Shown here: piece after piece, positions 1 to 64,000 of the stretch
How the letters are laid out: the number at the start of each line of letters is the position of its first letter
How positions within the stretch are numbered: the stretch's first letter is position 1
Assembly: GCF_003233655.1 (NCBI RefSeq)
Contig: NZ_CP029832.1
Location: forward strand, 248,001-312,000
Reading direction: 5' to 3'
Source: Azospirillum ramasamyi
GTDB taxonomy: Bacteria > Pseudomonadota > Alphaproteobacteria > Azospirillales > Azospirillaceae
Length of the DNA: 64,000 nt
Translations under genes and position numbers: made by a program
The notes under the pieces: model-generated
What the model was told of the DNA's origin: nothing
What the model saw: only the letters and a program-made list of their open reading frames with translations
Database searches by the model: none

Positions 1-269
1 CTCAGCTATGACCGGCACCCGCCAATGTCAACCACCGCTCGGCCGATTACCTCTTATGTACAGCAATACTTTCGCGTCGATCGTTCGATAGTTCACTCTC
101 TTACACTTATTTCGTGTCGGGAATGGTATTCTCCTACCCTGGGTCGTGCCACCTGCGGCACCGCTCAAGCCGGAGCGATGACGCGATGCAAATCCGGTGC
201 GGCAATGTGACTCAGGGTTGCCATTCGGAACCGTCGCAGGACTGCAACATTTGCGGGACACTAGGCATA

Positions 270-298
270 TTTTGCCGGGCGCCCGGCAAAAACTGCCG
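270..298. promoter_or_regulatory. Cluster of TGCCG/CGGCA boxes, candidate FlbD enhancer
   Basis: A perfect palindrome with 11-base arms (TTTTGCCGGGC, GCCCGGCAAAA) spans 270-291. A second dyad, CGGCA-N5-TGCCG at 284-298, overlaps it, giving three boxes of the same core. The cluster lies about 70-80 bases upstream of the sigma-54 core element, a normal distance for an enhancer-binding protein. FlbD, encoded three genes downstream, is the obvious candidate to bind; that link is inferred. The boxes recall the ftr sites of Caulobacter, but no alignment was run. Confidence 0.5.
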
Positions 299-353
299 CC
301 AGTTAACCCTCTCTTCATCAAGACCCCGCAGCATGCCCCGACGTAGGCAAGCC

Positions 354-369
354 CGGCGCGGAACTTGCA
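354..369 (+). promoter_or_regulatory. Sigma-54 (-24/-12) promoter for the fliF operon
   Basis: The sequence CGGCGCG-GAAC-TTGCA matches the RpoN consensus TGGCACG-N4-TTGCA at all but two positions, with exact GG-N10-GC spacing (GG 355-356, GC 367-368). Transcription would start near 380, about 60 bases before the fliF start. A sigma-54 activator (FlbD) is encoded in the operon, which supports the call. Confidence 0.65.
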
Positions 370-442
370 AAAAACCGTTTCGCATCAGCGAAGCGGCCGA
401 TGCCAAGAGCAAGCCGGCAAGACTTCCGATCGGGGACCGCGC

Positions 443-2104
443 GTGAACAACCTGCTGCAGACCTTGCGCAATCTCGGGCCCGCCCGCCTCGCGGCGATCG
501 GCGGCGTCGGGCTGCTGCTGATCGGATTCTTCGTCTACCTGACGACCCGCCTGTCCTCGCCGGAGATGGAGCTGCTCTACGCCGAGCTCCAGCAGACGGA
601 AGCCGCGGCCATCGCCAAGAAGCTGGAGGAGGCGAAGGTCCCCTTCACCGTCGACAAGACGGGAACCAAGATCATGGTCCCGGCCGATCAGGTCGGGCCG
701 ATGCGCATGCGCATGGCGGCCCAGGGCCTGCCGTCCGGCGGGTCGGTGGGTTACGAGCTGTTCGACAAGGGCGAAGGCTTCGGCGCCACCAGCTTCATGC
801 AGAACATAAACCACCTGCGCGCGCTGGAAGGCGAGATGGCACGCACGGTGCAGACCCTGAACGGCGTGCAGAACGCCCGCGTCCATCTGGTGCTGCCCAA
901 GCGCGAGCTGTTCGCCCGCCAGCAGAACCCGGCCACCGCCAGCGTCTTCCTGAAGCTGCGCCCCGGCGCGCAGCTGAGCCGCGAGAACATCCAGGCGATC
1001 CAGCAGCTGATCGCCGCCTCGGTCCCCAACCTCGACCCCAACCGCATCTCCATCGTCGACGACAAGGGCAGTCTTCTGGCCCGCGGCACCGGCAGCGACA
1101 CCGCCGAGGCGATGTTGGCGAGCGCGGAGGAGAAGAAGCAGGCCTATGAGGGCCGGCTTGCCCGCACCATCGAGGATCTGCTGGGCCGGACGCTGGGCTA
1201 CGGCAAGGTCCGGGCGGAGGTGTCGGCCGACCTCGACTTCGACCGCATCACGACGCAGTCGGAGATCTTCGATCCGGAAAGCCAGGTCGTCCGCTCCACC
1301 CAGACGGTGACCGAATCGAACGAGAGCAGCGACCGCGACCCGCTGGCCCCGGTCACGGTGGACCAGAACCTGCCGACCTCGCAGGCCAGCAGCAGCGCCA
1401 GCCCGCTGTCGTCGAACAAATCGAACCGCAACGAAGAGACGATCAACTACGAGATCACCAAGACCACCAAGTCGCATGTGCGCGAGGCCGGCACCGTCCG
1501 CCGCCTGTCGGTCGCCGTGCTGGTGGACGGCACCTACCAGACCTCCAGGGACGCGCCGCCGGCCTACCAGCCGCGCAGCGAGCAGGAGATCGAGAGCATC
1601 AAGGCGCTGGTGCGGTCCGCCGTGGGGCTGGACGCCGTGCGCGGCGACTCGCTGGAGGTGATCAACATGCGCTTCTGGTCGCCCGAGGACGACGTCCAGA
1701 AGCCGGAAGAGCTGTTCATGGGCATGACCAAGGACGACCTGTTCCGCATCGCGGAGATGGTGGTCCTGGGCATCGTCGCCGTCCTGATCATCCTGCTGGT
1801 CATCCGCCCCCTGATCTCCCGCGCCTTCGAGAAGGCCGAGATGCAGGAGGAGGACGAGATGGACCGCCTGCTGACCGATCAGGCCGGCATGCCGGCCGCG
1901 CTCGCCGCCCCCACCGGCGCGCTTGCCCAGGATCTGGCGCTGGAAGCGGCGCAGGCCGACGAGGAGTTGGAACAGATGATCGACATCAACCGGGTGGAAG
2001 GCCGCGTCCGCGCGTCGTCCCTGCGCAAGGTCGGCGAGATCGTCGACAAGCACCCGGAAGAGGCGGTCTCCATCCTGCGCAACTGGCTGTATCAGGAGAG
2101 CTGA
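443..2104 (+). CDS. fliF: Flagellar MS-ring protein FliF
   Basis: FliF forms the MS ring in the inner membrane, the base on which the flagellar rotor and export gate are built. I chose the GTG at 443 (553 aa); the frame stays open upstream to 365, but that stretch overlaps the promoter and lacks family character. There is an N-terminal membrane helix (about residues 17-35), ring-building motifs in the periplasmic part, and a second helix at about 436-457. The C-terminal tail ends in a run like KVGEIVDKHPEEAVSILRN, the FliG-binding segment of the family. First gene of the flagellar operon; fliG does not follow it as it does in most bacteria. Confidence 0.97.
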   Translation: MNNLLQTLRNLGPARLAAIGGVGLLLIGFFVYLTTRLSSPEMELLYAELQQTEAAAIAKKLEEAKVPFTVDKTGTKIMVPADQVGPMRMRMAAQGLPSGGSVGYELFDKGEGFGATSFMQNINHLRALEGEMARTVQTLNGVQNARVHLVLPKRELFARQQNPATASVFLKLRPGAQLSRENIQAIQQLIAASVPNLDPNRISIVDDKGSLLARGTGSDTAEAMLASAEEKKQAYEGRLARTIEDLLGRTLGYGKVRAEVSADLDFDRITTQSEIFDPESQVVRSTQTVTESNESSDRDPLAPVTVDQNLPTSQASSSASPLSSNKSNRNEETINYEITKTTKSHVREAGTVRRLSVAVLVDGTYQTSRDAPPAYQPRSEQEIESIKALVRSAVGLDAVRGDSLEVINMRFWSPEDDVQKPEELFMGMTKDDLFRIAEMVVLGIVAVLIILLVIRPLISRAFEKAEMQEEDEMDRLLTDQAGMPAALAAPTGALAQDLALEAAQADEELEQMIDINRVEGRVRASSLRKVGEIVDKHPEEAVSILRNWLYQES

Positions 2105-2154
2105 GCCATGCCGGCCTCCGTTACCATACCGTCTTTCGGGGGAGTGCCGCGGCG

Positions 2155-2931
2155 ATGAGCGTGCGCAAATTCCTCTTCGACGAGTCGTTCGATGTGGACG
2201 CCGTGCCCCGCATGACCCATGTGGAGGACGATGACCTGCTACCGGAGGACGAGCTGTCGGCCCAAACGGAGCCCGAACCGGAACCGGAGTTGCCGCCCGC
2301 CCCGACCTTCGGCGAGGAGGAACTGGCCGCCGCCCGCGCCCAGGGCTACGAGGAGGGCCTTGCCGCCGGCAAGTCGGAGGGCACGGCCGCCGGATACGGC
2401 AAGGGTTTCACCGACGGCATGGCCGCCGGTCAGAACACCGGGTACGAGCGCGGCAAGGCGGAGATCGAGGCGACGGTGAACAACCGCATCGCCACCGCTC
2501 TCTCCCAGATCGCCGACGGGGTGTCCCGCCTGCTGGCGGAGCATGAGACGGGCAACGCCATGCGCTCCGAACAGCCGGTCCATCTGGCGCTGGCCATCGT
2601 CCGCAAGCTGTTGCCGGAATGGGCGCGGCGCGGCGGGATGGCCGAGGTGGAGGCGATGGTCCGCAACTGCCTGACCGACCTGATCGACGAGCCTCGGCTG
2701 GTCATCCGGGTGGCGGAGGACACGATGGGGCTGGTGCGCGAGCATCTGGACCGCACCGTCGGGGCGAGCGGCTTCGGCGCCAAGCTGATGGTGATCGGCG
2801 ACCCGTCGATCGCGCCCGGCGGCTGCCGCATCGAATGGGCCGAAGGCGGCATGGAGCGGGACACCGCCCAGCTGCTTGCCGAGATCGAGCGCCGTGCCGC
2901 GCACATGCTGGAGGCTCCGGCCCCCGTCTAA
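2155..2931 (+). CDS. fliH: Flagellar export ATPase regulator FliH (FlbE-like)
   Basis: This 258-aa protein has the FliH layout: an acidic, proline-rich N-terminus (about 22-50), a run of glycine-rich repeats (AAGKSEGTAAG, FTDGMAAGQ; about 60-105), and a conserved C-terminal domain. FliH controls the export ATPase FliI and tethers it to the C-ring protein FliN. It sits between fliF and fliN, the position of flbE/fliH in Caulobacter-type operons. FliI is not encoded in this window. The 50-base gap after fliF holds no gene and no fliG remnant. Confidence 0.85.
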   Translation: MSVRKFLFDESFDVDAVPRMTHVEDDDLLPEDELSAQTEPEPEPELPPAPTFGEEELAAARAQGYEEGLAAGKSEGTAAGYGKGFTDGMAAGQNTGYERGKAEIEATVNNRIATALSQIADGVSRLLAEHETGNAMRSEQPVHLALAIVRKLLPEWARRGGMAEVEAMVRNCLTDLIDEPRLVIRVAEDTMGLVREHLDRTVGASGFGAKLMVIGDPSIAPGGCRIEWAEGGMERDTAQLLAEIERRAAHMLEAPAPV

Positions 2932-2964
2932 GGGGTGACCGGATTGAAGGAGGCCGAGACCGAC

Positions 2965-3282
2965 ATGCCGAGCGACAATTTCTCGCTGAACGACCTGCAC
3001 GGTGGCGATGGCGACGACTACGCCAGCCCCGGAATCGCCAAGGATCTGGAGGCGGTGTACGACATCCCCGTCCAGATCTCCGCGGTGCTGGGCAAGTCGA
3101 CAATGCAGGTGGCGCAGCTGCTGAAGCTGGGCCGCGGCGCCGTGGTGGAGCTGGACCGCAAGGTCGGCGAGGCCATCGACATCTACGTCAACAACCGCCT
3201 GGTCGCCCGCGGCGAGGTGGTGGTGGTGGAAGACCGGCTTGGCGTGACCATGACGGAAATCATCAAGTCGGACCGGGGCTGA
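2965..3282 (+). CDS. fliN: Flagellar C-ring (switch) protein FliN
   Basis: FliN is a C-ring component that helps set rotation direction. The SpoA-type domain is clear (VYDIPVQISAVLGKS, then GAVVELDRKVGE and DIYVNNRLVARGEVVVVEDRLGVTM). I take the ATG at 2965 because AAGGAGG lies 11 bases upstream; a GTG at 2935 would add 10 residues but has a poorer ribosome site. The product is 105 aa, normal for FliN. Its stop overlaps the next start (TGATG), suggesting coupled translation. Confidence 0.93.
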   Translation: MPSDNFSLNDLHGGDGDDYASPGIAKDLEAVYDIPVQISAVLGKSTMQVAQLLKLGRGAVVELDRKVGEAIDIYVNNRLVARGEVVVVEDRLGVTMTEIIKSDRG

Positions 3283-4178
3283 TGGCGATTCCGTCCGACA
3301 GCGCCGCATCCCGCGCCAAGACGGCCCAGCCGCAGCCGGCGGCAGCCGCAGCCGCCTCGGGGCGGGGCGTGCGGCTGCGCGGCGGGCTGGACGTGGCGAC
3401 CCTGGTCGGGCTTGCCGCGGCTGCGGGGGTGATCCTGCTGGCGATCACCACCGGCGGCTCGGCGCGCGCCTTCCTCGACCCGCCGTCGCTGCTGATCGTG
3501 CTGGGCGGGACGCTGGCGGTCACCACCGCCTCCTTCTCGCTGGGCGACGTGGCGGTGGCGTGGCGGAGCGCGGCGGCGGTGCTGGTCCACCAGACGCTGG
3601 ATCCCAAGGGCGTGGCGCGGCAGGTGATCCTGCTGGCCGAGGCCGCCCGCCGGGCCGGGCCGGAGACCCTGCGCAACGTCCTGCCGGAACTGCGCGGAGA
3701 GCCCTTCCTGCACCGCAGCGTGACCCTGATCACCGAAGGACATCCGCCCGACACCATCGAGCAGATGCTGACCGGCGAGGTCGAGGCGACCGTTGGCGCC
3801 CAGGGCAAGAGCGCCGGCGTGCTGCGCCGCGCCTCGGAAGTGGCGCCGGCCATGGGCCTGATCGGCACGCTGGTCGGCCTCGTGCAGATGCTGGGCAGCC
3901 TGAGCGACCCGTCGGCCATCGGGCCGGCGATGGCCCTGGCCCTGCTGACGACCTTCTACGGGGCCGTGCTCGGCAACGTCGTCCTTTCTCCGCTCGCCGC
4001 CAAGGTGGAGCGGTCGGCGGAGGAGGACGCGCTGGTCAAGACCCTCTACACCATCGGCGCCGTATCCATCGCGCGCCAGGAGAATCCGCGGCGTCTGGAG
4101 ATGCTCCTGAACGCCGTCCTGCCGCCTGGAAAGCGGATCCAGTATTTCGACCGGGAAGCCCCGAGAGTGGGAGCGTAA
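3282..4178 (+). CDS. motA: MotA/PomA-type flagellar stator protein
   Basis: The 298-aa product has four predicted membrane helices, and the segment [17 protein letters not shown] is typical of the MotA/PomA (TolQ/ExbB-related) channel family. Stator proteins carry ions across the membrane to drive the rotor. An alanine-rich N-terminal extension of about 30 residues precedes the first helix. The partner MotB/PomB is not in this window. The start overlaps the fliN stop. Function as a stator is the family reading; whether this is the main or an alternative stator cannot be told here. Confidence 0.85.
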
Positions 4179-4182
4179 GGCT

Positions 4183-5742
<1,560 letters not shown>

Positions 5743-5782
5743 GGGCCGGTCCGGAACCGGGCCCTGAGCGGCGGGAGCATCC

Positions 5783-7957
5783 ATGGCGCTGACGGAACAG
5801 AATAGCGGCGGCGGCCCGGGCGGCGGCGGTCCCGGCAACATGGCCGCCTTCGGCGAGATGTGGGCGGTCGTCAAAGCGTCGCTGAAGCGCGGCGACGTGG
5901 CGATGGCCATCGGCATCCTGATCGTCGTGGTCGGTCTGATCATGCCGCTGCCCGCCGTCATGCTCGACATGATGCTGGGGCTGAACATCACCATCTCCAT
6001 CCTGATCCTGATGGTGGTGCTGTTCATCGAAAAGCCGCTGGAGCTGTCGTCCTACCCGACGATCCTGCTGATCACGACGCTTCTGCGCCTGTCGCTGAAC
6101 ATGGCCTCCACCCGCCTGATCCTGACGGAAGGGCATGAGGGCACGTCGGCCGCCGGCCATGTCATCGAGGCCTTCGCCAATCTGGTGATGGGCGGCGATT
6201 TCGTCATCGGCGTGATCATCTACGCCATCCTGACGATCGTGAACTTCAAGGTCATCACCGCCGGTTCGGGCCGCATCGCCGAAGTGGCGGCGCGCTTCAC
6301 CCTCGACGCCATGCCCGGCAAGCAGATGGCCATCGACGCCGACCTGTCGGCCGGCATGATCGACGAAGGCACGGCGCGCGCGCGGCGCAAGGAGCTGGAG
6401 GACGAGAGCGCCTTCTTCGGCTCGATGGACGGTGCGTCGAAGTTCGTGAAGGGCGACGCGGTCGCCGGCCTGATGATCATGTTCATCAACATCATCGGCG
6501 GCGTCACCATCGCGGTGCTGCGCTACGACATGCCGGTGATGCAGGCGCTGGACACCTTCACCAAGCTGACCATCGGCGACGGCCTCGTCTCCCAGATCCC
6601 GGCGCTGGTCATCTCGATCTCCGCGGGCTTCCTGGTGTCGAAGGCCGGCATGGGCGGCTCCACCGACAAGGCTGTGGTCGGACAGCTGACCGGCCACAGC
6701 CAGGCGCTGGCTCTGTCGGCCGGCGCCGTCGCCGTGCTGGCCATGCTGCCGGGCATGCCGATCCTGACGCTGGTCCCGGTCATCGCCGTCGTGGGCGCCG
6801 CCGCCTGGTACATGCCGCGCCTGCGCGCGAAGAAGGAGGCGGAGGAGGCAGCCGCGGCGGAGGAGGCAGCCACCGGCGCCGGGCCGGGCGGCATGCCCGG
6901 TGCAGGTCCGGTACCGGACGAGCCGATCGCCACCGCACTCGCCATCGACCTGATCCGGCTGGAACTGGGCTACGGCCTGTTGTCGCTGATCAACCAGCCG
7001 CAGGCGGGAAGCCACCGGCTGACCGACCAGATCAAGGGCCTGCGCCGGCAGATCGCCGGCGAGGTCGGTTTCGTCATGCCGGCGGTCCGCATCCAGGACA
7101 ACCTGCAGCTTCCGCCCAACACCTACATCATCCGCGTGAAGGAGATCGAGGCCGGGCGCGGCGACATCCGGCCCAACATGCTGCTGGTCATGGACCCCCG
7201 CGGCGACGCCATGAGCCTGCCCGGCGAACAGACGGTGGAGCCGACCTTCGGCCTGCCCGCCATCTGGATCGAGCCGGGCTACCGCGAGGAGGCCCTGTTC
7301 AAGGGCTACACCGTGGTCGACCCGTCGACCGTGGTCACCACCCACCTGACCGAGCTGATCAAGGACAACATGCAGGAGCTGCTGTCCTTCACCGAGACGC
7401 AGAAGCTGCTGGACGAGACCGACAAGGAACACCAGAAGCTCATCGCCGACGTGGTGCCGAATCAGATCACTGTGGGCGGATTGCAACGGGTGTTGCAGAA
7501 TCTCCTTGCCGAACGCGTCTCGATCCGGGATCTTCCCACCATATTGGAAGGGGTATCCGAAGCGACCAGCCAGACCCGCAGCATCACCCAGATCACCGAG
7601 CACGTGCGCTCCCGCCTTGCCCGGCAGATCTGCGACGCGAACACGAACGAGATGGGATTCATCCCGCTCGTCACCCTGTCGCCCGAATGGGAGCAGGCGT
7701 TCGCAGAGTCACTGGTGGGCGACGGCGACGACCGGCAGCTGACGATGGCCCCATCCCGCCTGCAGCAGTTCATCACCTCCGTCCGCCAAACCTTCGAGCG
7801 ACATGCCATGATGGGCGAGAGCCCCGTTCTGTTGACCAGCCCGCTCATCCGGCCGTTCGTCCGCTCCATCGTCGAGCGGTTCCGGCCGGCTACCGTGGTC
7901 ATGTCCCAGAACGAGATCCACCCGAAGGCCCGCATCAAGACCCTGGGGCAGATCTGA
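5783..7957 (+). CDS. flhA: Flagellar type III export protein FlhA
   Basis: FlhA is the large export-gate subunit of the flagellar type III secretion system. The 724-aa length fits the family. The N-terminal half carries about eight membrane helices, including the family signature region around LLITTLLRLSLNMASTRLIL; the C-terminal half is the cytosolic domain that receives chaperones and substrates. An alanine and glutamate-rich linker (about residues 350-375) joins the two. A GGGAG ribosome site precedes the ATG. flhB, fliP, fliQ and fliR are not in this window. Confidence 0.97.
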   Translation: MALTEQNSGGGPGGGGPGNMAAFGEMWAVVKASLKRGDVAMAIGILIVVVGLIMPLPAVMLDMMLGLNITISILILMVVLFIEKPLELSSYPTILLITTLLRLSLNMASTRLILTEGHEGTSAAGHVIEAFANLVMGGDFVIGVIIYAILTIVNFKVITAGSGRIAEVAARFTLDAMPGKQMAIDADLSAGMIDEGTARARRKELEDESAFFGSMDGASKFVKGDAVAGLMIMFINIIGGVTIAVLRYDMPVMQALDTFTKLTIGDGLVSQIPALVISISAGFLVSKAGMGGSTDKAVVGQLTGHSQALALSAGAVAVLAMLPGMPILTLVPVIAVVGAAAWYMPRLRAKKEAEEAAAAEEAATGAGPGGMPGAGPVPDEPIATALAIDLIRLELGYGLLSLINQPQAGSHRLTDQIKGLRRQIAGEVGFVMPAVRIQDNLQLPPNTYIIRVKEIEAGRGDIRPNMLLVMDPRGDAMSLPGEQTVEPTFGLPAIWIEPGYREEALFKGYTVVDPSTVVTTHLTELIKDNMQELLSFTETQKLLDETDKEHQKLIADVVPNQITVGGLQRVLQNLLAERVSIRDLPTILEGVSEATSQTRSITQITEHVRSRLARQICDANTNEMGFIPLVTLSPEWEQAFAESLVGDGDDRQLTMAPSRLQQFITSVRQTFERHAMMGESPVLLTSPLIRPFVRSIVERFRPATVVMSQNEIHPKARIKTLGQI

Positions 7958-8003
7958 CGATGCGCGCCGTTCTCTCCCCCTTGCCTGACGGAAGGCGCTG
8001 CCG

Positions 8004-9269
8004 ATGCGGCTGAAGTCCTTCCATGCCAAGACCATGTCCGACGCCATGCGGATGGTGCGCCAGTCGCTGGGCGACGACGCCATCATCGTCGCGACGCGCG
8101 AGGAGGAAGGCGGCGGCGTGCGCGTCACGGCGGCGGTGGAAGAGGACGACCTGCCGGCCACCCCCGTTTCCGGCGCTGTGCGCGGCGGCCGGGCCAAGGC
8201 CCTGCCGAAACCGGTCGAACCCGAGATCGACGTGGGCGAGGTGGTGGCCGACGCCCTGCAGCGCCACGGCGTCCCCGCCACCCTGGCCGAACAGCTGATC
8301 GACGCCGCCTCGGGGCTCGACACCGATGATCCCAGGCTGGCGCTGGGCTCGGCGCTCGATTCCTATTTCACCTTCAACCCGCTGCCGGACGGGCGCACGC
8401 AGGTGAAGCCGCTGGCGCTGGTGGGTCCGCCCGGAGCCGGCAAGACGCTGGTCGCGGCCAAGCTGGCCGCCCGCGCCGTCTTCAAGAAGCGCTCGGTCGG
8501 CGTCATCACCACCGACACGGTGCGGGCGGGCGGCGTCGACCAGCTGGCGGCCTTCACCCGGCTGATGAAGCTGAAGCTGGCCACGGTGGAGGATCCCGAC
8601 GCGCTGGCCGGCGCCTTCGAGGTCCTCCGCAAGACCGACCTCGTGCTGGTCGACACCGCCGGCCGCAACCCCTTCGACGCCGAGGACATGCAGGATCTCC
8701 GCGCCATGCTGTCCGCCGGGGAGGTGGAGCCGGTGCTGGTCCTGCCCGCCGGTCTGGACGCGCTGGAGGCCGCCGACATGGCGCTGGCCTTCAAGGCGGT
8801 CGGCGTGCGGCGCATGCTGGTCACCCGGCTGGACATGGTCCGCCGGCTGGGCAGCCTGCTGTCGATCGCGGCGCGTGCCCGGCTGTCCTTCTGCGACGTC
8901 AGCGTGTCGTCCAAGGTGGCGGAGGGGCTGACCGCCCTGAACCCGCTGGCGCTCGCCCGCATGATGATCCCGGCAGAGGAGAAGGCGCCCGCCGCCAAGG
9001 AGCCGGCGCCGCGCCGCGCCGCCCGCAGCGCGGATTGGGAAGAGGACGACGACGGCCATCCGGACCAGGAGCCGGACCATACGCCGAGGCGCAAGCCGAC
9101 CTTCGGGCGCGGCTATGAGCCGGAGGACGACGAGCCGGAGATCGAACCGGCGCCGCCACCCCCGCCGCCACGCCGAGCCGCCGCCGCCAAACCGACGAAG
9201 CCCGCAACCGCAAAATCCGCAACCAAGGCAAAAGCCTCCAGTTCCCCCTCGTCGAGGACCCTGCCATGA
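8004..9269 (+). CDS. flhF: Flagellar SRP-type GTPase FlhF
   Basis: FlhF helps place polar flagella at the cell pole. The product has an N-terminal B domain (about 1-60), an N domain, and an SRP-family G domain with P-loop GPPGAGKT (141-148) and DTAGR (217-221). A tail of about 85 residues (335-421) rich in Pro, Ala, Lys and acidic residues follows the G domain; it looks disordered and is not part of the usual family core. GGAAGG lies 8 bases before the ATG. The stop overlaps flhG by four bases. Confidence 0.93.
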   Translation: MRLKSFHAKTMSDAMRMVRQSLGDDAIIVATREEEGGGVRVTAAVEEDDLPATPVSGAVRGGRAKALPKPVEPEIDVGEVVADALQRHGVPATLAEQLIDAASGLDTDDPRLALGSALDSYFTFNPLPDGRTQVKPLALVGPPGAGKTLVAAKLAARAVFKKRSVGVITTDTVRAGGVDQLAAFTRLMKLKLATVEDPDALAGAFEVLRKTDLVLVDTAGRNPFDAEDMQDLRAMLSAGEVEPVLVLPAGLDALEAADMALAFKAVGVRRMLVTRLDMVRRLGSLLSIAARARLSFCDVSVSSKVAEGLTALNPLALARMMIPAEEKAPAAKEPAPRRAARSADWEEDDDGHPDQEPDHTPRRKPTFGRGYEPEDDEPEIEPAPPPPPPRRAAAAKPTKPATAKSATKAKASSSPSSRTLP

Positions 9270-10063
9270 CCGATCCGGTGTTCCCGGCCGCCCTCAAGAA
9301 CGTTCGCCCGCTGCGCGGCGCCAACGTCATCGCCGTGGCCAGCGGGAAGGGCGGCGTCGGCAAGACGTGGTTCTCCATCACGCTCAGCCACGCTCTGACC
9401 AAAGCGGGAATGAACACCCTGCTGTTCGACGGCGACCTCGGCCTCGCCAACGTCGACATCCAGCTGGGATTTTCGCCCAGGAACGATCTGGGCGCCGTCA
9501 TCAACGGCGAGGTGACGCTGGGCAAGGCGGCGCAGCGCTTCCCCGACACCGGGTTCGACATCATCGCCGGACGCTCGGGATCGGGCACGCTGGCGCAGCT
9601 GCCGAGCCAGCGCCTGTCGGGCCTGCGCAACGACCTGCTGGAACTGGCCAAGAGCTATGACAGGGTGGTGATGGACATGGGCGCCGGCGTCGACCGCACG
9701 GTGCGCACCCTGTCGGGACCGGCCGGCATCACGCTGGTGGTGACGACGGACGAGCCGACCTCGCTGACCGACGCCTATGCCTTCATCAAGCTGACCCACG
9801 CGACCAACCCGTCGGCCGACCTGCGGATCGTCGTGAACATGGCGCAGAGCGTGAAGGACGGCGAACGCACCTACGGCACCATCCTGAAGGCCTGCCAGAA
9901 CTTCCTGAAATACAAGCCGTCTCTGGCGGGCATCATCCGCCGCGACCTGAAGGTGCGCGACGCCATCCGCAGCCAGACCCCGCTGCTGACCCGTTCGCCG
10001 GCCTGCGACGCGGCGCGCGACGTCGAGGCGATCGTGCAGCGGCTGCTGGCCGGCTCCAAGTAA
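9266..10063 (+). CDS. flhG: MinD-like ATPase FlhG (flagellar number regulator)
   Basis: This 265-aa MinD/ParA-family ATPase has the deviant Walker A GKGGVGKT (27-34) and a DGDLGLANVD motif. FlhG restrains flagellar number and stimulates FlhF GTPase activity. The ATGA overlap with flhF supports translational coupling and stoichiometric production. The C-terminus lacks an obvious amphipathic membrane-targeting helix by eye. Confidence 0.92.
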   Translation: MTDPVFPAALKNVRPLRGANVIAVASGKGGVGKTWFSITLSHALTKAGMNTLLFDGDLGLANVDIQLGFSPRNDLGAVINGEVTLGKAAQRFPDTGFDIIAGRSGSGTLAQLPSQRLSGLRNDLLELAKSYDRVVMDMGAGVDRTVRTLSGPAGITLVVTTDEPTSLTDAYAFIKLTHATNPSADLRIVVNMAQSVKDGERTYGTILKACQNFLKYKPSLAGIIRRDLKVRDAIRSQTPLLTRSPACDAARDVEAIVQRLLAGSK

Positions 10064-10071
10064 CGGAACCG

Positions 10072-11958
10072 ATGGGCGGGGCGCTCCCTCCATCGGTCAC
10101 CTCCGCTGCCGCCACCGCCGTGGCGGCTCCCGCCACGCCCGCACCCGCTACGGCCGAGGCCACGGTCGTCCGCCTGCCCGAGCGGCTGCCGGAGGTGACC
10201 CGCCCGGTGGTGCTGACCGGCACAGTCGCCGGCCAGACGCCGGAAGGCCTGACCCGCGTCCGCACCTCGGCGGGCGAACTGCTGCTCGACAGCAAGACGC
10301 AACTGCCGCCCGACAAGCCGGTCACAATCCAGATCACGCCCGGCCAAACCACGCCCGGCACCGGCACACCGTCTTCCACCACGCTAGCCCCCACGACACC
10401 GGGAACGATCCCAGCCAAGCCCACCGCGTTGATTTTGCTGCAGGCGCTGGGCAATCCGACTGGAGCGGCGGGCGGAACGGCCGCAGCCACGACGCCGGCG
10501 GGCAGCCCGGCGACCGGAAATGCCGCCACTCCCGCCGTCCTGCTGCCGACGACTCCCACACCGACAACGGCGCCCACCCTGCCGCCGCTGCTGCCCGGCA
10601 CGGTGGTGCCGGCGCTGGTGATCGCCGGAGGATCGGGCGCCAAGCCGATGCCGGCGGCACCGGCCGGCGGCGCCGCACCCCAACCGACAGCCCCCTCCCC
10701 GGCCGGCAGCAACCCCGCCGGTCCGGCCAAGCCCGAGGCTGCGGCACCCGCCACGCCATCCATGCCGGCGCCGCCGACGGCCGGAGGCAGCGCGACCTTC
10801 GGCACTCCGGTCCAGCTGGGCGGCGATGCGGCGCACCCCGGCGCCGGAGCGCCGGCAACGCCCGACCGGTCTGCCGGCACGGCCGGCGGCACCTCCGCCG
10901 AGTTGCCCGAGCTGCCGCGCGGCGCCACGGTGGCGTTGAAGATCCTGACCGTAACCCCGCCTCCGCAACAGCCGCGCCCGCCCGGCGACCCCGAATCCGG
11001 CGGACGGACCGGACAGGGCGGCGGCCAGACCGCCAGTCAGCCCGGCAATCAGGCCGGCAGCCAACCTTCTCTGGACGCGGAAGCCCCCACCCTTCCGCCC
11101 GACACCCCCGTCCTGCGCGGCACGGTCGCCGGCAGCACGCCGCAGGGTCAGCCGATCCTGGCGACCAAACAGGGCATGCTGGCCCTCAACGTCCCGGCCA
11201 GCCTGCCGCCGGGGGCCAAGGTCACGGCGGCGCTCGCCGATCTTGCCCAGGCGACCCAGGCGGCGGCCCCCACCCTGCCCGGCCCGCCGGGGCCGCTCGA
11301 CGAGCGTGACTGGCCGGCGATGCGGCAGCTGATGGCGACACTGGCGGCGTCCGACCCGGCGCTGGCCAGGTCGATGCTGGCGACCATGCCTCAGCCGAAC
11401 CGCAAGCTGACCGCGGCGCTGGGCTTCTTCCTGGCGGCGATGCGCGGCGGCGATGCGCGGGGCTGGCTCGGCGACGATGCGTCGTCCGCGCTCGACAAGG
11501 CCGGGCGGCGCGACCTGCTGGAGCGGCTGGACAAGGATTTCGAGGGGCTGCGCCGCGAGGCCGCGGAAGCGCTGCCGGGCGACTGGCGCAGCTACACCAT
11601 CCCGCTGATGGATTCCACGGGCCCGAAGCCGATCAAGCTGCATGTCCATCCCCTGAAGGAGGACGAGGAGGGCGACGGCAGGCCGCGCGGCAAGCCCGGC
11701 AGCCGCTTCCTCATCGACCTGGACCTCAGCCGCTTCGGGCCGATGCAGCTGGACGGTCTGGTGCGGCCGAACCATTTCGATCTGATCCTGCGCAGCCACG
11801 CCGCCCTGCCGCCGGAACTGCGGGTGGAACTGATCCAGGTCTTCGCCGACAGCGTGCGGGCGGTGGGCTACAGCGGCGGGTTGTCCTTCCAGTCGGGCGC
11901 CCGCAGCTGGGTGAAGCTGACCCGCGCCGGGCAGGCCGGGCTTGGGGTTTCGGCATGA
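10072..11958 (+). CDS. FliK-like hook-length-control family protein
   Basis: The 628-aa protein has a long low-complexity first part (about 1-400) rich in Ala, Pro, Gly and Thr, with two copies of a short motif around LTGTVAGQTPEGL and LRGTVAGSTPQGQ. The C-terminal 200 residues are globular and end in a segment like LDLSRFGPMQLDGLV followed by LPPELRVELIQVF, which resembles the C-terminal substrate-specificity domain of FliK. Position right after flhG supports a flagellar role. The identification is inferred from layout and this C-terminal resemblance; a general flagellar-associated hypothetical is the alternative. Confidence 0.6.
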   Translation: MGGALPPSVTSAAATAVAAPATPAPATAEATVVRLPERLPEVTRPVVLTGTVAGQTPEGLTRVRTSAGELLLDSKTQLPPDKPVTIQITPGQTTPGTGTPSSTTLAPTTPGTIPAKPTALILLQALGNPTGAAGGTAAATTPAGSPATGNAATPAVLLPTTPTPTTAPTLPPLLPGTVVPALVIAGGSGAKPMPAAPAGGAAPQPTAPSPAGSNPAGPAKPEAAAPATPSMPAPPTAGGSATFGTPVQLGGDAAHPGAGAPATPDRSAGTAGGTSAELPELPRGATVALKILTVTPPPQQPRPPGDPESGGRTGQGGGQTASQPGNQAGSQPSLDAEAPTLPPDTPVLRGTVAGSTPQGQPILATKQGMLALNVPASLPPGAKVTAALADLAQATQAAAPTLPGPPGPLDERDWPAMRQLMATLAASDPALARSMLATMPQPNRKLTAALGFFLAAMRGGDARGWLGDDASSALDKAGRRDLLERLDKDFEGLRREAAEALPGDWRSYTIPLMDSTGPKPIKLHVHPLKEDEEGDGRPRGKPGSRFLIDLDLSRFGPMQLDGLVRPNHFDLILRSHAALPPELRVELIQVFADSVRAVGYSGGLSFQSGARSWVKLTRAGQAGLGVSA

Positions 11959-11988
11959 GGGGAGGTTCGGCGTGAAGGGAGACGTTTC

Positions 11989-12342
11989 ATGAGGCGAGAG
12001 CGCCTGAGCACCCGCCCCTCCCCCGACACCCGCCACGACTATCTGGTGGAACTGCGCGGCGAGCCGATGGCCGGCACGCGCCTGACCCTGCGGCTGGTGC
12101 CGGACCGGCTGGTGCCGGACCCGGCCTCCGTCGCCGCCTATCTGGCGGAACTCGCCGGCTTCGCGGATGGGCTGGAGGCCTTGGCGCTCGCCATCCTGGA
12201 TGACCTCAACAACGAGCTGGTGCCTCGCTGGGTCGAGGTGGTGCTGGAGCGCGACGCGCCCCTGCCCCACCATGTGGTGATCGAGGACCGTCAGCCGAAC
12301 TGGGACAATCCGCAATTGATGGGACGGCTGCGGCGGATTTGA
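11989..12342 (+). CDS. QueF-like T-fold protein without catalytic cysteine
   Basis: The 117-aa product aligns by eye with the C-terminal two thirds of the queuosine enzyme QueF: a strand run LTLRLVPDRLV, a helix AYLAEL, the Glu at the end of ADGLE where QueF has DFHE, then ILDDLNNELVPRWVEV where QueF has a similar DDL...PRY-EV run. QueF catalysis needs a Cys and an Asp in a CPxTGQPD segment and a His before the Glu. None of these is kept, and the protein contains no cysteine at all. A nitrile reductase role is therefore unlikely. It lies 30 bases after the FliK-like gene on the same strand. Function unknown. Confidence 0.6.
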   Translation: MRRERLSTRPSPDTRHDYLVELRGEPMAGTRLTLRLVPDRLVPDPASVAAYLAELAGFADGLEALALAILDDLNNELVPRWVEVVLERDAPLPHHVVIEDRQPNWDNPQLMGRLRRI

Positions 12343-12352
12343 GGGAGCCCGG

Positions 12353-12703
12353 TCAATCCGAAAGCGGCGGCGGCACCTCGTCGCTTCCCTCCGTGCGGTC
12401 GCGGTAGAGCGCGGCGCGGGCCAGCAGCATCAGGGTAATCGGCGTGGTGACCACCATCAGGGCGGTGATCAGCACCTCGTGGATGATCGCCCGCGATTCC
12501 AGGACGGAGAAGAACAGCATCGAGGCCAGCAGGATGCAGCCGATCCCCAGCGTCGCCCCCAATGTCGGAGCGTGGACCCGCTGGTAGAAGCTGTCGAAGC
12601 GCAGCAGGCCCACCGTCCCGATCAGCGTCAGGGCGGCGCCGGTCAGCAGCAGCACTGCGGTCAGAATTGCCGCCCAGGCGGGAATTTCGGCCAGATGGGT
12701 CAT
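12353..12703 (-). CDS. mrpG: Na+/H+ antiporter subunit MrpG
   Basis: Last gene of the Mrp (Mnh/Pha) antiporter operon. The 116-aa product has three predicted membrane helices and the family stretch GTVGLLRFDSFYQRVHAPT. MrpG is required for assembly of the multi-subunit antiporter. The start overlaps the mrpF stop by four bases. It converges on the QueF-like gene, only 10 bases away. Confidence 0.93.
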   Translation of the reverse strand: MTHLAEIPAWAAILTAVLLLTGAALTLIGTVGLLRFDSFYQRVHAPTLGATLGIGCILLASMLFFSVLESRAIIHEVLITALMVVTTPITLMLLARAALYRDRTEGSDEVPPPLSD

Positions 12704-12981
12704 TCGATCACCTCCCCGCGCATCAGGAACTTCGCCAGCGCCGCCGTCGAGACAAATCCCAGCAGGGCGATGATCAGCGCCGCTTCGAAATACAGGATGC
12801 TGCCGGTGCGGATGCCGAAGGTCAGCAGCAGCATGGTCGCCGTGACATAGAGGGTGTCCATCCCCAGCACGCGGTCCTGCGCCCGCGGCCCGCGCAGCAC
12901 CCGGAAGGTCGCGAAGGCCATGGCCACCACCAGCATGATCTGGGTCAGAAAGATCGTTCCCATCAGAAACTTGACGATCAT
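12700..12981 (-). CDS. mrpF: Na+/H+ antiporter subunit MrpF
   Basis: The 93-aa product has three predicted helices and the MrpF motif FRVLRGPRAQDRVLGMDTL. I chose the ATG at 12981, which overlaps the mrpE stop as ATGA; a longer frame to 13035 runs back into mrpE and adds non-family residues. Confidence 0.92.
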   Translation of the reverse strand: MIVKFLMGTIFLTQIMLVVAMAFATFRVLRGPRAQDRVLGMDTLYVTATMLLLTFGIRTGSILYFEAALIIALLGFVSTAALAKFLMRGEVIE

Positions 12982-13478
12982 TCGAACAGCTCCATCAACC
13001 GTGTCTCGTACCGCCCCTTGATGGTGTCGATCCACACCTGCTCGTCCACGAGATCGAGGATGTGGAGGAGGATCGTGTTCCGCCTCCGGTCATAGGCGAC
13101 CCACACCGTGCCCGGCGTGGCGGTGACGATGCAGGCCAGCGTCGCCAGCCCGTAGGGCGCCCGGAGTTCGAGCGGGATGCGCACGAAGCCCGACACCCGC
13201 CCGCCCTTGCCGGGCCGCAGGATGATCCAGGCGACGGCGATGTTGGAACGGACGATATCCTCCAGCACCAGCCCCAGGAGCGACACGGCGGCCCACGGCC
13301 GGCGGAACCGTCCGGCCGGAAGGTCGAGCGTCTTCAGCGTCGCGGCGGTCGCAACCGACAGGACGGCGCCGAGGATGATCGTGCCCGGAGCCACGCTTTC
13401 GTTCAGCAACAGCCAGACCCCCAGCAGGGTCGCGGTCATCATGGGGTAGGGAAGCCATTTGCTCATCGCCGCTCTCAT
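12978..13478 (-). CDS. mrpE: Na+/H+ antiporter subunit MrpE
   Basis: The 166-aa product matches MrpE: two N-terminal helices, then a cytosolic part with VRIPLELRAPYGLATLACIVTATPGTV-type residues (about 100-130). MrpE belongs to the antiporter complex. It overlaps mrpD and mrpF by four bases each. A second ATG four codons in (MSKW) could also serve as start. Confidence 0.92.
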   Translation of the reverse strand: MRAAMSKWLPYPMMTATLLGVWLLLNESVAPGTIILGAVLSVATAATLKTLDLPAGRFRRPWAAVSLLGLVLEDIVRSNIAVAWIILRPGKGGRVSGFVRIPLELRAPYGLATLACIVTATPGTVWVAYDRRRNTILLHILDLVDEQVWIDTIKGRYETRLMELFE

Positions 13479-15085
13479 TGGGAGCCTCCCGTCGTTCCGG
13501 GTATGCGGGCAACGGCCTTCACGGCGCCGGTGTAGTCTCGCGTGGCGTGCAGCGACTTCGCTGTGTCCTCCATGTAGCGCATCGCCGGCTCGGCCTGGAC
13601 GGTCAGCGCCACATTCAGGGAGAGCAGAAGCAGGACCGGCGCGATCTCCGCCACCCGCACGCGCGGCGCCTCTTGGGAGGAGGCCCAGAAGGCATCGATG
13701 CCTGCACGCGTCATCGCCACCACCGTCGCCAGCCCGGACAGGACCAGCGCCGCCATCAGAACCCAGGTGGTGACCGGCACCTCCGGGCTGGCGGCCAGCA
13801 GCGGCGACAGGATGGCGAACTTGGCGAGGAATCCCGACAGCGGCGGCAGGCCGGCGAGCAGGAGCGCGCTGGACATGAAGCCGATGCCGAGGATCGCCAT
13901 CGTCGCCGGGATGGCGACGCCGGCCCCGCCATCGTCGGAGTCCTCGTCATCGCCCTCGCCATACGCCTCGCGCGTCACCGCCAGCACGTCGGCGCCGACG
14001 GCGCGGCCGCGCTCCACCAGTTCCACCACCAGGAAGAAGCCGGCGACGGCCAGGACCGAACTGCTGAGATAGTACAGGGCGCCGCCGGTCACCGACAGCT
14101 GCCCGGTGCCGATGGCGGCCAGCAGGGTGCCGGACGAGACCAGCACGCTGGCCCCGGCCAGCCGCGCCATGTTCTGCGTCGCCAGCACGGCGATCGACCC
14201 GAAGCCGATGGTCGCCAGCCCGCCGACCAGCAGGACGGTGCCGCCGAAGTCGGAGGAGGCGCCGGCCGCGTCGCCGAACACCAGCAGCCACAGCCGCAGC
14301 ACGGCATAGACGCCGACCTTGCTGAGGATGGAGACGATGGCCGCCGACGCCGCGCCCAGGGTGGAGTAGGTGTTGGGCAGCCAGAAGCCCAGCGGCCACA
14401 TCCCCGCCTTGATCAGGAAGGCGACGCCGAGAATGGCCGCCCCCGCCTCCAGCATCCCGCGGTCCTCCGCCGCCATCCCGGCGACGCGGCTGCCCAGATC
14501 GGCCATGTTGAGGGTGCCGGAGATGCCGTAGATCATGCTGACGCCGATCAGGAACAGCAGCGACGCCGCCAGATTGATGGCGATGTAGTGCAGCCCCGCC
14601 CGCACCCGCGCGATGCCCGAGCCGTGCAGCGCCAGACCGTAGGAGGCGGCCAGCATGATCTCGAAGAAGACGAACAGGTTGAACAGGTCGCCGGTCAGGA
14701 AGGCCCCGTTCAGCCCCATCAGCTGGAACTGGAACAGCGAATGGAAATGCGCGCCCGCCTTCTGCCAGCGCGGCAGCGAGAACAGCAGGGCGGCCACCCC
14801 CAGGATGCCGGTCAGCACCAGCATCAGCGCGGCGAAGCGGTCCAGAACCAGCACGATGCCGAAATTGGCTGGCCAGTCGCCCAGCCGGTAGACGCGGACG
14901 CCGGCCGCGCCCTGGTCAGCGACCGTCATCGCCAGGACGGCCAGCCCCAGCAGGGTGAGCGCCGACGCCATGCCGATCACGGCCTTCAGCGTGCGCTGCC
15001 GCTCGTCGATCAGCATCATCACCGCACCCGCCAGCATGGGCAGGATGATGGGGGCGATGGTCAGGTGATCCATCCAGCCGGTCAC
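13475..15085 (-). CDS. mrpD: Na+/H+ antiporter subunit MrpD
   Basis: MrpD is one of the two large proton-translocating subunits, related to complex I NuoM/N. The 536-aa product carries about 14 predicted helices and the conserved NuoM-like run LFVFFEIMLAASYGL. I chose the GTG at 15085: it overlaps the mrpC stop as GTGA and has AAGGAG 8 bases upstream. An ATG at 15073 is the alternative. An acidic loop (GEGDDEDSDDGG) interrupts the membrane part in the second half. Confidence 0.94.
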   Translation of the reverse strand: MTGWMDHLTIAPIILPMLAGAVMMLIDERQRTLKAVIGMASALTLLGLAVLAMTVADQGAAGVRVYRLGDWPANFGIVLVLDRFAALMLVLTGILGVAALLFSLPRWQKAGAHFHSLFQFQLMGLNGAFLTGDLFNLFVFFEIMLAASYGLALHGSGIARVRAGLHYIAINLAASLLFLIGVSMIYGISGTLNMADLGSRVAGMAAEDRGMLEAGAAILGVAFLIKAGMWPLGFWLPNTYSTLGAASAAIVSILSKVGVYAVLRLWLLVFGDAAGASSDFGGTVLLVGGLATIGFGSIAVLATQNMARLAGASVLVSSGTLLAAIGTGQLSVTGGALYYLSSSVLAVAGFFLVVELVERGRAVGADVLAVTREAYGEGDDEDSDDGGAGVAIPATMAILGIGFMSSALLLAGLPPLSGFLAKFAILSPLLAASPEVPVTTWVLMAALVLSGLATVVAMTRAGIDAFWASSQEAPRVRVAEIAPVLLLLSLNVALTVQAEPAMRYMEDTAKSLHATRDYTGAVKAVARIPGTTGGSQ

Positions 15086-15426
15086 CGGCTCTTCTCCTTT
15101 CCGTCGACATGGTCGGTCCCGGTCAGGCCGCGGGCGGCGATCTGCAGGACGAGGAACAGGGCGGTGGTGGCGAAGCCGATGACGATGGCGGTCAGCACCA
15201 GCGCCTGCGGCACCGGATCGGCATGCATGGCGAGGTTGCCGGCCCGGCCGCCCTCCAGGATCGGCTCGGCGCCGGTGCGCAGGCCGCCGGTGGAGAAGAT
15301 GAACAGGTTGACGGCATAGGACAGCAGCGACAGGCCGATGATCACCTGGAAGGTGCGGGGCCGCAGCAGCAGCCACACGCCGGAGCCGGTCAGCACGCCG
15401 ATGCCGAGCGAAAGGATCAGTTCCAT
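15082..15426 (-). CDS. mrpC: Na+/H+ antiporter subunit MrpC
   Basis: The 114-aa product is a NuoK-like protein with three helices (GLSLLSYAVNLFIFSTGGL, then DPVPQALVLTAIVIGFATTA). It lies one base after mrpAB and overlaps mrpD by four bases. Confidence 0.94.
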   Translation of the reverse strand: MELILSLGIGVLTGSGVWLLLRPRTFQVIIGLSLLSYAVNLFIFSTGGLRTGAEPILEGGRAGNLAMHADPVPQALVLTAIVIGFATTALFLVLQIAARGLTGTDHVDGKEKSR

Positions 15427-15427
15427 G

Positions 15428-18379
15428 TCAGTCGTCTCCCACGGCGGTCGGCACCGGCTCGGCTGCAGCCGGCGTCTCCGCCGGCCGCGGCGTCGCGGCG
15501 CGGTGGCCGCGCAGCGACTGGCGGGCCAGCGCGATGAGGATCAGGACGGTCGAGCCCACCACCAGGGCGAAGACGCCGATGTCGAACAGCAGGGCGCTCG
15601 CCACCGGAATCTTCCCCAGCACCGGCAGCTCGGCGTAGGTGAAATAGCTGGTCATGAAGGGCCTGTTGAAGATCCAGGCGCCCAGCCCGGTGCCGGCGGC
15701 CAGAAGAAGCCCGATCCCCATCCAGCGCATCGGCAGGACGCGCAGCCGTGTCTCCACCCACTGGATGCCGCCGAACATGTATTGCAGGATCATGGCGATC
15801 GCCACGGTCAGCCCGGCCGCGAAGCCGCCGCCCGGCAGGTCGTGGCCGCGCAGCAGCAGGAACAGCGCCACCATCACGATCAGCGGGAACAGAAGCCGCG
15901 CGATCAGCGACGGGATGAACAGCCATTCCGCCACCGTGTCGCCTTCCTTGCGGTCGGGATGGGCCATGTCGAAGGCGCTCTGGTCGCGCTGCTGTTCGGG
16001 AACGTCGACGCTGTCCGAGGCCGGACGGAAGCGGCGCAGCAGGGCGTAGGCGGTCAGCGCCACCGCACCGAGGACGGTGATCTCCCCCATGGTGTCGAAG
16101 CCGCGGAAATCCACCAGGATGACGTTGACGACGTTGGTGCCGCCGCCCTCGCTGTAGGCAAGCTCCAGGAAATGCTGGGCCAGCAGTTCCGGCGGGAAGC
16201 GGGTCATCACGCCATAGGCCAGCCCCGCCATGCCGGCCCCGGCGGCGATGGCGATGCCGAGGTCGCGCAGGCGGCGGGTCAGGGTGATCGCCTCCGACCC
16301 GCGGGTGCCGGGAACGTCCAGCCTCTTGGGCAGCCAGCGCAGGCCCAGCAGAAGCAGGATGGTGGTCACGACCTCCACCAGCAGCTGGGTGAGCGCGAGG
16401 TCGGGGGCGGAGAACCAGACGAAGGTGACGCAGACGACCAGCCCGGCCCCGCCAAGCAGGATCAGCGCCGCCAGCCGGTGGAACTTCGCCTGCCAGGCGG
16501 CGCCCAGCGCGAAGGCGGCGCCCAGCGCCCAGATCATCGCCAGCACCGGATCGATGCCGGACGGCACCAGATTGCCCGGCCCCAGCCCGCGCAGCCAGAC
16601 CGCCCAGCCGGCGGCCAGAACCGCCGCGCACACCACCAGACGGAGCTGCGGCTGCAGGCGGCGGGTGCCGATCAGCCCCTCGACCGTGCGGGCGAGGCGC
16701 CAGGACAGGAAGACCATGGTCCGTTCGAACATGCGCCGGCCTTCGAAGGCGCGGATCAGCGGCGGACCCTCGATCCCCTTGCCGAGATGGTCCTGCAGCA
16801 GGCGGTAGAGGCCGAGCCCGGCGACGAAGGCGATCACGCTCATCAGCAGCGGCCGGTTGAAGCCATGCCAGACCGCAAGGCTGTATTCGGGAGGCTCCGT
16901 GCCGAGCGCCGCCCGCGCGGCCATATCGAGATACGGCCCCACCGTGGCCGCGGGCAGGATGCCGATGACGATGCAGGCCAGCACCAGCACCTCGACCGGG
17001 AAGCGCATCCAGGCCGGCGGCTCATGCGGCTTTTTCGGCAGGTCCACCGGATCCGGCCCGAAAAAGGCGCCATGGATGAAGCGCAGCGAATAGGCGACGC
17101 TGAAGGCGCTCGCCACCATGGCCGCGACCGGCAGCACGTCGAAGAAGACCGGCACCGAACCCTTGGCCGACAGCGCCTCGGCGAAGAACATCTCCTTGGA
17201 CAGGAAGCCGTTCAGCAAAGGCACCCCCGCCATGGCGGCGGCTGCGACCATCGCGAGGCGCGCGGTGAAGGGCATCAGGCGGTTCAGGCCGGACAGCCGG
17301 CGGATGTCGCGCGTCCCCGTCTCGTGGTCGATGATGCCGGCGGCCATGAACAGCGAGGCCTTGAAGGTCGCGTGGTTGATGACGTGGAAGATCGCCGCCA
17401 CCATCGCCAGCTGGCTGTTCAGGCCCAGCAGCAGAGTGGTCAGCCCGAGATGGCTGATGGTCGAATAGGCCAGAAGTCCTTTCAGGTCGTGCTGGAAGAT
17501 GGCGACATAGGCACCGAGCAGCAGGGTGCAGAGCCCGGCCGTGCCGACGATCCAGAACCACGCCTCCGTACCCGCAAGCACCGGCCACAGCCGCGCCATC
17601 AGGAAGACGCCGGCCTTCACCAGCGTCGCCGAATGCAGGTAGGCGGACACCGGGGTCGGCGCGGCCATGGCGTGCGGCAGCCAGAAATGGAAGGGGAACT
17701 GCGCGCTCTTGGTCAGGGCGCCGAGCAGGATCAGCACCAGCGCCGGCAGGTAGAGCGGACTGGCCCGGACGCGGTCGCCCGCGGCGAGCACCGCGTCGAG
17801 ATCGTAGCTGCCGACGATGTGGCCCAGGATCAGCACGCCCGCGAACAGGCAGAGACCGCCCGTCGCCGTGACGGTCAGCGCCATGCGCGCGCCGTCGCGC
17901 GCGGCGGCGGTGTGGTGCCAATAGCCGATCAGCAGGAAGGAAAGGAGGCTGGTCAGCTCCCAGAAGAAGACGAGCTGGATCAGGTTGCCCGACAGCACCA
18001 CCCCCGTCATCGACCCCATGAAGGCGAGAAGGAAGGCGAAGAAGCGGGGCACCGGATCCTCGGCCGCCATGTAATAGCGGGCATAGAGCACCACCAGCAC
18101 GCCGACGCCGAACACCAGCCCGGCGAACAGCCAGGCGAAGCCGTCCATGCGCAAGGAGAATTCCAGCCCGAGCGTCGGCATCCAGGCCGCCGAATAGCGG
18201 ATCACGCCGCCCGCCTGCACGATCGAATAGGCGGACCACACCATCGCCAGCCCGACCAGCGCCACGCCGCCGGCCAGCCACGCCGCCGCGTTGCGCGCGT
18301 GCGTGGGCAGAAGCCCGGCGACGAGCGCACCGGCGAAGGGGAAGCCAACGGCGATCAGGAGCAGCAAGGCGTCGGGCAT
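15428..18379 (-). CDS. mrpA: Fused Na+/H+ antiporter subunit MrpAB
   Basis: The 983-aa product joins MrpA (NuoL-like, with the typical lysine and histidine-bearing helices around LAYSTISHLGL and INHATFKASLFMAAG) to an MrpB domain at the C-terminus (ADGDTVAEWLF-type start near residue 800, ending around 960). Fused AB subunits are the usual form in alphaproteobacteria (PhaAB). Mrp complexes expel Na+ (in some species K+) in exchange for protons and support pH and salt tolerance. A short Ala/Pro-rich tail ends the protein. Upstream and 40 bases away lies the PtsN-like gene, so a common transcript is likely. Confidence 0.95.
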   Translation of the reverse strand: MPDALLLLIAVGFPFAGALVAGLLPTHARNAAAWLAGGVALVGLAMVWSAYSIVQAGGVIRYSAAWMPTLGLEFSLRMDGFAWLFAGLVFGVGVLVVLYARYYMAAEDPVPRFFAFLLAFMGSMTGVVLSGNLIQLVFFWELTSLLSFLLIGYWHHTAAARDGARMALTVTATGGLCLFAGVLILGHIVGSYDLDAVLAAGDRVRASPLYLPALVLILLGALTKSAQFPFHFWLPHAMAAPTPVSAYLHSATLVKAGVFLMARLWPVLAGTEAWFWIVGTAGLCTLLLGAYVAIFQHDLKGLLAYSTISHLGLTTLLLGLNSQLAMVAAIFHVINHATFKASLFMAAGIIDHETGTRDIRRLSGLNRLMPFTARLAMVAAAAMAGVPLLNGFLSKEMFFAEALSAKGSVPVFFDVLPVAAMVASAFSVAYSLRFIHGAFFGPDPVDLPKKPHEPPAWMRFPVEVLVLACIVIGILPAATVGPYLDMAARAALGTEPPEYSLAVWHGFNRPLLMSVIAFVAGLGLYRLLQDHLGKGIEGPPLIRAFEGRRMFERTMVFLSWRLARTVEGLIGTRRLQPQLRLVVCAAVLAAGWAVWLRGLGPGNLVPSGIDPVLAMIWALGAAFALGAAWQAKFHRLAALILLGGAGLVVCVTFVWFSAPDLALTQLLVEVVTTILLLLGLRWLPKRLDVPGTRGSEAITLTRRLRDLGIAIAAGAGMAGLAYGVMTRFPPELLAQHFLELAYSEGGGTNVVNVILVDFRGFDTMGEITVLGAVALTAYALLRRFRPASDSVDVPEQQRDQSAFDMAHPDRKEGDTVAEWLFIPSLIARLLFPLIVMVALFLLLRGHDLPGGGFAAGLTVAIAMILQYMFGGIQWVETRLRVLPMRWMGIGLLLAAGTGLGAWIFNRPFMTSYFTYAELPVLGKIPVASALLFDIGVFALVVGSTVLILIALARQSLRGHRAATPRPAETPAAAEPVPTAVGDD

Positions 18380-18419
18380 GAAGTCCTACGGTCGGATGGA
18401 GCGGCGGGGTCGGAAGGGT

Positions 18420-18935
18420 TCAGATGCCGGGCGGCGGGTCGTCGGGATCCTTGATGAGGTCGGGATCCGCCTCATCCCGCGCGACGGCCTGCAGGACGAT
18501 CCGGGCGACGTCCTCCGGCGTCGCGGCGCCGCGCAGCCGGCGCAGCACCTGCGGATCGCGCAGCGCCCCGCAGATCTCCGCCATGGCGGCTAGCAGGCCC
18601 TTGCGGTTCGATGCCGGCCACAAGGCCAGGAAGACGAGATCGACCGGCTGGTCGTCGCGCGCGTCGTAATCGACCGCGCGCTGGAGCCGGGCGAACAGGA
18701 CGACCGGCTCCGCCAGTTCGGCGAGTTCGGTATGGGGAAGCGCCACACCCTTGCCGAGCGCGGTCGATCCGATCTTCTCCCGCGCCATCAGGGCGTCCAG
18801 GATTTCCGGCGCCGGCCGGGCGCTGCGGGCCGCCGCCGCTTCCGCAAGCAGGTCGAGCAGCGCCGCCTTGCTGGCGGGAGCGGGGACGGCGTCGAGGACG
18901 ACATCGGCCGCGGTAAAAAGCTCAGTTATGGCCAT
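18420..18935 (-). CDS. PtsN-like EIIA domain protein
   Basis: This 171-aa protein has the nitrogen-PTS EIIA fold: the phosphorylation-site motif GKGVALPHTEL with His68, preceded by REKIGSTALGKG, as in PtsN. EIIA-Ntr proteins relay phosphorylation state to potassium and nitrogen control. Two starts are possible, at 18935 and 18950, each with its own GGAG six bases upstream; I list the shorter. The 5' end overlaps the uspA 3' end. It sits between uspA and the Mrp genes, suggesting a role in cation homeostasis or stress. No EI or NPr gene is present here. Confidence 0.8.
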   Translation of the reverse strand: MAITELFTAADVVLDAVPAPASKAALLDLLAEAAAARSARPAPEILDALMAREKIGSTALGKGVALPHTELAELAEPVVLFARLQRAVDYDARDDQPVDLVFLALWPASNRKGLLAAMAEICGALRDPQVLRRLRGAATPEDVARIVLQAVARDEADPDLIKDPDDPPPGI

Positions 18936-19836
18936 CCGGTTCTCCGCCATCTGGTTCTCCAATTTGGCCAAGGGACGTTGCCGACTGTGACGACCGGCCG
19001 GGAACGGTGCCGCCGACCAGGACATCGCAGGGCAGCGCCTCGATCACCTCCGAGGCCGTGCTGCCCAGCAAGGCACGGGAGATGCCGCTGCGCCGGGCCG
19101 AACCCAGCGCAACCAGATCGTACCGCCCCTCTCGAGCCAGCTCGACGATCCGACGCCCCGGAGAGCCGGTGAGGACGATCGTCTCGACCTCCGGCCCGCC
19201 GGCCGGACTGCCGAGCGCTTTCCGAAAATCGTACGCAAAGTGCGCCGTGTCCAGTACCGGCGTATCCGGGGCCGACATCGACCGCCCGGCGAGGCCCGGC
19301 TGGTCGACCACATGCAGCAGATGGATGGCCCCTTCCCGCATCAGCATGCGCGCCCCGTCCACAGACGGGGCCGACCGTTCGGAGAAGTCGACCGGAACCA
19401 GCGCCCGCAGATAGGGCTGGAGCGGCTTGTCGCGCACGATCAGCATCGGCGTTCCATCGGCGATGGCGATTCGTTCGATGGTGGAGGAAAGGAACAGGTC
19501 CGCCACCCGGTCGCGCTGGTGCAGCCCCACCACCAGAAGGTCGGGAAGCCACAGCCCGGCATAGCCGGCGACCCGATGCTCCACAGCCTCACCGCGCACC
19601 GCGACCGCCTGGGCCCGGATCTCCGTCCCGCCGGGCGCGGCCAGGATATGGCGCTGGAGTTCCGCTTCCACATGGTGCAGCGGCAGGCAGCCATAGGGGC
19701 CGCCGCTGCCTTCGACGACATGCAGCGCCGTCAGCTCCGCATCGAACCGACAGGCGAGCTGGACGGCACGTTCCAGGGCACGGTCCGATTTCGGTTCCAG
19801 GTCGGTTGCCAGCAGAATGCGCCGAAGGCTCGCCAT
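18922..19836 (-). CDS. Tandem-domain universal stress protein (UspA family)
   Basis: The 304-aa product has two Usp domains, about 1-145 (RRILLATDLEPKSDRALERAV) and 145-285 (RALVPVDFSERS). The second domain keeps a GS-type ATP-binding run (DLVALGSARRSGISRALLGSTASEVI); the first has VVGLHQRDRVADLFLSSTIERI. UspA proteins are induced by starvation and envelope or redox stress. The 3' end overlaps the PtsN-like start. The divergent kinase gene begins 180 bases away. Confidence 0.9.
   Translation of the reverse strand: MASLRRILLATDLEPKSDRALERAVQLACRFDAELTALHVVEGSGGPYGCLPLHHVEAELQRHILAAPGGTEIRAQAVAVRGEAVEHRVAGYAGLWLPDLLVVGLHQRDRVADLFLSSTIERIAIADGTPMLIVRDKPLQPYLRALVPVDFSERSAPSVDGARMLMREGAIHLLHVVDQPGLAGRSMSAPDTPVLDTAHFAYDFRKALGSPAGGPEVETIVLTGSPGRRIVELAREGRYDLVALGSARRSGISRALLGSTASEVIEALPCDVLVGGTVPGRSSQSATSLGQIGEPDGGEPDGHN
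18931..18960 (-). repeat. Tandem 15-base repeat carrying two start sites
   Basis: Two adjacent copies read GGAGAACCAGATGGC and GGAGAACCGGATGGC on the minus strand, 14 of 15 bases identical. Each holds a ribosome site and an in-frame ATG for the PtsN-like gene, five codons apart. In the other frame they encode the uspA C-terminal GEPDG-GEPDG repeat. Confidence 0.85.
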
Positions 19837-20015
19837 CGTGACTTTCGATCAATTTGCAGAGACCCTCCTAATGATCGGAAGTCGGGTTCAGTCTGTCCAT
19901 GCCGGGAAATACGGACCGAAAAGGGCCGCGCAACACCTCGCCGAATGTCCGTAGTAATACGAGGCGGATCATTTCACGTGGTGCAGTCCGGGCCGGTTGG
20001 CGCTACCATAGGAAC

Positions 20016-21701
20016 ATGCCGCAGACTGCCCGCCATCGTTGGATGTTGATCCCGGCCTATCTGGCCGCCCATATGTTCCTGGATTGGATCAGCTTCATCC
20101 ATGCGGTGTCGTCGATCAACATTACGCCGTGGAACCCGCCTGCCGGCCTGATGATGGGGCTGTCGGTGCTGCTGGGCCTGCGCGTGGCGCCGCTGTTCTG
20201 GCTGGGACTGACCATTGCCGACATCGTGGTCCGCGACCTGCCGGTGCCGCTGGGCACTGCCCTTCTGGCGAACGGCATCGTCGCCCTGGGGTATGGGGTG
20301 GCGGGACAGTTGCTGCGCAAGGCGATCGATCCGGGGCTGTCCCGCCTGCGCGACATCGTCCTGCTGCTCGGCGGCAGCGCCGTGGCGGTTCTGGTCATCG
20401 GGCTGGGCTTCGTCGCCGTCCACACGGCGGCCGGACTGTTCAAATGGGCGGATTTTCCCGAGGTTCTGCTGCGCTTCTGGACCGGCGAGATCATCGGTAT
20501 CGCCGTGGTGACCCCGATGGTGCTGCTCGCCCCGCGCATGCCGGCGCTGCGCTGGTCCTGGGGCGGGGCCGCCGAGGTTCTGGCCCATGGCGCGCTGATC
20601 GGATTCACCCTGTGGTTGGATTTCGGCCCGCTGGCCTCGTCGCAGTACGAGCATTTCTACCTGCTGTTCCTGCCGGCCATGGCGGTCGCGGTGCGGCACG
20701 GGCTGGGCGGGGCGGTGCTGGCCTCGGCCGCCACCCAGGCCGGCCTGATCGCCGCCATCCAGATAACCGGCGTCGATACCGCGCGCATGGCGCATTTCCA
20801 GCTTCTGATGCTGACGCTCGCCATCACCATCCTGCTGCTGGGCGCCGTGGTCAGTGAACGCCGCCGGGTGGAGGACAGGCTGCGGGTGCGGCAGTCCGAC
20901 CTTGCCCACGCCTCCCGCCTGATCGAGGCGGGGGAAATGGCGGCGGCGCTGGCCCATGAACTGAACCAGCCGCTGACGGCGACGATGGGCTACGCCCGCG
21001 CCGCCCGCAAGATCGCGCGCCTTGAGGAGTCGTCCCCCCGCCTGACCGAGATCCTCGACAAGACGGTCACCCAGGCGGAGCGGGCCGACCGCGTCATCCG
21101 CAGCCTGCGCGACTTCGTGCGCAAGGGCGCCCGCGACCGGGCGCCGCTGCCGGTGGCCACGCTGATCGCCGAATGCCTGACGCTGGCCGGCCCGCTCGCC
21201 AGCCGGCATGAGGTGGAGATCGCGGCGGAGGTCGCCCCCGCCCTGCCCGCCATCGCCGGAGATGCGGTTCAACTTCAGCAGGCGATCCTGAACCTCGTCC
21301 GCAACGCGGCGGAGGCGATGACGCCCGACGGCGCCCGGCCGGAGGAACAGCCCGGACGGGAGCAGCCGGCGCGCGATCAGTCGCGAAGGCGCCGCATCGT
21401 GATCTTCGCCTGCCCGGCGGCGCAGCCAGGCTTCGTCGCCATCGGCGTGCGCGACACCGGGCCCGGACTTGCCGAGGTGGTGGAACGCAACCTGTTCGCG
21501 CCCTTCGTCACCACCAAGCCGACCGGCATGGGGCTGGGGCTGTCCATCGTGCGCACCATCATCGATTCCCATGGCGGCACCTTGACCGCGCGCAGTTGCA
21601 GTGGCAGTGCCAGCGGCGGCGCGAATGGCGCAGAAGGGGGAACCGTGTTCCAGTTCACCATTCCCGTGCATGCGAAGGAAACGGACGGAGGGTCTGCATG
21701 A
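20016..21701 (+). CDS. MASE1-domain sensor histidine kinase
   Basis: The 561-aa product starts at the ATG at 20016; upstream in-frame codons to 19899 look non-coding. Residues 10-285 form about eight helices of the MASE1 type (NPPAGLMMGLSVLLGLRVAP, FWTGEIIGIAVVTPMVL). A HisKA domain follows with His314 in AAALAHELNQPL, then a HATPase domain (NLVRNAAEAM, GVRDTGPGL, GMGLGLSIV). The kinase half is of the FixL/DctB group. It overlaps its response regulator by four bases, so the pair is coupled. The signal is unknown. Confidence 0.9.
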   Translation: MPQTARHRWMLIPAYLAAHMFLDWISFIHAVSSINITPWNPPAGLMMGLSVLLGLRVAPLFWLGLTIADIVVRDLPVPLGTALLANGIVALGYGVAGQLLRKAIDPGLSRLRDIVLLLGGSAVAVLVIGLGFVAVHTAAGLFKWADFPEVLLRFWTGEIIGIAVVTPMVLLAPRMPALRWSWGGAAEVLAHGALIGFTLWLDFGPLASSQYEHFYLLFLPAMAVAVRHGLGGAVLASAATQAGLIAAIQITGVDTARMAHFQLLMLTLAITILLLGAVVSERRRVEDRLRVRQSDLAHASRLIEAGEMAAALAHELNQPLTATMGYARAARKIARLEESSPRLTEILDKTVTQAERADRVIRSLRDFVRKGARDRAPLPVATLIAECLTLAGPLASRHEVEIAAEVAPALPAIAGDAVQLQQAILNLVRNAAEAMTPDGARPEEQPGREQPARDQSRRRRIVIFACPAAQPGFVAIGVRDTGPGLAEVVERNLFAPFVTTKPTGMGLGLSIVRTIIDSHGGTLTARSCSGSASGGANGAEGGTVFQFTIPVHAKETDGGSA

Positions 21702-22318
21702 CGACCGAGACACCTGTCGCCTTCGTGGTGGATGACGACGAGGCGGTGCGCGATGCCCTGGCGCTTCATCTGGATCTGGCCGGGCTGTCGGTGCGCTGCT
21801 GCGCCTCCGCCGCGGAGTTCCTGGAAACCGCCTCGCCCGACCAGCCCGGCTGCGCGATCCTCGACATCCGCATGCCGGGCATGGACGGGCTGGATCTGCA
21901 GCAGGAGATGGCCCGCCGCGGCCTGACCATGCCCGTCATCATCATCACCGGCCATGGCGACGTGAACGCCGCCGTCCGGGCCTTCCGCGCGGGCGCCGTG
22001 GATTTCCTGCAGAAGCCCTTCGACGAGGATCTGCTGATCGAACGGGTGCAGGAAGCCTTCGAGCGCGACCTCGCCTCCCGCCGCGCCGATGTGGAGGCCG
22101 GGGAGATCCGCCGCCGGCTCGCCCTGCTCAGCCCGCGCGAACTGGAAGTGATGGAACTGGTCGCCGAGGGGCTGCCCAACAAGACGATCGCCCAGCGGCT
22201 TTCCATCGGCATCCGCACGGTGGAAACCCACCGCGCCCGCGTGCTGGAGAAGATGGAGGCGCGCAACGCCCCGGAACTGGCCCGCATGCAGATGCGGCTG
22301 GACGAGCGGCGGGAGTAG
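21698..22318 (+). CDS. FixJ/NarL-type response regulator
   Basis: The 206-aa product has a receiver domain (DDD at 12-14, phosphoacceptor Asp56 in AILDIRMPG, conserved KP at the end of the domain) and a LuxR-type helix-turn-helix (LSPRELEVMELVAEGLPNKT). It is the partner of the upstream kinase and would act as a transcription factor. The start overlaps the kinase stop (ATGA). Targets cannot be told from the window. Confidence 0.93.
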   Translation: MTTETPVAFVVDDDEAVRDALALHLDLAGLSVRCCASAAEFLETASPDQPGCAILDIRMPGMDGLDLQQEMARRGLTMPVIIITGHGDVNAAVRAFRAGAVDFLQKPFDEDLLIERVQEAFERDLASRRADVEAGEIRRRLALLSPRELEVMELVAEGLPNKTIAQRLSIGIRTVETHRARVLEKMEARNAPELARMQMRLDERRE

Positions 22319-22327
22319 CCGGCGTCC

Positions 22328-23200
22328 TCACTCGCCGACTTCGGCCACCTGGGTGTCGGCCGGGCTGATCCGCTCGGCCGGGGCTGGCGGATAGCGGTAG
22401 AAGGAATGGTCGCCGATGGAGGCGGTGCGCAGCCGCGCCTCCGCCCAGTTCGGCTTCTGGCGACCGAGCGCCGCCTGGGTGGGGGGGCTGTAGAACAGCG
22501 AGGCCCGCCCGGTCGGATCGGGCATCTCGTCGTCGTTCAGGTGCCAGGCCAGGCCGCGGGCAAGGCGCAGCGCCTCCTGATCGGGGGCGAGGCGCGGCTT
22601 CGGCCAGGACGGCATGCCGCCCGCCCGGATCACCTGCGCCTGACGGCGGATTTCCGCCCGGATGCGCCGGGCCTCCGCCCGATTGGCGGCGCGGGGATCC
22701 TCCGCCACCTTTTCCTGCTTGGCACGGGATTTCGCCGCCTTGCGGCGGGTCTTCGGCTCCACCTGCGGCGGTGGGGAGAAGGGCTCGAACTGGCCGGCGG
22801 CAACGACGACGCGGCAGGGCAGCGACGGCTGCGACGCCGATGCCGCCCGGTTGGCGACCACCCACATGACGGCGGCCATTGCATCGGCGCCCTGGCCCCG
22901 CGCCTCGGCCCAGCCGGCCAGCGCGAGGCAGCGGCGCTCGCGCTCCGCCTGCCAGGGCGTCAGCATGTAGACCGAGGAGCCGATGATCACCGGCTGCCTC
23001 TCCCCTCCCCGCTTCGGCACGGCTCCCTTCGAATCGCCGATGAAGCGGGCACAGCCATCGTCTGCGGGCCGGCAGAGCGACCGTTCGGCCTGGAACCCGG
23101 CACTGATGAGAGCGCCGATGTCAGCACCCGCTTCCTGAGCGCCTGCGCCGGCGGGAACCAGGACGGTCGCGAACAGCAGGGCGGGGAGGGAGTGGCGCAT
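22328..23200 (-). CDS. Exported SleB-type cell wall hydrolase
   Basis: The 290-aa product begins with a signal peptide (MRHSLPALLFATVLVPAGAGAQ) at the ATG at 23200, which has GGAG eight bases upstream. The catalytic Hydrolase_2/SleB-type domain is spread over EARGQGADAMAAVMWVVANRA, QFEPFS and DPTGRASLFYSP...IGDHSFYRY, interrupted by a Lys/Arg/Ala-rich insert (about residues 150-210). SleB-family enzymes cut peptidoglycan glycan strands. The Glu of EARG is the likely catalytic residue. It converges on the response regulator gene. Confidence 0.8.
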   Translation of the reverse strand: MRHSLPALLFATVLVPAGAGAQEAGADIGALISAGFQAERSLCRPADDGCARFIGDSKGAVPKRGGERQPVIIGSSVYMLTPWQAERERRCLALAGWAEARGQGADAMAAVMWVVANRAASASQPSLPCRVVVAAGQFEPFSPPPQVEPKTRRKAAKSRAKQEKVAEDPRAANRAEARRIRAEIRRQAQVIRAGGMPSWPKPRLAPDQEALRLARGLAWHLNDDEMPDPTGRASLFYSPPTQAALGRQKPNWAEARLRTASIGDHSFYRYPPAPAERISPADTQVAEVGE

Positions 23201-23452
23201 CCCGGTCTCTCCGGTCTGGGGAAGGGGACTTCCTTCGACAGGAGGGGCGGATTGCAAGTTCCATGATTCGTCTACTTTTCCGACGGCTTACGCCCGAGGG
23301 CGGCGGATGTAATCCGATCGAGTCCCGACCGGGTCTTCCGGCGGATTCGGGTGCCGGGTTTAGGCATGCGGATGCGGGCCGGAAAGCCATCAGGTCCCTC
23401 CGGCTTCCAGCCCGATCGGCGGAATGGGTGCTGTGGGGAAATGCCGGCGGCG

Positions 23453-23629
23453 TCAGGCGGGCCGGCGGTCCTCGCCCGGTTTGCCGCCTTCGCCGGTCCA
23501 GTCGTCGGTCAGATATTCCTGGGAGCGGCTGATCTCCTCGACCTCCGCGCGGGAGGGAGGTTTCGGCACCTGGTCCTGGCCGGACTTGCGGTCGTCACGG
23601 TCGTCGTAGCCTGCGGGCTTGCTCGGCAT
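23453..23629 (-). CDS. Small charged protein, unknown function
   Basis: A 58-aa frame starts at an ATG with AGGAGG five bases upstream, a strong ribosome site. The product is hydrophilic and highly charged (AGYDDRDDRKSGQD, EVEEISRSQEYLTDDW), with no membrane segment. I do not recognise a family. The strong start signal is the main reason to call it. Confidence 0.5.
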   Translation of the reverse strand: MPSKPAGYDDRDDRKSGQDQVPKPPSRAEVEEISRSQEYLTDDWTGEGGKPGEDRRPA

Positions 23630-23961
23630 CGGTTCCTCCTGGAGCGCCGGGGACTCCCCTGGAAACAGAGGTTGGCCTGCAAGATCACGAAACGGAGAAG
23701 CGGTTGAGGGAAACTCGCTTCCCCGGCAACATCGGTTGATGACAGCCAGAGCGGCGGGCGTGTTCACGTTGGCGATGGTCCCGGCGGTGAGGGGCGCCGA
23801 TCTTGACCGCCCTTGGCCCGGAGGATACCGTTGGGCGGTCTGAAACAGGTCAGGTTCGGGACGGTTGGCCCGGCCCCCGCCATGCGGGTCCTTCCGTTGC
23901 CGAGGCTAACGGCCCAAGACTATCGGGGCGCGTGCATGATGCGGGCGCCGATAGCGGGGGC
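23630..23961. other. Intergenic region without a recognised gene
   Basis: 332 bases between the small charged gene and the VOC gene. An open frame reading into the VOC gene from 23803 lacks family residues before 23962. I see no RNA gene or clear repeat. Confidence 0.5.
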
Positions 23962-24393
23962 ATGGACATGAAGCCGAGAATTTCCGTTCTGACGCTGGGC
24001 GTCACCGACCTCGACCGGGCGCTTGCCTTCTATCGCGACGGCCTCGGCCTGCCCAGCGACGGCATAATCGGCCGCGAGTTCGACCATGGCGCGGTCGCCT
24101 TCTTCGATCTGTCCGGCGGGCTGAAGCTGGCGATCTGGGCGCAGGACGACATCTGCCACGACACCGGCCTGTCCAAGACTCCGATCAGCTCCACCGCCGT
24201 CACCATCGGGCACAATGTCACGCGCAAGGGCGAGGTGGACGAGGTGATGGAGACCGCAGCACGCGCCGGCGCCGAGATCGTCAAGACCGCGCAGGACACG
24301 TTCTATGGCGGCTATGCCGGATATTTCCGGGATCTGGACGGGCATCTGTGGGAGGTCGTCTGGAACCCCCATCTGCTCCCCGCCGATGACTGA
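23962..24393 (+). CDS. VOC-family (glyoxalase/dioxygenase fold) protein
   Basis: The 143-aa product has two beta-alpha-beta-beta-beta modules: ISVLTLGVTDLDRALAFYRDGLGL at the start and AGYFRDLDGHLWEVVWNPH at the end. The final Glu in LWEV is a usual metal ligand. These proteins range from glyoxalases to antibiotic-binding proteins; the substrate cannot be set here. A second ATG two codons in is possible. Confidence 0.85.
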   Translation: MDMKPRISVLTLGVTDLDRALAFYRDGLGLPSDGIIGREFDHGAVAFFDLSGGLKLAIWAQDDICHDTGLSKTPISSTAVTIGHNVTRKGEVDEVMETAARAGAEIVKTAQDTFYGGYAGYFRDLDGHLWEVVWNPHLLPADD

Positions 24394-24453
24394 ACGGCGG
24401 CGGTGGCTGGTTCATCGGGCTTGCCGGCCGTGTACGGCTCAATCCCGTACGGC

Positions 24454-24891
24454 TCAATAGGGCTTCACCACCACAAGTGTGACGATGGCGATGACCCCGG
24501 CGATGATGAGGAGAGGGGAGAATCGCAGCAGCGGCGAGACCGGGCGGACACCCGACGCGGGTGCCGGTCCGGCCAGCCGGCGCAGCCCGGCGGCGAGCTT
24601 GCCGTGCAGGGCGGACAGGGCGAAGACGATGGCGACCTTGGTCACCAGCCACGGCTCCAGGCCCCAGCCGCCCCACACCACCAGCGTCAGGCCGAGAAGC
24701 CAGGCGAGCCCCATCGCCGGGGAGGTCACGCGGCGGTCCCAGCGGCCGACCGCGCGCAGGAAGCGGGCCGGTCCCTCCTCGGCGGCGGTCGTGGAATCCA
24801 GTGCGCTGATCAGGATGGCGGCGACGGACATTCCCGCGATCCACACCGTCACCGCGGCGACGTGCAGCCCGATAAGCCAGATGTAATCCAA
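24454..24891 (-). CDS. CopD/HemJ-like four-helix membrane protein
   Basis: The 145-aa product has four predicted helices. The first, LIGLHVAAVTVWIAGMSV, and the third, LVTKVAIVFALSALHG, carry the His and Lys seen in HemJ and related CopD-type proteins. HemJ oxidises protoporphyrinogen in haem synthesis, but this family is broad and several members are of unknown function. The assignment rests on helix pattern and these residues. Confidence 0.6.
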   Translation of the reverse strand: MDYIWLIGLHVAAVTVWIAGMSVAAILISALDSTTAAEEGPARFLRAVGRWDRRVTSPAMGLAWLLGLTLVVWGGWGLEPWLVTKVAIVFALSALHGKLAAGLRRLAGPAPASGVRPVSPLLRFSPLLIIAGVIAIVTLVVVKPY

Positions 24892-24921
24892 CGACCGTCC
24901 CTCAAGAGCCTCACGCGGGCG

Positions 24922-25872
24922 TCAGGCACCCACTTGCAGGATGATCTTACCGCGGCCGTGGCCGGAATCGAGCCGTTCATGCGCCTTGCCGACCTGTTCC
25001 AGCGGCAGGACGGCGTCGACGATCACCCTGGCCTGCCCGCGTTCGAACAGCGGCGCCATCTCGCGCAGGCGGGCGCCCTCGCGGGTCAGGAAGATGCCGT
25101 AGAGGGTCTGGTTCTTCACATAGAGCGCGTCAAGGTCGCCGGTCGGCGGCAGGATGGTGGCGATGCGGCCGAAGAGGCGTGTCACCTGCGTGCTCATCGG
25201 CACATTGCCACCGGCGGCGTCGAAGGCGGCGTCCACCCCCGCTCCGCCCGCCTCGCGCAGGATCCGGTCCGCCACGTCGGTGTCGCGGTAATCGAGCGTC
25301 ACGTCGGCGCCGAGATCGCGCATCGCCTCATGGTTGGCCTTGCTGGCGGTGGCGAGCACGCGGGCGCCCGCCGCCTTGGCGAACTGGATGGCGAAGCTGC
25401 CGACGCCGCCGGCCCCGCCATGGATCAGCACCGTCTCGCCCGGCCGCACCGCCAGACGGCGGACGATAGCCTCCCACGCCGTGCCGCCGGCCAGCGGGAT
25501 GCCCGCCGCCTCGACGTGACTGAGTCCGGGCGGCTTGTGCGCGACGATGGACGCGGCGGCGACGGTGTATTCGGCATAGCTGCCGTCGGGATTGCCGAAG
25601 ATCTCCGGCGTGTAGAACACTTCGTCGCCGGCCTTGAAGCCGGTCACGCCGGGGCCGACCTCCTCCACCACGCCCGACACGTCATAGCCGAGCACCGCCG
25701 GGAGAGGGATGCCGGCCCAGCTGCCGGCCTGCCGGATCTTCGCGTCCACCGGGTTGGTGCCGGACGCCACCACCCGCACCAGCAACTCGCCCGGCCCCGC
25801 GACCGGCCTCGGCCGGTCCTGGAGTTCGAACACGTCGGGCCCGCCGAACCGCGAGATCACCATCGCACGCAT
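24922..25872 (-). CDS. Zinc-independent quinone oxidoreductase (MDR family)
   Basis: The 316-aa product resembles NADPH:quinone reductase / zeta-crystallin: a GroES-like N-terminus (TNPVDAKIRQAG, VLGYDVSGVVEEVG) and a Rossmann domain with HGGAGGVGSFAIQ. The cysteine cluster of zinc-binding alcohol dehydrogenases is absent. I chose the ATG at 25872, with GGAGG eight bases upstream. It lies 116 bases beyond the isoaspartyl peptidase gene, so operon membership is doubtful. Confidence 0.9.
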   Translation of the reverse strand: MRAMVISRFGGPDVFELQDRPRPVAGPGELLVRVVASGTNPVDAKIRQAGSWAGIPLPAVLGYDVSGVVEEVGPGVTGFKAGDEVFYTPEIFGNPDGSYAEYTVAAASIVAHKPPGLSHVEAAGIPLAGGTAWEAIVRRLAVRPGETVLIHGGAGGVGSFAIQFAKAAGARVLATASKANHEAMRDLGADVTLDYRDTDVADRILREAGGAGVDAAFDAAGGNVPMSTQVTRLFGRIATILPPTGDLDALYVKNQTLYGIFLTREGARLREMAPLFERGQARVIVDAVLPLEQVGKAHERLDSGHGRGKIILQVGA

Positions 25873-25988
25873 GCCGTCATCCTCCGTTCCGGGCGTTGCA
25901 CCGCAGGGCACCAGCGTTGCAAACCGGCCCCCGGCTGTCCAGCGGGGGAGAGGGGCAGCAGCATCCGCCGTGGTGCCCCGTCGGAGGG

Positions 25989-26948
25989 TCAGCCGATCCG
26001 GTACTCCTCGCGGTGGATCGCCGTCATCGGCAGCCCCTCCGGCCCGATGGCGCCGCGGTACATGCCGGAACAGTTGAAGGGCAGCGCCACCCGGCCGTCG
26101 CGGTCGATGGCGATCAGGCCGCCGGAGCCGCCGATCACGCCCAGCTCGTCCACCACGTCGCCGGCGGCGCGCTCCAGGGTCTGGCCGGCCCAGCGCATGC
26201 GGGCGTCGATCTCGTGGGCGGCGCAGCGGCGGATGAAATGCTCGCCATGGCCGGTGGCGGAGACGGCGCAGGTGACGTTGTCGGCGAAGGTGCCGGCGCC
26301 GATCACCGGGCTGTCGCCGACCCGGCCCTTGGCCTTGGCGGTCATGCCGCCGGTGGAGGTGGCGGCGGCGAGGTTGCCGTCGCGGTCGCGGGCGACGGCG
26401 CCGACGGTGCCGTGGCGGCGCTGCTCGTCACCATCATCGGGGGCGCCGGAGCGGCGGCGCTCAAGCTCGGCCTGCAGGGCGTCCCAGCGCGGCTGGGTGA
26501 AGAAATAGGGGGCCTCCTCCATCGGCAGACCCTGGCGGCGGCAGAGATCCAGCGCGCCCTCGCCGATCAGCAGGACATGCTCGCTGTGCTCCATCACCGC
26601 GCGGGCGGCGAGGATTGGGTTGCGCGGGCCGAACAGTCCGGCCACCGCGCCGGCGCCTCGGTCGCGGCCGTCCATGATGGCGGCGTCCATCTCCTGCCTG
26701 CCCTCGGCGGTGAAGACGGCGCCGCGGCCGGCGTTGAACAGCGGCTCGTCCTCCAGGGCCATGACGGCGGCGGTGACGGCGTCGAGCGCGCTGCCGCCGT
26801 CTGCCAGCACCTCATGCCCGGCGGCCAGAGCCCGGCGCAGGCCGGCATGGTAGCCCTCGGTCAGGATGGGCGTCAGCGCGCTGCGCTTGATGGTGCCGGC
26901 ACCGCCATGGATGGCGAGCGCGAAGGGCTGCGGTTGGGTGAAGCTCAT
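25989..26948 (-). CDS. iaaA: Isoaspartyl peptidase / plant-type asparaginase
   Basis: The 319-aa product is an Ntn hydrolase that splits itself before a nucleophilic Thr, here Thr181 in RRHGTVGAVARD. Conserved neighbours are seen at AIHGGAG (N-terminus), GDSPVIGAGTFAD and TGHGEHF. IaaA removes isoaspartyl (beta-aspartyl) residues from dipeptides. In E. coli it is co-transcribed with the Gsi peptide importer, and here too it is the last gene of a Gsi/Dpp-type operon, 11 bases after the M55 peptidase. Confidence 0.93.
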   Translation of the reverse strand: MSFTQPQPFALAIHGGAGTIKRSALTPILTEGYHAGLRRALAAGHEVLADGGSALDAVTAAVMALEDEPLFNAGRGAVFTAEGRQEMDAAIMDGRDRGAGAVAGLFGPRNPILAARAVMEHSEHVLLIGEGALDLCRRQGLPMEEAPYFFTQPRWDALQAELERRRSGAPDDGDEQRRHGTVGAVARDRDGNLAAATSTGGMTAKAKGRVGDSPVIGAGTFADNVTCAVSATGHGEHFIRRCAAHEIDARMRWAGQTLERAAGDVVDELGVIGGSGGLIAIDRDGRVALPFNCSGMYRGAIGPEGLPMTAIHREEYRIG

Positions 26949-26959
26949 GGTCGCGGGTC

Positions 26960-27793
26960 TCAGCGCAGGGTGGCCGACATGGCCGACAGGGTGTTGATCC
27001 AGCCGAGCACGGCGGCCATGCTGGCGGCCGGCAGACGGACGGTGACGGGGTCGAGGCGTTCGGAAACCGGGATCAGGGCGGCCAGATCGGCCAGCGCCGG
27101 GCTGGTCAACTCGATCTCAACGCGATAGGGCGCCTCGGCGGCTTGCGGCGGGACGCGGAAGGGCGGGATGCTCGCCGCACGGCGGACGGCGCGGGTGGCG
27201 GCCTGGCGGATGCGGTCGCGGGCGACCGTGGGCGCCACGGACCGGGCGGCGCGCTGGCCCAGCGCCTGCTTCACCACCACGCGCTCGGACTCCGGGAACA
27301 AGGGCGCCATCTCGGCGGCGAAGCGGTCATCGCCGCTCAGCAGGATCACCGGCACGCCGATCTCGCCGGCATAGGCGCCGTAATTGCCGGCCTCCCCCAA
27401 CTCCAGCCCGTTCACCCGGACGCGGCCGAAGGCGAAGCTGTTGGTGGTGTGGGCGAGGATGCCGTATTGCCGGGCCGAAGTGTGGAAGCCGACGCACATG
27501 ACGCCCGCGCTGTCCGGCTCCAGCCCGGCGAACATGCCGATCGGCTTCGGGCGGCCCAGGATCAGCTCGGCGGCGGGGTGAAGCTCGTCCGGCAGCAGGT
27601 TGACCATCGGGCCGTGGCTGTCGTTGACCAGGATCTCCGCCGCCCCGCCCTCCAACGCGCCTTCGATGGCGGCGTTGACCTCGGCGGTCATCAGGCGGCG
27701 GGCGCGTTCATACTCGGCATTGCCCGGCGTCACCTGCTGTTGGGAGACGACCCCGGCCACCCCCTCGATATCGGCGGAGATGTAGATCTTCAC
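26960..27793 (-). CDS. dppA: Zinc D-aminopeptidase, peptidase family M55 (DppA)
   Basis: The 277-aa product keeps the DppA zinc and catalytic residues at nearly the same positions as the Bacillus enzyme: Asp8 and Glu10 (SADIEG), His60 (NDSH), His104 (GFH), His115 (ILAH) and Glu134 (LGEAG). DppA releases N-terminal D-amino acids, such as D-Ala from D-Ala-D-Ala. The start is a GTG overlapping the dmpA stop as GTGA. Together with the DmpA-type peptidase and D-amino-acid aminotransferase of the same operon it points to peptides carrying D-residues. Confidence 0.93.
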   Translation of the reverse strand: MKIYISADIEGVAGVVSQQQVTPGNAEYERARRLMTAEVNAAIEGALEGGAAEILVNDSHGPMVNLLPDELHPAAELILGRPKPIGMFAGLEPDSAGVMCVGFHTSARQYGILAHTTNSFAFGRVRVNGLELGEAGNYGAYAGEIGVPVILLSGDDRFAAEMAPLFPESERVVVKQALGQRAARSVAPTVARDRIRQAATRAVRRAASIPPFRVPPQAAEAPYRVEIELTSPALADLAALIPVSERLDPVTVRLPAASMAAVLGWINTLSAMSATLR

Positions 27794-28884
27794 TCTATGC
27801 TCCCGGAGGTCAGGCCATCGGACTTCAGCAGATCGGAAAGGCAGGGCCGGGTGCTGCCGTCACGGCCGACCACCGGCGTGGCGGCGGCCAGCGCGTCGAC
27901 CACCGCCTCCTGCGTCGCGTCGGCCATCGCCTCGAACAGGGCGTCGATGCGGCGCTCGTTCAACATGCGCAACGGCACGATGTCGGCGCGCCCGTCATGA
28001 TCGATGCGGTTGGCGGTGGTGAAGCCCAGCGCGATGTCGCCGCTGCCGTGGCCCCAGAACGACCCGACCCGCGCCAGCCCCACCCCGGCGCGGCGGATCA
28101 CCCGGCGCAGCTGCCGGTGGTCGAGCGGCACGTCGGTGGCGGCGATGACGATGACGGAGCCCTTCTCCGGCGCGTCGTCCTTCGCGGGCGGCGCGACGCG
28201 GCGGCCGTCGGGCAGCCGCAGTTCCCCCGGCCGGCCGAAATTCGCCAGCACCAGCACGCCCAGGTGATGGCGCCTGCCGTCCAGCTTGAGGCGGCGCGAC
28301 GAGGTGCCGATGCCGCCCTTGAAGCCGAAGCAGGACATGCCGCGCCCGGCACCGACGGATCCGACCGCGACCTCGGCCCCGTCCGGTTCGGACAGCGCGG
28401 CGGCGATGGCGGCGGCGGCATGGGCCTCCGTCACCGCCAGGGCCTGGATGTCGTTCAGCGGGCCGTCGTTGCACTCCATCACCACCGGGTTGACGGTGGC
28501 GGTGGTGCGGCCGATGTCGGGGTTGGCGGCGATGGCGTGGCGGACCAGCGCCGTGGACGCGGTGCCGACCGACAGGGTGTTGGTCAGCAGGATCGGGGTC
28601 TCCAGCGCCCCCAGCTCCTCCACCTGCATCAGGCCGACGCTCTTGCCGAAACCGTTCAGCACCTCCGCCGCGGCGACGGGCTTGTCGCGGTAGAGGTTGC
28701 CGGCATGGGGCAGGACGGCGGTGACGCCGGTCTGGATGGCGCCGTCATTCAGGGTGACATGGCCGACGCGCACCCCCGGCACATCGGTGATGGCGTTGCG
28801 CGGCCCCGGCGTCAGCCGGCCGCAGGCGAGCCCGAAGGCCCGCGCCCTGGCCTTGGCATCAGCGGAGTTTGGGGTCGAGGGCAT
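27790..28884 (-). CDS. DmpA-type aminopeptidase, peptidase family P1
   Basis: The 364-aa product matches the P1 family, whose members are activated by autocleavage before a Ser. Here the site is Gly242-Ser243 in [15 protein letters not shown]. The N-terminus has the family run [17 protein letters not shown]. DmpA of Ochrobactrum releases L- and D-amino acids from short peptides; relatives (BapA) cut beta-amino-acid peptides. The 5' end overlaps the upstream permease gene by 26 bases and the 3' end overlaps the M55 gene by four. Confidence 0.92.
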
Positions 28885-29761
28885 CGCGCAATCCGTCGCC
28901 GAGCAGGTTGAAGGCCAGCACCGTCAGGAAGATGGCAAGGCCGGGATAGAATGTGACATGGCTGGCGACGCCGATATAGCTGCGGCCGTCGGCCAGCATG
29001 GCGCCCCATTCCGGGCTGGGCGGCTGGGCGCCGAGGCCGATGAAGCTCAGGCTGGCCGCCGTCAGGATCGAGGTGCCGATGCGCATGGAGACATAGACGA
29101 TCACGCTGGGCAGCGTGCCCGGCAGGATGTGGCGGACCATCAGCAGCCGGTCGCGCACGCCGATGGCGCGGGCGGCGTCGACATAGACGGCGCGCTTCAG
29201 CGACAGGGTGCTGCCGCGCACGAGGCGGGCGAAGACCGGCACGCTGAAGATCGCCACCGCATAGATGACGTTCTCGATGCCCGGCCCCAGGATGGCGACG
29301 ATGCCGATGGCCAGCAGGATGCCGGGGAAGGCCAGCAGCACGTCGCAGATGCGCATGATGAGGCTGTCGACCCAGCCGCCGCGGAAGCCGGCGACCAGCC
29401 CCAGCGCCACGCCGGCCACGCCGCCCAGCAGGACCGACAGCAGCCCGACCGAGAGCGAGATGCGGGCGCCCCACAGGATGCGGCTGAAGATGTCGCGGCC
29501 ATAGGCGTCGGTTCCGGCCCAGTGGTCGGCCGACGGGCCTTCCAGGATGCGGTCGTAATCGAAGCCCGCCGGGTCGTAGGGGGCGATCCAGGGAGCGGCG
29601 GCGGCGGCCAGGGTCAGCGCCAGCAGACAGATGCCGGCGGCCATGGCGGTGCGGTTGCGCCGGAACTTGCGCCAGAATTCGCGCAGCGGCGAACGGACGG
29701 CTTCGTGGCCCGTATCCGAAGGGGTTGCGGCGGCCACGCCGATTGCGTCTGTCGTGGTCAT
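28859..29761 (-). CDS. Peptide ABC transporter permease (DppC/GsiD type)
   Basis: The 300-aa permease has an N-terminal cytosolic tail, a helix ([20 protein letters not shown]), the OppC_N-type segment [20 protein letters not shown] and five further helices with the EAA-like loop around [21 protein letters not shown]. It pairs with the DppB-type subunit, which it overlaps by four bases. Confidence 0.92.
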
Positions 29762-30678
29762 GAGTAGCGAATCTCGGGGTTGGCGTAGGCGTACAGCACA
29801 TCGACCAGCAGGTTGATGATGATGAACTCCAGCGAGAACAGCAGGATCTCCGCCTGGATGACGGTGTAGTCGCGGTAATTGACGCTATCCACCAGCAGCC
29901 GGCCCAGCCCCGGCCAGGAGAACACCGTCTCCACCACGATGGAACCGCCGAGCAGGAAGCCGAACTGCAGGCCGACCATGGTGATGATCGGGATCAGCGC
30001 GTTGCGCAGCGTATGCTTCCACACCACCAGCCGCGACGGCACGCCCTTGGCCCGCGCGGTGCGGACGTAATCCTCGCGCGCGATCTCGATGAAGGCGGAG
30101 CGGGTGAAGCGCGCCATCACCGCGGCGACGCCGAGGCCGAGCGTCAGCGACGGCATGACGAAATGCTGCCACGTCCCATAGCCGCTGGTCGGCAGCCAGC
30201 CGAGCTTGACCGAGAACAGGTCGATCATCAGCAGGCCGAGCCAGAAGGACGGAAAGGCGATGCCCGACACCGCCACCAGCATGCCGGCATGGTCCTGCCA
30301 GCGCCCGCGCTTGGTGGCCGATGCGACACCGATCAGCAGCCCGGCCATCGTCGCCCAGACCATGGCGACGATGGTGAGGTAGAGCGTGGGGAGGAAGCGT
30401 TCGCCGATCTCCTGCGACACCGGCCGCTTGGACTTCATCGACAGCCCGAACTCGCCCTGCACCGCATTGCCGATGAAGCGGCCGTACTGCACCCACAGCG
30501 GCTGGTCGAGGCCGAGATCCTGGCGCACCAGTTCGACGTCGCGCTGGGTCGCATCGGGACCGGCGATCAGCCGCGCCGGATCGCCCGGCAGCAGATGGAC
30601 GAAGCCGAAGACGAAGACGGAAATCACCAGCAGAACCGGCAGGATGCCGGCGACGCGGCCGACAAGATAATTCAGCAT
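29758..30678 (-). CDS. Peptide ABC transporter permease (DppB/GsiC type)
   Basis: The 306-aa permease has six predicted helices, the family N-terminus ([23 protein letters not shown] in the periplasmic loop) and an EAA loop around [16 protein letters not shown] hairpin lies between this gene and the upstream binding-protein gene. Confidence 0.93.
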
Positions 30679-30708
30679 GGGGCAGAGGTCCTGGGTAGGC
30701 AGAGAAAA

Positions 30709-30739
30709 AATCCCCTCTCCCCCCTGGGGAGAGGGGATT
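30709..30739 (-). terminator. Strong hairpin between binding protein and permease genes
   Basis: Perfect 14-base arms AATCCCCTCTCCCC and GGGGAGAGGGGATT enclose a 3-base loop. On the minus strand a run of six T follows, so it can act as a partial terminator or block 3' degradation. Such a structure would keep binding-protein mRNA in excess over the permeases. A similar hairpin occurs at 44774-44798 in the same position of another ABC operon. Confidence 0.7.
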
Positions 30740-30750
30740 CCACACTCACG

Positions 30751-32283
30751 TCACTGCAGATCGGCCTCTTCCATCTGCAGGCCGCCGTCGGCGACATAGT
30801 GGAAGCCGGTCAGCTTCTTCGACTTGCCGGCCAGCAGATTCTCGACGCCGAGGAAGATCCACGGCGCGTCCTTCCAGATCTGCTCCTGGGCGATGCGGTA
30901 GGCTTCGGCGCGCTTGGCGTTGTCGGCGGTGCCGATGCCGGTCTCGATCGCGGTATCGACCGTGTCGTTCTTGTAGTACGCCACGTTGAAGAACTTCGGC
31001 GGGAAGCCCTTGCCCCACAGCAGCGGACGCAGGCCCCAATCGGCATCGCCGGTGGAGGCCGACCAGCCGCTGTACTGCATCTGCACCGTAGCGTCCTCCG
31101 GCTTCTCGACGCTCCAGACGCGGGCGGCCTCGACACCGGATTCGAGCGGGGTGACGGTCAGCTTGACGCCGATCTGGGCCAGCTGCTGCTGCACGAACTG
31201 CATGCCGCGGATGAAGTTTGTGCTGTTGCGGCCGATCATCTCGGCCTCGAAGCCGTTCGGATAGCCGGCCTCGGCCAGCAGCGCCTTCGCCTTGGCGAGG
31301 TCGTAGGTGTACTGGTCCGGCTGCGCGACGTGGAAGCCCAGCTTGGACGGGATCGGCGAATCCAGCGGGCCGGCAAAGCCGCGATAGACCACCTTGGCGT
31401 AGGCGTTCTTGTCGATGGCGTAGTTCAGCGCCTGACGGACGCGCGGGTCGCTGAACGGCTTCTTCATGGTGTTCATCGCCACATAGCGCGCGATGATCGA
31501 CGGGGCGTTGATGATCTCCAGCGCCTGGTTGGCCTCCACCATCTTCACCATTTCCGGCGGCAGCGGATAGATGAACTGCGCCTCGTTGGTCTGCAGCATG
31601 GCGATGCGGCTGCCGTTCTCCGGCACGCTCCTCAGCGTCACGCTGTCGACCTTCGGCAGGCCGGGCTTCCAGTAGTTGGCGTTCTTCTCGACCTTGAGAG
31701 TGTCCGCTTCCCAGCTGACGAACTTGTAGGGGCCGGTGCCGACGGGGTGGCGGCCGATCTCCTTGCCGTAGGTCTCCAGCGCCTTCGGGCTGTGGATCAT
31801 GGCGCCGGGATGGGCGAGGTTGTTGTTCAGCGCGCCGAAGGGCTGCGACAGCTTCAGGGTGATGGTGTGGTCGTCGACCACCACCGTCTCGGCCAGCATC
31901 GCCAGCAGGCTCTGGCGCTTCAGGCGGTTGGCCGGGTTGGACAGGCGGTCGAAGTTGGTCTTCACCGCCTGGGCGTTGAAGGGAGTGCCGTCATGGAAGG
32001 TGACGCCCTTGCGCAGGCGATAGGTGTATTCGGTGGCCGCGTCGTTGACCGTGAAGCTCTCCGCCAGCAGCGGGACCAGCTTCATCTCCTTGTCGAAGCC
32101 GAACAGGCCCTGCATCATCGTGCGGCTGGCCGACTGCGACAGGGTGTCGTTGATGTCGGCCGGATCCAGCGTGGTGATGTTGTCGGGGATGCCGACCACC
32201 AGGTTCTTGGCGGCGAAGGCGGGACCGGCCAGCGCGGTGCCGGCGAGCAGGCCGGCCAGCAGGGGAAGAGCGAAACGCGTCAC
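30751..32283 (-). CDS. Peptide ABC transporter substrate-binding protein (SBP_bac_5)
   Basis: The 510-aa product has a signal peptide (TRFALPLLAGLLAGTALAGPAFA) and the family 5 fold typical of DppA/GsiB binding proteins: NITTLDPADINDTLS near the start, YRLRKGVTFHDGTPFNA, and RPLLWGKGFPPKFFN further on. It would capture short peptides or peptide-like compounds in the periplasm. The ATPase gene ends 22 bases upstream. Confidence 0.93.
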   Translation of the reverse strand: MTRFALPLLAGLLAGTALAGPAFAAKNLVVGIPDNITTLDPADINDTLSQSASRTMMQGLFGFDKEMKLVPLLAESFTVNDAATEYTYRLRKGVTFHDGTPFNAQAVKTNFDRLSNPANRLKRQSLLAMLAETVVVDDHTITLKLSQPFGALNNNLAHPGAMIHSPKALETYGKEIGRHPVGTGPYKFVSWEADTLKVEKNANYWKPGLPKVDSVTLRSVPENGSRIAMLQTNEAQFIYPLPPEMVKMVEANQALEIINAPSIIARYVAMNTMKKPFSDPRVRQALNYAIDKNAYAKVVYRGFAGPLDSPIPSKLGFHVAQPDQYTYDLAKAKALLAEAGYPNGFEAEMIGRNSTNFIRGMQFVQQQLAQIGVKLTVTPLESGVEAARVWSVEKPEDATVQMQYSGWSASTGDADWGLRPLLWGKGFPPKFFNVAYYKNDTVDTAIETGIGTADNAKRAEAYRIAQEQIWKDAPWIFLGVENLLAGKSKKLTGFHYVADGGLQMEEADLQ

Positions 32284-32305
32284 CTGATGTCTTCCTTATC
32301 TTGAT

Positions 32306-34242
<1,937 letters not shown>

Positions 34243-34246
<4 letters not shown>

Positions 34247-35088
34247 CGACCGAGCCTTTCGGCGAACAGCCCGAACATGCGGCGCCACAGCATGCCCGGC
34301 GCGCCGCTGCCCACCGGCTTGCCGTTGAGGCTGGTGACGGGGGTGATTTCCTTGGTGGTGCTGGAGATCCAGATCTCGTCGGCGCCGTCGAGTTCGGCCG
34401 CCGGGATGTCGCGCTCCTCCAGCCGCAGGCCGGCCTCGGCCGCCAGCCGCAGGATGACGGTGCGGGTGATGCCTTCCAGGATGCGGGTGTCGTTGACCGG
34501 GGTGGCGATGACGCCGTCCTTGACCACGAAGATGTTGGTGGCGGCGCCCTCCGTCACCAGACCGTCGCGCAGTTGCAGGGCGTCGACGACGCCGGCATCG
34601 GTCGCCGCCTGCTGCGCCAGCACGCTGCCGAGCAGCGCAACCGTCTTCAGGTCGCAACGGCCCCAGCGGATGTCGGGAATGGTGATGGCGGCCACACCCT
34701 GGTCGCGCCACGCCGCGGGCGGGCGCTTCAGCGGGCTGACCATGCCGAACACCGACGGGGTGACGCCGGCCGGAAAGGCATGGCCGCGGCCGGCGGCGGC
34801 GCCGCGCGTGACCTGGAGATAGACCGTCAGATCGCCGTCGATGCCGGAAGAGGCGGCCAGCCGCTGCATGATGCCCAGCCAGTCGTCGGCCGACAGCGTG
34901 CAGTCGATGCGCAGTTCGGACAGGCCGCGCTGCAGGCGGGCGATGTGCGCCTCCGGCTCGAACAGGCGGCCCTGATAGGCGGCGGTCACCTCATAGAGGC
35001 CGTCGGCGAACAGGAAACCGCGGTCCAGCGGCGACACATGGACCTCGTCCAGCGGCAGGTAACGCCCGTTCCAATAGGAGATCGTCAT
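34243..35088 (-). CDS. dat: D-amino-acid aminotransferase (fold type IV PLP enzyme)
   Basis: The 281-aa product belongs to the class IV aminotransferases with the catalytic Lys148 in [10 protein letters not shown], where Bacillus Dat has Lys145. The N-terminus ([31 protein letters not shown]) and [18 protein letters not shown] are typical. Dat converts D-Ala and other D-amino acids to keto acids. Branched-chain aminotransferase or ADC lyase are the alternatives in this fold, but RCDLKT and the peptidase neighbours favour Dat. Confidence 0.85.
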
Positions 35089-35129
35089 CGCTTTTCAGCT
35101 TCTTTGGCGCGTGGAAAGGAAAGCCCTGC

Positions 35130-36023
35130 TCACTCGGTCGGCCGCTTGGCTTTCGGCACGACGTGGAGGTAGGGAAGGATGCGTTCGGCGACGTCGGCGG
35201 CCTGTCCGACGCTCTCGGGACCGGAGCGGGACAGCGCGGTGCCCAGCGCCACGATCAGCGCCATCAGCCCGGTCGGAGAACTGTGGCGCACGCCATGGTC
35301 GGCCCCGGCCAGCAGGGTGACGTCGGCAAGCGGGACGATCGGGCTGTCCGGCGCGTCGGTCAGCGCGATGGCCTTCGCCCCGCGTTCCCGGCACAGCTGC
35401 AGATGCTCGATGGTCCGGCGCGAATAACGCGGCGAGGTGATGGCGATCACCAGATCGCCGGGCTGCACCGTCATCAGCCGGCGGATGGTGCGCTCGGTGC
35501 CGGCGAATTCGACGGCTTCGCGGACATGGTCGACATAGGGCTCCAGCACGTCGGCCAGGAACAGGGCGAGATAGGCGCTGTCGCCGAGGCCGAGCGCCAC
35601 GACACGCCTGGAGTCGCGGATCAGGCGGATCGCCGCCTCGCATTGTTCGGGCTGCAGCAACTCCATGGTGCGGGTGATGTTGCCGGCGTCGCTGGCCAGC
35701 GATTCCCGCATGATCTCGGCATTGGAGGTGTCGCGCTGCACGGCGACGCGCAGCTTTTCCACCGGGGCGAAGGTGGATTGGAAGGCGCGCAGCAGATCCT
35801 CGCGGAACTCCGGATAGCCGTCATAGCCGAGGAAACGGGCATAGCGGTTGACGGACGCCACCGACACCTCCGCCGCCGCCGCCAGCTCGCCGATCTTCAG
35901 CGTCGCGGTGCGGAAGGGATAGGCCAGCGCCCATTCCCCCACCTTGGCGAGCGCCGCCGGCAGCTGCGGCTGACAGTTCTGCATCCGGATCAGCAGCGAT
36001 CCCGTCTGAATCGGTGGCCCCAT
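35130..36023 (-). CDS. RpiR/MurR-family transcriptional regulator
   Basis: The 297-aa product has an RpiR helix-turn-helix (about 30-75: KIGELAAAAEVSVASVNRYARFLGYDGYPEF) and a SIS sugar-phosphate-type domain (about 130-265: RRVVALGLGDSAYLA, VIAITSPRYSRRTIE). RpiR proteins often sense amino-sugar phosphates, as MurR senses MurNAc-6-P. It is the first gene of the peptide operon, 41 bases before dat, and a dyad lies 53 bases upstream of its start. Confidence 0.92.
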   Translation of the reverse strand: MGPPIQTGSLLIRMQNCQPQLPAALAKVGEWALAYPFRTATLKIGELAAAAEVSVASVNRYARFLGYDGYPEFREDLLRAFQSTFAPVEKLRVAVQRDTSNAEIMRESLASDAGNITRTMELLQPEQCEAAIRLIRDSRRVVALGLGDSAYLALFLADVLEPYVDHVREAVEFAGTERTIRRLMTVQPGDLVIAITSPRYSRRTIEHLQLCRERGAKAIALTDAPDSPIVPLADVTLLAGADHGVRHSSPTGLMALIVALGTALSRSGPESVGQAADVAERILPYLHVVPKAKRPTE

Positions 36024-36075
36024 CCCCTCGACGCCTTCTCGAAAAGCCGAAGCGTGGCTTGTGTGAGGATGGAGT

Positions 36076-36100
36076 TACAGGATTTTCATATTCCTGTAAA
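36076..36100. promoter_or_regulatory. Inverted repeat, candidate RpiR operator
   Basis: Perfect 8-base arms TTACAGGA and TCCTGTAA are separated by 9 bases. The site lies between the divergent rpiR and fliG genes, 53 bases before the rpiR start, in an AT-rich stretch suited to a promoter. Binding by the RpiR protein is inferred from position and symmetry. Confidence 0.5.
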
Positions 36101-36218
36101 TCTGTTTTCACATATGGGCGTATGCCTATGCCCGGCGCCTTCTCCGCCGGTCCCGACTGCCGCGAAACCGCCGCATTTGAGACTCTTTGGAGGCTTCCTT
36201 ATCGTTTGTTAACGATGT

Positions 36219-36246
36219 TTGCCGCAATAATCTGCCGACAACGGCA
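36219..36246. promoter_or_regulatory. TGCCG/CGGCA boxes upstream of fliG
   Basis: A TTGCCG at 36219-36224 is followed by the dyad TGCCG-ACAA-CGGCA at 36233-36246, the same core boxes as upstream of fliF. They lie 25-50 bases before the fliG start, close to where its promoter should be. Shared control by FlbD is inferred. No sigma-54 core with correct spacing was found nearby. Confidence 0.4.
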
Positions 36247-36270
36247 ATCGCGCAGACATGAAGGGCAGCA

Positions 36271-37293
36271 ATGGCTCAGAAGGTTCGTGAGGACTACCGG
36301 ACCCTCACCGGCCCGGAAAAGGCCGCCATCATGATGCTCGCGCTGGGCGAGGAGCATTCTTCCAAGCTGTTCTCGCTGATGGACGACGAGGAGATCAAGG
36401 AGCTGTCCCAGGTGATGGCCAACCTGGGCACCGTGTCGGCCAACCTGATCGAACGCCTGTTCGTCGAATTCGCCGAGCAGATGTCGTCGAGCGGCACCGT
36501 CGTCGGCTCCTTCGATTCGACCGAACGGCTGCTGCTGAAGACCCTGCCGAAGGACAAGGTCGACCAGATCATGGAGGACATCCGTGGTCCGGCCGGCCGC
36601 ACCATGTGGGACAAGCTGACCAACGTCAACGAGTCGGTCCTGTCCAACTATCTGAAGAACGAGTACCCGCAGACCGTCGCGGTGGTGTTGTCCAAGATCC
36701 GCTCCGACCATGCCGGCCGGGTGCTGGCGCAGCTGCCGGAAAGCTTCGCGATGGAGGTCATCATGCGCATGCTGCGCATGGAGGCGGTGCAGAAGGAGGT
36801 TCTGGACGACGTGGAGCGCACGTTGCGCACCGAGTTCATGACCAACCTCGCCCGCACCAGCCGGCGCGACAGCCACGAGATGCTGGCGGAGATCTTCAAC
36901 GGGCTGGACCGCACCACCGAGCACCGCTTCATGGCCGCGCTGGAGGAGCGCAACCGCGACAGCGCCGAGCGCATCAAGTCGCTGATGTTCACCTTCGAGG
37001 ATCTGTCCAAGCTCGACCCCGGCGGCGTCCAGACGATGCTGCGGACGGTGGACAAGCAGAAGCTGGGCACCGCGCTGAAGGGCGCGTCGGAGTCGCTGAA
37101 GGACCTGTTCTTCTCCAACATGTCCGAGCGCGCCGCCAAGATCCTGCGCGAGGACATGGCCGCCATGGGCCCGGTCCGCGTCCGCGACGTGGACGAGGCG
37201 CAGATGTACATGGTCCAGCTGGCCAAGGATCTCGCCGCCCGCGGCGAGCTGGTGCTGGCCGAGGGCAGCGGCGAGAACGAGTTGATCTACTGA
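36271..37293 (+). CDS. fliG: Flagellar motor switch protein FliG
   Basis: FliG is the rotor protein that couples to the stator and binds FliF. The 340-aa product has the three FliG domains, with [29 protein letters not shown] at the start, the middle-domain EHPQ-like run as [14 protein letters not shown], and the C-terminal stator-facing domain with [11 protein letters not shown] and the charged helix around [12 protein letters not shown]. It stands alone between rpiR and the TRAP genes, 34 kb from fliF, and ends at a strong terminator. Confidence 0.96.
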
Positions 37294-37304
37294 TCGCCCA
37301 TACT

Positions 37305-37343
37305 CGCCGCCCGCCCTTAAGGGGCGAGCGGCGCTGATTTTTT
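37305..37343 (+). terminator. Rho-independent terminator of fliG
   Basis: A GC-rich hairpin (CGCCGCCCGCCCT / GGGGCGAGCGGCG, one mismatch and one G-T pair, 3-base loop) begins 12 bases after the fliG stop. A T6 run at 37338-37343 follows five bases later. This makes fliG a single-gene transcript. Confidence 0.85.
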
Positions 37344-37562
37344 CCCCTTTTGAAACATTGGAGATTTGACGGATCGCTCGGAACGGTGAACCCTTGGAGA
37401 CCGAAGGGGCAGGATCAGGGAGGCCGCTGTCACGATGCCTTGGCTATGGGCTGCTCGCGCAGGCTCCGGCCGGGCCGGACATCCGGCTCCTGCCCACCGT
37501 CCGACCGGCCAGAAGGCCGGCGGGCGCCGCTTCGGCCAACAAACAGGGAGCTTCCGAAAATC

Positions 37563-38573
37563 ATGACCGCTGACACGCTGCAAGCCCGTCTCGTCACCCG
37601 GATGGCCGGTCCCATCGTCGCCGGCCTGCTGGGGCTGGGCGTCGCCGCCGGACCGCTGGCGGCACTCGCCGAGACCTGGGACATGCCGACCCCCTACCCC
37701 GACACGAACCTGCACACCGTGGTGGTGAAGCAGTTCGCGGAGGACGTGAAGGCGGCCACCGGCGGCAAGATCCAGATCACCGTCCATTCCAACGGTTCGC
37801 TGATCCGCCATCCGGAGATCAAGCGCGCGGTCCAGTCCGGGCAGGCGCAGCTGGGCGAGGTGCTCATCAGCTCCTGGGCGAACGAGGATCCGCTGTTCGG
37901 CCTCGATTCGGTGCCCTTCCTCGCCACTGACTTCCAGGCGTCGCGCAAGCTCTACGACGTCTCCAAGCCGTATCTCGAAAAGAAGCTGGAGCGCCAGCGC
38001 CTCAAGCTGCTCTACTCGATTCCGTGGCCGCCGCAGGGCCTCTACGTGAAGGACGAGATCCAGTCGATCGACGGGCTGAAGGGGCAGAAGTTCCGCGCCT
38101 ACAACCCGGCCACCACCCGCATCGCCGAGCTGAGCGGCGCCGTCCCGGTGAAGATCGAGGCGGCGGAAGTGGCGCAGGCCTTCGGCACCGGCATCGTCTC
38201 CGCGATGATCACCTCGGCCGCCACCGGCGTCGACACCAAGGCCTGGGACTTCGTGAAGACCTATTACGACGTCCAGGCCTGGCTGCCGCGCAACATGGTC
38301 TTCGTCAACACCGAGGTGTGGAAGGGGCTGGACGCCGACACCCAGAAGGCGATCCAGGGCGCCGCCGCCAAGGCCGAGGCCGCCGGCTGGGCCGAGTGGG
38401 AGAAGAAGACGGCCGAGCTGAACAAGACCATGGCCGACAACGGCATGAAGGTTCTGCCGCCGTCCGACACGCTGAAGGAAGGCCTGTCCGCCGTCGGCAA
38501 GACCATGACCGAGGAATGGACCAAGGCCGCCGGTGCCGACGGCGAGGCGATCATCTCCGCCTTCCGCAAGTAA
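37563..38573 (+). CDS. dctP: TRAP transporter substrate-binding protein DctP
   Basis: The 336-aa product has a signal peptide ending near PLAALA-ETW and the DctP fold with the ligand-arginine region GLKGQKFRAYNPATTRIAE. It delivers an organic acid or related anion to the membrane subunits. I chose the ATG at 37563, since the frame upstream lacks family residues. The neighbouring pxpB and pxpC suggest a cyclic amide such as 5-oxoproline as ligand, which is inference only. Confidence 0.92.
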   Translation: MTADTLQARLVTRMAGPIVAGLLGLGVAAGPLAALAETWDMPTPYPDTNLHTVVVKQFAEDVKAATGGKIQITVHSNGSLIRHPEIKRAVQSGQAQLGEVLISSWANEDPLFGLDSVPFLATDFQASRKLYDVSKPYLEKKLERQRLKLLYSIPWPPQGLYVKDEIQSIDGLKGQKFRAYNPATTRIAELSGAVPVKIEAAEVAQAFGTGIVSAMITSAATGVDTKAWDFVKTYYDVQAWLPRNMVFVNTEVWKGLDADTQKAIQGAAAKAEAAGWAEWEKKTAELNKTMADNGMKVLPPSDTLKEGLSAVGKTMTEEWTKAAGADGEAIISAFRK

Positions 38574-38698
38574 CCGGCCGTTGCCAGTAACCAGCCGTTG
38601 AGTGTGCGCGGTATCCCTGACGCCCCGCTGCGGCGTGCCGGCCGGGATGCCGCCGCCACGCCCCTTCGCCCCGACCGACCGCAGGAGGTGGTTGCGCC

Positions 38699-39208
38699 AT
38701 GCGCACCGCGCTGTCCATTCTTTACCGAACCGCCGAGATCCTGGGCGCGGTCGCGCTTGCCGCCATTGCCGTCCTGATCATCACGCAGGTGGTGAGCCGC
38801 CTCGCCGGCCGCATGGTTCCGGGGGCCGACGAGCTCGCCGGCTATTGCATGGCCGCATCCTTCTTCCTGATGCTGGGGCCGGCCTTGCGCCGCGGCGCCC
38901 ATATCCGCGTCGGCGTGCTGGTGGAGCGCCTGCACGGCGCCCCCCGCCGCGCCTTCGAACTGGCCTGCCTTGCCTTCGGCACGGCGCTCAGCGCCTATTT
39001 CGCCTGGTACTGGATGCGCATGACCTATGATTCCTATGATTTCGGCGACATCAGCCAGGGCGTGCTGCCGATCCCGCTGTGGATCCCCCAGGCGCTGATG
39101 GCGGCCGGGCTGGTCGTGCTGGTGATCGCCTTGCTGGACGATCTCGTGGCGGTGCTGCGGGGCGGCCAAGCCTCCTACCAGCATGCCGCCATGCAGAGCG
39201 AGGGCTGA
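38699..39208 (+). CDS. dctQ: TRAP transporter small permease DctQ
   Basis: The 169-aa product has four predicted helices and the family stretch RRGAHIRVGVLVERL. It bridges the binding protein and the large permease. AGGAGG lies 10 bases before the ATG. The 125-base gap after dctP has no gene. Confidence 0.92.
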   Translation: MRTALSILYRTAEILGAVALAAIAVLIITQVVSRLAGRMVPGADELAGYCMAASFFLMLGPALRRGAHIRVGVLVERLHGAPRRAFELACLAFGTALSAYFAWYWMRMTYDSYDFGDISQGVLPIPLWIPQALMAAGLVVLVIALLDDLVAVLRGGQASYQHAAMQSEG

Positions 39209-39211
39209 ACG

Positions 39212-40513
39212 ATGGATCAGACGACCGCATCCATCGTCGTCGTCGTGACGATGTTCCTGATGCTGGGGACCGGCGTGTGGGTGGCGCTGGCGCTGGCCGG
39301 GGTCGGCTTCGTCGCCATGGCGCTGTTCACCACGCGGCCGGTGGGCATGGTGATGGCGACCAACATCTGGGGGGCCAGCACCTCCTGGACGCTGACCGCC
39401 CTGCCGCTGTTCATCTGGATGGGCGAGATCCTGTTCCGCACCCGCATCTCGTCCGACATGTTCAAGGGGCTGGCGCCCTGGACCGGCTGGCTGCCCGGCC
39501 GGCTGATGCATGTGAACATCATCGGCTGCACGATCTTCGCCGCCGTGTCCGGGTCGTCGGCCGCCACCGCCGCCACCATCGGCCGCATGACCATCCCGGA
39601 GCTGAACCGGCGCGGCTACGACCCGATGATGACCATCGGATCGCTGGCCGGGGCCGGGACGCTGGGGCTGCTGATCCCGCCGTCGATCATCATGATCGTC
39701 TATGGCGTGGCCGCCGACGTGTCCATCGCCCGGCTGTTCATCGCCGGCGTCATCCCCGGCATCGTGCTGACCGGACTGTTCATGGCCTATGTCGGCGGCT
39801 GGTCGCTGCTGAAACCCGGCCGGGTGCCGCCGCGGGAGCCGTCGCGGAGCTTCGCCGAGAAGATCCGCGACACCGGCGCGCTGATCCCGGTCATGCTGCT
39901 GATCGTCGCGGTGCTCGGCTCCATCTATGTCGGCATCGCCACCCCGACGGAGGCCGCCGGCATCGGCGTGCTGGGGTCGCTGGTGCTGGCGCTGGCGACC
40001 GGGACGCTGAACTGGACGACCTTCCGCGACAGCCTGTTCGGCGCCGCCCACACCTCCTGCATGATCGGCTTCATCCTGGCGGGCGCGGCCTTCCTGACGG
40101 TGGCGATGGGCTATACCGGCATCCCGCGCCTGCTGGCGGAGTGGATCACCACGATGCAGCTGTCGCCGGCGGCGCTGCTGGTGGCGCTGACCGCTTTCTT
40201 CATCGTGATGGGCTGCTTCCTCGACGGCATCTCCATGGTGGTGCTGACCACCTCGGTGATCCTGCCGATGGTGCAGCAGGCCGGCATCGACCTGCTGTGG
40301 TTCGGCATCTACATCATCATCGTGGTGGAGATGGCGCAGATCACCCCGCCGGTCGGCTTCAACCTGTTCGTGCTGCAGGCGATGACCGGCCGGAACATCT
40401 TCACCATCGGCAAGGCCAGCCTGCCCTTCTTCCTGCTGATGATGGTGATGGTGGCCTTGCTGTGGCTGTTCCCCGGCATGGTGACGTGGCTGCCGTCGAT
40501 GATGATCGGGTGA
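39212..40513 (+). CDS. dctM: TRAP transporter large permease DctM
   Basis: The 433-aa product has about 12 helices and typical DctM motifs (SGSSAATAATIGRMTIPELNRRGY, LGLLIPPSIIMIVYG, EMAQITPPVGFNLFVLQ). It carries the substrate together with Na+. It starts three bases after dctQ. Confidence 0.95.
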   Translation: MDQTTASIVVVVTMFLMLGTGVWVALALAGVGFVAMALFTTRPVGMVMATNIWGASTSWTLTALPLFIWMGEILFRTRISSDMFKGLAPWTGWLPGRLMHVNIIGCTIFAAVSGSSAATAATIGRMTIPELNRRGYDPMMTIGSLAGAGTLGLLIPPSIIMIVYGVAADVSIARLFIAGVIPGIVLTGLFMAYVGGWSLLKPGRVPPREPSRSFAEKIRDTGALIPVMLLIVAVLGSIYVGIATPTEAAGIGVLGSLVLALATGTLNWTTFRDSLFGAAHTSCMIGFILAGAAFLTVAMGYTGIPRLLAEWITTMQLSPAALLVALTAFFIVMGCFLDGISMVVLTTSVILPMVQQAGIDLLWFGIYIIIVVEMAQITPPVGFNLFVLQAMTGRNIFTIGKASLPFFLLMMVMVALLWLFPGMVTWLPSMMIG

Positions 40514-40524
40514 GGAGCTTGGGC

Positions 40525-41247
40525 GTGGAGATCCGCTTCACCACCGCAGGCGACACCGCCTTCAACGTCGAGTTCGGCGAGGCCATCGACCGGGCGACCA
40601 ACGCCCGCGTCATGGCGCTGCACGCCCGGCTGAAAGCCGATCCCCCTCCGGGACTGGTGGAGACGGTGCCGACCTTCCGCTCGCTGCTGGTGGTCTACGA
40701 TCCGGTCGCCACCGGGCGGCGGGAGATGCAGGCGGCGGTGGAGGCGGCGGCGGCCGGCAGCGACGCCGCCGCGGCCGAAGGGCGGCTGTGGCGCCTTCCG
40801 GTCTGCTACGACCCCGATTTCGGCCCCGATCTGGCGGAACTGGCCGGCGGGCTGGGACTGGCCGTGGAGCGGGTGGCGGAACTGCACGGATCGGCCGAAT
40901 ACTTCGTCTACATGCTGGGCTTCATGCCGGGATTCGGCTACATGGGCGACCTGCCGGCGGAGCTGGAACGGCCGCGCCGGACGGAGCCGCGGGTGCGGGT
41001 GCCGGCCGGCTCCGTCGCCGTCGCCGGACGGCTGACCACCGTCTATCCATGGGAAAGTCCCGGCGGCTGGCACCTGATCGGCCGCTGCCCGGTGCCGCTC
41101 TACGATGCCGGACGGGCCGATCCCGTCCTGCTGGCAGCCGGCGACCGGGTGCGCTTCGAGGCGGTGGACCGCACCGCCTTCGACGGCATCGCGCAGGCGG
41201 CGGCTGCCGGCCGCTTCGATCCCGCCAGCCTGAGGGACGCATCATGA
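40525..41247 (+). CDS. pxpB: 5-oxoprolinase subunit PxpB (KipI family)
   Basis: The 240-aa product carries the KipI/PxpB motif FVYMLGFMPGFGYMGDLP and a C-terminal VAVAGRLTTVYPWESPGGWHLIGRCP. PxpB works with PxpA and PxpC in ATP-dependent ring opening of 5-oxoproline. I chose the GTG at 40525, with GAGGAG seven bases upstream; a GTG at 40510 overlapping the dctM stop is the alternative. Confidence 0.9.
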   Translation: MEIRFTTAGDTAFNVEFGEAIDRATNARVMALHARLKADPPPGLVETVPTFRSLLVVYDPVATGRREMQAAVEAAAAGSDAAAAEGRLWRLPVCYDPDFGPDLAELAGGLGLAVERVAELHGSAEYFVYMLGFMPGFGYMGDLPAELERPRRTEPRVRVPAGSVAVAGRLTTVYPWESPGGWHLIGRCPVPLYDAGRADPVLLAAGDRVRFEAVDRTAFDGIAQAAAAGRFDPASLRDAS

Positions 41248-42314
41248 GCGCCTTTCTGACCGTGGTGCGGCCGGGCCTGTTCGCGACGATCCAGGATCTG
41301 GGCCGCTTCGGCTTCCAGGAATTGGGCATGCCGGTGGCCGGCGCGCTCGACCCGGTGGCGCTGCGGTTGGCCAATGCGCTGGTCGGCAACCCGCAGAACA
41401 TGGCGGGGCTGGAGATCGCCCTGCTCGGCCCCGTCCTGCGGGTGGACGCCGCCGCCGTCCGCATCGCCGCGGTCGGCCCGCTGGCGATGACGCTGGAACG
41501 CGAGGGGGAGCCTGCCCGGCCATTGGAGCCCCACCGCAGCCACAGCCTGCGCCAGGGCGACCTGCTGCGGCTGGGGGCGGTGGATGGGGCGTCGGTCGCC
41601 TATCTGGCGGTGGCCGGCGGTTTCGCGCTGGCTCCGGTGATGGGCAGCCTGTCCAGCTATGTCCGCGCCGGCATCGGCCCGCTCGGCGGGCGCCCCCTGG
41701 GACAGGACGACCGGCTGCCGCTGGTCCGCGATGGCGCGCCGGATGGGCCGCCGGATGAGCAGGATATGGAACTGCCGCAGCCGCCGGAGTACGGCGTCGG
41801 GCCGTTGCGTGTCGTGCTCGGGCCGCAGGACGACCGCTTCACCGAGCAGGCTTTGGCGACCTTTCTGTCGGCGGACTACCATGTCGGCAAGCAGGCCGAC
41901 CGCATGGGCCTGCGTCTGGAGGGGCCGGCTCTGCAGCATCGCGGGTCGGCCGACATCCCGTCGGACGGGCTGGTCACCGGCTCCATCCAGGTGCCGGGCA
42001 ACGGGCAGCCGATCCTGCTGCTGAACGACCACCAGACCGCCGGCGGCTATGCCAAGATCGCCACCGTGATCTCCGCCGACCTGCCCCGCGCCGGCCGCCT
42101 GCGCCCCGGCGACCGCCTGTCCTTCCAGGCGGTGACGGTGGAGGAGGCCGAAGCGATCCGCCGACGGCAGGAACAGTCGATCGCCGGCTGGATCCGCGCC
42201 ATCCGCCCGGTGCGCCCGGCCGGCGGCATCGATCTGGAGGCCCTGTATGCGGAGAACCTGATCTCCGGCACGGTGGACATCGTGAACGGCGGCAGCGATC
42301 TGCCGCTGCTGTGA
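41244..42314 (+). CDS. pxpC: 5-oxoprolinase subunit PxpC (KipA family)
   Basis: The 356-aa product is a biotin-dependent-carboxyltransferase-like KipA/PxpC protein: VVRPGLFATIQDLGRFGFQELGMPVAGALD at the start, SDGLVTGSIQVPGNGQPILLLNDHQTAGGYAKI later on. It overlaps pxpB by four bases, as usual for this pair. No pxpA (LamB/YcsF) lies in the window. Confidence 0.92.
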   Translation: MSAFLTVVRPGLFATIQDLGRFGFQELGMPVAGALDPVALRLANALVGNPQNMAGLEIALLGPVLRVDAAAVRIAAVGPLAMTLEREGEPARPLEPHRSHSLRQGDLLRLGAVDGASVAYLAVAGGFALAPVMGSLSSYVRAGIGPLGGRPLGQDDRLPLVRDGAPDGPPDEQDMELPQPPEYGVGPLRVVLGPQDDRFTEQALATFLSADYHVGKQADRMGLRLEGPALQHRGSADIPSDGLVTGSIQVPGNGQPILLLNDHQTAGGYAKIATVISADLPRAGRLRPGDRLSFQAVTVEEAEAIRRRQEQSIAGWIRAIRPVRPAGGIDLEALYAENLISGTVDIVNGGSDLPLL

Positions 42315-42317
42315 AGG

Positions 42318-42362
42318 GCAGGCAGCTTGTCGCCTCTGCCAAAAATTTAGGCGATTGCCTGC
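42318..42362 (+). terminator. Two-part hairpin after pxpC
   Basis: Nested inverted repeats GCAGGCA/TGCCTGC (42318-42324, 42356-42362) and TCGCCT/AGGCGA (42330-42335, 42349-42354) begin three bases after the pxpC stop. No T run follows, so this is at best a weak or factor-dependent terminator. Confidence 0.35.
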
Positions 42363-42466
42363 GCCTGCCGCTTGTTTCAGCATCACTGGGGCGGCACCAC
42401 CCATCGACCAAAACGCCGTAAAACAGTCTAAGTCATTGATATAAATCTGTAAGTCCGAAAACGGCA

Positions 42467-42499
42467 TGCGCTTTGCTATCTAAGTATCTGCAAAGCGCA
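42467..42499. promoter_or_regulatory. Inverted repeat upstream of the polyamine-type ABC operon
   Basis: Perfect 10-base arms TGCGCTTTGC and GCAAAGCGCA are separated by 13 bases and end 22 bases before the ATPase start. The site may be an operator or a leader hairpin that hides the ribosome site. The GntR regulator at 49495 is one candidate binder, but FCD-type GntR operators are usually shorter. Confidence 0.45.
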
Positions 42500-42521
42500 A
42501 CACGAAACGGACGGTGCAGCC

Positions 42522-43640
42522 ATGGTCGGAGCCTCGCAAAGCAGCCAGTCGGCCCAGCGTGGGCAGACGCTTCTTCTCGATGGGATCACCCAGCGCTACG
42601 GCAATACGCTGGCCGTCAACGAGGTGACGCTCGACATCAAGGGCGGCGAGCTGGTCGCCCTGCTCGGACCGTCGGGTTGCGGCAAGACGACCCTGCTGCG
42701 GATCATCGCCGGCTTCATGGCCCAGACCAAGGGCCACGTCATCGTCGGCGGCGAGGCCATCGACGGTCTGCCGCCCAACCGCCGCTCGGTCGGCATCGTC
42801 TTCCAGAACTACGCGCTGTTCCCGCACATGACGGTGGCGGAGAACGTCGCCTATGGGCTGGACGCCCGCGGCGTCGACCGCGCCACCCAGCGCAGCGAGG
42901 CCCGGCGCATGCTGGATCTGGTGAAGCTGGGCCATCTCGGCGACCGCATGCCGCGCCAGTTGTCGGGCGGGCAGCAGCAGCGCGTGGCGCTGGCCCGCGC
43001 GCTGGCGGTCAACCCGTCGATCCTGCTGCTCGATGAGCCGTTCGCGGCGCTGGACAAGAACCTGCGCCTGGACATGCAGATCGAGGTGAAGCGCATCCAG
43101 CGCCTGTCCGGCATCACCACCATCCTGGTCACCCACGACCAGGAGGAGGCGCTGTCGATGGCCGACCGCGTCGCGGTTCTGAGCCAGGGCCGGCTGGAGC
43201 AGTTCTCTCCGCCGACCGAGATCTACGACGCGCCGGACAGCCTGTTCGTCAACACCTTCGTCGGCTCCGCCAACCTGCTGGGCGGCGTCCTGCTCGGCGC
43301 CGACCGCAAAAGCGGCACGGTGCGGCTGGATGCCGGCGGCACCATCGAGACACGCGCCCCGAAGGGCGACGTCCGTCCCGGCGCCCGCGTCACCGTCTGC
43401 CTGCGGCCGGAGCACCTCCGCGTCGATCCGGCGGCGGCCGGCTCCGACACGCTGAACGGCGTGGTGGAGATGGGGCTGCCGCTGGGCGCCACGGTCGTCC
43501 ATGAGGTGCGCGTCGCCGACGGGTCCGCCGTGAAGGTGTCCGAACCGCGCATCGACCGCGCCGGCCTGTTCGCCCCCGGCACACCGGTGCGCCTCGCCCC
43601 GGTCGCCCCCCGCCTCGCCTCGGTCTTCGCCGCGGCCTGA
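42522..43640 (+). CDS. Spermidine/putrescine-type ABC transporter ATPase (PotA-like)
   Basis: The 372-aa product has Walker A GPSGCGKT, signature LSGGQQQRVALARAL and Walker B ILLLDEPFAALD, then a C-terminal TOBE regulatory domain (about 285-370). This is the CUT1/PotA class that powers uptake of polyamines, Fe3+ or small organic molecules. It leads an operon with binding protein and two permeases. Confidence 0.92.
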   Translation: MVGASQSSQSAQRGQTLLLDGITQRYGNTLAVNEVTLDIKGGELVALLGPSGCGKTTLLRIIAGFMAQTKGHVIVGGEAIDGLPPNRRSVGIVFQNYALFPHMTVAENVAYGLDARGVDRATQRSEARRMLDLVKLGHLGDRMPRQLSGGQQQRVALARALAVNPSILLLDEPFAALDKNLRLDMQIEVKRIQRLSGITTILVTHDQEEALSMADRVAVLSQGRLEQFSPPTEIYDAPDSLFVNTFVGSANLLGGVLLGADRKSGTVRLDAGGTIETRAPKGDVRPGARVTVCLRPEHLRVDPAAAGSDTLNGVVEMGLPLGATVVHEVRVADGSAVKVSEPRIDRAGLFAPGTPVRLAPVAPRLASVFAAA

Positions 43641-43691
43641 TCCGACTTTCCTCTTTCTCCTATTCCCTCCCCCATCCGACAGGAGTAATCA

Positions 43692-44738
43692 ATGCTGCTG
43701 ACCCGCCGCACCCTGATGCAGACGGCCCTGACGCTGGGCGCCATGCACGCCTTTCCCGGCCTGACCTGGGCGCAGGCGCGCCCGCTGGTCTTCGCGACCT
43801 TCACCGGCAGCTGGGAGGAGGCGCACAAGGCCGCGCTGGTCCCCGCCTTCCGCAAGGCGACCGGCAATGCCGACATGGTGCTCGACCCCATGCTGTCGGT
43901 CGATCAGATCGCCAAGGTCAACGCGGCCAAGAACAATCCGCCGATCGACGTCATGCTGCATGATCCGGGCCCCGCGCTGCAGGCCATCGCGCAGGATCTG
44001 GTCGAACCCTATCCGGTGGAGCAGAGCGCCCATTACAAGGATCTCATCCCGGAAGCCCAGGTGCCGATGGGGCCGGCGCCCTTCTTCCAGGTGGTCGGCA
44101 TCACCTACAACCCGGAGACGGTGAAGACGCCGCCGACCTCCTGGGCCGATCTGTGGAAGCCGGAATTCAAGGGCCGCGTCGGCATCACCAACCTGAACTC
44201 CACGCTCGGCACCGGGTTCATGGTGGAACTGGCCAAGATGCATGGCGGGTCGGAATCCAACATCGATCCCGCCTTCAAGGCGCTGGAGGCGCTGCGCCCG
44301 AGCCTCGCCGCCGTCGCCGCCAACCCCGGCCAGCTCGCCACCCTGTTCCAGCAGGGCCAGATCGACATCTCCCCCGGCAATTTCAACGCCATCCAGATCC
44401 TGAAGGCGCGCGGCGTCCCGGTGGAGTTCGTCATCCCCAAGGAAGGCGCCATCGCCTTCAAGACCACGATCCACGTCGTCAGGAACTCCCCGAACAAGGA
44501 ACTGGCCTTCAAGCTGATCGAGGCCGCCCTGTCGCCGGAGGTCCAGACCAAGCTGATGGAGGAGCCGTTCCTGATCGTGCCGACCAACACCAAGGTCGCG
44601 ATCAAGGGCGAACTCGCCAAGAGCCTGGCCAAGGACCATGCCGAGATCGCGCAGAAGTTCGTGTTCCAGGACTGGGCGAAGATCAACGAGCAGCGCAGCG
44701 CCTGGATCGAGCGGTTCAACCGCGAGATCAGGGTGTGA
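43692..44738 (+). CDS. ABC transporter solute-binding protein (PotD-like, family 1)
   Basis: The 348-aa product begins with an export signal containing TRRTLMQ, a possible Tat motif, and a cleavage site near TWA-QARP. The rest is a PotD/FutA-like binding fold. GACAGGAG precedes the ATG. The conserved acidic polyamine-binding residues of PotD could not be confirmed by eye, so the ligand is open. Confidence 0.88.
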   Translation: MLLTRRTLMQTALTLGAMHAFPGLTWAQARPLVFATFTGSWEEAHKAALVPAFRKATGNADMVLDPMLSVDQIAKVNAAKNNPPIDVMLHDPGPALQAIAQDLVEPYPVEQSAHYKDLIPEAQVPMGPAPFFQVVGITYNPETVKTPPTSWADLWKPEFKGRVGITNLNSTLGTGFMVELAKMHGGSESNIDPAFKALEALRPSLAAVAANPGQLATLFQQGQIDISPGNFNAIQILKARGVPVEFVIPKEGAIAFKTTIHVVRNSPNKELAFKLIEAALSPEVQTKLMEEPFLIVPTNTKVAIKGELAKSLAKDHAEIAQKFVFQDWAKINEQRSAWIERFNREIRV

Positions 44739-44773
44739 CGACGCGAACGACCCGCTGAAGCCCTCCCTCTCCC

Positions 44774-44798
44774 TCCCTCTCCCGGGGCGGGAGAGGGA
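44774..44798. repeat. Hairpin between binding protein and permease genes
   Basis: Arms TCCCTCTCCC and GGGAGAGGGA (10 bases each) enclose the loop GGGGC, 35 bases after the binding-protein stop and 20 before the permease start. No T run follows, so an mRNA-stabilising or REP-like role is more likely than termination. It shares the core CCCTCTCC/GGAGAGGG with the hairpin at 30709-30739. Confidence 0.7.
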
Positions 44799-44818
44799 TA
44801 CCGGAAAGGACCTCCCCA

Positions 44819-45676
44819 ATGGCCGCGACGCTGCGCAACGTCACCACCTACGACCTGAAACTGGCGGCTCCGCTGGCGGCGGGGTTCGTCGTCTTCTTCG
44901 TCACGCCGCTGGTCATCCTGCTCGCGCTGAGCTTCCAGACCGACCCGCAGGGCGGACAGTTCGGACTGACCCAATACGTCAACTTCCTCGGCGACAGCTT
45001 CAGCCTCGGCGTGCTGGGATCGACGCTGTGGCTGGGGGTGAAGGTGACGGCGCTGACCCTGCTGCTGGGCTATCCGGTGGCGTGGCTGCACCAGCGCTCT
45101 CCCGGCTGGGCCAAGGGGGTCATCATGCTGCTGGTGCTGCTGCCGCTGCTGACCAGCGTGGTGGTGCGCACCTTCGCCTGGGTGGTCATCCTGGGGCGGC
45201 AGGGGATCGTCAACGCCTCGCTGCTCGAGCTGGGGCTGATCGACACGCCGCTGAAGCTTCTCTACACCGAAGGCGGGCTGGTGGTCGCCCTGGCGCAGGT
45301 GCAGATGCCGCTGATGGTGCTGCCGCTGATCACCGCGCTGAACCGGATCGACCCGAACCTCGCCGACGCCTCCTCCGTGCTGGGGGCCGGGCATTGGCGC
45401 ACCTTCCGCAAGGTGATCCTGCCGCTGTCGCTGCCGGGGATCATCGCCGGCTGCCTGCTGACCTATGCCGCGGCCATCACCGCCTTCATCACCCAGAGCC
45501 TGATCGGCGGCGGGCAGATGCTGTTCATGCCGATGTACATCTACCAGCAGGCCTCGACCCTGCAGAACTGGCCCTTCGCCGCCGCGATCTCCGTCATCTT
45601 CCTGGTCGCGGTGCTGGTGGTGGTGTCGATCTTCAACGTGCTGGGCCGCCTGTCGCGCGGCTACACCAGCGCCTGA
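44819..45676 (+). CDS. ABC transporter permease (PotB-like)
   Basis: The 285-aa permease has six predicted helices and an EAA loop around DASSVLGAGHWRTFRKVILPLSLPG. It is the first of two permeases in this importer. Confidence 0.93.
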   Translation: MAATLRNVTTYDLKLAAPLAAGFVVFFVTPLVILLALSFQTDPQGGQFGLTQYVNFLGDSFSLGVLGSTLWLGVKVTALTLLLGYPVAWLHQRSPGWAKGVIMLLVLLPLLTSVVVRTFAWVVILGRQGIVNASLLELGLIDTPLKLLYTEGGLVVALAQVQMPLMVLPLITALNRIDPNLADASSVLGAGHWRTFRKVILPLSLPGIIAGCLLTYAAAITAFITQSLIGGGQMLFMPMYIYQQASTLQNWPFAAAISVIFLVAVLVVVSIFNVLGRLSRGYTSA

Positions 45677-45693
45677 CCAGCAGGGGACCGGAT

Positions 45694-46506
45694 ATGAGCA
45701 ACCGCCGTTTCGACCTCGACTCGCTGAGTTACCGCATCGTCATGACCGGGGTGGCGCTGCTGGCCCTGCTGCTGCTGGCGGCCCCCACGGTCGTGGTGAT
45801 CTGGGTGTCCTTCACCAGCGGATATTCGCTGAAGTTTCCGCCGCCCGGCTATTCGCTGCGCTGGTACGCCGAGCTGTGGGAGGCCTGGCAGCTCCAGTTC
45901 GCCCTGATGAACAGCCTGAAGGTGGCGGCCTGGGCGACCGCGCTGTCGATCCTGCTGGGCGTTGCCGCCTCGCTCGGCATCGCGCGCTCGGCCAGCCTGA
46001 CGGCGCGGGTGCTGGACAGCCTGTTCCTGTCGCCGCTGGTGCTGCCGGCGCTCGCCTTCGGGCTGTCGTCGCTGATGTTCTTCTCGCTGGTCGGCGTGCC
46101 GGTGTCGCCGCTGACCCTCATCATCGGCCACACCGTGGTGTCGGTGCCCTTCGTGGTGCGCAACACCGTCGCCTCGCTGGCGCAGATGAACCCGACCCTG
46201 CTGGAGGCGTCGGCCAGCCTGGGCGCCACCCGCTGGTTCACCTTCCGCCGCATCACCCTGCCGCTGATCCGACCGGGCATCATGGCCGGCGGATTCATCG
46301 CCTTCATGGCGTCCTTCGACAATGTGCCCGTCTCGCTGTTCCTGCGCGACGCGGCGACCGACATGCTGCCGATCCGCATGTGGCAGGATCTGGAAGGCAA
46401 GCTCGACGTGACGGTCGCGGCGCTGTCGGGTGTGCTGATCGTGGCGACCATCGCGCTGATGCTGGTCATGGAACGGGTCGCCGGCCTATCCAAGAGGTTG
46501 ACCTGA
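45694..46506 (+). CDS. ABC transporter permease (PotC-like)
   Basis: The 270-aa permease has six predicted helices and an EAA loop around EASASLGATRWFTFRRITLPLIRPG. I chose the ATG at 45694, preceded by AGGGGA. It is the last gene of the importer; the next gene faces the other way, seven bases further. Confidence 0.93.
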   Translation: MSNRRFDLDSLSYRIVMTGVALLALLLLAAPTVVVIWVSFTSGYSLKFPPPGYSLRWYAELWEAWQLQFALMNSLKVAAWATALSILLGVAASLGIARSASLTARVLDSLFLSPLVLPALAFGLSSLMFFSLVGVPVSPLTLIIGHTVVSVPFVVRNTVASLAQMNPTLLEASASLGATRWFTFRRITLPLIRPGIMAGGFIAFMASFDNVPVSLFLRDAATDMLPIRMWQDLEGKLDVTVAALSGVLIVATIALMLVMERVAGLSKRLT

Positions 46507-46512
46507 CCCCGC

Positions 46513-46866
46513 CTATACACCCAGAAAGAGCGAGACCCCGTAGGGTGTGAATTTGAAGGGCAGATGCAGATGGCGGTCCAGGTCGGTCACTTTGAAGCGG
46601 AAGGGCATGATGTCGAGGAAGCGGGTCTGCTCCTCCGGATATCCGGCCGCGCGCAGCCAGTCGCCGACATGGAACAGCACTTCGTGCGGGCCGGGAGCGA
46701 TGCCCTCGCCGCGGACGGTCGGGTGGTCGAGCTGCCCGTTGGCGCCGAGACGGCCCTCGGCCAGCAGGCGCCGGCCGGGCGTCAGGGCGTAAAGCTCCAC
46801 CCGCAGCCCTTCGGCGGCGACGCCGCGCGCCACGTCCACGCCGTGAATCGAAATACCGCCAGCCAT
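46513..46866 (-). CDS. Transthyretin-like protein with altered active site
   Basis: The 117-aa product has the fold of 5-hydroxyisourate hydrolase (UraH). That enzyme uses two His, an Arg and the C-terminal Tyr-Arg-Gly-Ser. Here His8 and the HLHLP His pair (99, 101) are kept, but Gln45 stands where the Arg of ADGR is expected, and the C-terminus ends in FLGV. The family signature PYG is kept (108-110). It may act on another cyclic amide or not be an enzyme. No urate pathway gene is near; an amidase and carriers are. GGAGG lies four bases before the ATG. Confidence 0.75.
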   Translation of the reverse strand: MAGGISIHGVDVARGVAAEGLRVELYALTPGRRLLAEGRLGANGQLDHPTVRGEGIAPGPHEVLFHVGDWLRAAGYPEEQTRFLDIMPFRFKVTDLDRHLHLPFKFTPYGVSLFLGV

Positions 46867-46892
46867 GCCGCCTCCGGGTCAGAGTTTCCGCA

Positions 46893-48101
46893 ATGGTAGC
46901 CGAGACGGCGGCGGTTGCGCCAGCGCCGGCCAAGCCTCCGGCGATGCCTCCGCTCCTGCCGGCGCTGATCGGAATGACCGGTCTGCAGGCGCTGGTGGCG
47001 CTCGCCCTGTTCGCGCCGGGCGTGCTGGCGCCGCGGATGGGAATCGACCCGGCGGGGCTGGGGCTGTTCACCACCACCGGCTTCGCGGTGGGAATGGCGG
47101 CGTCGCTGGGCGGCGGGGTGCTGGCCGGGCGGCTGGGCTCCTTCCGCGTCGCCAGCTTCTGCGCGGTGGCGGTGGCCGCGGCCATGCTGTGCGCGATGAT
47201 GGGGAGCGGCGCCCTGGCGATGCTGGCGGCGGGAGTCGCCATCGGGCTGGCCTGCGGGCCGGAGACGCCGGCCAGCGCCGCCATCCTTGGCCGGCTGGTG
47301 CGGGAGGCCGACCGGCCGATGGTGTTCTCCGTCCGGCAGACCGGCAACCAGATCGGCGCGATGGCCGGATCGCTGGCCCTGCCGCTGCTGGCCGCCGTCG
47401 CCGATCCGCGCGCCGGCTACGCCGCCATCGCCGCGCTGGCCCTGGTCTGCGTCCTGCCCTTCGAGCGGCTGCGGACGGTCTACGATCCGCTGACGCGATC
47501 CGCCACGACGGCCTTCGGGCTGGTGTCGGCGATCCGGCTGCTGCGCGGCGACCCGGCCCTGCGGCGTCTGGCACTGGCCTCCTTCCCCTATTCGGCGAGC
47601 CAGCTGACGCTGAACGGCTTCTTCGTCGTCTTCGCGGTGGCGGAGCTGGGGCTGGAGCATGTCGCCGCCGGGGTGGCGCTGGCTGCCGGGCAGGCGGGCG
47701 GCCTGGCCGGACGGCTCGGCTGGGGCGTGGTCGCCTCGCGCTGGGTGGCGCCGCGCCGGCTGGTCGGGCTGCTGGGGCTGGGCATGGCGGCGGCATCGGC
47801 GCTGGTGGCGCTGGCCGGCGCCTCCCTGCCCTTCCCGGTGCTCGCCGTGGCGACCTTCCTGTTCGGGCTGACCGCCAGCGGCTGGAACGGCATCTTCCTG
47901 GCGGAGGTGGCGCGGCTGGCGCCGGCGGGACGCATCGGCGAGGCGACCGGGGCGGTGCTGGTCGGCGGCTTCGCCGGGCTGATCGTCGGCCCGCTCCTGC
48001 TGGTCGCGGCCGCCGCAGTCAGCAGCCTCGCCACCGGCTATCTCGTGGTCAGCCTGCTGGCGGCGCTGGCGGGATTGAGCCTTCTCGGAGACAAGCGATG
48101 A
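46893..48101 (+). CDS. Major facilitator superfamily transporter
   Basis: The 402-aa product has 12 predicted helices in two halves with a central loop near RTVYDPLTRSATT. The motif GRLGSFRVAS after helix 2 fits the MFS loop. The substrate is unknown. It is followed, with a four-base overlap, by an amidase, suggesting transport of an amide. The start lies only 26 bases from the divergent transthyretin-like gene; a later ATG at 46944 is possible. Confidence 0.85.
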   Translation: MVAETAAVAPAPAKPPAMPPLLPALIGMTGLQALVALALFAPGVLAPRMGIDPAGLGLFTTTGFAVGMAASLGGGVLAGRLGSFRVASFCAVAVAAAMLCAMMGSGALAMLAAGVAIGLACGPETPASAAILGRLVREADRPMVFSVRQTGNQIGAMAGSLALPLLAAVADPRAGYAAIAALALVCVLPFERLRTVYDPLTRSATTAFGLVSAIRLLRGDPALRRLALASFPYSASQLTLNGFFVVFAVAELGLEHVAAGVALAAGQAGGLAGRLGWGVVASRWVAPRRLVGLLGLGMAAASALVALAGASLPFPVLAVATFLFGLTASGWNGIFLAEVARLAPAGRIGEATGAVLVGGFAGLIVGPLLLVAAAAVSSLATGYLVVSLLAALAGLSLLGDKR

Positions 48102-49498
48102 CCCATCCCCTTCGCGCCGTATCCCTGGCCGACGCCGTGCGCGGCGGACGCAGCAGCGCCCGCGCCGTGACCGAGGCGGCGCTCGACCGCATCGCCGCCG
48201 GCAACCCGGCGCTGAACGCCCTGGTCGCCGTCCATGCCGAACAGGCGCTGGCCGAGTCCGAGGCGGTGGACCGCCGCCTTGCCGCCGGGGAGGATCTGCC
48301 GCTGGCCGGCGTTCCGGTGGCCGTCAAGGACACCATCTGGGTCGCCGGACGCCGCGTCACCCAGGGATCGCGCCTGTTCGCCGACTTCCACGCCACCGGC
48401 GACGCCATCGCGGTGGAACGGCTGCGCCGCGCCGGCGCGGTCATCGTCGGCATGGCCAACACCTCGGAATTCGCCTGCAAGGGCGTCACCACCAACCCGC
48501 TGTTCGGCCCGACCCGCCACCCGATGGACCCGAAGCTGACCCCCGGCGGCTCCAGCGGCGGGCCGGCGGCGGCGGTGGCGGGCGGACTGGTGCCGCTGGC
48601 GCTCGGCACCGATGCCGGCGGGTCGAGCCGCCGCCCGCCGGCCCATGTCGGCGCGGTCGGCTTCAAGCCCGGCTTCGGCGCCATCCCCTACGGTCCCGGC
48701 TTCGCCGAGCCCTTCACCGGCATCGCGGTGTTGGCGCCCATCGCCGCCGATGTCGCCGACACCGCCCTGATGTTCGAGGCGCTGGCCGGACCGGACCCCC
48801 GCGATCCCGACAGCGCCGCGATCGCCCCGGCGGAGGAGCGTCCGATCGCGTCCCTGACCGTCGCCTACAGCCCGACCTTCGGCCTGGACGCCCCGGTGGA
48901 CGACGACGTGCGCGAGGCGGTGGAGCGGGCGGTGGAGGCGCTGGCCGCCGCCGGTGCCCGCATCGTCCGTCCGGCAGGCTCCTTCCCGCGCTGGCCGGCG
49001 GGCATCACCGAAACGGCGCTGATGCCGCTGCAGCATGCCGGGCTGGCCGCTCTGTATGGCGAGGCCTTCCGCCGCGACCCGGGCCTGTTCGACCCCGACA
49101 TCGCCGTGCAGATCGAACGCGGCCTGTCGCTGACCGCGGCGGAGGTCGCGGCGGCCCAGCTGCTCGGCGTCGAGACCGGCCGCGCGCTGGCTGCGCAGTT
49201 CGCGGGGGTGGACCTGATCGTCGGGCCGACCACGCCCTGCGTCGCCTGGCCGCTGGACCGGCTGGGACCGGAAACCATCGGCGGACAGCCGGTGCCGCCG
49301 CGGGCGCACGCCGTCTTCACGCCGCTGTTCAACCACGCCAAGGTCCCGGCGCTCAGCCTGCCCTGCGGGACGGGGCACGGCGGGCTGCCGGTCGGGTTGC
49401 AGATCGTCGCACCGCGCGGAATGGACCGCCGGGTGCTGCGCTTCGCCGCCTTCGCAGAGAAAACGCTCGCCGCCGGCCAACCGGATTCCCAGCCATGA
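48098..49498 (+). CDS. Amidase-signature family amidohydrolase
   Basis: The 466-aa product carries the Ser-cisSer-Lys triad of the family: Lys77 (PVAVKDTI), the cis-Ser in GGSSGG (152-153) and the nucleophile Ser176 in GTDAGGSSRRP. Members hydrolyse amides such as Glu-tRNA(Gln) precursors, arylamides or allophanate. The usual Ile after the nucleophile is Ser here. No GatB or GatC genes are near, so a catabolic amidase is likely. Overlaps both neighbours by four bases. Confidence 0.9.
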   Translation: MTHPLRAVSLADAVRGGRSSARAVTEAALDRIAAGNPALNALVAVHAEQALAESEAVDRRLAAGEDLPLAGVPVAVKDTIWVAGRRVTQGSRLFADFHATGDAIAVERLRRAGAVIVGMANTSEFACKGVTTNPLFGPTRHPMDPKLTPGGSSGGPAAAVAGGLVPLALGTDAGGSSRRPPAHVGAVGFKPGFGAIPYGPGFAEPFTGIAVLAPIAADVADTALMFEALAGPDPRDPDSAAIAPAEERPIASLTVAYSPTFGLDAPVDDDVREAVERAVEALAAAGARIVRPAGSFPRWPAGITETALMPLQHAGLAALYGEAFRRDPGLFDPDIAVQIERGLSLTAAEVAAAQLLGVETGRALAAQFAGVDLIVGPTTPCVAWPLDRLGPETIGGQPVPPRAHAVFTPLFNHAKVPALSLPCGTGHGGLPVGLQIVAPRGMDRRVLRFAAFAEKTLAAGQPDSQP

Positions 49499-50295
49499 GC
49501 CCGACCATGAGCTTCGACGACGACAGTTCGGGCGACAGCCCAAGCGACAGGCCGGGCGACAGCCCAAGCGACAGGCCGGGCGACAGCCCAAGCGACAGGC
49601 CGGACACCGCTCCGCCGCGCCGACGACGGGCGGTGCCGCCGCCGCCCTTGGCGGACATGGCGGTTGACCGGCTGCGCGACATGATCATCTATGGCGAGCT
49701 GGCGCCGTCCTCCCGCCTGATCGAACCGGAGCTGAGCGAGAAGCTCGGCATTTCCCGCACGCCGTTGCGCGAGGCGCTGAAGCTGCTGGCGGCCGACGGG
49801 CTGGTGATGCTGCGGCCCAACCGCAACGCCATCGTCGCCCCGCTCGATGCCGCCGAACTGACCCACCTGTTCGAGGTGGAGGGCTGCATCGAGAGCTTCG
49901 CCGCCCGGCTCGCCGCCGAACGGATGACCGCCGCCGACCTTCGCCGCCTGCGCGGCTTCCAGGAGAAGATCGAAGCCCTGCAGGGGGCCGGCGCGCTGGA
50001 GGAGTATTTCGCGATCAACCAGAAGATTCACCGGCTGATCGTGTCCTGCGCCAAGAACCCGGCGCTGGTGGAGGTGCATGACCGGCTGCTCGGCCGGCTG
50101 GTGCGGGCACGCTATTTTGCACTGGGCGCCCAGGGGCGGTGGAAGGAATCGGTGCTGGAGCACCGCGAGATCCTGGCGGCGCTGGAAGCCCGCGACAGCA
50201 AAACGGTGGAGCATCTGTTCGTCCGCCATGTCGGCCGCACCGGCGACGTGGTCGCCGCGGCCTGCGCCTCCCCCCGCGCCCGGCAAGCGGAGTGA
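49495..50295 (+). CDS. GntR/FCD-family transcriptional regulator
   Basis: The 266-aa product has a winged helix (about 50-115: IIYGELAPSSRLIEPELSEKLGISRTPLREALKLL) and an FCD ligand domain. A disordered N-terminal tail of about 45 residues contains three GDSPSDRP repeats encoded by a 24-base tandem repeat. It ends the MFS-amidase operon and is the likely regulator of that unit or of the ABC operon upstream. Confidence 0.92.
   Translation: MSPTMSFDDDSSGDSPSDRPGDSPSDRPGDSPSDRPDTAPPRRRRAVPPPPLADMAVDRLRDMIIYGELAPSSRLIEPELSEKLGISRTPLREALKLLAADGLVMLRPNRNAIVAPLDAAELTHLFEVEGCIESFAARLAAERMTAADLRRLRGFQEKIEALQGAGALEEYFAINQKIHRLIVSCAKNPALVEVHDRLLGRLVRARYFALGAQGRWKESVLEHREILAALEARDSKTVEHLFVRHVGRTGDVVAAACASPRARQAE
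49531..49602 (+). repeat. 24-base tandem repeat, three perfect copies
   Basis: Three identical 24-base units encode GDSPSDRP each, within the N-terminal tail of the GntR regulator. Being a multiple of three, copy-number changes by slippage would keep the frame. Confidence 0.9.
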
Positions 50296-50373
50296 CGGCC
50301 GCGAGCCGCCCCTGGCGTTCGGCTTAACCATATCATTCACGGTTCAAGCGCTTCCGCCGGAACCGGTCAGGCT

Positions 50374-51510
50374 CTATGTCACCGGCACCGCTTCAGGCTG
50401 GCAGAGCGCACGATCGCGGCATACCCGGTCGCGGCCGTGCGACTTGGCGCGGTAGAGCGCCATGTCCGCCGCCTTTATCAGGGTATCGGGGCGGCCCGCA
50501 TCCGCGGAGAGGGCGGACACGCCGATGCTGACGGTCACATGCAGCAGCGCGCCGTCATGCTCGACGCGGCATTCGCGCACCGCACAGCGCAGGCGCTCGG
50601 CGAGCAGAAAGGCACCCTCCAGCGACGTGCAGGGCAGCAGGATGGCGAATTCCTCGCCGCCGAAGCGGGCAACGAGGTCGCTCTGGCGCACGCCGTGCCG
50701 CAAAACGCGGCTCAGCGCCACCAGCACCGCATCACCGGCGTCATGCCCGCGGGCGTCGTTGACCTCCTTGAAATGATCGATATCCAGCAGGAGAAGCGAC
50801 ATCGGCGCGTCGCGGCGCAGCGCGCCGGCAACCTCGCGGTCGATGGCTCCGAAGAAGGCCCGGCGGTTGGCGAGGCCGGTCAGCGGATCGCTGAGCGCCG
50901 CGTCGCGGAGAACCCGCTCGGTGTCGACGCGGCGGCGCTCGCGGGCCAGCATCGTTCCCAGCATCAGGATGCCGGCCACCGTGAAGAGGGCGACCGGCAA
51001 CCCGCCATGGGTGAAGGCCGGCAGCGCCTCGCCCCAGGGCAGCGCGAAGATCCCGAGCGTGTTGAGCGCGGAAAGGGGAGCGAGCAGGAACAGCGGCCGT
51101 GCCCCCCGCCACTCGACGGAGGGCACCAGCCGGGCCATCAGCAATCCGGCGGCACCGGACAGCAGGATGCCGGTCACGCCGGGAAGCATACCGGCGCCGC
51201 CGACCGCGATCCGGCCCGTCGCAACGATGCCGGCGGCCAGGAAGGCGGCCAGCGTGCCTCCGAAGGGAGCGGCCAGCGCAACCGGGACCGCCTTCACGTC
51301 CAGATAGACGCCGGGCGCCACCGGAACCGACTGCAGCATCGCCGCGACCCCGCCGGCCCCGAACATCAGCCCCAGGCCGATCCGCCGCAACAGAGGACGT
51401 TCACCCAGCCGGCAGAGGACGGTGCCGTAAGCGAGGGTCATCAGGGCCAGCAGCCCCACACCGCCGGCCAAGGCCGTCATGATCGGCACCGTGGCGTCCG
51501 GTTCCCCCAC
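50374..51510 (-). CDS. Membrane-bound diguanylate cyclase
   Basis: The 378-aa product has an N-terminal membrane part of five to six helices of the 5TM-LytS type (residues 8-195) and a GGDEF domain (about 205-365) with an intact GGEEF active site and an inhibitory RxxD site (RQSD) five residues before it. It should make c-di-GMP with product inhibition. The gene is separated by 135 bases from another c-di-GMP gene on the same strand. Confidence 0.93.
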   Translation of the reverse strand: MGEPDATVPIMTALAGGVGLLALMTLAYGTVLCRLGERPLLRRIGLGLMFGAGGVAAMLQSVPVAPGVYLDVKAVPVALAAPFGGTLAAFLAAGIVATGRIAVGGAGMLPGVTGILLSGAAGLLMARLVPSVEWRGARPLFLLAPLSALNTLGIFALPWGEALPAFTHGGLPVALFTVAGILMLGTMLARERRRVDTERVLRDAALSDPLTGLANRRAFFGAIDREVAGALRRDAPMSLLLLDIDHFKEVNDARGHDAGDAVLVALSRVLRHGVRQSDLVARFGGEEFAILLPCTSLEGAFLLAERLRCAVRECRVEHDGALLHVTVSIGVSALSADAGRPDTLIKAADMALYRAKSHGRDRVCRDRALCQPEAVPVT

Positions 51511-51645
51511 CCTGCCGCCTCCTTCGTCCTGTTCAGTCTCGGTCGGGAATTCTCATTCGGATATCCTAATACTGTACATTGGGGTTTGCCCTAGATGATG
51601 CGGGCCCTCGGGGGCTTCCCGCTGGAAGCGGGTGGCGTGACGGCG

Positions 51646-54240
51646 TCAGAGACGATCCTCGCCGTCCGCCGGGCAGAGCCGCCCGCTTCCCGCGGCGGTC
51701 TGCGTCGGGTCGAAGGATTCGGCCGGCACCGCATGGCCGAGATAGCGGCCCTGGGCATAGACGCAGCGCACCTCGCCGGCCAGCGCCTGCTGTTCCCCCG
51801 TCTCGATCCCTTCCGCGATCACCGTCAGGTTCATGCTGCGGGCCAGCTCCACGATGGCGCGCAGCATCCCCTGGTTGCCCGGATTCCGCGCCATGTCCTG
51901 CAGGATGGCCTGATCGATCTTCAGGAACTCCACCGGCAGCCGCCGCAGGTGGCCAAGCGACGCATAGCCGGTGCCGAATCCGCCGATCGAGAACGCGATC
52001 CCCCGCGTCCGCAACGTCTGCATCGTCCGTGTCGTCTCATCCGGCGGCGACAGCATGGCGGATTCCGGCAGTTCCAGGATCAGCCGGTCCGGCGGAACGC
52101 CGTGGCGGGCGAGACTGCCGGCGACCTGCTCCGCGAAGCCGACATGCCGGATCTGCAGGGGGGACACCGGGACGGTCAGACGCAAGCCGGCGGCCCCGCG
52201 ATTGCGCCAGTCCGCCAGTTGGCGGCAGGCGGCATCCAGCAGCCAGCCGCCGACCGTCAAGATCAGTCCATTCGCCTCGGCAAGATGGAGGAATTGACCG
52301 GCGGAAAGCAAACCGCGGTCGGGATGGTTCCAGCGCAGTTCCGCCTCGGCGCCGGCCAGCCGCCCGCTGGCGACATCCACCACCGGCTGGAGGAACAGCG
52401 CAAGCTGGCCCTTGGTCACCGCCTCGTGCAGTTCATTTTCCAGCTGCAGATGCGCCAGGGCGTCGGCATCCATCGCGGGGTCGTAGAAGGTCCAGTTTGC
52501 GGTGCCGCAGCGCTTGGCGTGGTACATCGCGACGTCGGCGTTCTTCACCAGACGCTCGGGATCGCTACCCTGGTCGGGGGCGACGGTGATGCCGATGCTG
52601 GCGGAGATGTGCAGGGTCTGGCCGGCGATGCGGAACGGCTCCGACAGGCAGTCGAGCAGGCGGCGGGCCACCCGCTCGGCATCCTCGCGGTCGCCGATGT
52701 CGGACAGGATCACCGTGAACTCGTCGCCGCCGATCCGGGCGATGGTTTCCGAATTGCGCAGGCAGCCGGCCATCCGCTGCGCCGCCTCGCGCAGCAGCAT
52801 GTCGCCGGTCTGGTGGCCCAGCGTATCGTTGACCCACTTGAAGCGGTTCAGGTCGATGAAAAGCAGGGCCATCCGGTTGCGCAGCCGCACCGCCCGCCGC
52901 AGCGCCTGCCGCAGCCGGTCGTAGAACAGCGGCCGGTTGGGAAGCCCGGTCAAGGCGTCGTAATTGGCCTGATGCCGGATGGTCTCCTCCGCGAGGCGGC
53001 GGGCGGTGACGTCCTGGATGGCGGTGATCAGGCCCAGAACTCGGCCCTCCGCATCGTGGAACGGCTCCCCCACCTCCTGAAGGTCGAGATGGCCGCCGTC
53101 GGCCCGGACGATGCGGTATTCGATGTCGAAGCGGCTGTTCTCCGTCCGGGCGCGGCGGTAGGCCTCCTGCACGTCCAGCCGCTGCTCCGGCTTCACCCGG
53201 TCGAGATAGAGGCCGATGGTGAGCGGACCGGTGTCGTCCGGCAGACCGACCAGCTCGCGGAAATTGGCCGAGACCTCCAGCCCTTCCTCCGGCAGATGGA
53301 CGGTGTAGGCCAGCCGGGCGACGCGCTGGGCCTGGGCCAGCCGCGCTTCGCTGAGGCGCAGCGGCTCCTGCCGCTTCAACCGGTGCAGGACGCGCTGGAA
53401 CAGGAAGAGCAATGCCAGCAGGGCCAGCGCGAATCCGGCGGCATAAGGCGCGATCCGCCGGACCAGCGTGCCGCCGGGCTGTTCCGGCTTCCAGGTCAGG
53501 ATGCCGACCGGCTGATCCGCGATGGCCTCCAGGGGCAGGCTGGCCAGGGCCGGGACAACCGGCGTGTCGGGCGGGACCACGCGCAAGCCGGCGATCCGCC
53601 GCGACTTGGCGAGCTTCGCCAACTCGCCTTCCAGCGCGGTCAGGAAGACCTGGACGGGCTTCTGCGGATCGGGCGGCAGGGCGGCGCGGCCCTCCTCGTA
53701 CTCGATCACGCGGGCGCCGAAGACGAAGGGAGTCTGCCCGATATGGACGATGCCGCTGACCGGCCGGCCGGCGGTTCGCGCCGCCGTCAGAACCGGCCGC
53801 AAATCCGCCGCTTCCCGGGCCGCCGCATCCAGGTCGCCGCGCAGGGCGCCGCCCTTCGACGCATAGATCAGCCGGTCGCTGCCGTTCCAGGCATAGGAGC
53901 GGTCCAGCCCCCACAGGCGTTCGGCATAGGGACCGACATTGGCGTTGGCCCAGGCGCCGTCGAACCGCACCACCAGACGGTCGACGGCGTCGTTCCACAG
54001 GCTGTATTCCTCGGCCCTCTTGCCCATCGCGGCGCCCAGATCTGCCACCGCATCGACGATCTCCGCCCTCGTCCGCTCCGCCACCGTCCCGTCGATCCGC
54101 CTTGCGGTCTCCAGCGCCATGAACATCACGAACGCGATGGCCAGCACAACCATTGCGGCAAAAAGCAGGCCGACAAGGTTGAGCCGGCGGGCATCGCCAG
54201 CCGCGCGACCGAAGATTTCTGGAGCGCTGGGAGAGATCAT
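51646..54240 (-). CDS. CHASE4-PAS-GGDEF-EAL protein with degenerate EAL
   Basis: The 864-aa product has a membrane anchor, a CHASE4-like sensor (about 50-270), a second helix (about 280-300), a PAS domain, a GGDEF domain with intact GGDEF, and an EAL domain. In the EAL domain the signature reads EAE (632-634), the metal-binding Asn of VNVS is Pro691, and the DD of DDFGTGY is GG (753-754); Glu723, Asp776 and Glu810 are kept. Phosphodiesterase activity is therefore unlikely; the protein is probably a cyclase, perhaps with a c-di-GMP-sensing EAL. The GGDEF inhibitory site is RNSE rather than RxxD. Confidence 0.92.
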   Translation of the reverse strand: MISPSAPEIFGRAAGDARRLNLVGLLFAAMVVLAIAFVMFMALETARRIDGTVAERTRAEIVDAVADLGAAMGKRAEEYSLWNDAVDRLVVRFDGAWANANVGPYAERLWGLDRSYAWNGSDRLIYASKGGALRGDLDAAAREAADLRPVLTAARTAGRPVSGIVHIGQTPFVFGARVIEYEEGRAALPPDPQKPVQVFLTALEGELAKLAKSRRIAGLRVVPPDTPVVPALASLPLEAIADQPVGILTWKPEQPGGTLVRRIAPYAAGFALALLALLFLFQRVLHRLKRQEPLRLSEARLAQAQRVARLAYTVHLPEEGLEVSANFRELVGLPDDTGPLTIGLYLDRVKPEQRLDVQEAYRRARTENSRFDIEYRIVRADGGHLDLQEVGEPFHDAEGRVLGLITAIQDVTARRLAEETIRHQANYDALTGLPNRPLFYDRLRQALRRAVRLRNRMALLFIDLNRFKWVNDTLGHQTGDMLLREAAQRMAGCLRNSETIARIGGDEFTVILSDIGDREDAERVARRLLDCLSEPFRIAGQTLHISASIGITVAPDQGSDPERLVKNADVAMYHAKRCGTANWTFYDPAMDADALAHLQLENELHEAVTKGQLALFLQPVVDVASGRLAGAEAELRWNHPDRGLLSAGQFLHLAEANGLILTVGGWLLDAACRQLADWRNRGAAGLRLTVPVSPLQIRHVGFAEQVAGSLARHGVPPDRLILELPESAMLSPPDETTRTMQTLRTRGIAFSIGGFGTGYASLGHLRRLPVEFLKIDQAILQDMARNPGNQGMLRAIVELARSMNLTVIAEGIETGEQQALAGEVRCVYAQGRYLGHAVPAESFDPTQTAAGSGRLCPADGEDRL

Positions 54241-54417
54241 CGCGAAAACTACCGGTTCCGGAACATCACGATTATTGTGACCTCCTTCCCGTTAATTTTC
54301 CGCTTATGAGGAGAGCTCGCAGGATGCCCAAAGCAAACCTGCCGCTCGGCCTTTCACCTGACGCCCAAAAACTTTCCTTTTGTCATAGAACTGATTTTGC
54401 AGTGCAACGCAATCCTT

Positions 54418-54532
54418 AAAGCGGATTGCAATCCGCTTTGGACCGCGACGGCGGCCCCGGCCGCTCATGCGGCCGAAGCCCGACCGGCGAATGGGGTCGT
54501 ATGACTCTGAAGCGAATGCAAATTCGCTTCAG
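54418..54532. repeat. Palindrome-rich intergenic segment
   Basis: A perfect palindrome with 11-base arms (AAAGCGGATTG / CAATCCGCTTT) at 54418-54439 and a hairpin CTGAAGCGAAT-GCAA-ATTCGCTTCAG at 54507-54532 share the core AAGCG-ATTGCAA. Between them lie GGCCGC-type dyads. The second hairpin overlaps the hydantoinase stop and could terminate it. The two together look like a REP-type repeated element. Confidence 0.6.
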
Positions 54533-55965
54533 AACGGCAATGCCGGTGCCGGCGCTCCTTTCGGCCGGGCGGGAGCGGGCAGGCCGCAGGGCAGGAAGGC
54601 GCCGCGGCCGGGCGACGCGAGAAGCTCGCCGTCGCGGCACACCACCTCGCCGCGCGACAGCGTGACCACCGGCCAGCCGCTGACCTCGGTCCCCTCATAG
54701 GGAGTGTAATCGACCTCGTGATGCAGGATGGCGTTGGTGATCGTCACCTTGCGCGCGGGATCCCAGATCGCGATGTCGGCATCCGACCCGACGGCGATGG
54801 TGCCCTTGCGCGGGTGCAGGCCGTACATGCGGGCGGGATTGGCGGCGGTCAGCTCGACGAACTTGGTCAGCTCCATGCGGCCCTTCATCACGCCTTCGGA
54901 GAACAGCAGAGGCAGCCGCGTCTCCACCCCCGGAATGCCGTTGGGCACGCAGCGGAAGGGCGCCTTCTCGCCGTTCACCTTCTTGCCGTCCGGCCCGTCG
55001 AACCGGAACGGCGCATGGTCGGAGGAGAAGATCTGGAAGGCGCCGCCGGTCAGCCCGTCCCAGATCACCTTCTGGTTGGCGGCGTCGCGCGGCGGCGGCG
55101 AGCAGACGCATTTCGCCCCCTCGAATCCCTCCCCGCCCAGATCGTCGGCGGTCAGGAAGAGATATTGCGGGCAGGTCTCGGCATAGATGCGCAGGCCGCG
55201 GCCCTGGGCCCAGCGGATCTGTTCAACCGCGTCGGCGCCGGAGACATGGACGATCAGGATCGGCACATCCACCAACTCGGCCAGCGAAATGGCGCGGTGG
55301 GTCGCCTCGCGCTCCGCCACGCGGGGACGGGAGACGCCATGGAAGAACGGCGCGGTCTGGCCGGCTCGCTCCAGCTTCTCGGTCAGCCAGGCGATGCAGT
55401 CGGCATTCTCCGCATGCATCATCACCATGGCGCCCTCGGACCGCGCGATGTCCAGCACCTCCAGGATCTGGCGGTCGTTCAGCTTCAGCGCGTCGTAGGT
55501 CATGTAGATCTTGAAGGAGGTGTAGCCGTCGCGGATCAGCGCCGGCAGTTCCTGCCCCAGGACCTGTTCGGTCGGGTCGGTGACGATCAGGTGGAAGGCA
55601 TAGTCGATCACCGGCTTGCCCGCGGCCCGGCGGTGATAGTCGTCCACCGCGGCGCGCAGCGACTGGCCCTTCTGCTGGCAGGCGAAGGGCAGCACCGTGG
55701 TGGTGCCGCCGAACGCCGCGGAGCGGGTGCCCGACAGGAAATCATCGGCCATGACCGATTCGTCGCCGGTCGGCTGGTCGAAATGGACATGGCCGTCGAC
55801 CCCGCCCGGCAGGACCAGCAGCCCGTCCGCGTCGATCTCCTCCCGCCCGGCGGCGAGCCCGCTGCCGAGCGCCGCCACCTTGCCGTCCTTCACGCCGACA
55901 TCGGCCTTGAACACGTCCGACGCGGTGGCGACCGTGCCGTTGCGGATGACCAGATCGAAGTCCAT
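54529..55965 (-). CDS. Dihydropyrimidinase / D-hydantoinase
   Basis: The 478-aa amidohydrolase has the full dinuclear zinc set: His59 and His61 (DGHVHF), the carbamylated Lys152 (SFKIYMTYD), His184, His240 and Asp316 (SSDHAPF); Tyr157 matches the substrate Tyr of hydantoinases. It opens six- or five-membered cyclic ureides. I chose the ATG at 55965, preceded by GGAGGG. It lies 23 bases after the AMDase-like gene. A Pro/Ala-rich C-terminal tail of about 25 residues is unusual. Confidence 0.93.
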   Translation of the reverse strand: MDFDLVIRNGTVATASDVFKADVGVKDGKVAALGSGLAAGREEIDADGLLVLPGGVDGHVHFDQPTGDESVMADDFLSGTRSAAFGGTTTVLPFACQQKGQSLRAAVDDYHRRAAGKPVIDYAFHLIVTDPTEQVLGQELPALIRDGYTSFKIYMTYDALKLNDRQILEVLDIARSEGAMVMMHAENADCIAWLTEKLERAGQTAPFFHGVSRPRVAEREATHRAISLAELVDVPILIVHVSGADAVEQIRWAQGRGLRIYAETCPQYLFLTADDLGGEGFEGAKCVCSPPPRDAANQKVIWDGLTGGAFQIFSSDHAPFRFDGPDGKKVNGEKAPFRCVPNGIPGVETRLPLLFSEGVMKGRMELTKFVELTAANPARMYGLHPRKGTIAVGSDADIAIWDPARKVTITNAILHHEVDYTPYEGTEVSGWPVVTLSRGEVVCRDGELLASPGRGAFLPCGLPAPARPKGAPAPALPF

Positions 55966-55988
55966 GCTTCCCTCCCCTTCCTGTCGCG

Positions 55989-56720
55989 TCAGCCGTGCAG
56001 TTCCCGGAACAGGCTGCCCCAGCCCTGGACCCGGCGGGTGTCGACGCCGGTCATGCGCAGCGCCTTCCACACCACGGTGGAGACCGTGTCGTAGACGGGG
56101 ATGCCCAGCGCCTTTTCCATCCGCTCCGCCACCGGGGCGCCGCGCATGTTGGTGCAGATGATGGCGATGGCCTCCGGCTTGGCCTCCGCCACCTCCAGGC
56201 ACATGCGCTCGATCCGCTCCTCGGTGATCTCGGAGAAGGAGAAGTTGCCGCGGTCGTTCAGGTGACGTTCGGCCACCACCTCGAACCCGGCGGCGTTGTA
56301 GTTGGCGACCATCTTGTCCTGAATCTCGTCCAGATAGGGGCTGACGATGGCGAAGCGCTTGCGCCCCGTCGCCTCCAGGATCTCGTTCAGCGCCAGCATG
56401 GAGGTGCAGGCGGGAATCCCCGTCTCGTCCTCGATCGCCTTGCACAGCCTCACGTCGGCATCGAAGCCGAGCCAGCCGGCCGAGGTGCCGTTCCAGCCGA
56501 TCACGTTCAATTGCGCATCGGCCAGCAGCCGGGCGGCGTCGAGGAAGGGCGCGTCGGTGAACTGGTCGAGCGCCGCGGCGCGCAACGAGATCTCCTTGAC
56601 GGTGAAGCGGCCGAAATGGGCGCTCACCTCCGGCAGGCCGCTCAGCATGGCGGCAGTCACCGGTTCCAGCACCGTGTTGGAGGACGGGGTCAGCATGCCC
56701 AGAAGTACGCGCTTGGTCAT
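55989..56720 (-). CDS. Arylmalonate-decarboxylase-like member of Asp/Glu racemase superfamily
   Basis: The 243-aa product starts at the ATG at 56720 (TKRVLLGMLTPSSNTVLEP). Superfamily racemases and maleate isomerases use two cysteines. Here the first position reads NGTSAGW (Gly78-Thr79-Ser80) with no Cys, while Cys189 (IICTN) is kept. This is the arrangement of arylmalonate decarboxylase, whose Gly74, Thr75, Ser76, Tyr126 and Cys188 would match Gly78, Thr79, Ser80, Tyr129 and Cys189. A decarboxylase role on a malonate-like acid is inferred; a hydantoin or maleate enzyme is the alternative. Confidence 0.75.
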   Translation of the reverse strand: MTKRVLLGMLTPSSNTVLEPVTAAMLSGLPEVSAHFGRFTVKEISLRAAALDQFTDAPFLDAARLLADAQLNVIGWNGTSAGWLGFDADVRLCKAIEDETGIPACTSMLALNEILEATGRKRFAIVSPYLDEIQDKMVANYNAAGFEVVAERHLNDRGNFSFSEITEERIERMCLEVAEAKPEAIAIICTNMRGAPVAERMEKALGIPVYDTVSTVVWKALRMTGVDTRRVQGWGSLFRELHG

Positions 56721-57102
56721 CTCGGGATCGGTCTTTCTTTGGATGGATGGGATCAGGCACGCGCCCACGGGGCGCGGCCGGCCGCCTTGCCGAGCATCGG
56801 TGTCCGGCTCATGCCGCCCGACAACGGCGGATCGCCCTTCGCAGGCTCGGGCGTCAAAGCCAGCGCGGCGGCAGAGACGGCGTTCAGGCTGAGGGACCGG
56901 ATCGACATGAGGCTTCGATTCCAGATACGGTTGCGTTTCCAACTCTGTCGCAAGCCCTGTGCCAGATTGTATACAATATCTTGTTTTATGGATTTGCCAG
57001 CTATTTCAATTGTTTATATTGTTTTTGAAGTGATGCGTCATCAATGATGCTGCACGCCTTGTTTTTGAGCATTTGATATCGTTTGAGCAGGATTGCCTAA
57101 TT
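56721..57102. other. Divergent regulatory region
   Basis: This region separates the AMDase-like/hydantoinase operon from the gntR gene. The right half is strikingly AT-rich for this genome (about 56960-57080), as expected of promoters, and holds the palindrome at 56966-56977. No gene is seen. Confidence 0.6.
56966..56977. promoter_or_regulatory. ATTGTATACAAT palindrome, candidate GntR operator
   Basis: A perfect 12-base palindrome with the TNGTNNNACNA core bound by many FCD-type GntR regulators. It lies between the AMDase-like operon and its divergent gntR gene. Binding is inferred. Confidence 0.6.
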
Positions 57103-57840
57103 ATGCAGCAGAACAGACCAGCCGGATCGACCATGGACAGCCCTGCAAAGACCGCCGCCGGCCCCCTGCGCCGCGAAACGCTGCATCACTCCGCGGTGGC
57201 GGAGTTGCGGGCGATGATCCTGGAGGGGGAGTTGCCGCCCGGCCGCCGCGTGCCGGAAATGGAGCTGTGCGCACAGCTCGGCATCTCCCGCACGCCGTTG
57301 CGCGAGGCGTTGCGCGTGCTGGCGGCCGAAGGGCTGGTGGAACTGCGCCCGCACCGCGGCGCGGTGGTGACGCCCATCGATCCCAAGGAGATCGCCGCGA
57401 TCTTCGAGGTGATGGAGGCGCTGGAGAGCCTCGCCGGCCGGCTCGCCTGCGGCAACGGTTCGGCCGAGGCGTTCGCGGAGCTGGACCGGCTGCACGACGC
57501 CCTCGTCGCCCAGTTCCATGCGGGGGAGCGCGCGGCCTATTCCGCCACCAACCGCCGCATCCATGACCGGATCATCGCCATGTCCGGCAATCCGGTGCTT
57601 GAGGCGACCTATCGGGGCTTCGCCGCCCAGCTCGGCCGGGCGCGCTCGCTGGCGAATTACGATACCGACCGCTGGCAAGAGTCGCTGGCGGAGCATGAGG
57701 CGGTTATGGATGCCCTGCGCCGCCGCGACGCCGCTGCCACCGCCGCCCTGCTGGCCGACCACAGCCGCCGCACCGCCGATGCGGTCCTGCGCAGCCTGCG
57801 GCAGGATGGGAGCAGCGATGGGATCAGCGGGAACCGGTGA
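57103..57840 (+). CDS. GntR/FCD-family transcriptional regulator
   Basis: The 245-aa product has the GntR winged helix (MILEGELPPGRRVPEMELCAQLGISRTPLREALRVL) and an FCD domain with the metal/ligand His residues (HDRIIAMSGN, LAEHEAVMDAL). I chose the ATG at 57103, with AGGA ten bases upstream; 57133 is possible. Its 3' end overlaps the convergent glycerate kinase gene by 17 bases. It probably controls the divergent hydantoinase unit. Confidence 0.9.
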   Translation: MQQNRPAGSTMDSPAKTAAGPLRRETLHHSAVAELRAMILEGELPPGRRVPEMELCAQLGISRTPLREALRVLAAEGLVELRPHRGAVVTPIDPKEIAAIFEVMEALESLAGRLACGNGSAEAFAELDRLHDALVAQFHAGERAAYSATNRRIHDRIIAMSGNPVLEATYRGFAAQLGRARSLANYDTDRWQESLAEHEAVMDALRRRDAAATAALLADHSRRTADAVLRSLRQDGSSDGISGNR

Positions 57841-59098
57841 TCAGGATCGCGCGGAAATCATTGACGTTGGTCAGGGTCGGGCCGGTGACGATGCCGTCGC
57901 CCAGCCTTTCGAAAAAGCCGTGCCCGTCATTGGCGGCAAGGCTCTCCTTCGGGCGAAGCCCGAGCTTCCAGGCCCGTGCGAGACTGTCGGGGCCGAGATA
58001 GGCGCCGGCGATCTCCTCCACCCCATCGACGCCGTCGGTGTCGCCGGCCAGGGCATGCACGCCGGGGCAGCCGTCCAGCGCCACGCCGAGCGACAGCAGG
58101 AATTCCACATTGCGGCCGCCGCGGCCCGCACCGCGCAGCGTCACCGTGGTCTCGCCGCCGGACAGCAGCACGCAGGGCGCGGTGAAGGGCTGCCCCCGGC
58201 GCGCCACCTGCAACGCCATGCCGGCCATCGCCCTGCCGACGTCGCGGGCCTCGCCTTCGATGGCGTCGCCCAGGATGTGGACGGGATAGCCGGCCTCGCG
58301 CGCCACGGCCGCGGCGGCCTCCAGCGCCATTTGCGGCGTGGCGACGATCCGCGTCTCGGCGACGGCCAGCCGCGGGTCGCCGGGATCGATGCTCTCGCCG
58401 CGACCGCTCTCCAGCACCTCCAGCACCGCTGCCGGAACCGTGATGCCATAGCGCCGGACGATCGCCAGCGCGTCGGCGCAAGTCGTGGGGTCCGCCACGG
58501 TCGGGCCGGAGGCGATGTCCATCGGGTTGTCGCCCGGCACGTCGGAAATCAGCAGAGTCACCACCCGCGCCGGGGCGCAGGCGGCGGCCAGCCGCCCGCC
58601 CTTCACCGCCGACAGGTGGCGGCGCACGCAGTTCATTTCGGAGATGGTCGCGCCGAAGGCGAGCAAGCCGCGGTTGACCGCCTGCTTGTCCTCCAGCGTC
58701 AGGCCGTCGAACGGCTGCGTCAGCAGCGCCGAGCCGCCGCCGGACACCAGGCAGAGCACCAGATCATCCGCCGTCAGGCCGCGCACCAGGTCCAGAATCC
58801 CGCCGGTCGCATCCAGGCCGGCGGCATCGGGCACCGGATGGGCCGCTTCCACGATGCGGATGCGCCCGCAGGGCACGGCGTAGCCATAGCGCGTGATGAC
58901 GAGCCCCGACAACGGCCCCGGCCAGTTGTCCTCCACCGCGCGCGCCATGGCGGCGGACGCCTTGCCGGCGCCGATCACGATCAGTCGCCCCTTCGGCGGC
59001 TCCGGCAAATGCGCCGGCAGGCAAAGCGCGGGCTGCGCCGCAGCGATGGCGGCGTCGAACATCCGCCGCAGGAGGTCGCGCGGCTCGGCGGCCATCAT
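57824..59098 (-). CDS. Glycerate 2-kinase (TtuD/GckA, MOFRL family)
   Basis: The 424-aa product has the two-domain glycerate kinase fold: LIVIGAGKASAAMARAVE, LVSGGGSALLTQP, and C-terminal LLSGGETTVTLRGAGRGGRNVEFLL and AGDTDGVDG. It phosphorylates D-glycerate to 2-phosphoglycerate. The start is at 59098; a second ATG follows directly. It is the last gene of the hydroxypyruvate-type operon. Confidence 0.93.
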   Translation of the reverse strand: MMAAEPRDLLRRMFDAAIAAAQPALCLPAHLPEPPKGRLIVIGAGKASAAMARAVEDNWPGPLSGLVITRYGYAVPCGRIRIVEAAHPVPDAAGLDATGGILDLVRGLTADDLVLCLVSGGGSALLTQPFDGLTLEDKQAVNRGLLAFGATISEMNCVRRHLSAVKGGRLAAACAPARVVTLLISDVPGDNPMDIASGPTVADPTTCADALAIVRRYGITVPAAVLEVLESGRGESIDPGDPRLAVAETRIVATPQMALEAAAAVAREAGYPVHILGDAIEGEARDVGRAMAGMALQVARRGQPFTAPCVLLSGGETTVTLRGAGRGGRNVEFLLSLGVALDGCPGVHALAGDTDGVDGVEEIAGAYLGPDSLARAWKLGLRPKESLAANDGHGFFERLGDGIVTGPTLTNVNDFRAILITGSR

Positions 59099-59176
59099 GC
59101 TGTTCCCCGTTTGCGTCGTTGAGAAAGGAAGGGCGGCCGGTCGGTTTCCGACCACCCCGCCGGCATCGTCGCGGCG

Positions 59177-60142
59177 TCAGTAGGCGCCCGTCAAGAGGTT
59201 GCTGGGCGAGCCGGCGACGAAATTCTCGATGTTGTCGATCAGCTGGTCGGCCAGCGCCTGCTGCGCCTCGTCCGATGCCCAGCCCAGATGCGGCGTGACG
59301 ATGACATTGGGCCGTCCGGCGATGCGCATCAGCGGGCTGTCCGCCGGCGGCGGTTCGGGCAGCGTCACGTCGAAGCCGGCCCCGGCGATCAGCCCCTCGT
59401 CCAGGGCGGCCACCAGATCCTCCTCGACCACCAGACCGCCGCGCGCGGTGTTGATGATCAGCGGCTTGCGCTTCATCCGGCGGAACTCGGGCATGGCGAT
59501 CATGCCGCGCGTCTCGGGCGTGAGCGGGCTGTGCAGGGTGATGACGTCGCTGGTCTCCAGCACCACCTCCCACGGCGTGTAGAGCGGGCCGAGACCGGAC
59601 TTGCCCTTGTGCGCGGCGAACAGCGGAACCATGCCGAAGGCGCGGGCGATGTCGGCGACCCGCTGGCCGAGAACACCCTCGCCGATGATGCCGAGCCGGG
59701 CGCCCTGAAGGTCGTGGATCGGGTGGTTGAAGAAGCAGAACTGGCCGGACCGCTGCCATTCGCCGTCCAGCACATCCTGCCGGAACGGCACGATGTTGCG
59801 GCGCAGCGCCAGCATCAGGGCGAAGGTGTGTTCCGGCACCGTGTTGACGGCATAGCCGCGGATGTTGCTCACCGCGATGCCGTGCGTCCGGCAATACTCC
59901 TTGTCGACGCAATCGGTGCCGGTGGCGGCGACGGCGATCAGCTTCAACTGCGGCAGCCGTTCCAGAAGTTCGGCGGTCAGCTGCACCTTGTTGACGATGG
60001 CGATCTCGGCACCGGCCAGACGCTCCAGCACCTGATCCGGCAACGTCCGGGCATGTTCGACCAGCTCATGCGGGAAGCCCGGCCTGCGTAGGCGGATCTG
60101 CGGAGCGAGGGTGGCGCGGTCGAGGAAGACGATCTTGCGCAT
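59177..60142 (-). CDS. D-2-hydroxyacid dehydrogenase (hydroxypyruvate reductase-like)
   Basis: The 321-aa product has the NAD motif GIIGEGVLGQ, the catalytic Arg in NTARGGLV, a Glu in the LPEPPP segment and the catalytic His in TPHLGW. The TGTDCVD and ALRRNIVPF segments resemble glycerate dehydrogenase/hydroxypyruvate reductase. Beside the glycerate kinase it would reduce hydroxypyruvate to D-glycerate. Confidence 0.9.
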   Translation of the reverse strand: MRKIVFLDRATLAPQIRLRRPGFPHELVEHARTLPDQVLERLAGAEIAIVNKVQLTAELLERLPQLKLIAVAATGTDCVDKEYCRTHGIAVSNIRGYAVNTVPEHTFALMLALRRNIVPFRQDVLDGEWQRSGQFCFFNHPIHDLQGARLGIIGEGVLGQRVADIARAFGMVPLFAAHKGKSGLGPLYTPWEVVLETSDVITLHSPLTPETRGMIAMPEFRRMKRKPLIINTARGGLVVEEDLVAALDEGLIAGAGFDVTLPEPPPADSPLMRIAGRPNVIVTPHLGWASDEAQQALADQLIDNIENFVAGSPSNLLTGAY

Positions 60143-60180
60143 CGTAAAGTCCTTGGTCGGGAATAGGGGGAGTGGAGCGG

Positions 60181-62166
60181 TCAGAGCCGGCGCTTCACAT
60201 CGGCCACGATATGGGCCGCGGTGATGCCGAAGCGCTCGAACAGCGCATCGACCGGGCCGGAGGCGCCGAAGCCCGTCATGCCGATGAAACCGCCATTCTC
60301 CCCGACATATTTGTCCCAGCCCAGCCGGACCGCCGCCTCCACGCCGACGCGCACCGTGCCATAGCCGATCACCTCCGCGCGGTAGGCGTCGTCCTGCCTG
60401 TCGAACAGTTCCCAGCAGGGCATCGACACCACGGCGGTGGGAATGCCCTCGGCCTGCAGGATCCGGCGTGCCTCCAAGGCCAGCGCGACCTCCGACCCGG
60501 TGGCCATCAGCGTGACCAGACGCTTGCCGCCTTCGGCCTCGGCCAGCACATAGGCGCCGCGCCGCGTCAGGTTCTCAGGCCCATAGGCACGGCCGGTCGG
60601 CGGCAGCGCCTGCTTGGAGCAGACCAGCATGCTGGGCCCCGTCCTGTGTTCCAGCGCGATCTCCCAGCACTCGGCGGCTTCGACCGCATCGGCCGGGCGC
60701 ATCACCAGGATGTTCGGCATGGCCCGGAAGGAGGCGAGGATCTCCACCGGCTGGTGGGTCGGCCCGTTCTTGCCGACCGCCAGGGAATCGTGGCTGAACA
60801 CGTAGATCGCCGGCAGGCCCATCAGCGCCGCCATGCGCAGGCTCGGCCGCTGGTAGTCGGAGAAGGCCAGATAGGTGACGCTGACCGGGACGATGCCGCC
60901 ATGCGCGGCCATGCCGTTGACCATCGCCCCCATCGCATGCTCGCGCACGCCGCAATGGACATAGGTGCCGGCCGGGTCTTCGAAGGTAAAGGCGGTGCGC
61001 GTGCGCTTGTGGTTGGTCGGCGCTTCCAGGTCGGCGCAGCCGATCATCATCTCCGGCAGAGCGTCGGCCAGCAGCGTGGCGATGTCGCCGGACGCCTGGA
61101 TGGAGGGCTGGGCAACCCCTTCGTCGGCCATGCGCTTCTTGTAGGCGAGCAGCGCGTCCCGCCAGCCGTCGGGCAGCCGGCCCTCGATCACGCGGGTGAA
61201 CTCGGCGCGCTCCTCATCCGGCAAGGCGGCGACGCGGCGGCGCCACGCATCATACTCGCCGCCATGGCGCGCACCGGCGTCGCGCCAGGCGGCCAGCACC
61301 TCGTCGGGGACGGCGAAGGACGGGTACGGCCAGTCGAGATTGGCGCGCGTCGCCTCCAGATCCTCCTTGAACAGGCGGGCGCTGTGGCCGCCGCGCTGAC
61401 CCTCCAGGCGCGGGATGCCGCGGGCGATCACCGTGCGGCAGGCGATCATCGACGGGCGCGGATCCTTCTTGGCCAGCGCGATGGCCGCCGACACCGCCTC
61501 GACGTCATGGCCGTCCACCTCCTGCACATGCCAGCCGGCGACGCGGAAGCGGGCGGCGACATCCTCGCTGATCGACAGCACGGTGCCGCCGTCGTCGGTG
61601 ATGCTGTTGTCGTCCCAGAAGAAGACCAGCTTGCCCAGCCGCAGATGGCCGGCGAGCTGGATGACCTCCTGCCCGACGCCTTCCTGCAGGCAGCCGTCGC
61701 CGACGAAGGCATAGGTGTGGTGGTCCACCAGGGCGGAGCCGTATCTGGCGTTCAGATAGGCTTCGGCGACCGCCATGCCGAAGGCGTTGGCGATGCCCTG
61801 GCCGAGCGGGCCGGTGGTGACCTCGATGCCCGCGTCGGGATCATATTCGGGATGGCCGGCGCAATGCGATCCGAGTTCGCGGAAATTCCTGATCTGGTCG
61901 AGGGAGATGCGCTCGTAGCCCAGCAGGTGGAGCAGGGAGTAGAGCAGCATCGACCCATGGCCGTTCGACAGGACGAAGCGGTCGCGGTCCGGCCAGCGCG
62001 GATCGGCCGGATTGCATTTGAAATGCCGCGTGAACAGGGCCGTGGCGATCTCCGCCATGCCCAGCGGCACGCCCTGGTGCCCTTCGGTGGCGCGCTCGAT
62101 GGCGTCGATGGACAGGAAGCGGATCGCATGCGCCATCAGGCGGGGATCGACGGCAGCAGGGGGCAT
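60181..62166 (-). CDS. Transketolase with altered acceptor site
   Basis: The 661-aa single-chain transketolase keeps the thiamine diphosphate machinery: SNGHGSML, GPLGQGIANAFG, GDGCLQEG with DDNSI, and the activating Glu in VHCGVREHAM. Acceptor-side residues differ from E. coli TktA by eye: Arg358 is Ile or a shifted residue, Asp469 (EDGPTHQP) is Asn (KNGPTHQP), and Arg520 (SRQ) is Lys (SKQ). The first-histidine loop reads GHQGVPLG instead of GHPGAPMG. These changes weaken phosphate binding on paper and fit a non-phosphorylated or unusual acceptor, or hydroxypyruvate as donor. Confidence 0.9.
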   Translation of the reverse strand: MPPAAVDPRLMAHAIRFLSIDAIERATEGHQGVPLGMAEIATALFTRHFKCNPADPRWPDRDRFVLSNGHGSMLLYSLLHLLGYERISLDQIRNFRELGSHCAGHPEYDPDAGIEVTTGPLGQGIANAFGMAVAEAYLNARYGSALVDHHTYAFVGDGCLQEGVGQEVIQLAGHLRLGKLVFFWDDNSITDDGGTVLSISEDVAARFRVAGWHVQEVDGHDVEAVSAAIALAKKDPRPSMIACRTVIARGIPRLEGQRGGHSARLFKEDLEATRANLDWPYPSFAVPDEVLAAWRDAGARHGGEYDAWRRRVAALPDEERAEFTRVIEGRLPDGWRDALLAYKKRMADEGVAQPSIQASGDIATLLADALPEMMIGCADLEAPTNHKRTRTAFTFEDPAGTYVHCGVREHAMGAMVNGMAAHGGIVPVSVTYLAFSDYQRPSLRMAALMGLPAIYVFSHDSLAVGKNGPTHQPVEILASFRAMPNILVMRPADAVEAAECWEIALEHRTGPSMLVCSKQALPPTGRAYGPENLTRRGAYVLAEAEGGKRLVTLMATGSEVALALEARRILQAEGIPTAVVSMPCWELFDRQDDAYRAEVIGYGTVRVGVEAAVRLGWDKYVGENGGFIGMTGFGASGPVDALFERFGITAAHIVADVKRRL

Positions 62167-62254
62167 GGCGAAGGTCTCCTCGCCGCCATCCGCTTGGGAG
62201 GGCGGCGGTCGATGAAGGAATGGTCGGAAATCGGGAAGGACGGGGGCCGCGCGG

Positions 62255-63019
62255 TCAGCCGTGGATCAGCATGCCGCCATTGACGTCGATGACCGCGCCG
62301 GTGATGTAGCCGGACAGGTCGGAGGCCAGGAACAGGAAGGCGCCGGCCACATCCTGGACGTTGCCTAGGCGGTTCAGCGGGATGCCGGCCAGGATTTCCA
62401 CCTTCTTGTCGTCGCTGATCTTGCCGGCGTTGATGTCGGTCTGGATCAGGCCGGGCGTGACGCAGTTGACGCGGATGCCGTCCTTGCCCAGTTCGCGCGC
62501 CATCGCCTTGGCGAGGCCGAGCACGCCGGCCTTGGCCGCCGAATAATGCGGGCCGCCGAGGATGCCGCCGCCGCGCTGCGCCGACACCGACGACATGCAG
62601 GCGATGGAACCCTGGCCGCGCCGCTGCATGTGCGGGATCACCGCCTGCGACAGGTAGAGCACGCCGCGCAGGTTGACGTCGAGGATGCGGTCCCAGCTTT
62701 CCGGGTCGATGTCGACGGTCCTGGCCGGCTGGGTGATGCCGGCGTTGTTGACGAGGATGTCGATCTGACCGAAATCGGCAATGACCCGCTCCACCGCGGT
62801 TTGGCAGGCGGTGCGGTCGGTGACGTTGCAGGCATAGCCGCGATGCGCATCTCCGATCAGCGCCGCCGCATCGGCGGCGGCCTTGCCGTCGAGATCGAGG
62901 ATGGCGATTCTGGCGCCCTGTTCGGCGAACATCCTTGCGGTCGCCATGCCGATGCCACGGAGGGAGGCGGCGCCGGAGATCACGGCGACCTTGCCGTCGA
63001 GAAGGGAACGCTGCTGCAT
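62255..63019 (-). CDS. Short-chain dehydrogenase/reductase (SDR)
   Basis: The 254-aa classical SDR has a cofactor motif SGAASLRGIG, Asp66-type NAD preference region (AILDLDGKAA), NNAG, and the catalytic Ser-Tyr-Lys (SSVSAQ, HYSAAKAG). The acid after the second strand suggests NAD(H). The substrate is unknown; its operon points to a polyol or hydroxy acid. First gene of the operon with transketolase, reductase and glycerate kinase. Confidence 0.92.
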   Translation of the reverse strand: MQQRSLLDGKVAVISGAASLRGIGMATARMFAEQGARIAILDLDGKAAADAAALIGDAHRGYACNVTDRTACQTAVERVIADFGQIDILVNNAGITQPARTVDIDPESWDRILDVNLRGVLYLSQAVIPHMQRRGQGSIACMSSVSAQRGGGILGGPHYSAAKAGVLGLAKAMARELGKDGIRVNCVTPGLIQTDINAGKISDDKKVEILAGIPLNRLGNVQDVAGAFLFLASDLSGYITGAVIDVNGGMLIHG

Positions 63020-63329
63020 GGTCCTTGGGGCCTTTTCTGGTCGAGAAGCCGATCCCCGGCGCGGCGGGAACCGAAGGAGTTCGTGAGGACGATTCGTCGC
63101 CGGTGCCGTGCGGGGACGCGCCGGGCATGGATGCCGCTCCCGCACCCGCCATTCGGTCGATATCGGATTTACTATCCGTTCCGGCAGGTTGATCTCTGGA
63201 TCATGCCTAAACGATGATTCTTTCCTTGCCGAGTTCTTCCAAAGGGCCACGACGCGATGAAAGACTTGCACCGCTGCGGACCATCTGGCAAACGCATCAT
63301 TTGCAACAGGTCATGAATTGGATTCACCT
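63020..63329. other. Divergent SDR/lysR regulatory region
   Basis: 310 bases with no gene. A dyad GCAAA-N7-TTTGC at 63288-63304 lies 25 bases before the lysR start and is a possible autoregulatory LysR site. Nothing else could be named. Confidence 0.4.
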
Positions 63330-64000
63330 ATGGCCGGCCGTCTTCCCCTGACCCAGCTTCGCGCCTTCGAGGCGGCCTGCCGCCTGGGCAGCTTTGCCGC
63401 GGCGGCGCAGGAAATGGCGGTCACCCCCTCCGCGGTCAGCCACGCGATCCGGGAACTGGAGCGCATGCTGGGAGCCGTGCTGTTCCAGCGGTCACCGCGA
63501 AAGATCGAACCGACGCCGGAAGGACGGACGCTCTACCAGCACGTCACGCGCGGTTTCGAGCAGCTGCAACGCGGCCTGCAGGAGATCACGACCGCCGGGC
63601 CGGCGCGGATCAGGGTGCATTGCGCGCCGTCCTTCGCAGCGCAATGGCTGTCGCCGCGGCTCGGCCGCTTTCTGGGACTTTTCCCGGCGGTGGAGCTGAA
63701 GCTGTCGGCCAGCCCGGACTATCCCCTGTTCCCGTCAGAGGAATACGACCTCTCCATCGTCTATGGGGAGCCGCGCCAGTCCGATGTTGTTGCGATCCCG
63801 CTGGGCGAGGAGACGGTCTGCCCGCTCTGCGCGCCGCACATCGCGTCGCGCGTCACCGCCATCGACGATCTCCTGTCGGTCCCGCTCGTCCGCAGCGACC
63901 ACAACCGTGTGACCTGGCCGCTGTGGTTCGACGCCAATTCCTCCATAGCCGCCACCCCGGCCGGCCCCCGCTTCGACCGCAGCTTCATGGCGATCGCCGC
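63330..64000 (+). CDS. LysR-family regulator (GcvA-like), cut by window end
   Basis: The frame begins at an ATG at 63330 and stays open to the window end (223 codons seen). It has the LysR winged helix (LTQLRAFEAACRLGSFAAAAQEMAVTPSAVSHAI) and the start of the ligand domain (IRVHCAPSFAAQWLSPRLGRF). GcvA-type members show this ARIRVHCAPSFA run. It diverges from the SDR operon and is its likely regulator. Confidence 0.92.
   Translation, partial: MAGRLPLTQLRAFEAACRLGSFAAAAQEMAVTPSAVSHAIRELERMLGAVLFQRSPRKIEPTPEGRTLYQHVTRGFEQLQRGLQEITTAGPARIRVHCAPSFAAQWLSPRLGRFLGLFPAVELKLSASPDYPLFPSEEYDLSIVYGEPRQSDVVAIPLGEETVCPLCAPHIASRVTAIDDLLSVPLVRSDHNRVTWPLWFDANSSIAATPAGPRFDRSFMAIA

Follow-up and report, generated by a model that had tools for sequence, protein, structure and literature searches.

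A gene cluster of Azospirillum ramasamyi that may import and digest peptides resisting ordinary peptidases

Introduction

Which substrates does a Gsi-type peptide importer serve when its genes stand among those of three peptidases and a MurR/RpiR-type regulator? The question is raised by a 64,000-nucleotide stretch of the Azospirillum ramasamyi genome (the window), in which nine genes (rpiR, dat, gsiA-D, S58, M55 and iaaA) follow one another on the minus strand from 36023 down to 25989 (Table 1). A preliminary description had read them as an operon for the import and breakdown of D-, beta- or isoaspartyl peptides. We propose with moderate confidence that they form an RpiR-controlled catabolic operon, which would take up peptides recalcitrant to ordinary peptidases and digest them in the cytoplasm. 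The full unit was not found as one described system in the open-licence full-text literature.

Table 1. Genes and upstream elements of the cluster in the window
Feature	Position	Strand	Evidence or remark
TTTACAG-N14-TGTAAC element	36074..36100	-	overlaps candidate operator; conserved in Azospirillum
Candidate RpiR operator, palindrome TGAAAACAGATTTACA (TGWAAA-N4-TTTWCA)	36095..36110	-	begins 87 bases before the start codon of rpiR
rpiR, MurR/RpiR-type regulator	35130..36023	-	HTH_6 and SIS
dat, class IV aminotransferase	34243..35088	-	motif RG(5)RGHAF, Lys148
gsiA, two-domain ATPase	32306..34246	-	Pfam, NCBIfam, start codon
gsiB, binding protein	30751..32283	-	GsiB equivalog score, PDB match 1uqw
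gsiC, permease	29758..30678	-	over GsiC equivalog cut-off
gsiD, permease	28859..29761	-	437.6 bits, GsiD equivalog cut-off 484
S58 (DmpA-family) aminopeptidase	27790..28884	-	nucleophile Ser243
M55 (DppA-family) D-aminopeptidase	26960..27793	-	metal ligands and His115 intact
iaaA, isoaspartyl peptidase/asparaginase	25989..26948	-	nucleophile Thr181

Gene organization and regulation

The tight spacing on one strand that had been described is confirmed, with successive gaps of 41, -4, 22, 72, -4, -26, -4 and 11 bases, that is, from -26 to +72; the start of gsiA lies at 34246, in an ATGA overlap with dat, which corrects the first reading. The products score above the curated Pfam cut-offs for HTH_6 with SIS, Aminotran_4, ABC_tran (two stretches), SBP_bac_5, BPD_transp_1 (two proteins), Peptidase_S58, Peptidase_M55 and Asparaginase_2. 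A quinone-oxidoreductase-like gene (25911-24922) lies downstream of the operon. Scans for promoters and terminators gave 1 promoter-like site versus 0.7 in shuffled sequence and 2 terminator-like sites versus 3.8.

The palindrome before rpiR is probably the RpiR operator. It is found with at most two mismatches to TGTAAANNNNTTTACA in 46 of 52 rpiR upstream regions (background, 20 shuffles of two-base blocks per region), a count that overstates independence because the regions share kinship. The six regions that lack it are L046, L067, L079, L087, L111 and L127, and among the five alphaproteobacterial regions from outside Azospirillum it occurs in L047 only. Elsewhere in the A. ramasamyi genome the degenerate palindrome has one further exact match (G000:C2:174089), probably a chance one since its neighbors read as transposase and acyltransferase open reading frames; at one mismatch or fewer there are 9 places versus 6 for the reversed pattern. 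Of the overlapping element, the ATTTACAG and TGTAAC blocks are present in all eight aligned Azospirillum upstream regions (L037, too short, was excluded), and the pattern TTTACAGN{12,15}TGTAAC matches only once in the genome. The SIS domain of RpiR suggests a sugar-phosphate-like effector rather than a peptide, which counts against a peptide-responsive operon.

The importer

The four gsi products have the parts of a Gsi-type system, namely a fused two-domain ATPase, an SBP_bac_5 binding protein and two permeases, and trees join them to E. coli Gsi while separating them from the Dpp-type outgroups. Against the NCBIfam equivalogs that define the glutathione importer GsiABCD, only GsiC exceeds its cut-off (499 bits versus 463); GsiA (893.5 versus 1077), GsiD (437.6 versus 484) and, narrowly, GsiB (587.8 versus 594) fall below theirs. 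A signal peptide can be read at the N-terminus of GsiB alone, the four enzymes having none. Arg355 and a 28-residue signal are known features of DppA. The best PDB match of GsiB is 1uqw (YliB, the E. coli GsiB; 518 bits), and of the 99 GsiB columns conserved in M55-linked rows, 87 are shared without change by each of the five E. coli-type rows, which makes a glutathione-like ligand conceivable. Binding of GSH and GSSG has been reported for E. coli GsiB (PMC6236770), and import of glutathione disulfide for E. coli Gsi (PMC11719327).

The enzymes

The key catalytic residues listed in the preliminary description (Ser243 of S58; Asp8, Glu10, His60, His104 and His115 of M55; Thr181 of IaaA; Lys148 of Dat) are all present, and Glu134 joins the M55 set. 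The names DmpA and DppA hold at the level of the family only. S58 scores 378.7 bits against a Pfam cut-off of 23.9, carries the autocleavage site KGS243 in the window, and has Ser243 invariant in 32 of 32 rows (M55-linked set, 70% coverage filter), so far in keeping with the name DmpA. Among solved structures, 2drh is closest (304 bits), ahead of 5tzb (200), DmpA itself (1b65, 183) and BapA (3n2w, 153), and Asn139 stands in 32 of 32 rows at the aligned Tyr position of 1b65, presumably the active-site Tyr146 of DmpA; this places S58 outside the DmpA/BapA beta-aminopeptidase subgroup. Since its nearest kin lie in a subgroup other than that of these two enzymes, a D- or beta-specificity for S58 is a guess.

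M55 belongs to its family (310 bits against a Pfam cut-off of 25), and its six residues (the metal ligands and also His115) are invariant in 39 of 39 M55-linked rows. The name DppA stands for the family and not for the Bacillus-type equivalog NF058634, for which M55 scores 189 bits against a cut-off of 430; among solved structures M55 has a single relative, B. subtilis DppA (1hi9). Dat has Lys148 and the R-x-H motif, which has a role in D-transaminases, and scores below both NCBIfam D-amino-acid transaminase models (250.4 bits against 277.45 and 260.9 against 320).

IaaA has the Thr nucleophile and the Asp-binding residues of an isoaspartyl peptidase: Thr181, Thr199, Arg209, Asp212, Thr232 and Gly233 are invariant in 36 of 36 rows and Ser213 varies. 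Its score of 305 bits lies under the E. coli equivalog cut-off of 567. It is close to 8dqm, which we take to be the Roseivivax IaaA of a cyanophycin cluster; that enzyme is reported to cleave every beta-Asp dipeptide tried (PMC10206079).

Distribution across the Pseudomonadota

Of 397 Pseudomonadota genomes drawn evenly, each at least 90% complete, 23 have an M55 over its cut-off, the window's own genome included. Neighborhoods were judged from the DNA around M55 in all 23 genomes (a second, weak match in G528 and G329 were set aside). The genes gsiABCD lie beside M55 in 18 of them (15/15 outside Alphaproteobacteria, 3/8 inside), a grouping far beyond chance; M55 stands without gsi in the other five, and in three genomes gsi and M55 share a locus that has no iaaA. 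S58 adjoins M55 in 17 of the 23 and iaaA in 15, as against occurrence anywhere in the genome in 144 and 116 of the 397, respectively. A draw of 289 Alphaproteobacteria yielded 15 M55 genomes over cut-off, with gsiABCD beside M55 in only three, so that conservation within this class is patchy (14 were inspected, as 15 regions of 13 genomes plus the window; the fragment G027 was omitted). L021 and L022 encode M55 proteins only 57-61% identical to that of the window, with no gsi nearby (L021 lies near a contig end), and the M55 genes of L023, L027 and L028 are near importers of Dpp-like similarity. Viral contigs gave no match to M55 patterns.

Among the best 80 of 452 confirmed M55 loci, where the nearest named relatives are from Azospirillum, S58 is present in 64, gsiABCD in 54, iaaA in 54, rpiR in 43 and dat in 11, and the seven core genes occur together in 42. 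These loci were picked by M55 similarity, include many close relatives and several cut by contig ends, and were scored with identity thresholds of our own choosing; an all-against-all clustering of neighboring open reading frames was swamped by shadow frames and served only for one recurring extra gene. The preliminary description had named a lack of joint conservation elsewhere among the things that would refute it; the core set does recur in other proteobacteria, so no refutation comes from this side. It also counted Dat in with the pathway; across the related loci dat is an accessory of a few lineages.

Comparison with known systems

The betaproteobacterial rpiR-iaaA-gsiABCD-S58-M55 clusters of Collimonas, Bordetella, Achromobacter and Paraburkholderia share the core genes with Azospirillum, and most have the same palindrome; they differ in that iaaA is second rather than last and Dat was not found in the loci. 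The E. coli iaaA-gsiABCD set has the importer family and the iaaA neighbor in common with Azospirillum but no adjoining S58, M55, RpiR or Dat, and its iaaA comes first. The B. subtilis dppABCDE-ykf operon encodes an M55 D-aminopeptidase with a Dpp importer and is not known to include S58 or IaaA; as in Azospirillum the M55 enzyme is encoded with a family-5 binding-protein importer, which is of Dpp type there and of Gsi type here. Ralstonia RSc1377-1384 is probably a counterpart of the Azospirillum operon, judging from a published table. As excerpted, that table lists four of the eight genes, which change together, with values of -2.23 to -3.44: the regulator RSc1377, the isoaspartyl peptidase RSc1378, the GsiC protein RSc1381 and the D-aminopeptidase RSc1384. 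Other catabolic genes in it drop too (PMC5357869).

Trees were built from 44 hand-picked loci (39 M55-linked and five E. coli-type; residue rows of at least 70% coverage). E. coli-type and betaproteobacterial Gsi form one group with a support of 100, and outgroup-rooted trees of GsiB and of GsiC with GsiD favor the E. coli type as a derived, reduced form. This direction of change is not firm: a constraint setting all 39 M55-linked rows against E. coli-type rows plus outgroups escapes rejection at 0.05 (p-AU 0.071, with long outgroup branches), and a four-protein tree places the betaproteobacterial rows on one side without the E. coli type (support 81; L024 excluded for its long branch). From trees and gene order, f172 is probably gammaproteobacterial and certain tree rows betaproteobacterial. 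Three genomes hold an E. coli-type iaaA-gsiABCD plus a separate gsiABCD-S58-M55. In 20 hand-picked IaaA neighborhoods gsi is adjacent in four (L136-L139) and absent from 16. Solo IaaA rows that fell between the two groups in a quick tree, together with the differing gene order, first suggested that alpha- and betaproteobacteria had recruited iaaA separately. This idea was abandoned, as a single clade was not rejected and the tree constrained to it was the better (p-AU 0.764; two long-branched solo rows, L149 and L151, left out).

On a bolder reading, which we consider rather unlikely, rpiR-iaaA-gsiABCD-S58-M55 would be an ancient proteobacterial system for isopeptides and peptides with D-residues, and the parent form from which the glutathione importer of E. 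coli derives, with E. coli keeping only importer and IaaA. Its peptides would be gamma-glutamyl and beta-aspartyl ones, besides the D-Asp/isoAsp products that arise as proteins age.

Candidate substrates

The operon could instead import glutathione, glutathione disulfide or gamma-glutamyl peptides as in E. coli, with the peptidases as accessories that digest remnants and other peptides. The 518-bit match to E. coli GsiB, a GsiC above its equivalog cut-off and the fully supported grouping of E. coli-type with betaproteobacterial Gsi speak for it, as do the reported import of GSSG by E. coli Gsi (PMC11719327) and the naming of a Ralstonia gsiABCD, probably RSc1379-1382, as a glutathione transporter (PMC5615195). 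Against this, GsiA, GsiB (narrowly) and GsiD score under their equivalogs, and the three genomes with both kinds of gsi suggest different jobs for them. Glutathione calls for neither D-aminopeptidase, S58 nor isoaspartyl peptidase. Gamma-glutamyltranspeptidase matches at five places in the genome (partially in some cases), which could provide for glutathione elsewhere. We consider this reading unlikely.

Scavenging of peptidoglycan stem peptides (L-Ala-gamma-D-Glu-mDAP-D-Ala), parallel to B. subtilis dppABCDE-ykf, would suit the only solved M55 relative, B. subtilis DppA (1hi9), the D-residues and gamma-linked D-Glu of the stems, a Dat that could use D-Ala or D-Glu, and an RpiR family that includes MurR (a weak match). 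The nine genes, however, include no LD-carboxypeptidase, gamma-D-Glu-mDAP peptidase or epimerase, a whole-genome search for S66 LD-carboxypeptidase gave no match at E 0.001, and IaaA is known for beta-Asp rather than gamma-Glu bonds; stem peptides seem quite improbable. Least credible, and very improbable in our judgment, are cyanophycin dipeptides (beta-Asp-Arg). The nearness of IaaA to 8dqm, presumably the Roseivivax cyanophycin-cluster enzyme, favors them, but M55, S58 and Dat would be left unexplained, no cyanophycinase is among the nine genes, and no cyanophycin synthetase in the genome exceeds the cut-off (best match 220 bits versus 850). The Roseivivax enzyme is moreover reported to be promiscuous (PMC10206079).

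Proposed role and implications

For peptides resisting ordinary peptidases, the reading we favor, GsiB would capture small peptides that such enzymes handle poorly, and GsiC, GsiD and GsiA would bring them into the cell. There IaaA would cut N-terminal beta-aspartyl (isoaspartyl) bonds, M55 would remove N-terminal D-residues, S58 would trim further N-terminal residues and Dat, in Azospirillum and a few relatives, would transaminate the released D-amino acids. Co-transcription of the genes, the cytoplasmic location of the enzymes, the ligand class and this order of reactions are presumed. Of the preliminary description, the co-linear unit for import and hydrolysis is supported, and the ligand may be a peptide with D-residues or with beta- or isoaspartyl bonds.

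In a single recurring unit the cluster brings together an importer, a regulator and three peptidase families that have been little studied, and it questions how far the E. coli label 'glutathione ABC transporter' carries over; were the parent-form reading true, genes with that label would in many cases owe it to a side substrate. The palindrome offers a concrete candidate operator, and the role of M55 in the Pseudomonadota is made testable.

The putative operon in Azospirillum

The nine-gene operon recognised in the preliminary description (rpiR, dat, gsiABCD and the genes for the S58, M55 and IaaA-family peptidases) stands, all nine products matching their own family above the curated Pfam cut-off and the active-site residues of its enzymes being intact. 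Among the matches listed, the nearest named relatives of the M55 peptidase all belong to Azospirillum (8 loci, 79–94% identity), and the nine genes recur in identical order, at 76–97% protein identity, in the 7 loci long enough for the comparison (L035, L037–L042), the eighth (L036) being truncated by a contig end and kept outside it. The 6.3 Mb genome containing the window carries, among the matches listed, one M55, one S58 and one IaaA-family gene, all within the operon. The Azospirillum loci L035–L039 and L042 have another GsiA-like ATPase gene downstream, on the opposite strand; no counterpart was found in the window. Elsewhere in the genome, a stretch that partially matches cyanophycin synthetase, at 220 bits against a cut-off of 850, is probably another ATP-grasp enzyme.

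Coordinates of the operon and of other features discussed in the text (G000, genome of the window; L handles, fetched loci)
Feature	Location	Strand	Context
Nine-gene set	rpiR 36023 to iaaA 25989	minus	successive gaps 41, -4, 22, 72, -4, -26, -4, 11 bases
Quinone-oxidoreductase-like gene	25911-24922	minus	downstream of iaaA, same strand as operon
Second GsiA-like ATPase gene	L035:15686-17674	opposite to operon	downstream
Cyanophycin-synthetase-like match	G000:C4:222635-223555		~50 kb from operon, outside window
Region of M55 relative without gsi set	L074:7382-9944		M55 beside DAO-family oxidoreductase and C69 peptidase
Regions of M55 relatives without gsi set	L057:8504-9937; L059:8279-9748		M55 beside beta-lactamase-family genes
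M24-like ORF	L100:10765-12627		immediately 3' of M55
Paired loci of two-set genomes	L119/L136, L120/L137, L129/L138		

Distribution and gene order

As a test of the unit, genomes were picked by M55 only and the neighbours were then inspected. Of 397 evenly drawn Pseudomonadota genomes, those with a match above the cut-off numbered 23 for M55 (24 full-length places), 144 for S58 and 116 for IaaA. A complete gsiABCD adjoined M55 in 18 of these 23 genomes, with S58 additionally present in 17 (G543 is without S58; in G428 it is two separate matches), while iaaA adjoined M55 in 15 and rpiR was detectable nearby in 11. By class, gsi stood beside M55 in 15/15 genomes outside the Alphaproteobacteria versus 3/8 inside; the fetched neighbourhoods of five genomes (G029, G427, G432, G436, G585) held no gsi beside M55, G585 having two M55 genes, one with an adjoining S58. 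A draw from the class itself gave M55 above cut-off in 15 of 289 genomes and the gsi-S58 set beside it in only 3 of the 15 (the window's own genome, G041 and G224; 14 were inspected, G027 being left out). Near M55, gsi is absent from loci L021 (61% M55 identity; beginning near a contig end) and L022 (57%), and the importer genes of L023, L027 and L028 are of far lower similarity and Dpp-like. Among the best 80 of 452 named M55 loci, gsiABCD was found in 54, S58 in 64, iaaA in 54, rpiR in 43 and dat in 11, and the seven core genes jointly in 42. The core set has a wider distribution than the preliminary description could see, yet is patchy in the window's own class.

Where present with gsi in alphaproteobacterial loci, iaaA is mostly last, 3' of M55; in named betaproteobacterial loci it is second, right after rpiR. 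The 11 dat-bearing loci come from Azospirillum (seven), Arenibaculum, Inquilinus, Paracoccus methylarcula and Siculibacillus. Among the proteins checked, the R-x-H motif is present in Dat of L035, L041, L046 and L047 and missing from the Dat-like genes of L069, L079 and L134. The Inquilinus locus (L047) has a Pfam-confirmed M24 peptidase gene downstream of iaaA, and an ORF resembling an M24 Xaa-Pro aminopeptidase recurs in 17 betaproteobacterial loci (L100 and 16 others), 15 of them from Bordetella or Achromobacter.

Relation to E. coli Gsi

E. coli K-12 has iaaA-gsiABCD only, without the remaining genes of the Azospirillum set. E. coli-type rows nest among betaproteobacterial cluster rows in the GsiB tree (22-row node at 100, 20-row node at 97), and again in the GsiA+C+D (21-row node at 100) and GsiC+D trees (22-row node at 100); a four-protein tree separates the betaproteobacterial rows from the E. 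coli-type with support 81. A grouping that unites the E. coli-type rows with those M55-linked rows that belong to family f172 was rejected (p-AU 3.4e-05). In three genomes of one family (G576, G428, G573), an E. coli-type iaaA-gsiABCD occurs alongside a separate gsiABCD-S58-M55, and the two sets are therefore distinct systems of one family. The E. coli lineage may have lost S58 and M55, or it may have diverged before these were gained: a grouping of all M55-linked rows against the E. coli-type and outgroups was not rejected (p-AU 0.071).

Regulation and expression

The best-conserved block 5' of rpiR in eight Azospirillum regions contains TGAAAA..ATTTACAG...TGTAAC. The palindrome TGWAAA-N4-TTTWCA, differing from TGTAAANNNNTTTACA at no more than two positions, occurs in 46 of 52 rpiR upstream regions, which are related to one another (no mismatch in 12, one in 21, two in 13, three in 5, four in 1), against a background of ~1.3% of shuffled regions. 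It is exact in 7/8 Achromobacter regions, both Bordetella ansorpii regions and Curvibacter, and is present in 1/5 alphaproteobacterial regions outside Azospirillum; the window's genome has one further exact match to the degenerate pattern. We read the palindrome as a putative RpiR operator.

A table of Ralstonia solanacearum genes that change when plants are colonised, in which other catabolic genes also fall, includes, in the excerpt available, 4 of the 8 genes of the presumed counterpart there: RSc1377 (regulator, -2.72), RSc1378 (isoaspartyl peptidase, -3.44), RSc1381 (GsiC, -2.23) and RSc1384 (D-aminopeptidase, -3.11) (PMC5357869). By their locus numbers, RSc1377-RSc1384 would fit the eight-gene order.

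Peptidases, binding pocket and ligand

By sequence, the sole solved relative of M55 is B. subtilis DppA (1hi9). The nearest solved relative of the S58 enzyme is 2drh, a ‘hypothetical D-aminopeptidase’ that we take to be PH0078 of Pyrococcus, and S58 has Asn in place of the Tyr of 1b65 in 32/32 rows. For IaaA, the match to the alpha chain of 8dqm, presumably the Roseivivax enzyme, reaches 210 bits, versus 121 bits for the E. coli alpha chain. The DAO-family and beta-lactamase-family neighbours of gsi-less M55 genes are in keeping with a D-residue theme, though not proof of it. The M55 of a record titled Bacillus subtilis SK6B4 (L064) is 53% identical to that of the window and Pseudochrobactrum M55 stands at 53–54%; the title looks wrong.

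GsiB has an alignment gap at the carboxylate-binding Arg of dipeptide-binding DppA, presumably Arg355. Asp408 of DppA, reported to bind the amino end of the dipeptide (PMC3295651), is replaced by Ser410 in 44/44 GsiB rows, and 87 of the 99 conserved GsiB columns of the M55-linked set are identical across all five E. coli-type rows. The pocket is thus of the Gsi rather than the Dpp kind. The proposal of a dedicated pathway for import and hydrolysis is supported, with the D-, beta- or isoaspartyl peptides first proposed as putative substrates; since gamma-glutamyl and beta-aspartyl peptides are both linked through the side chain, a single pocket could fit both.
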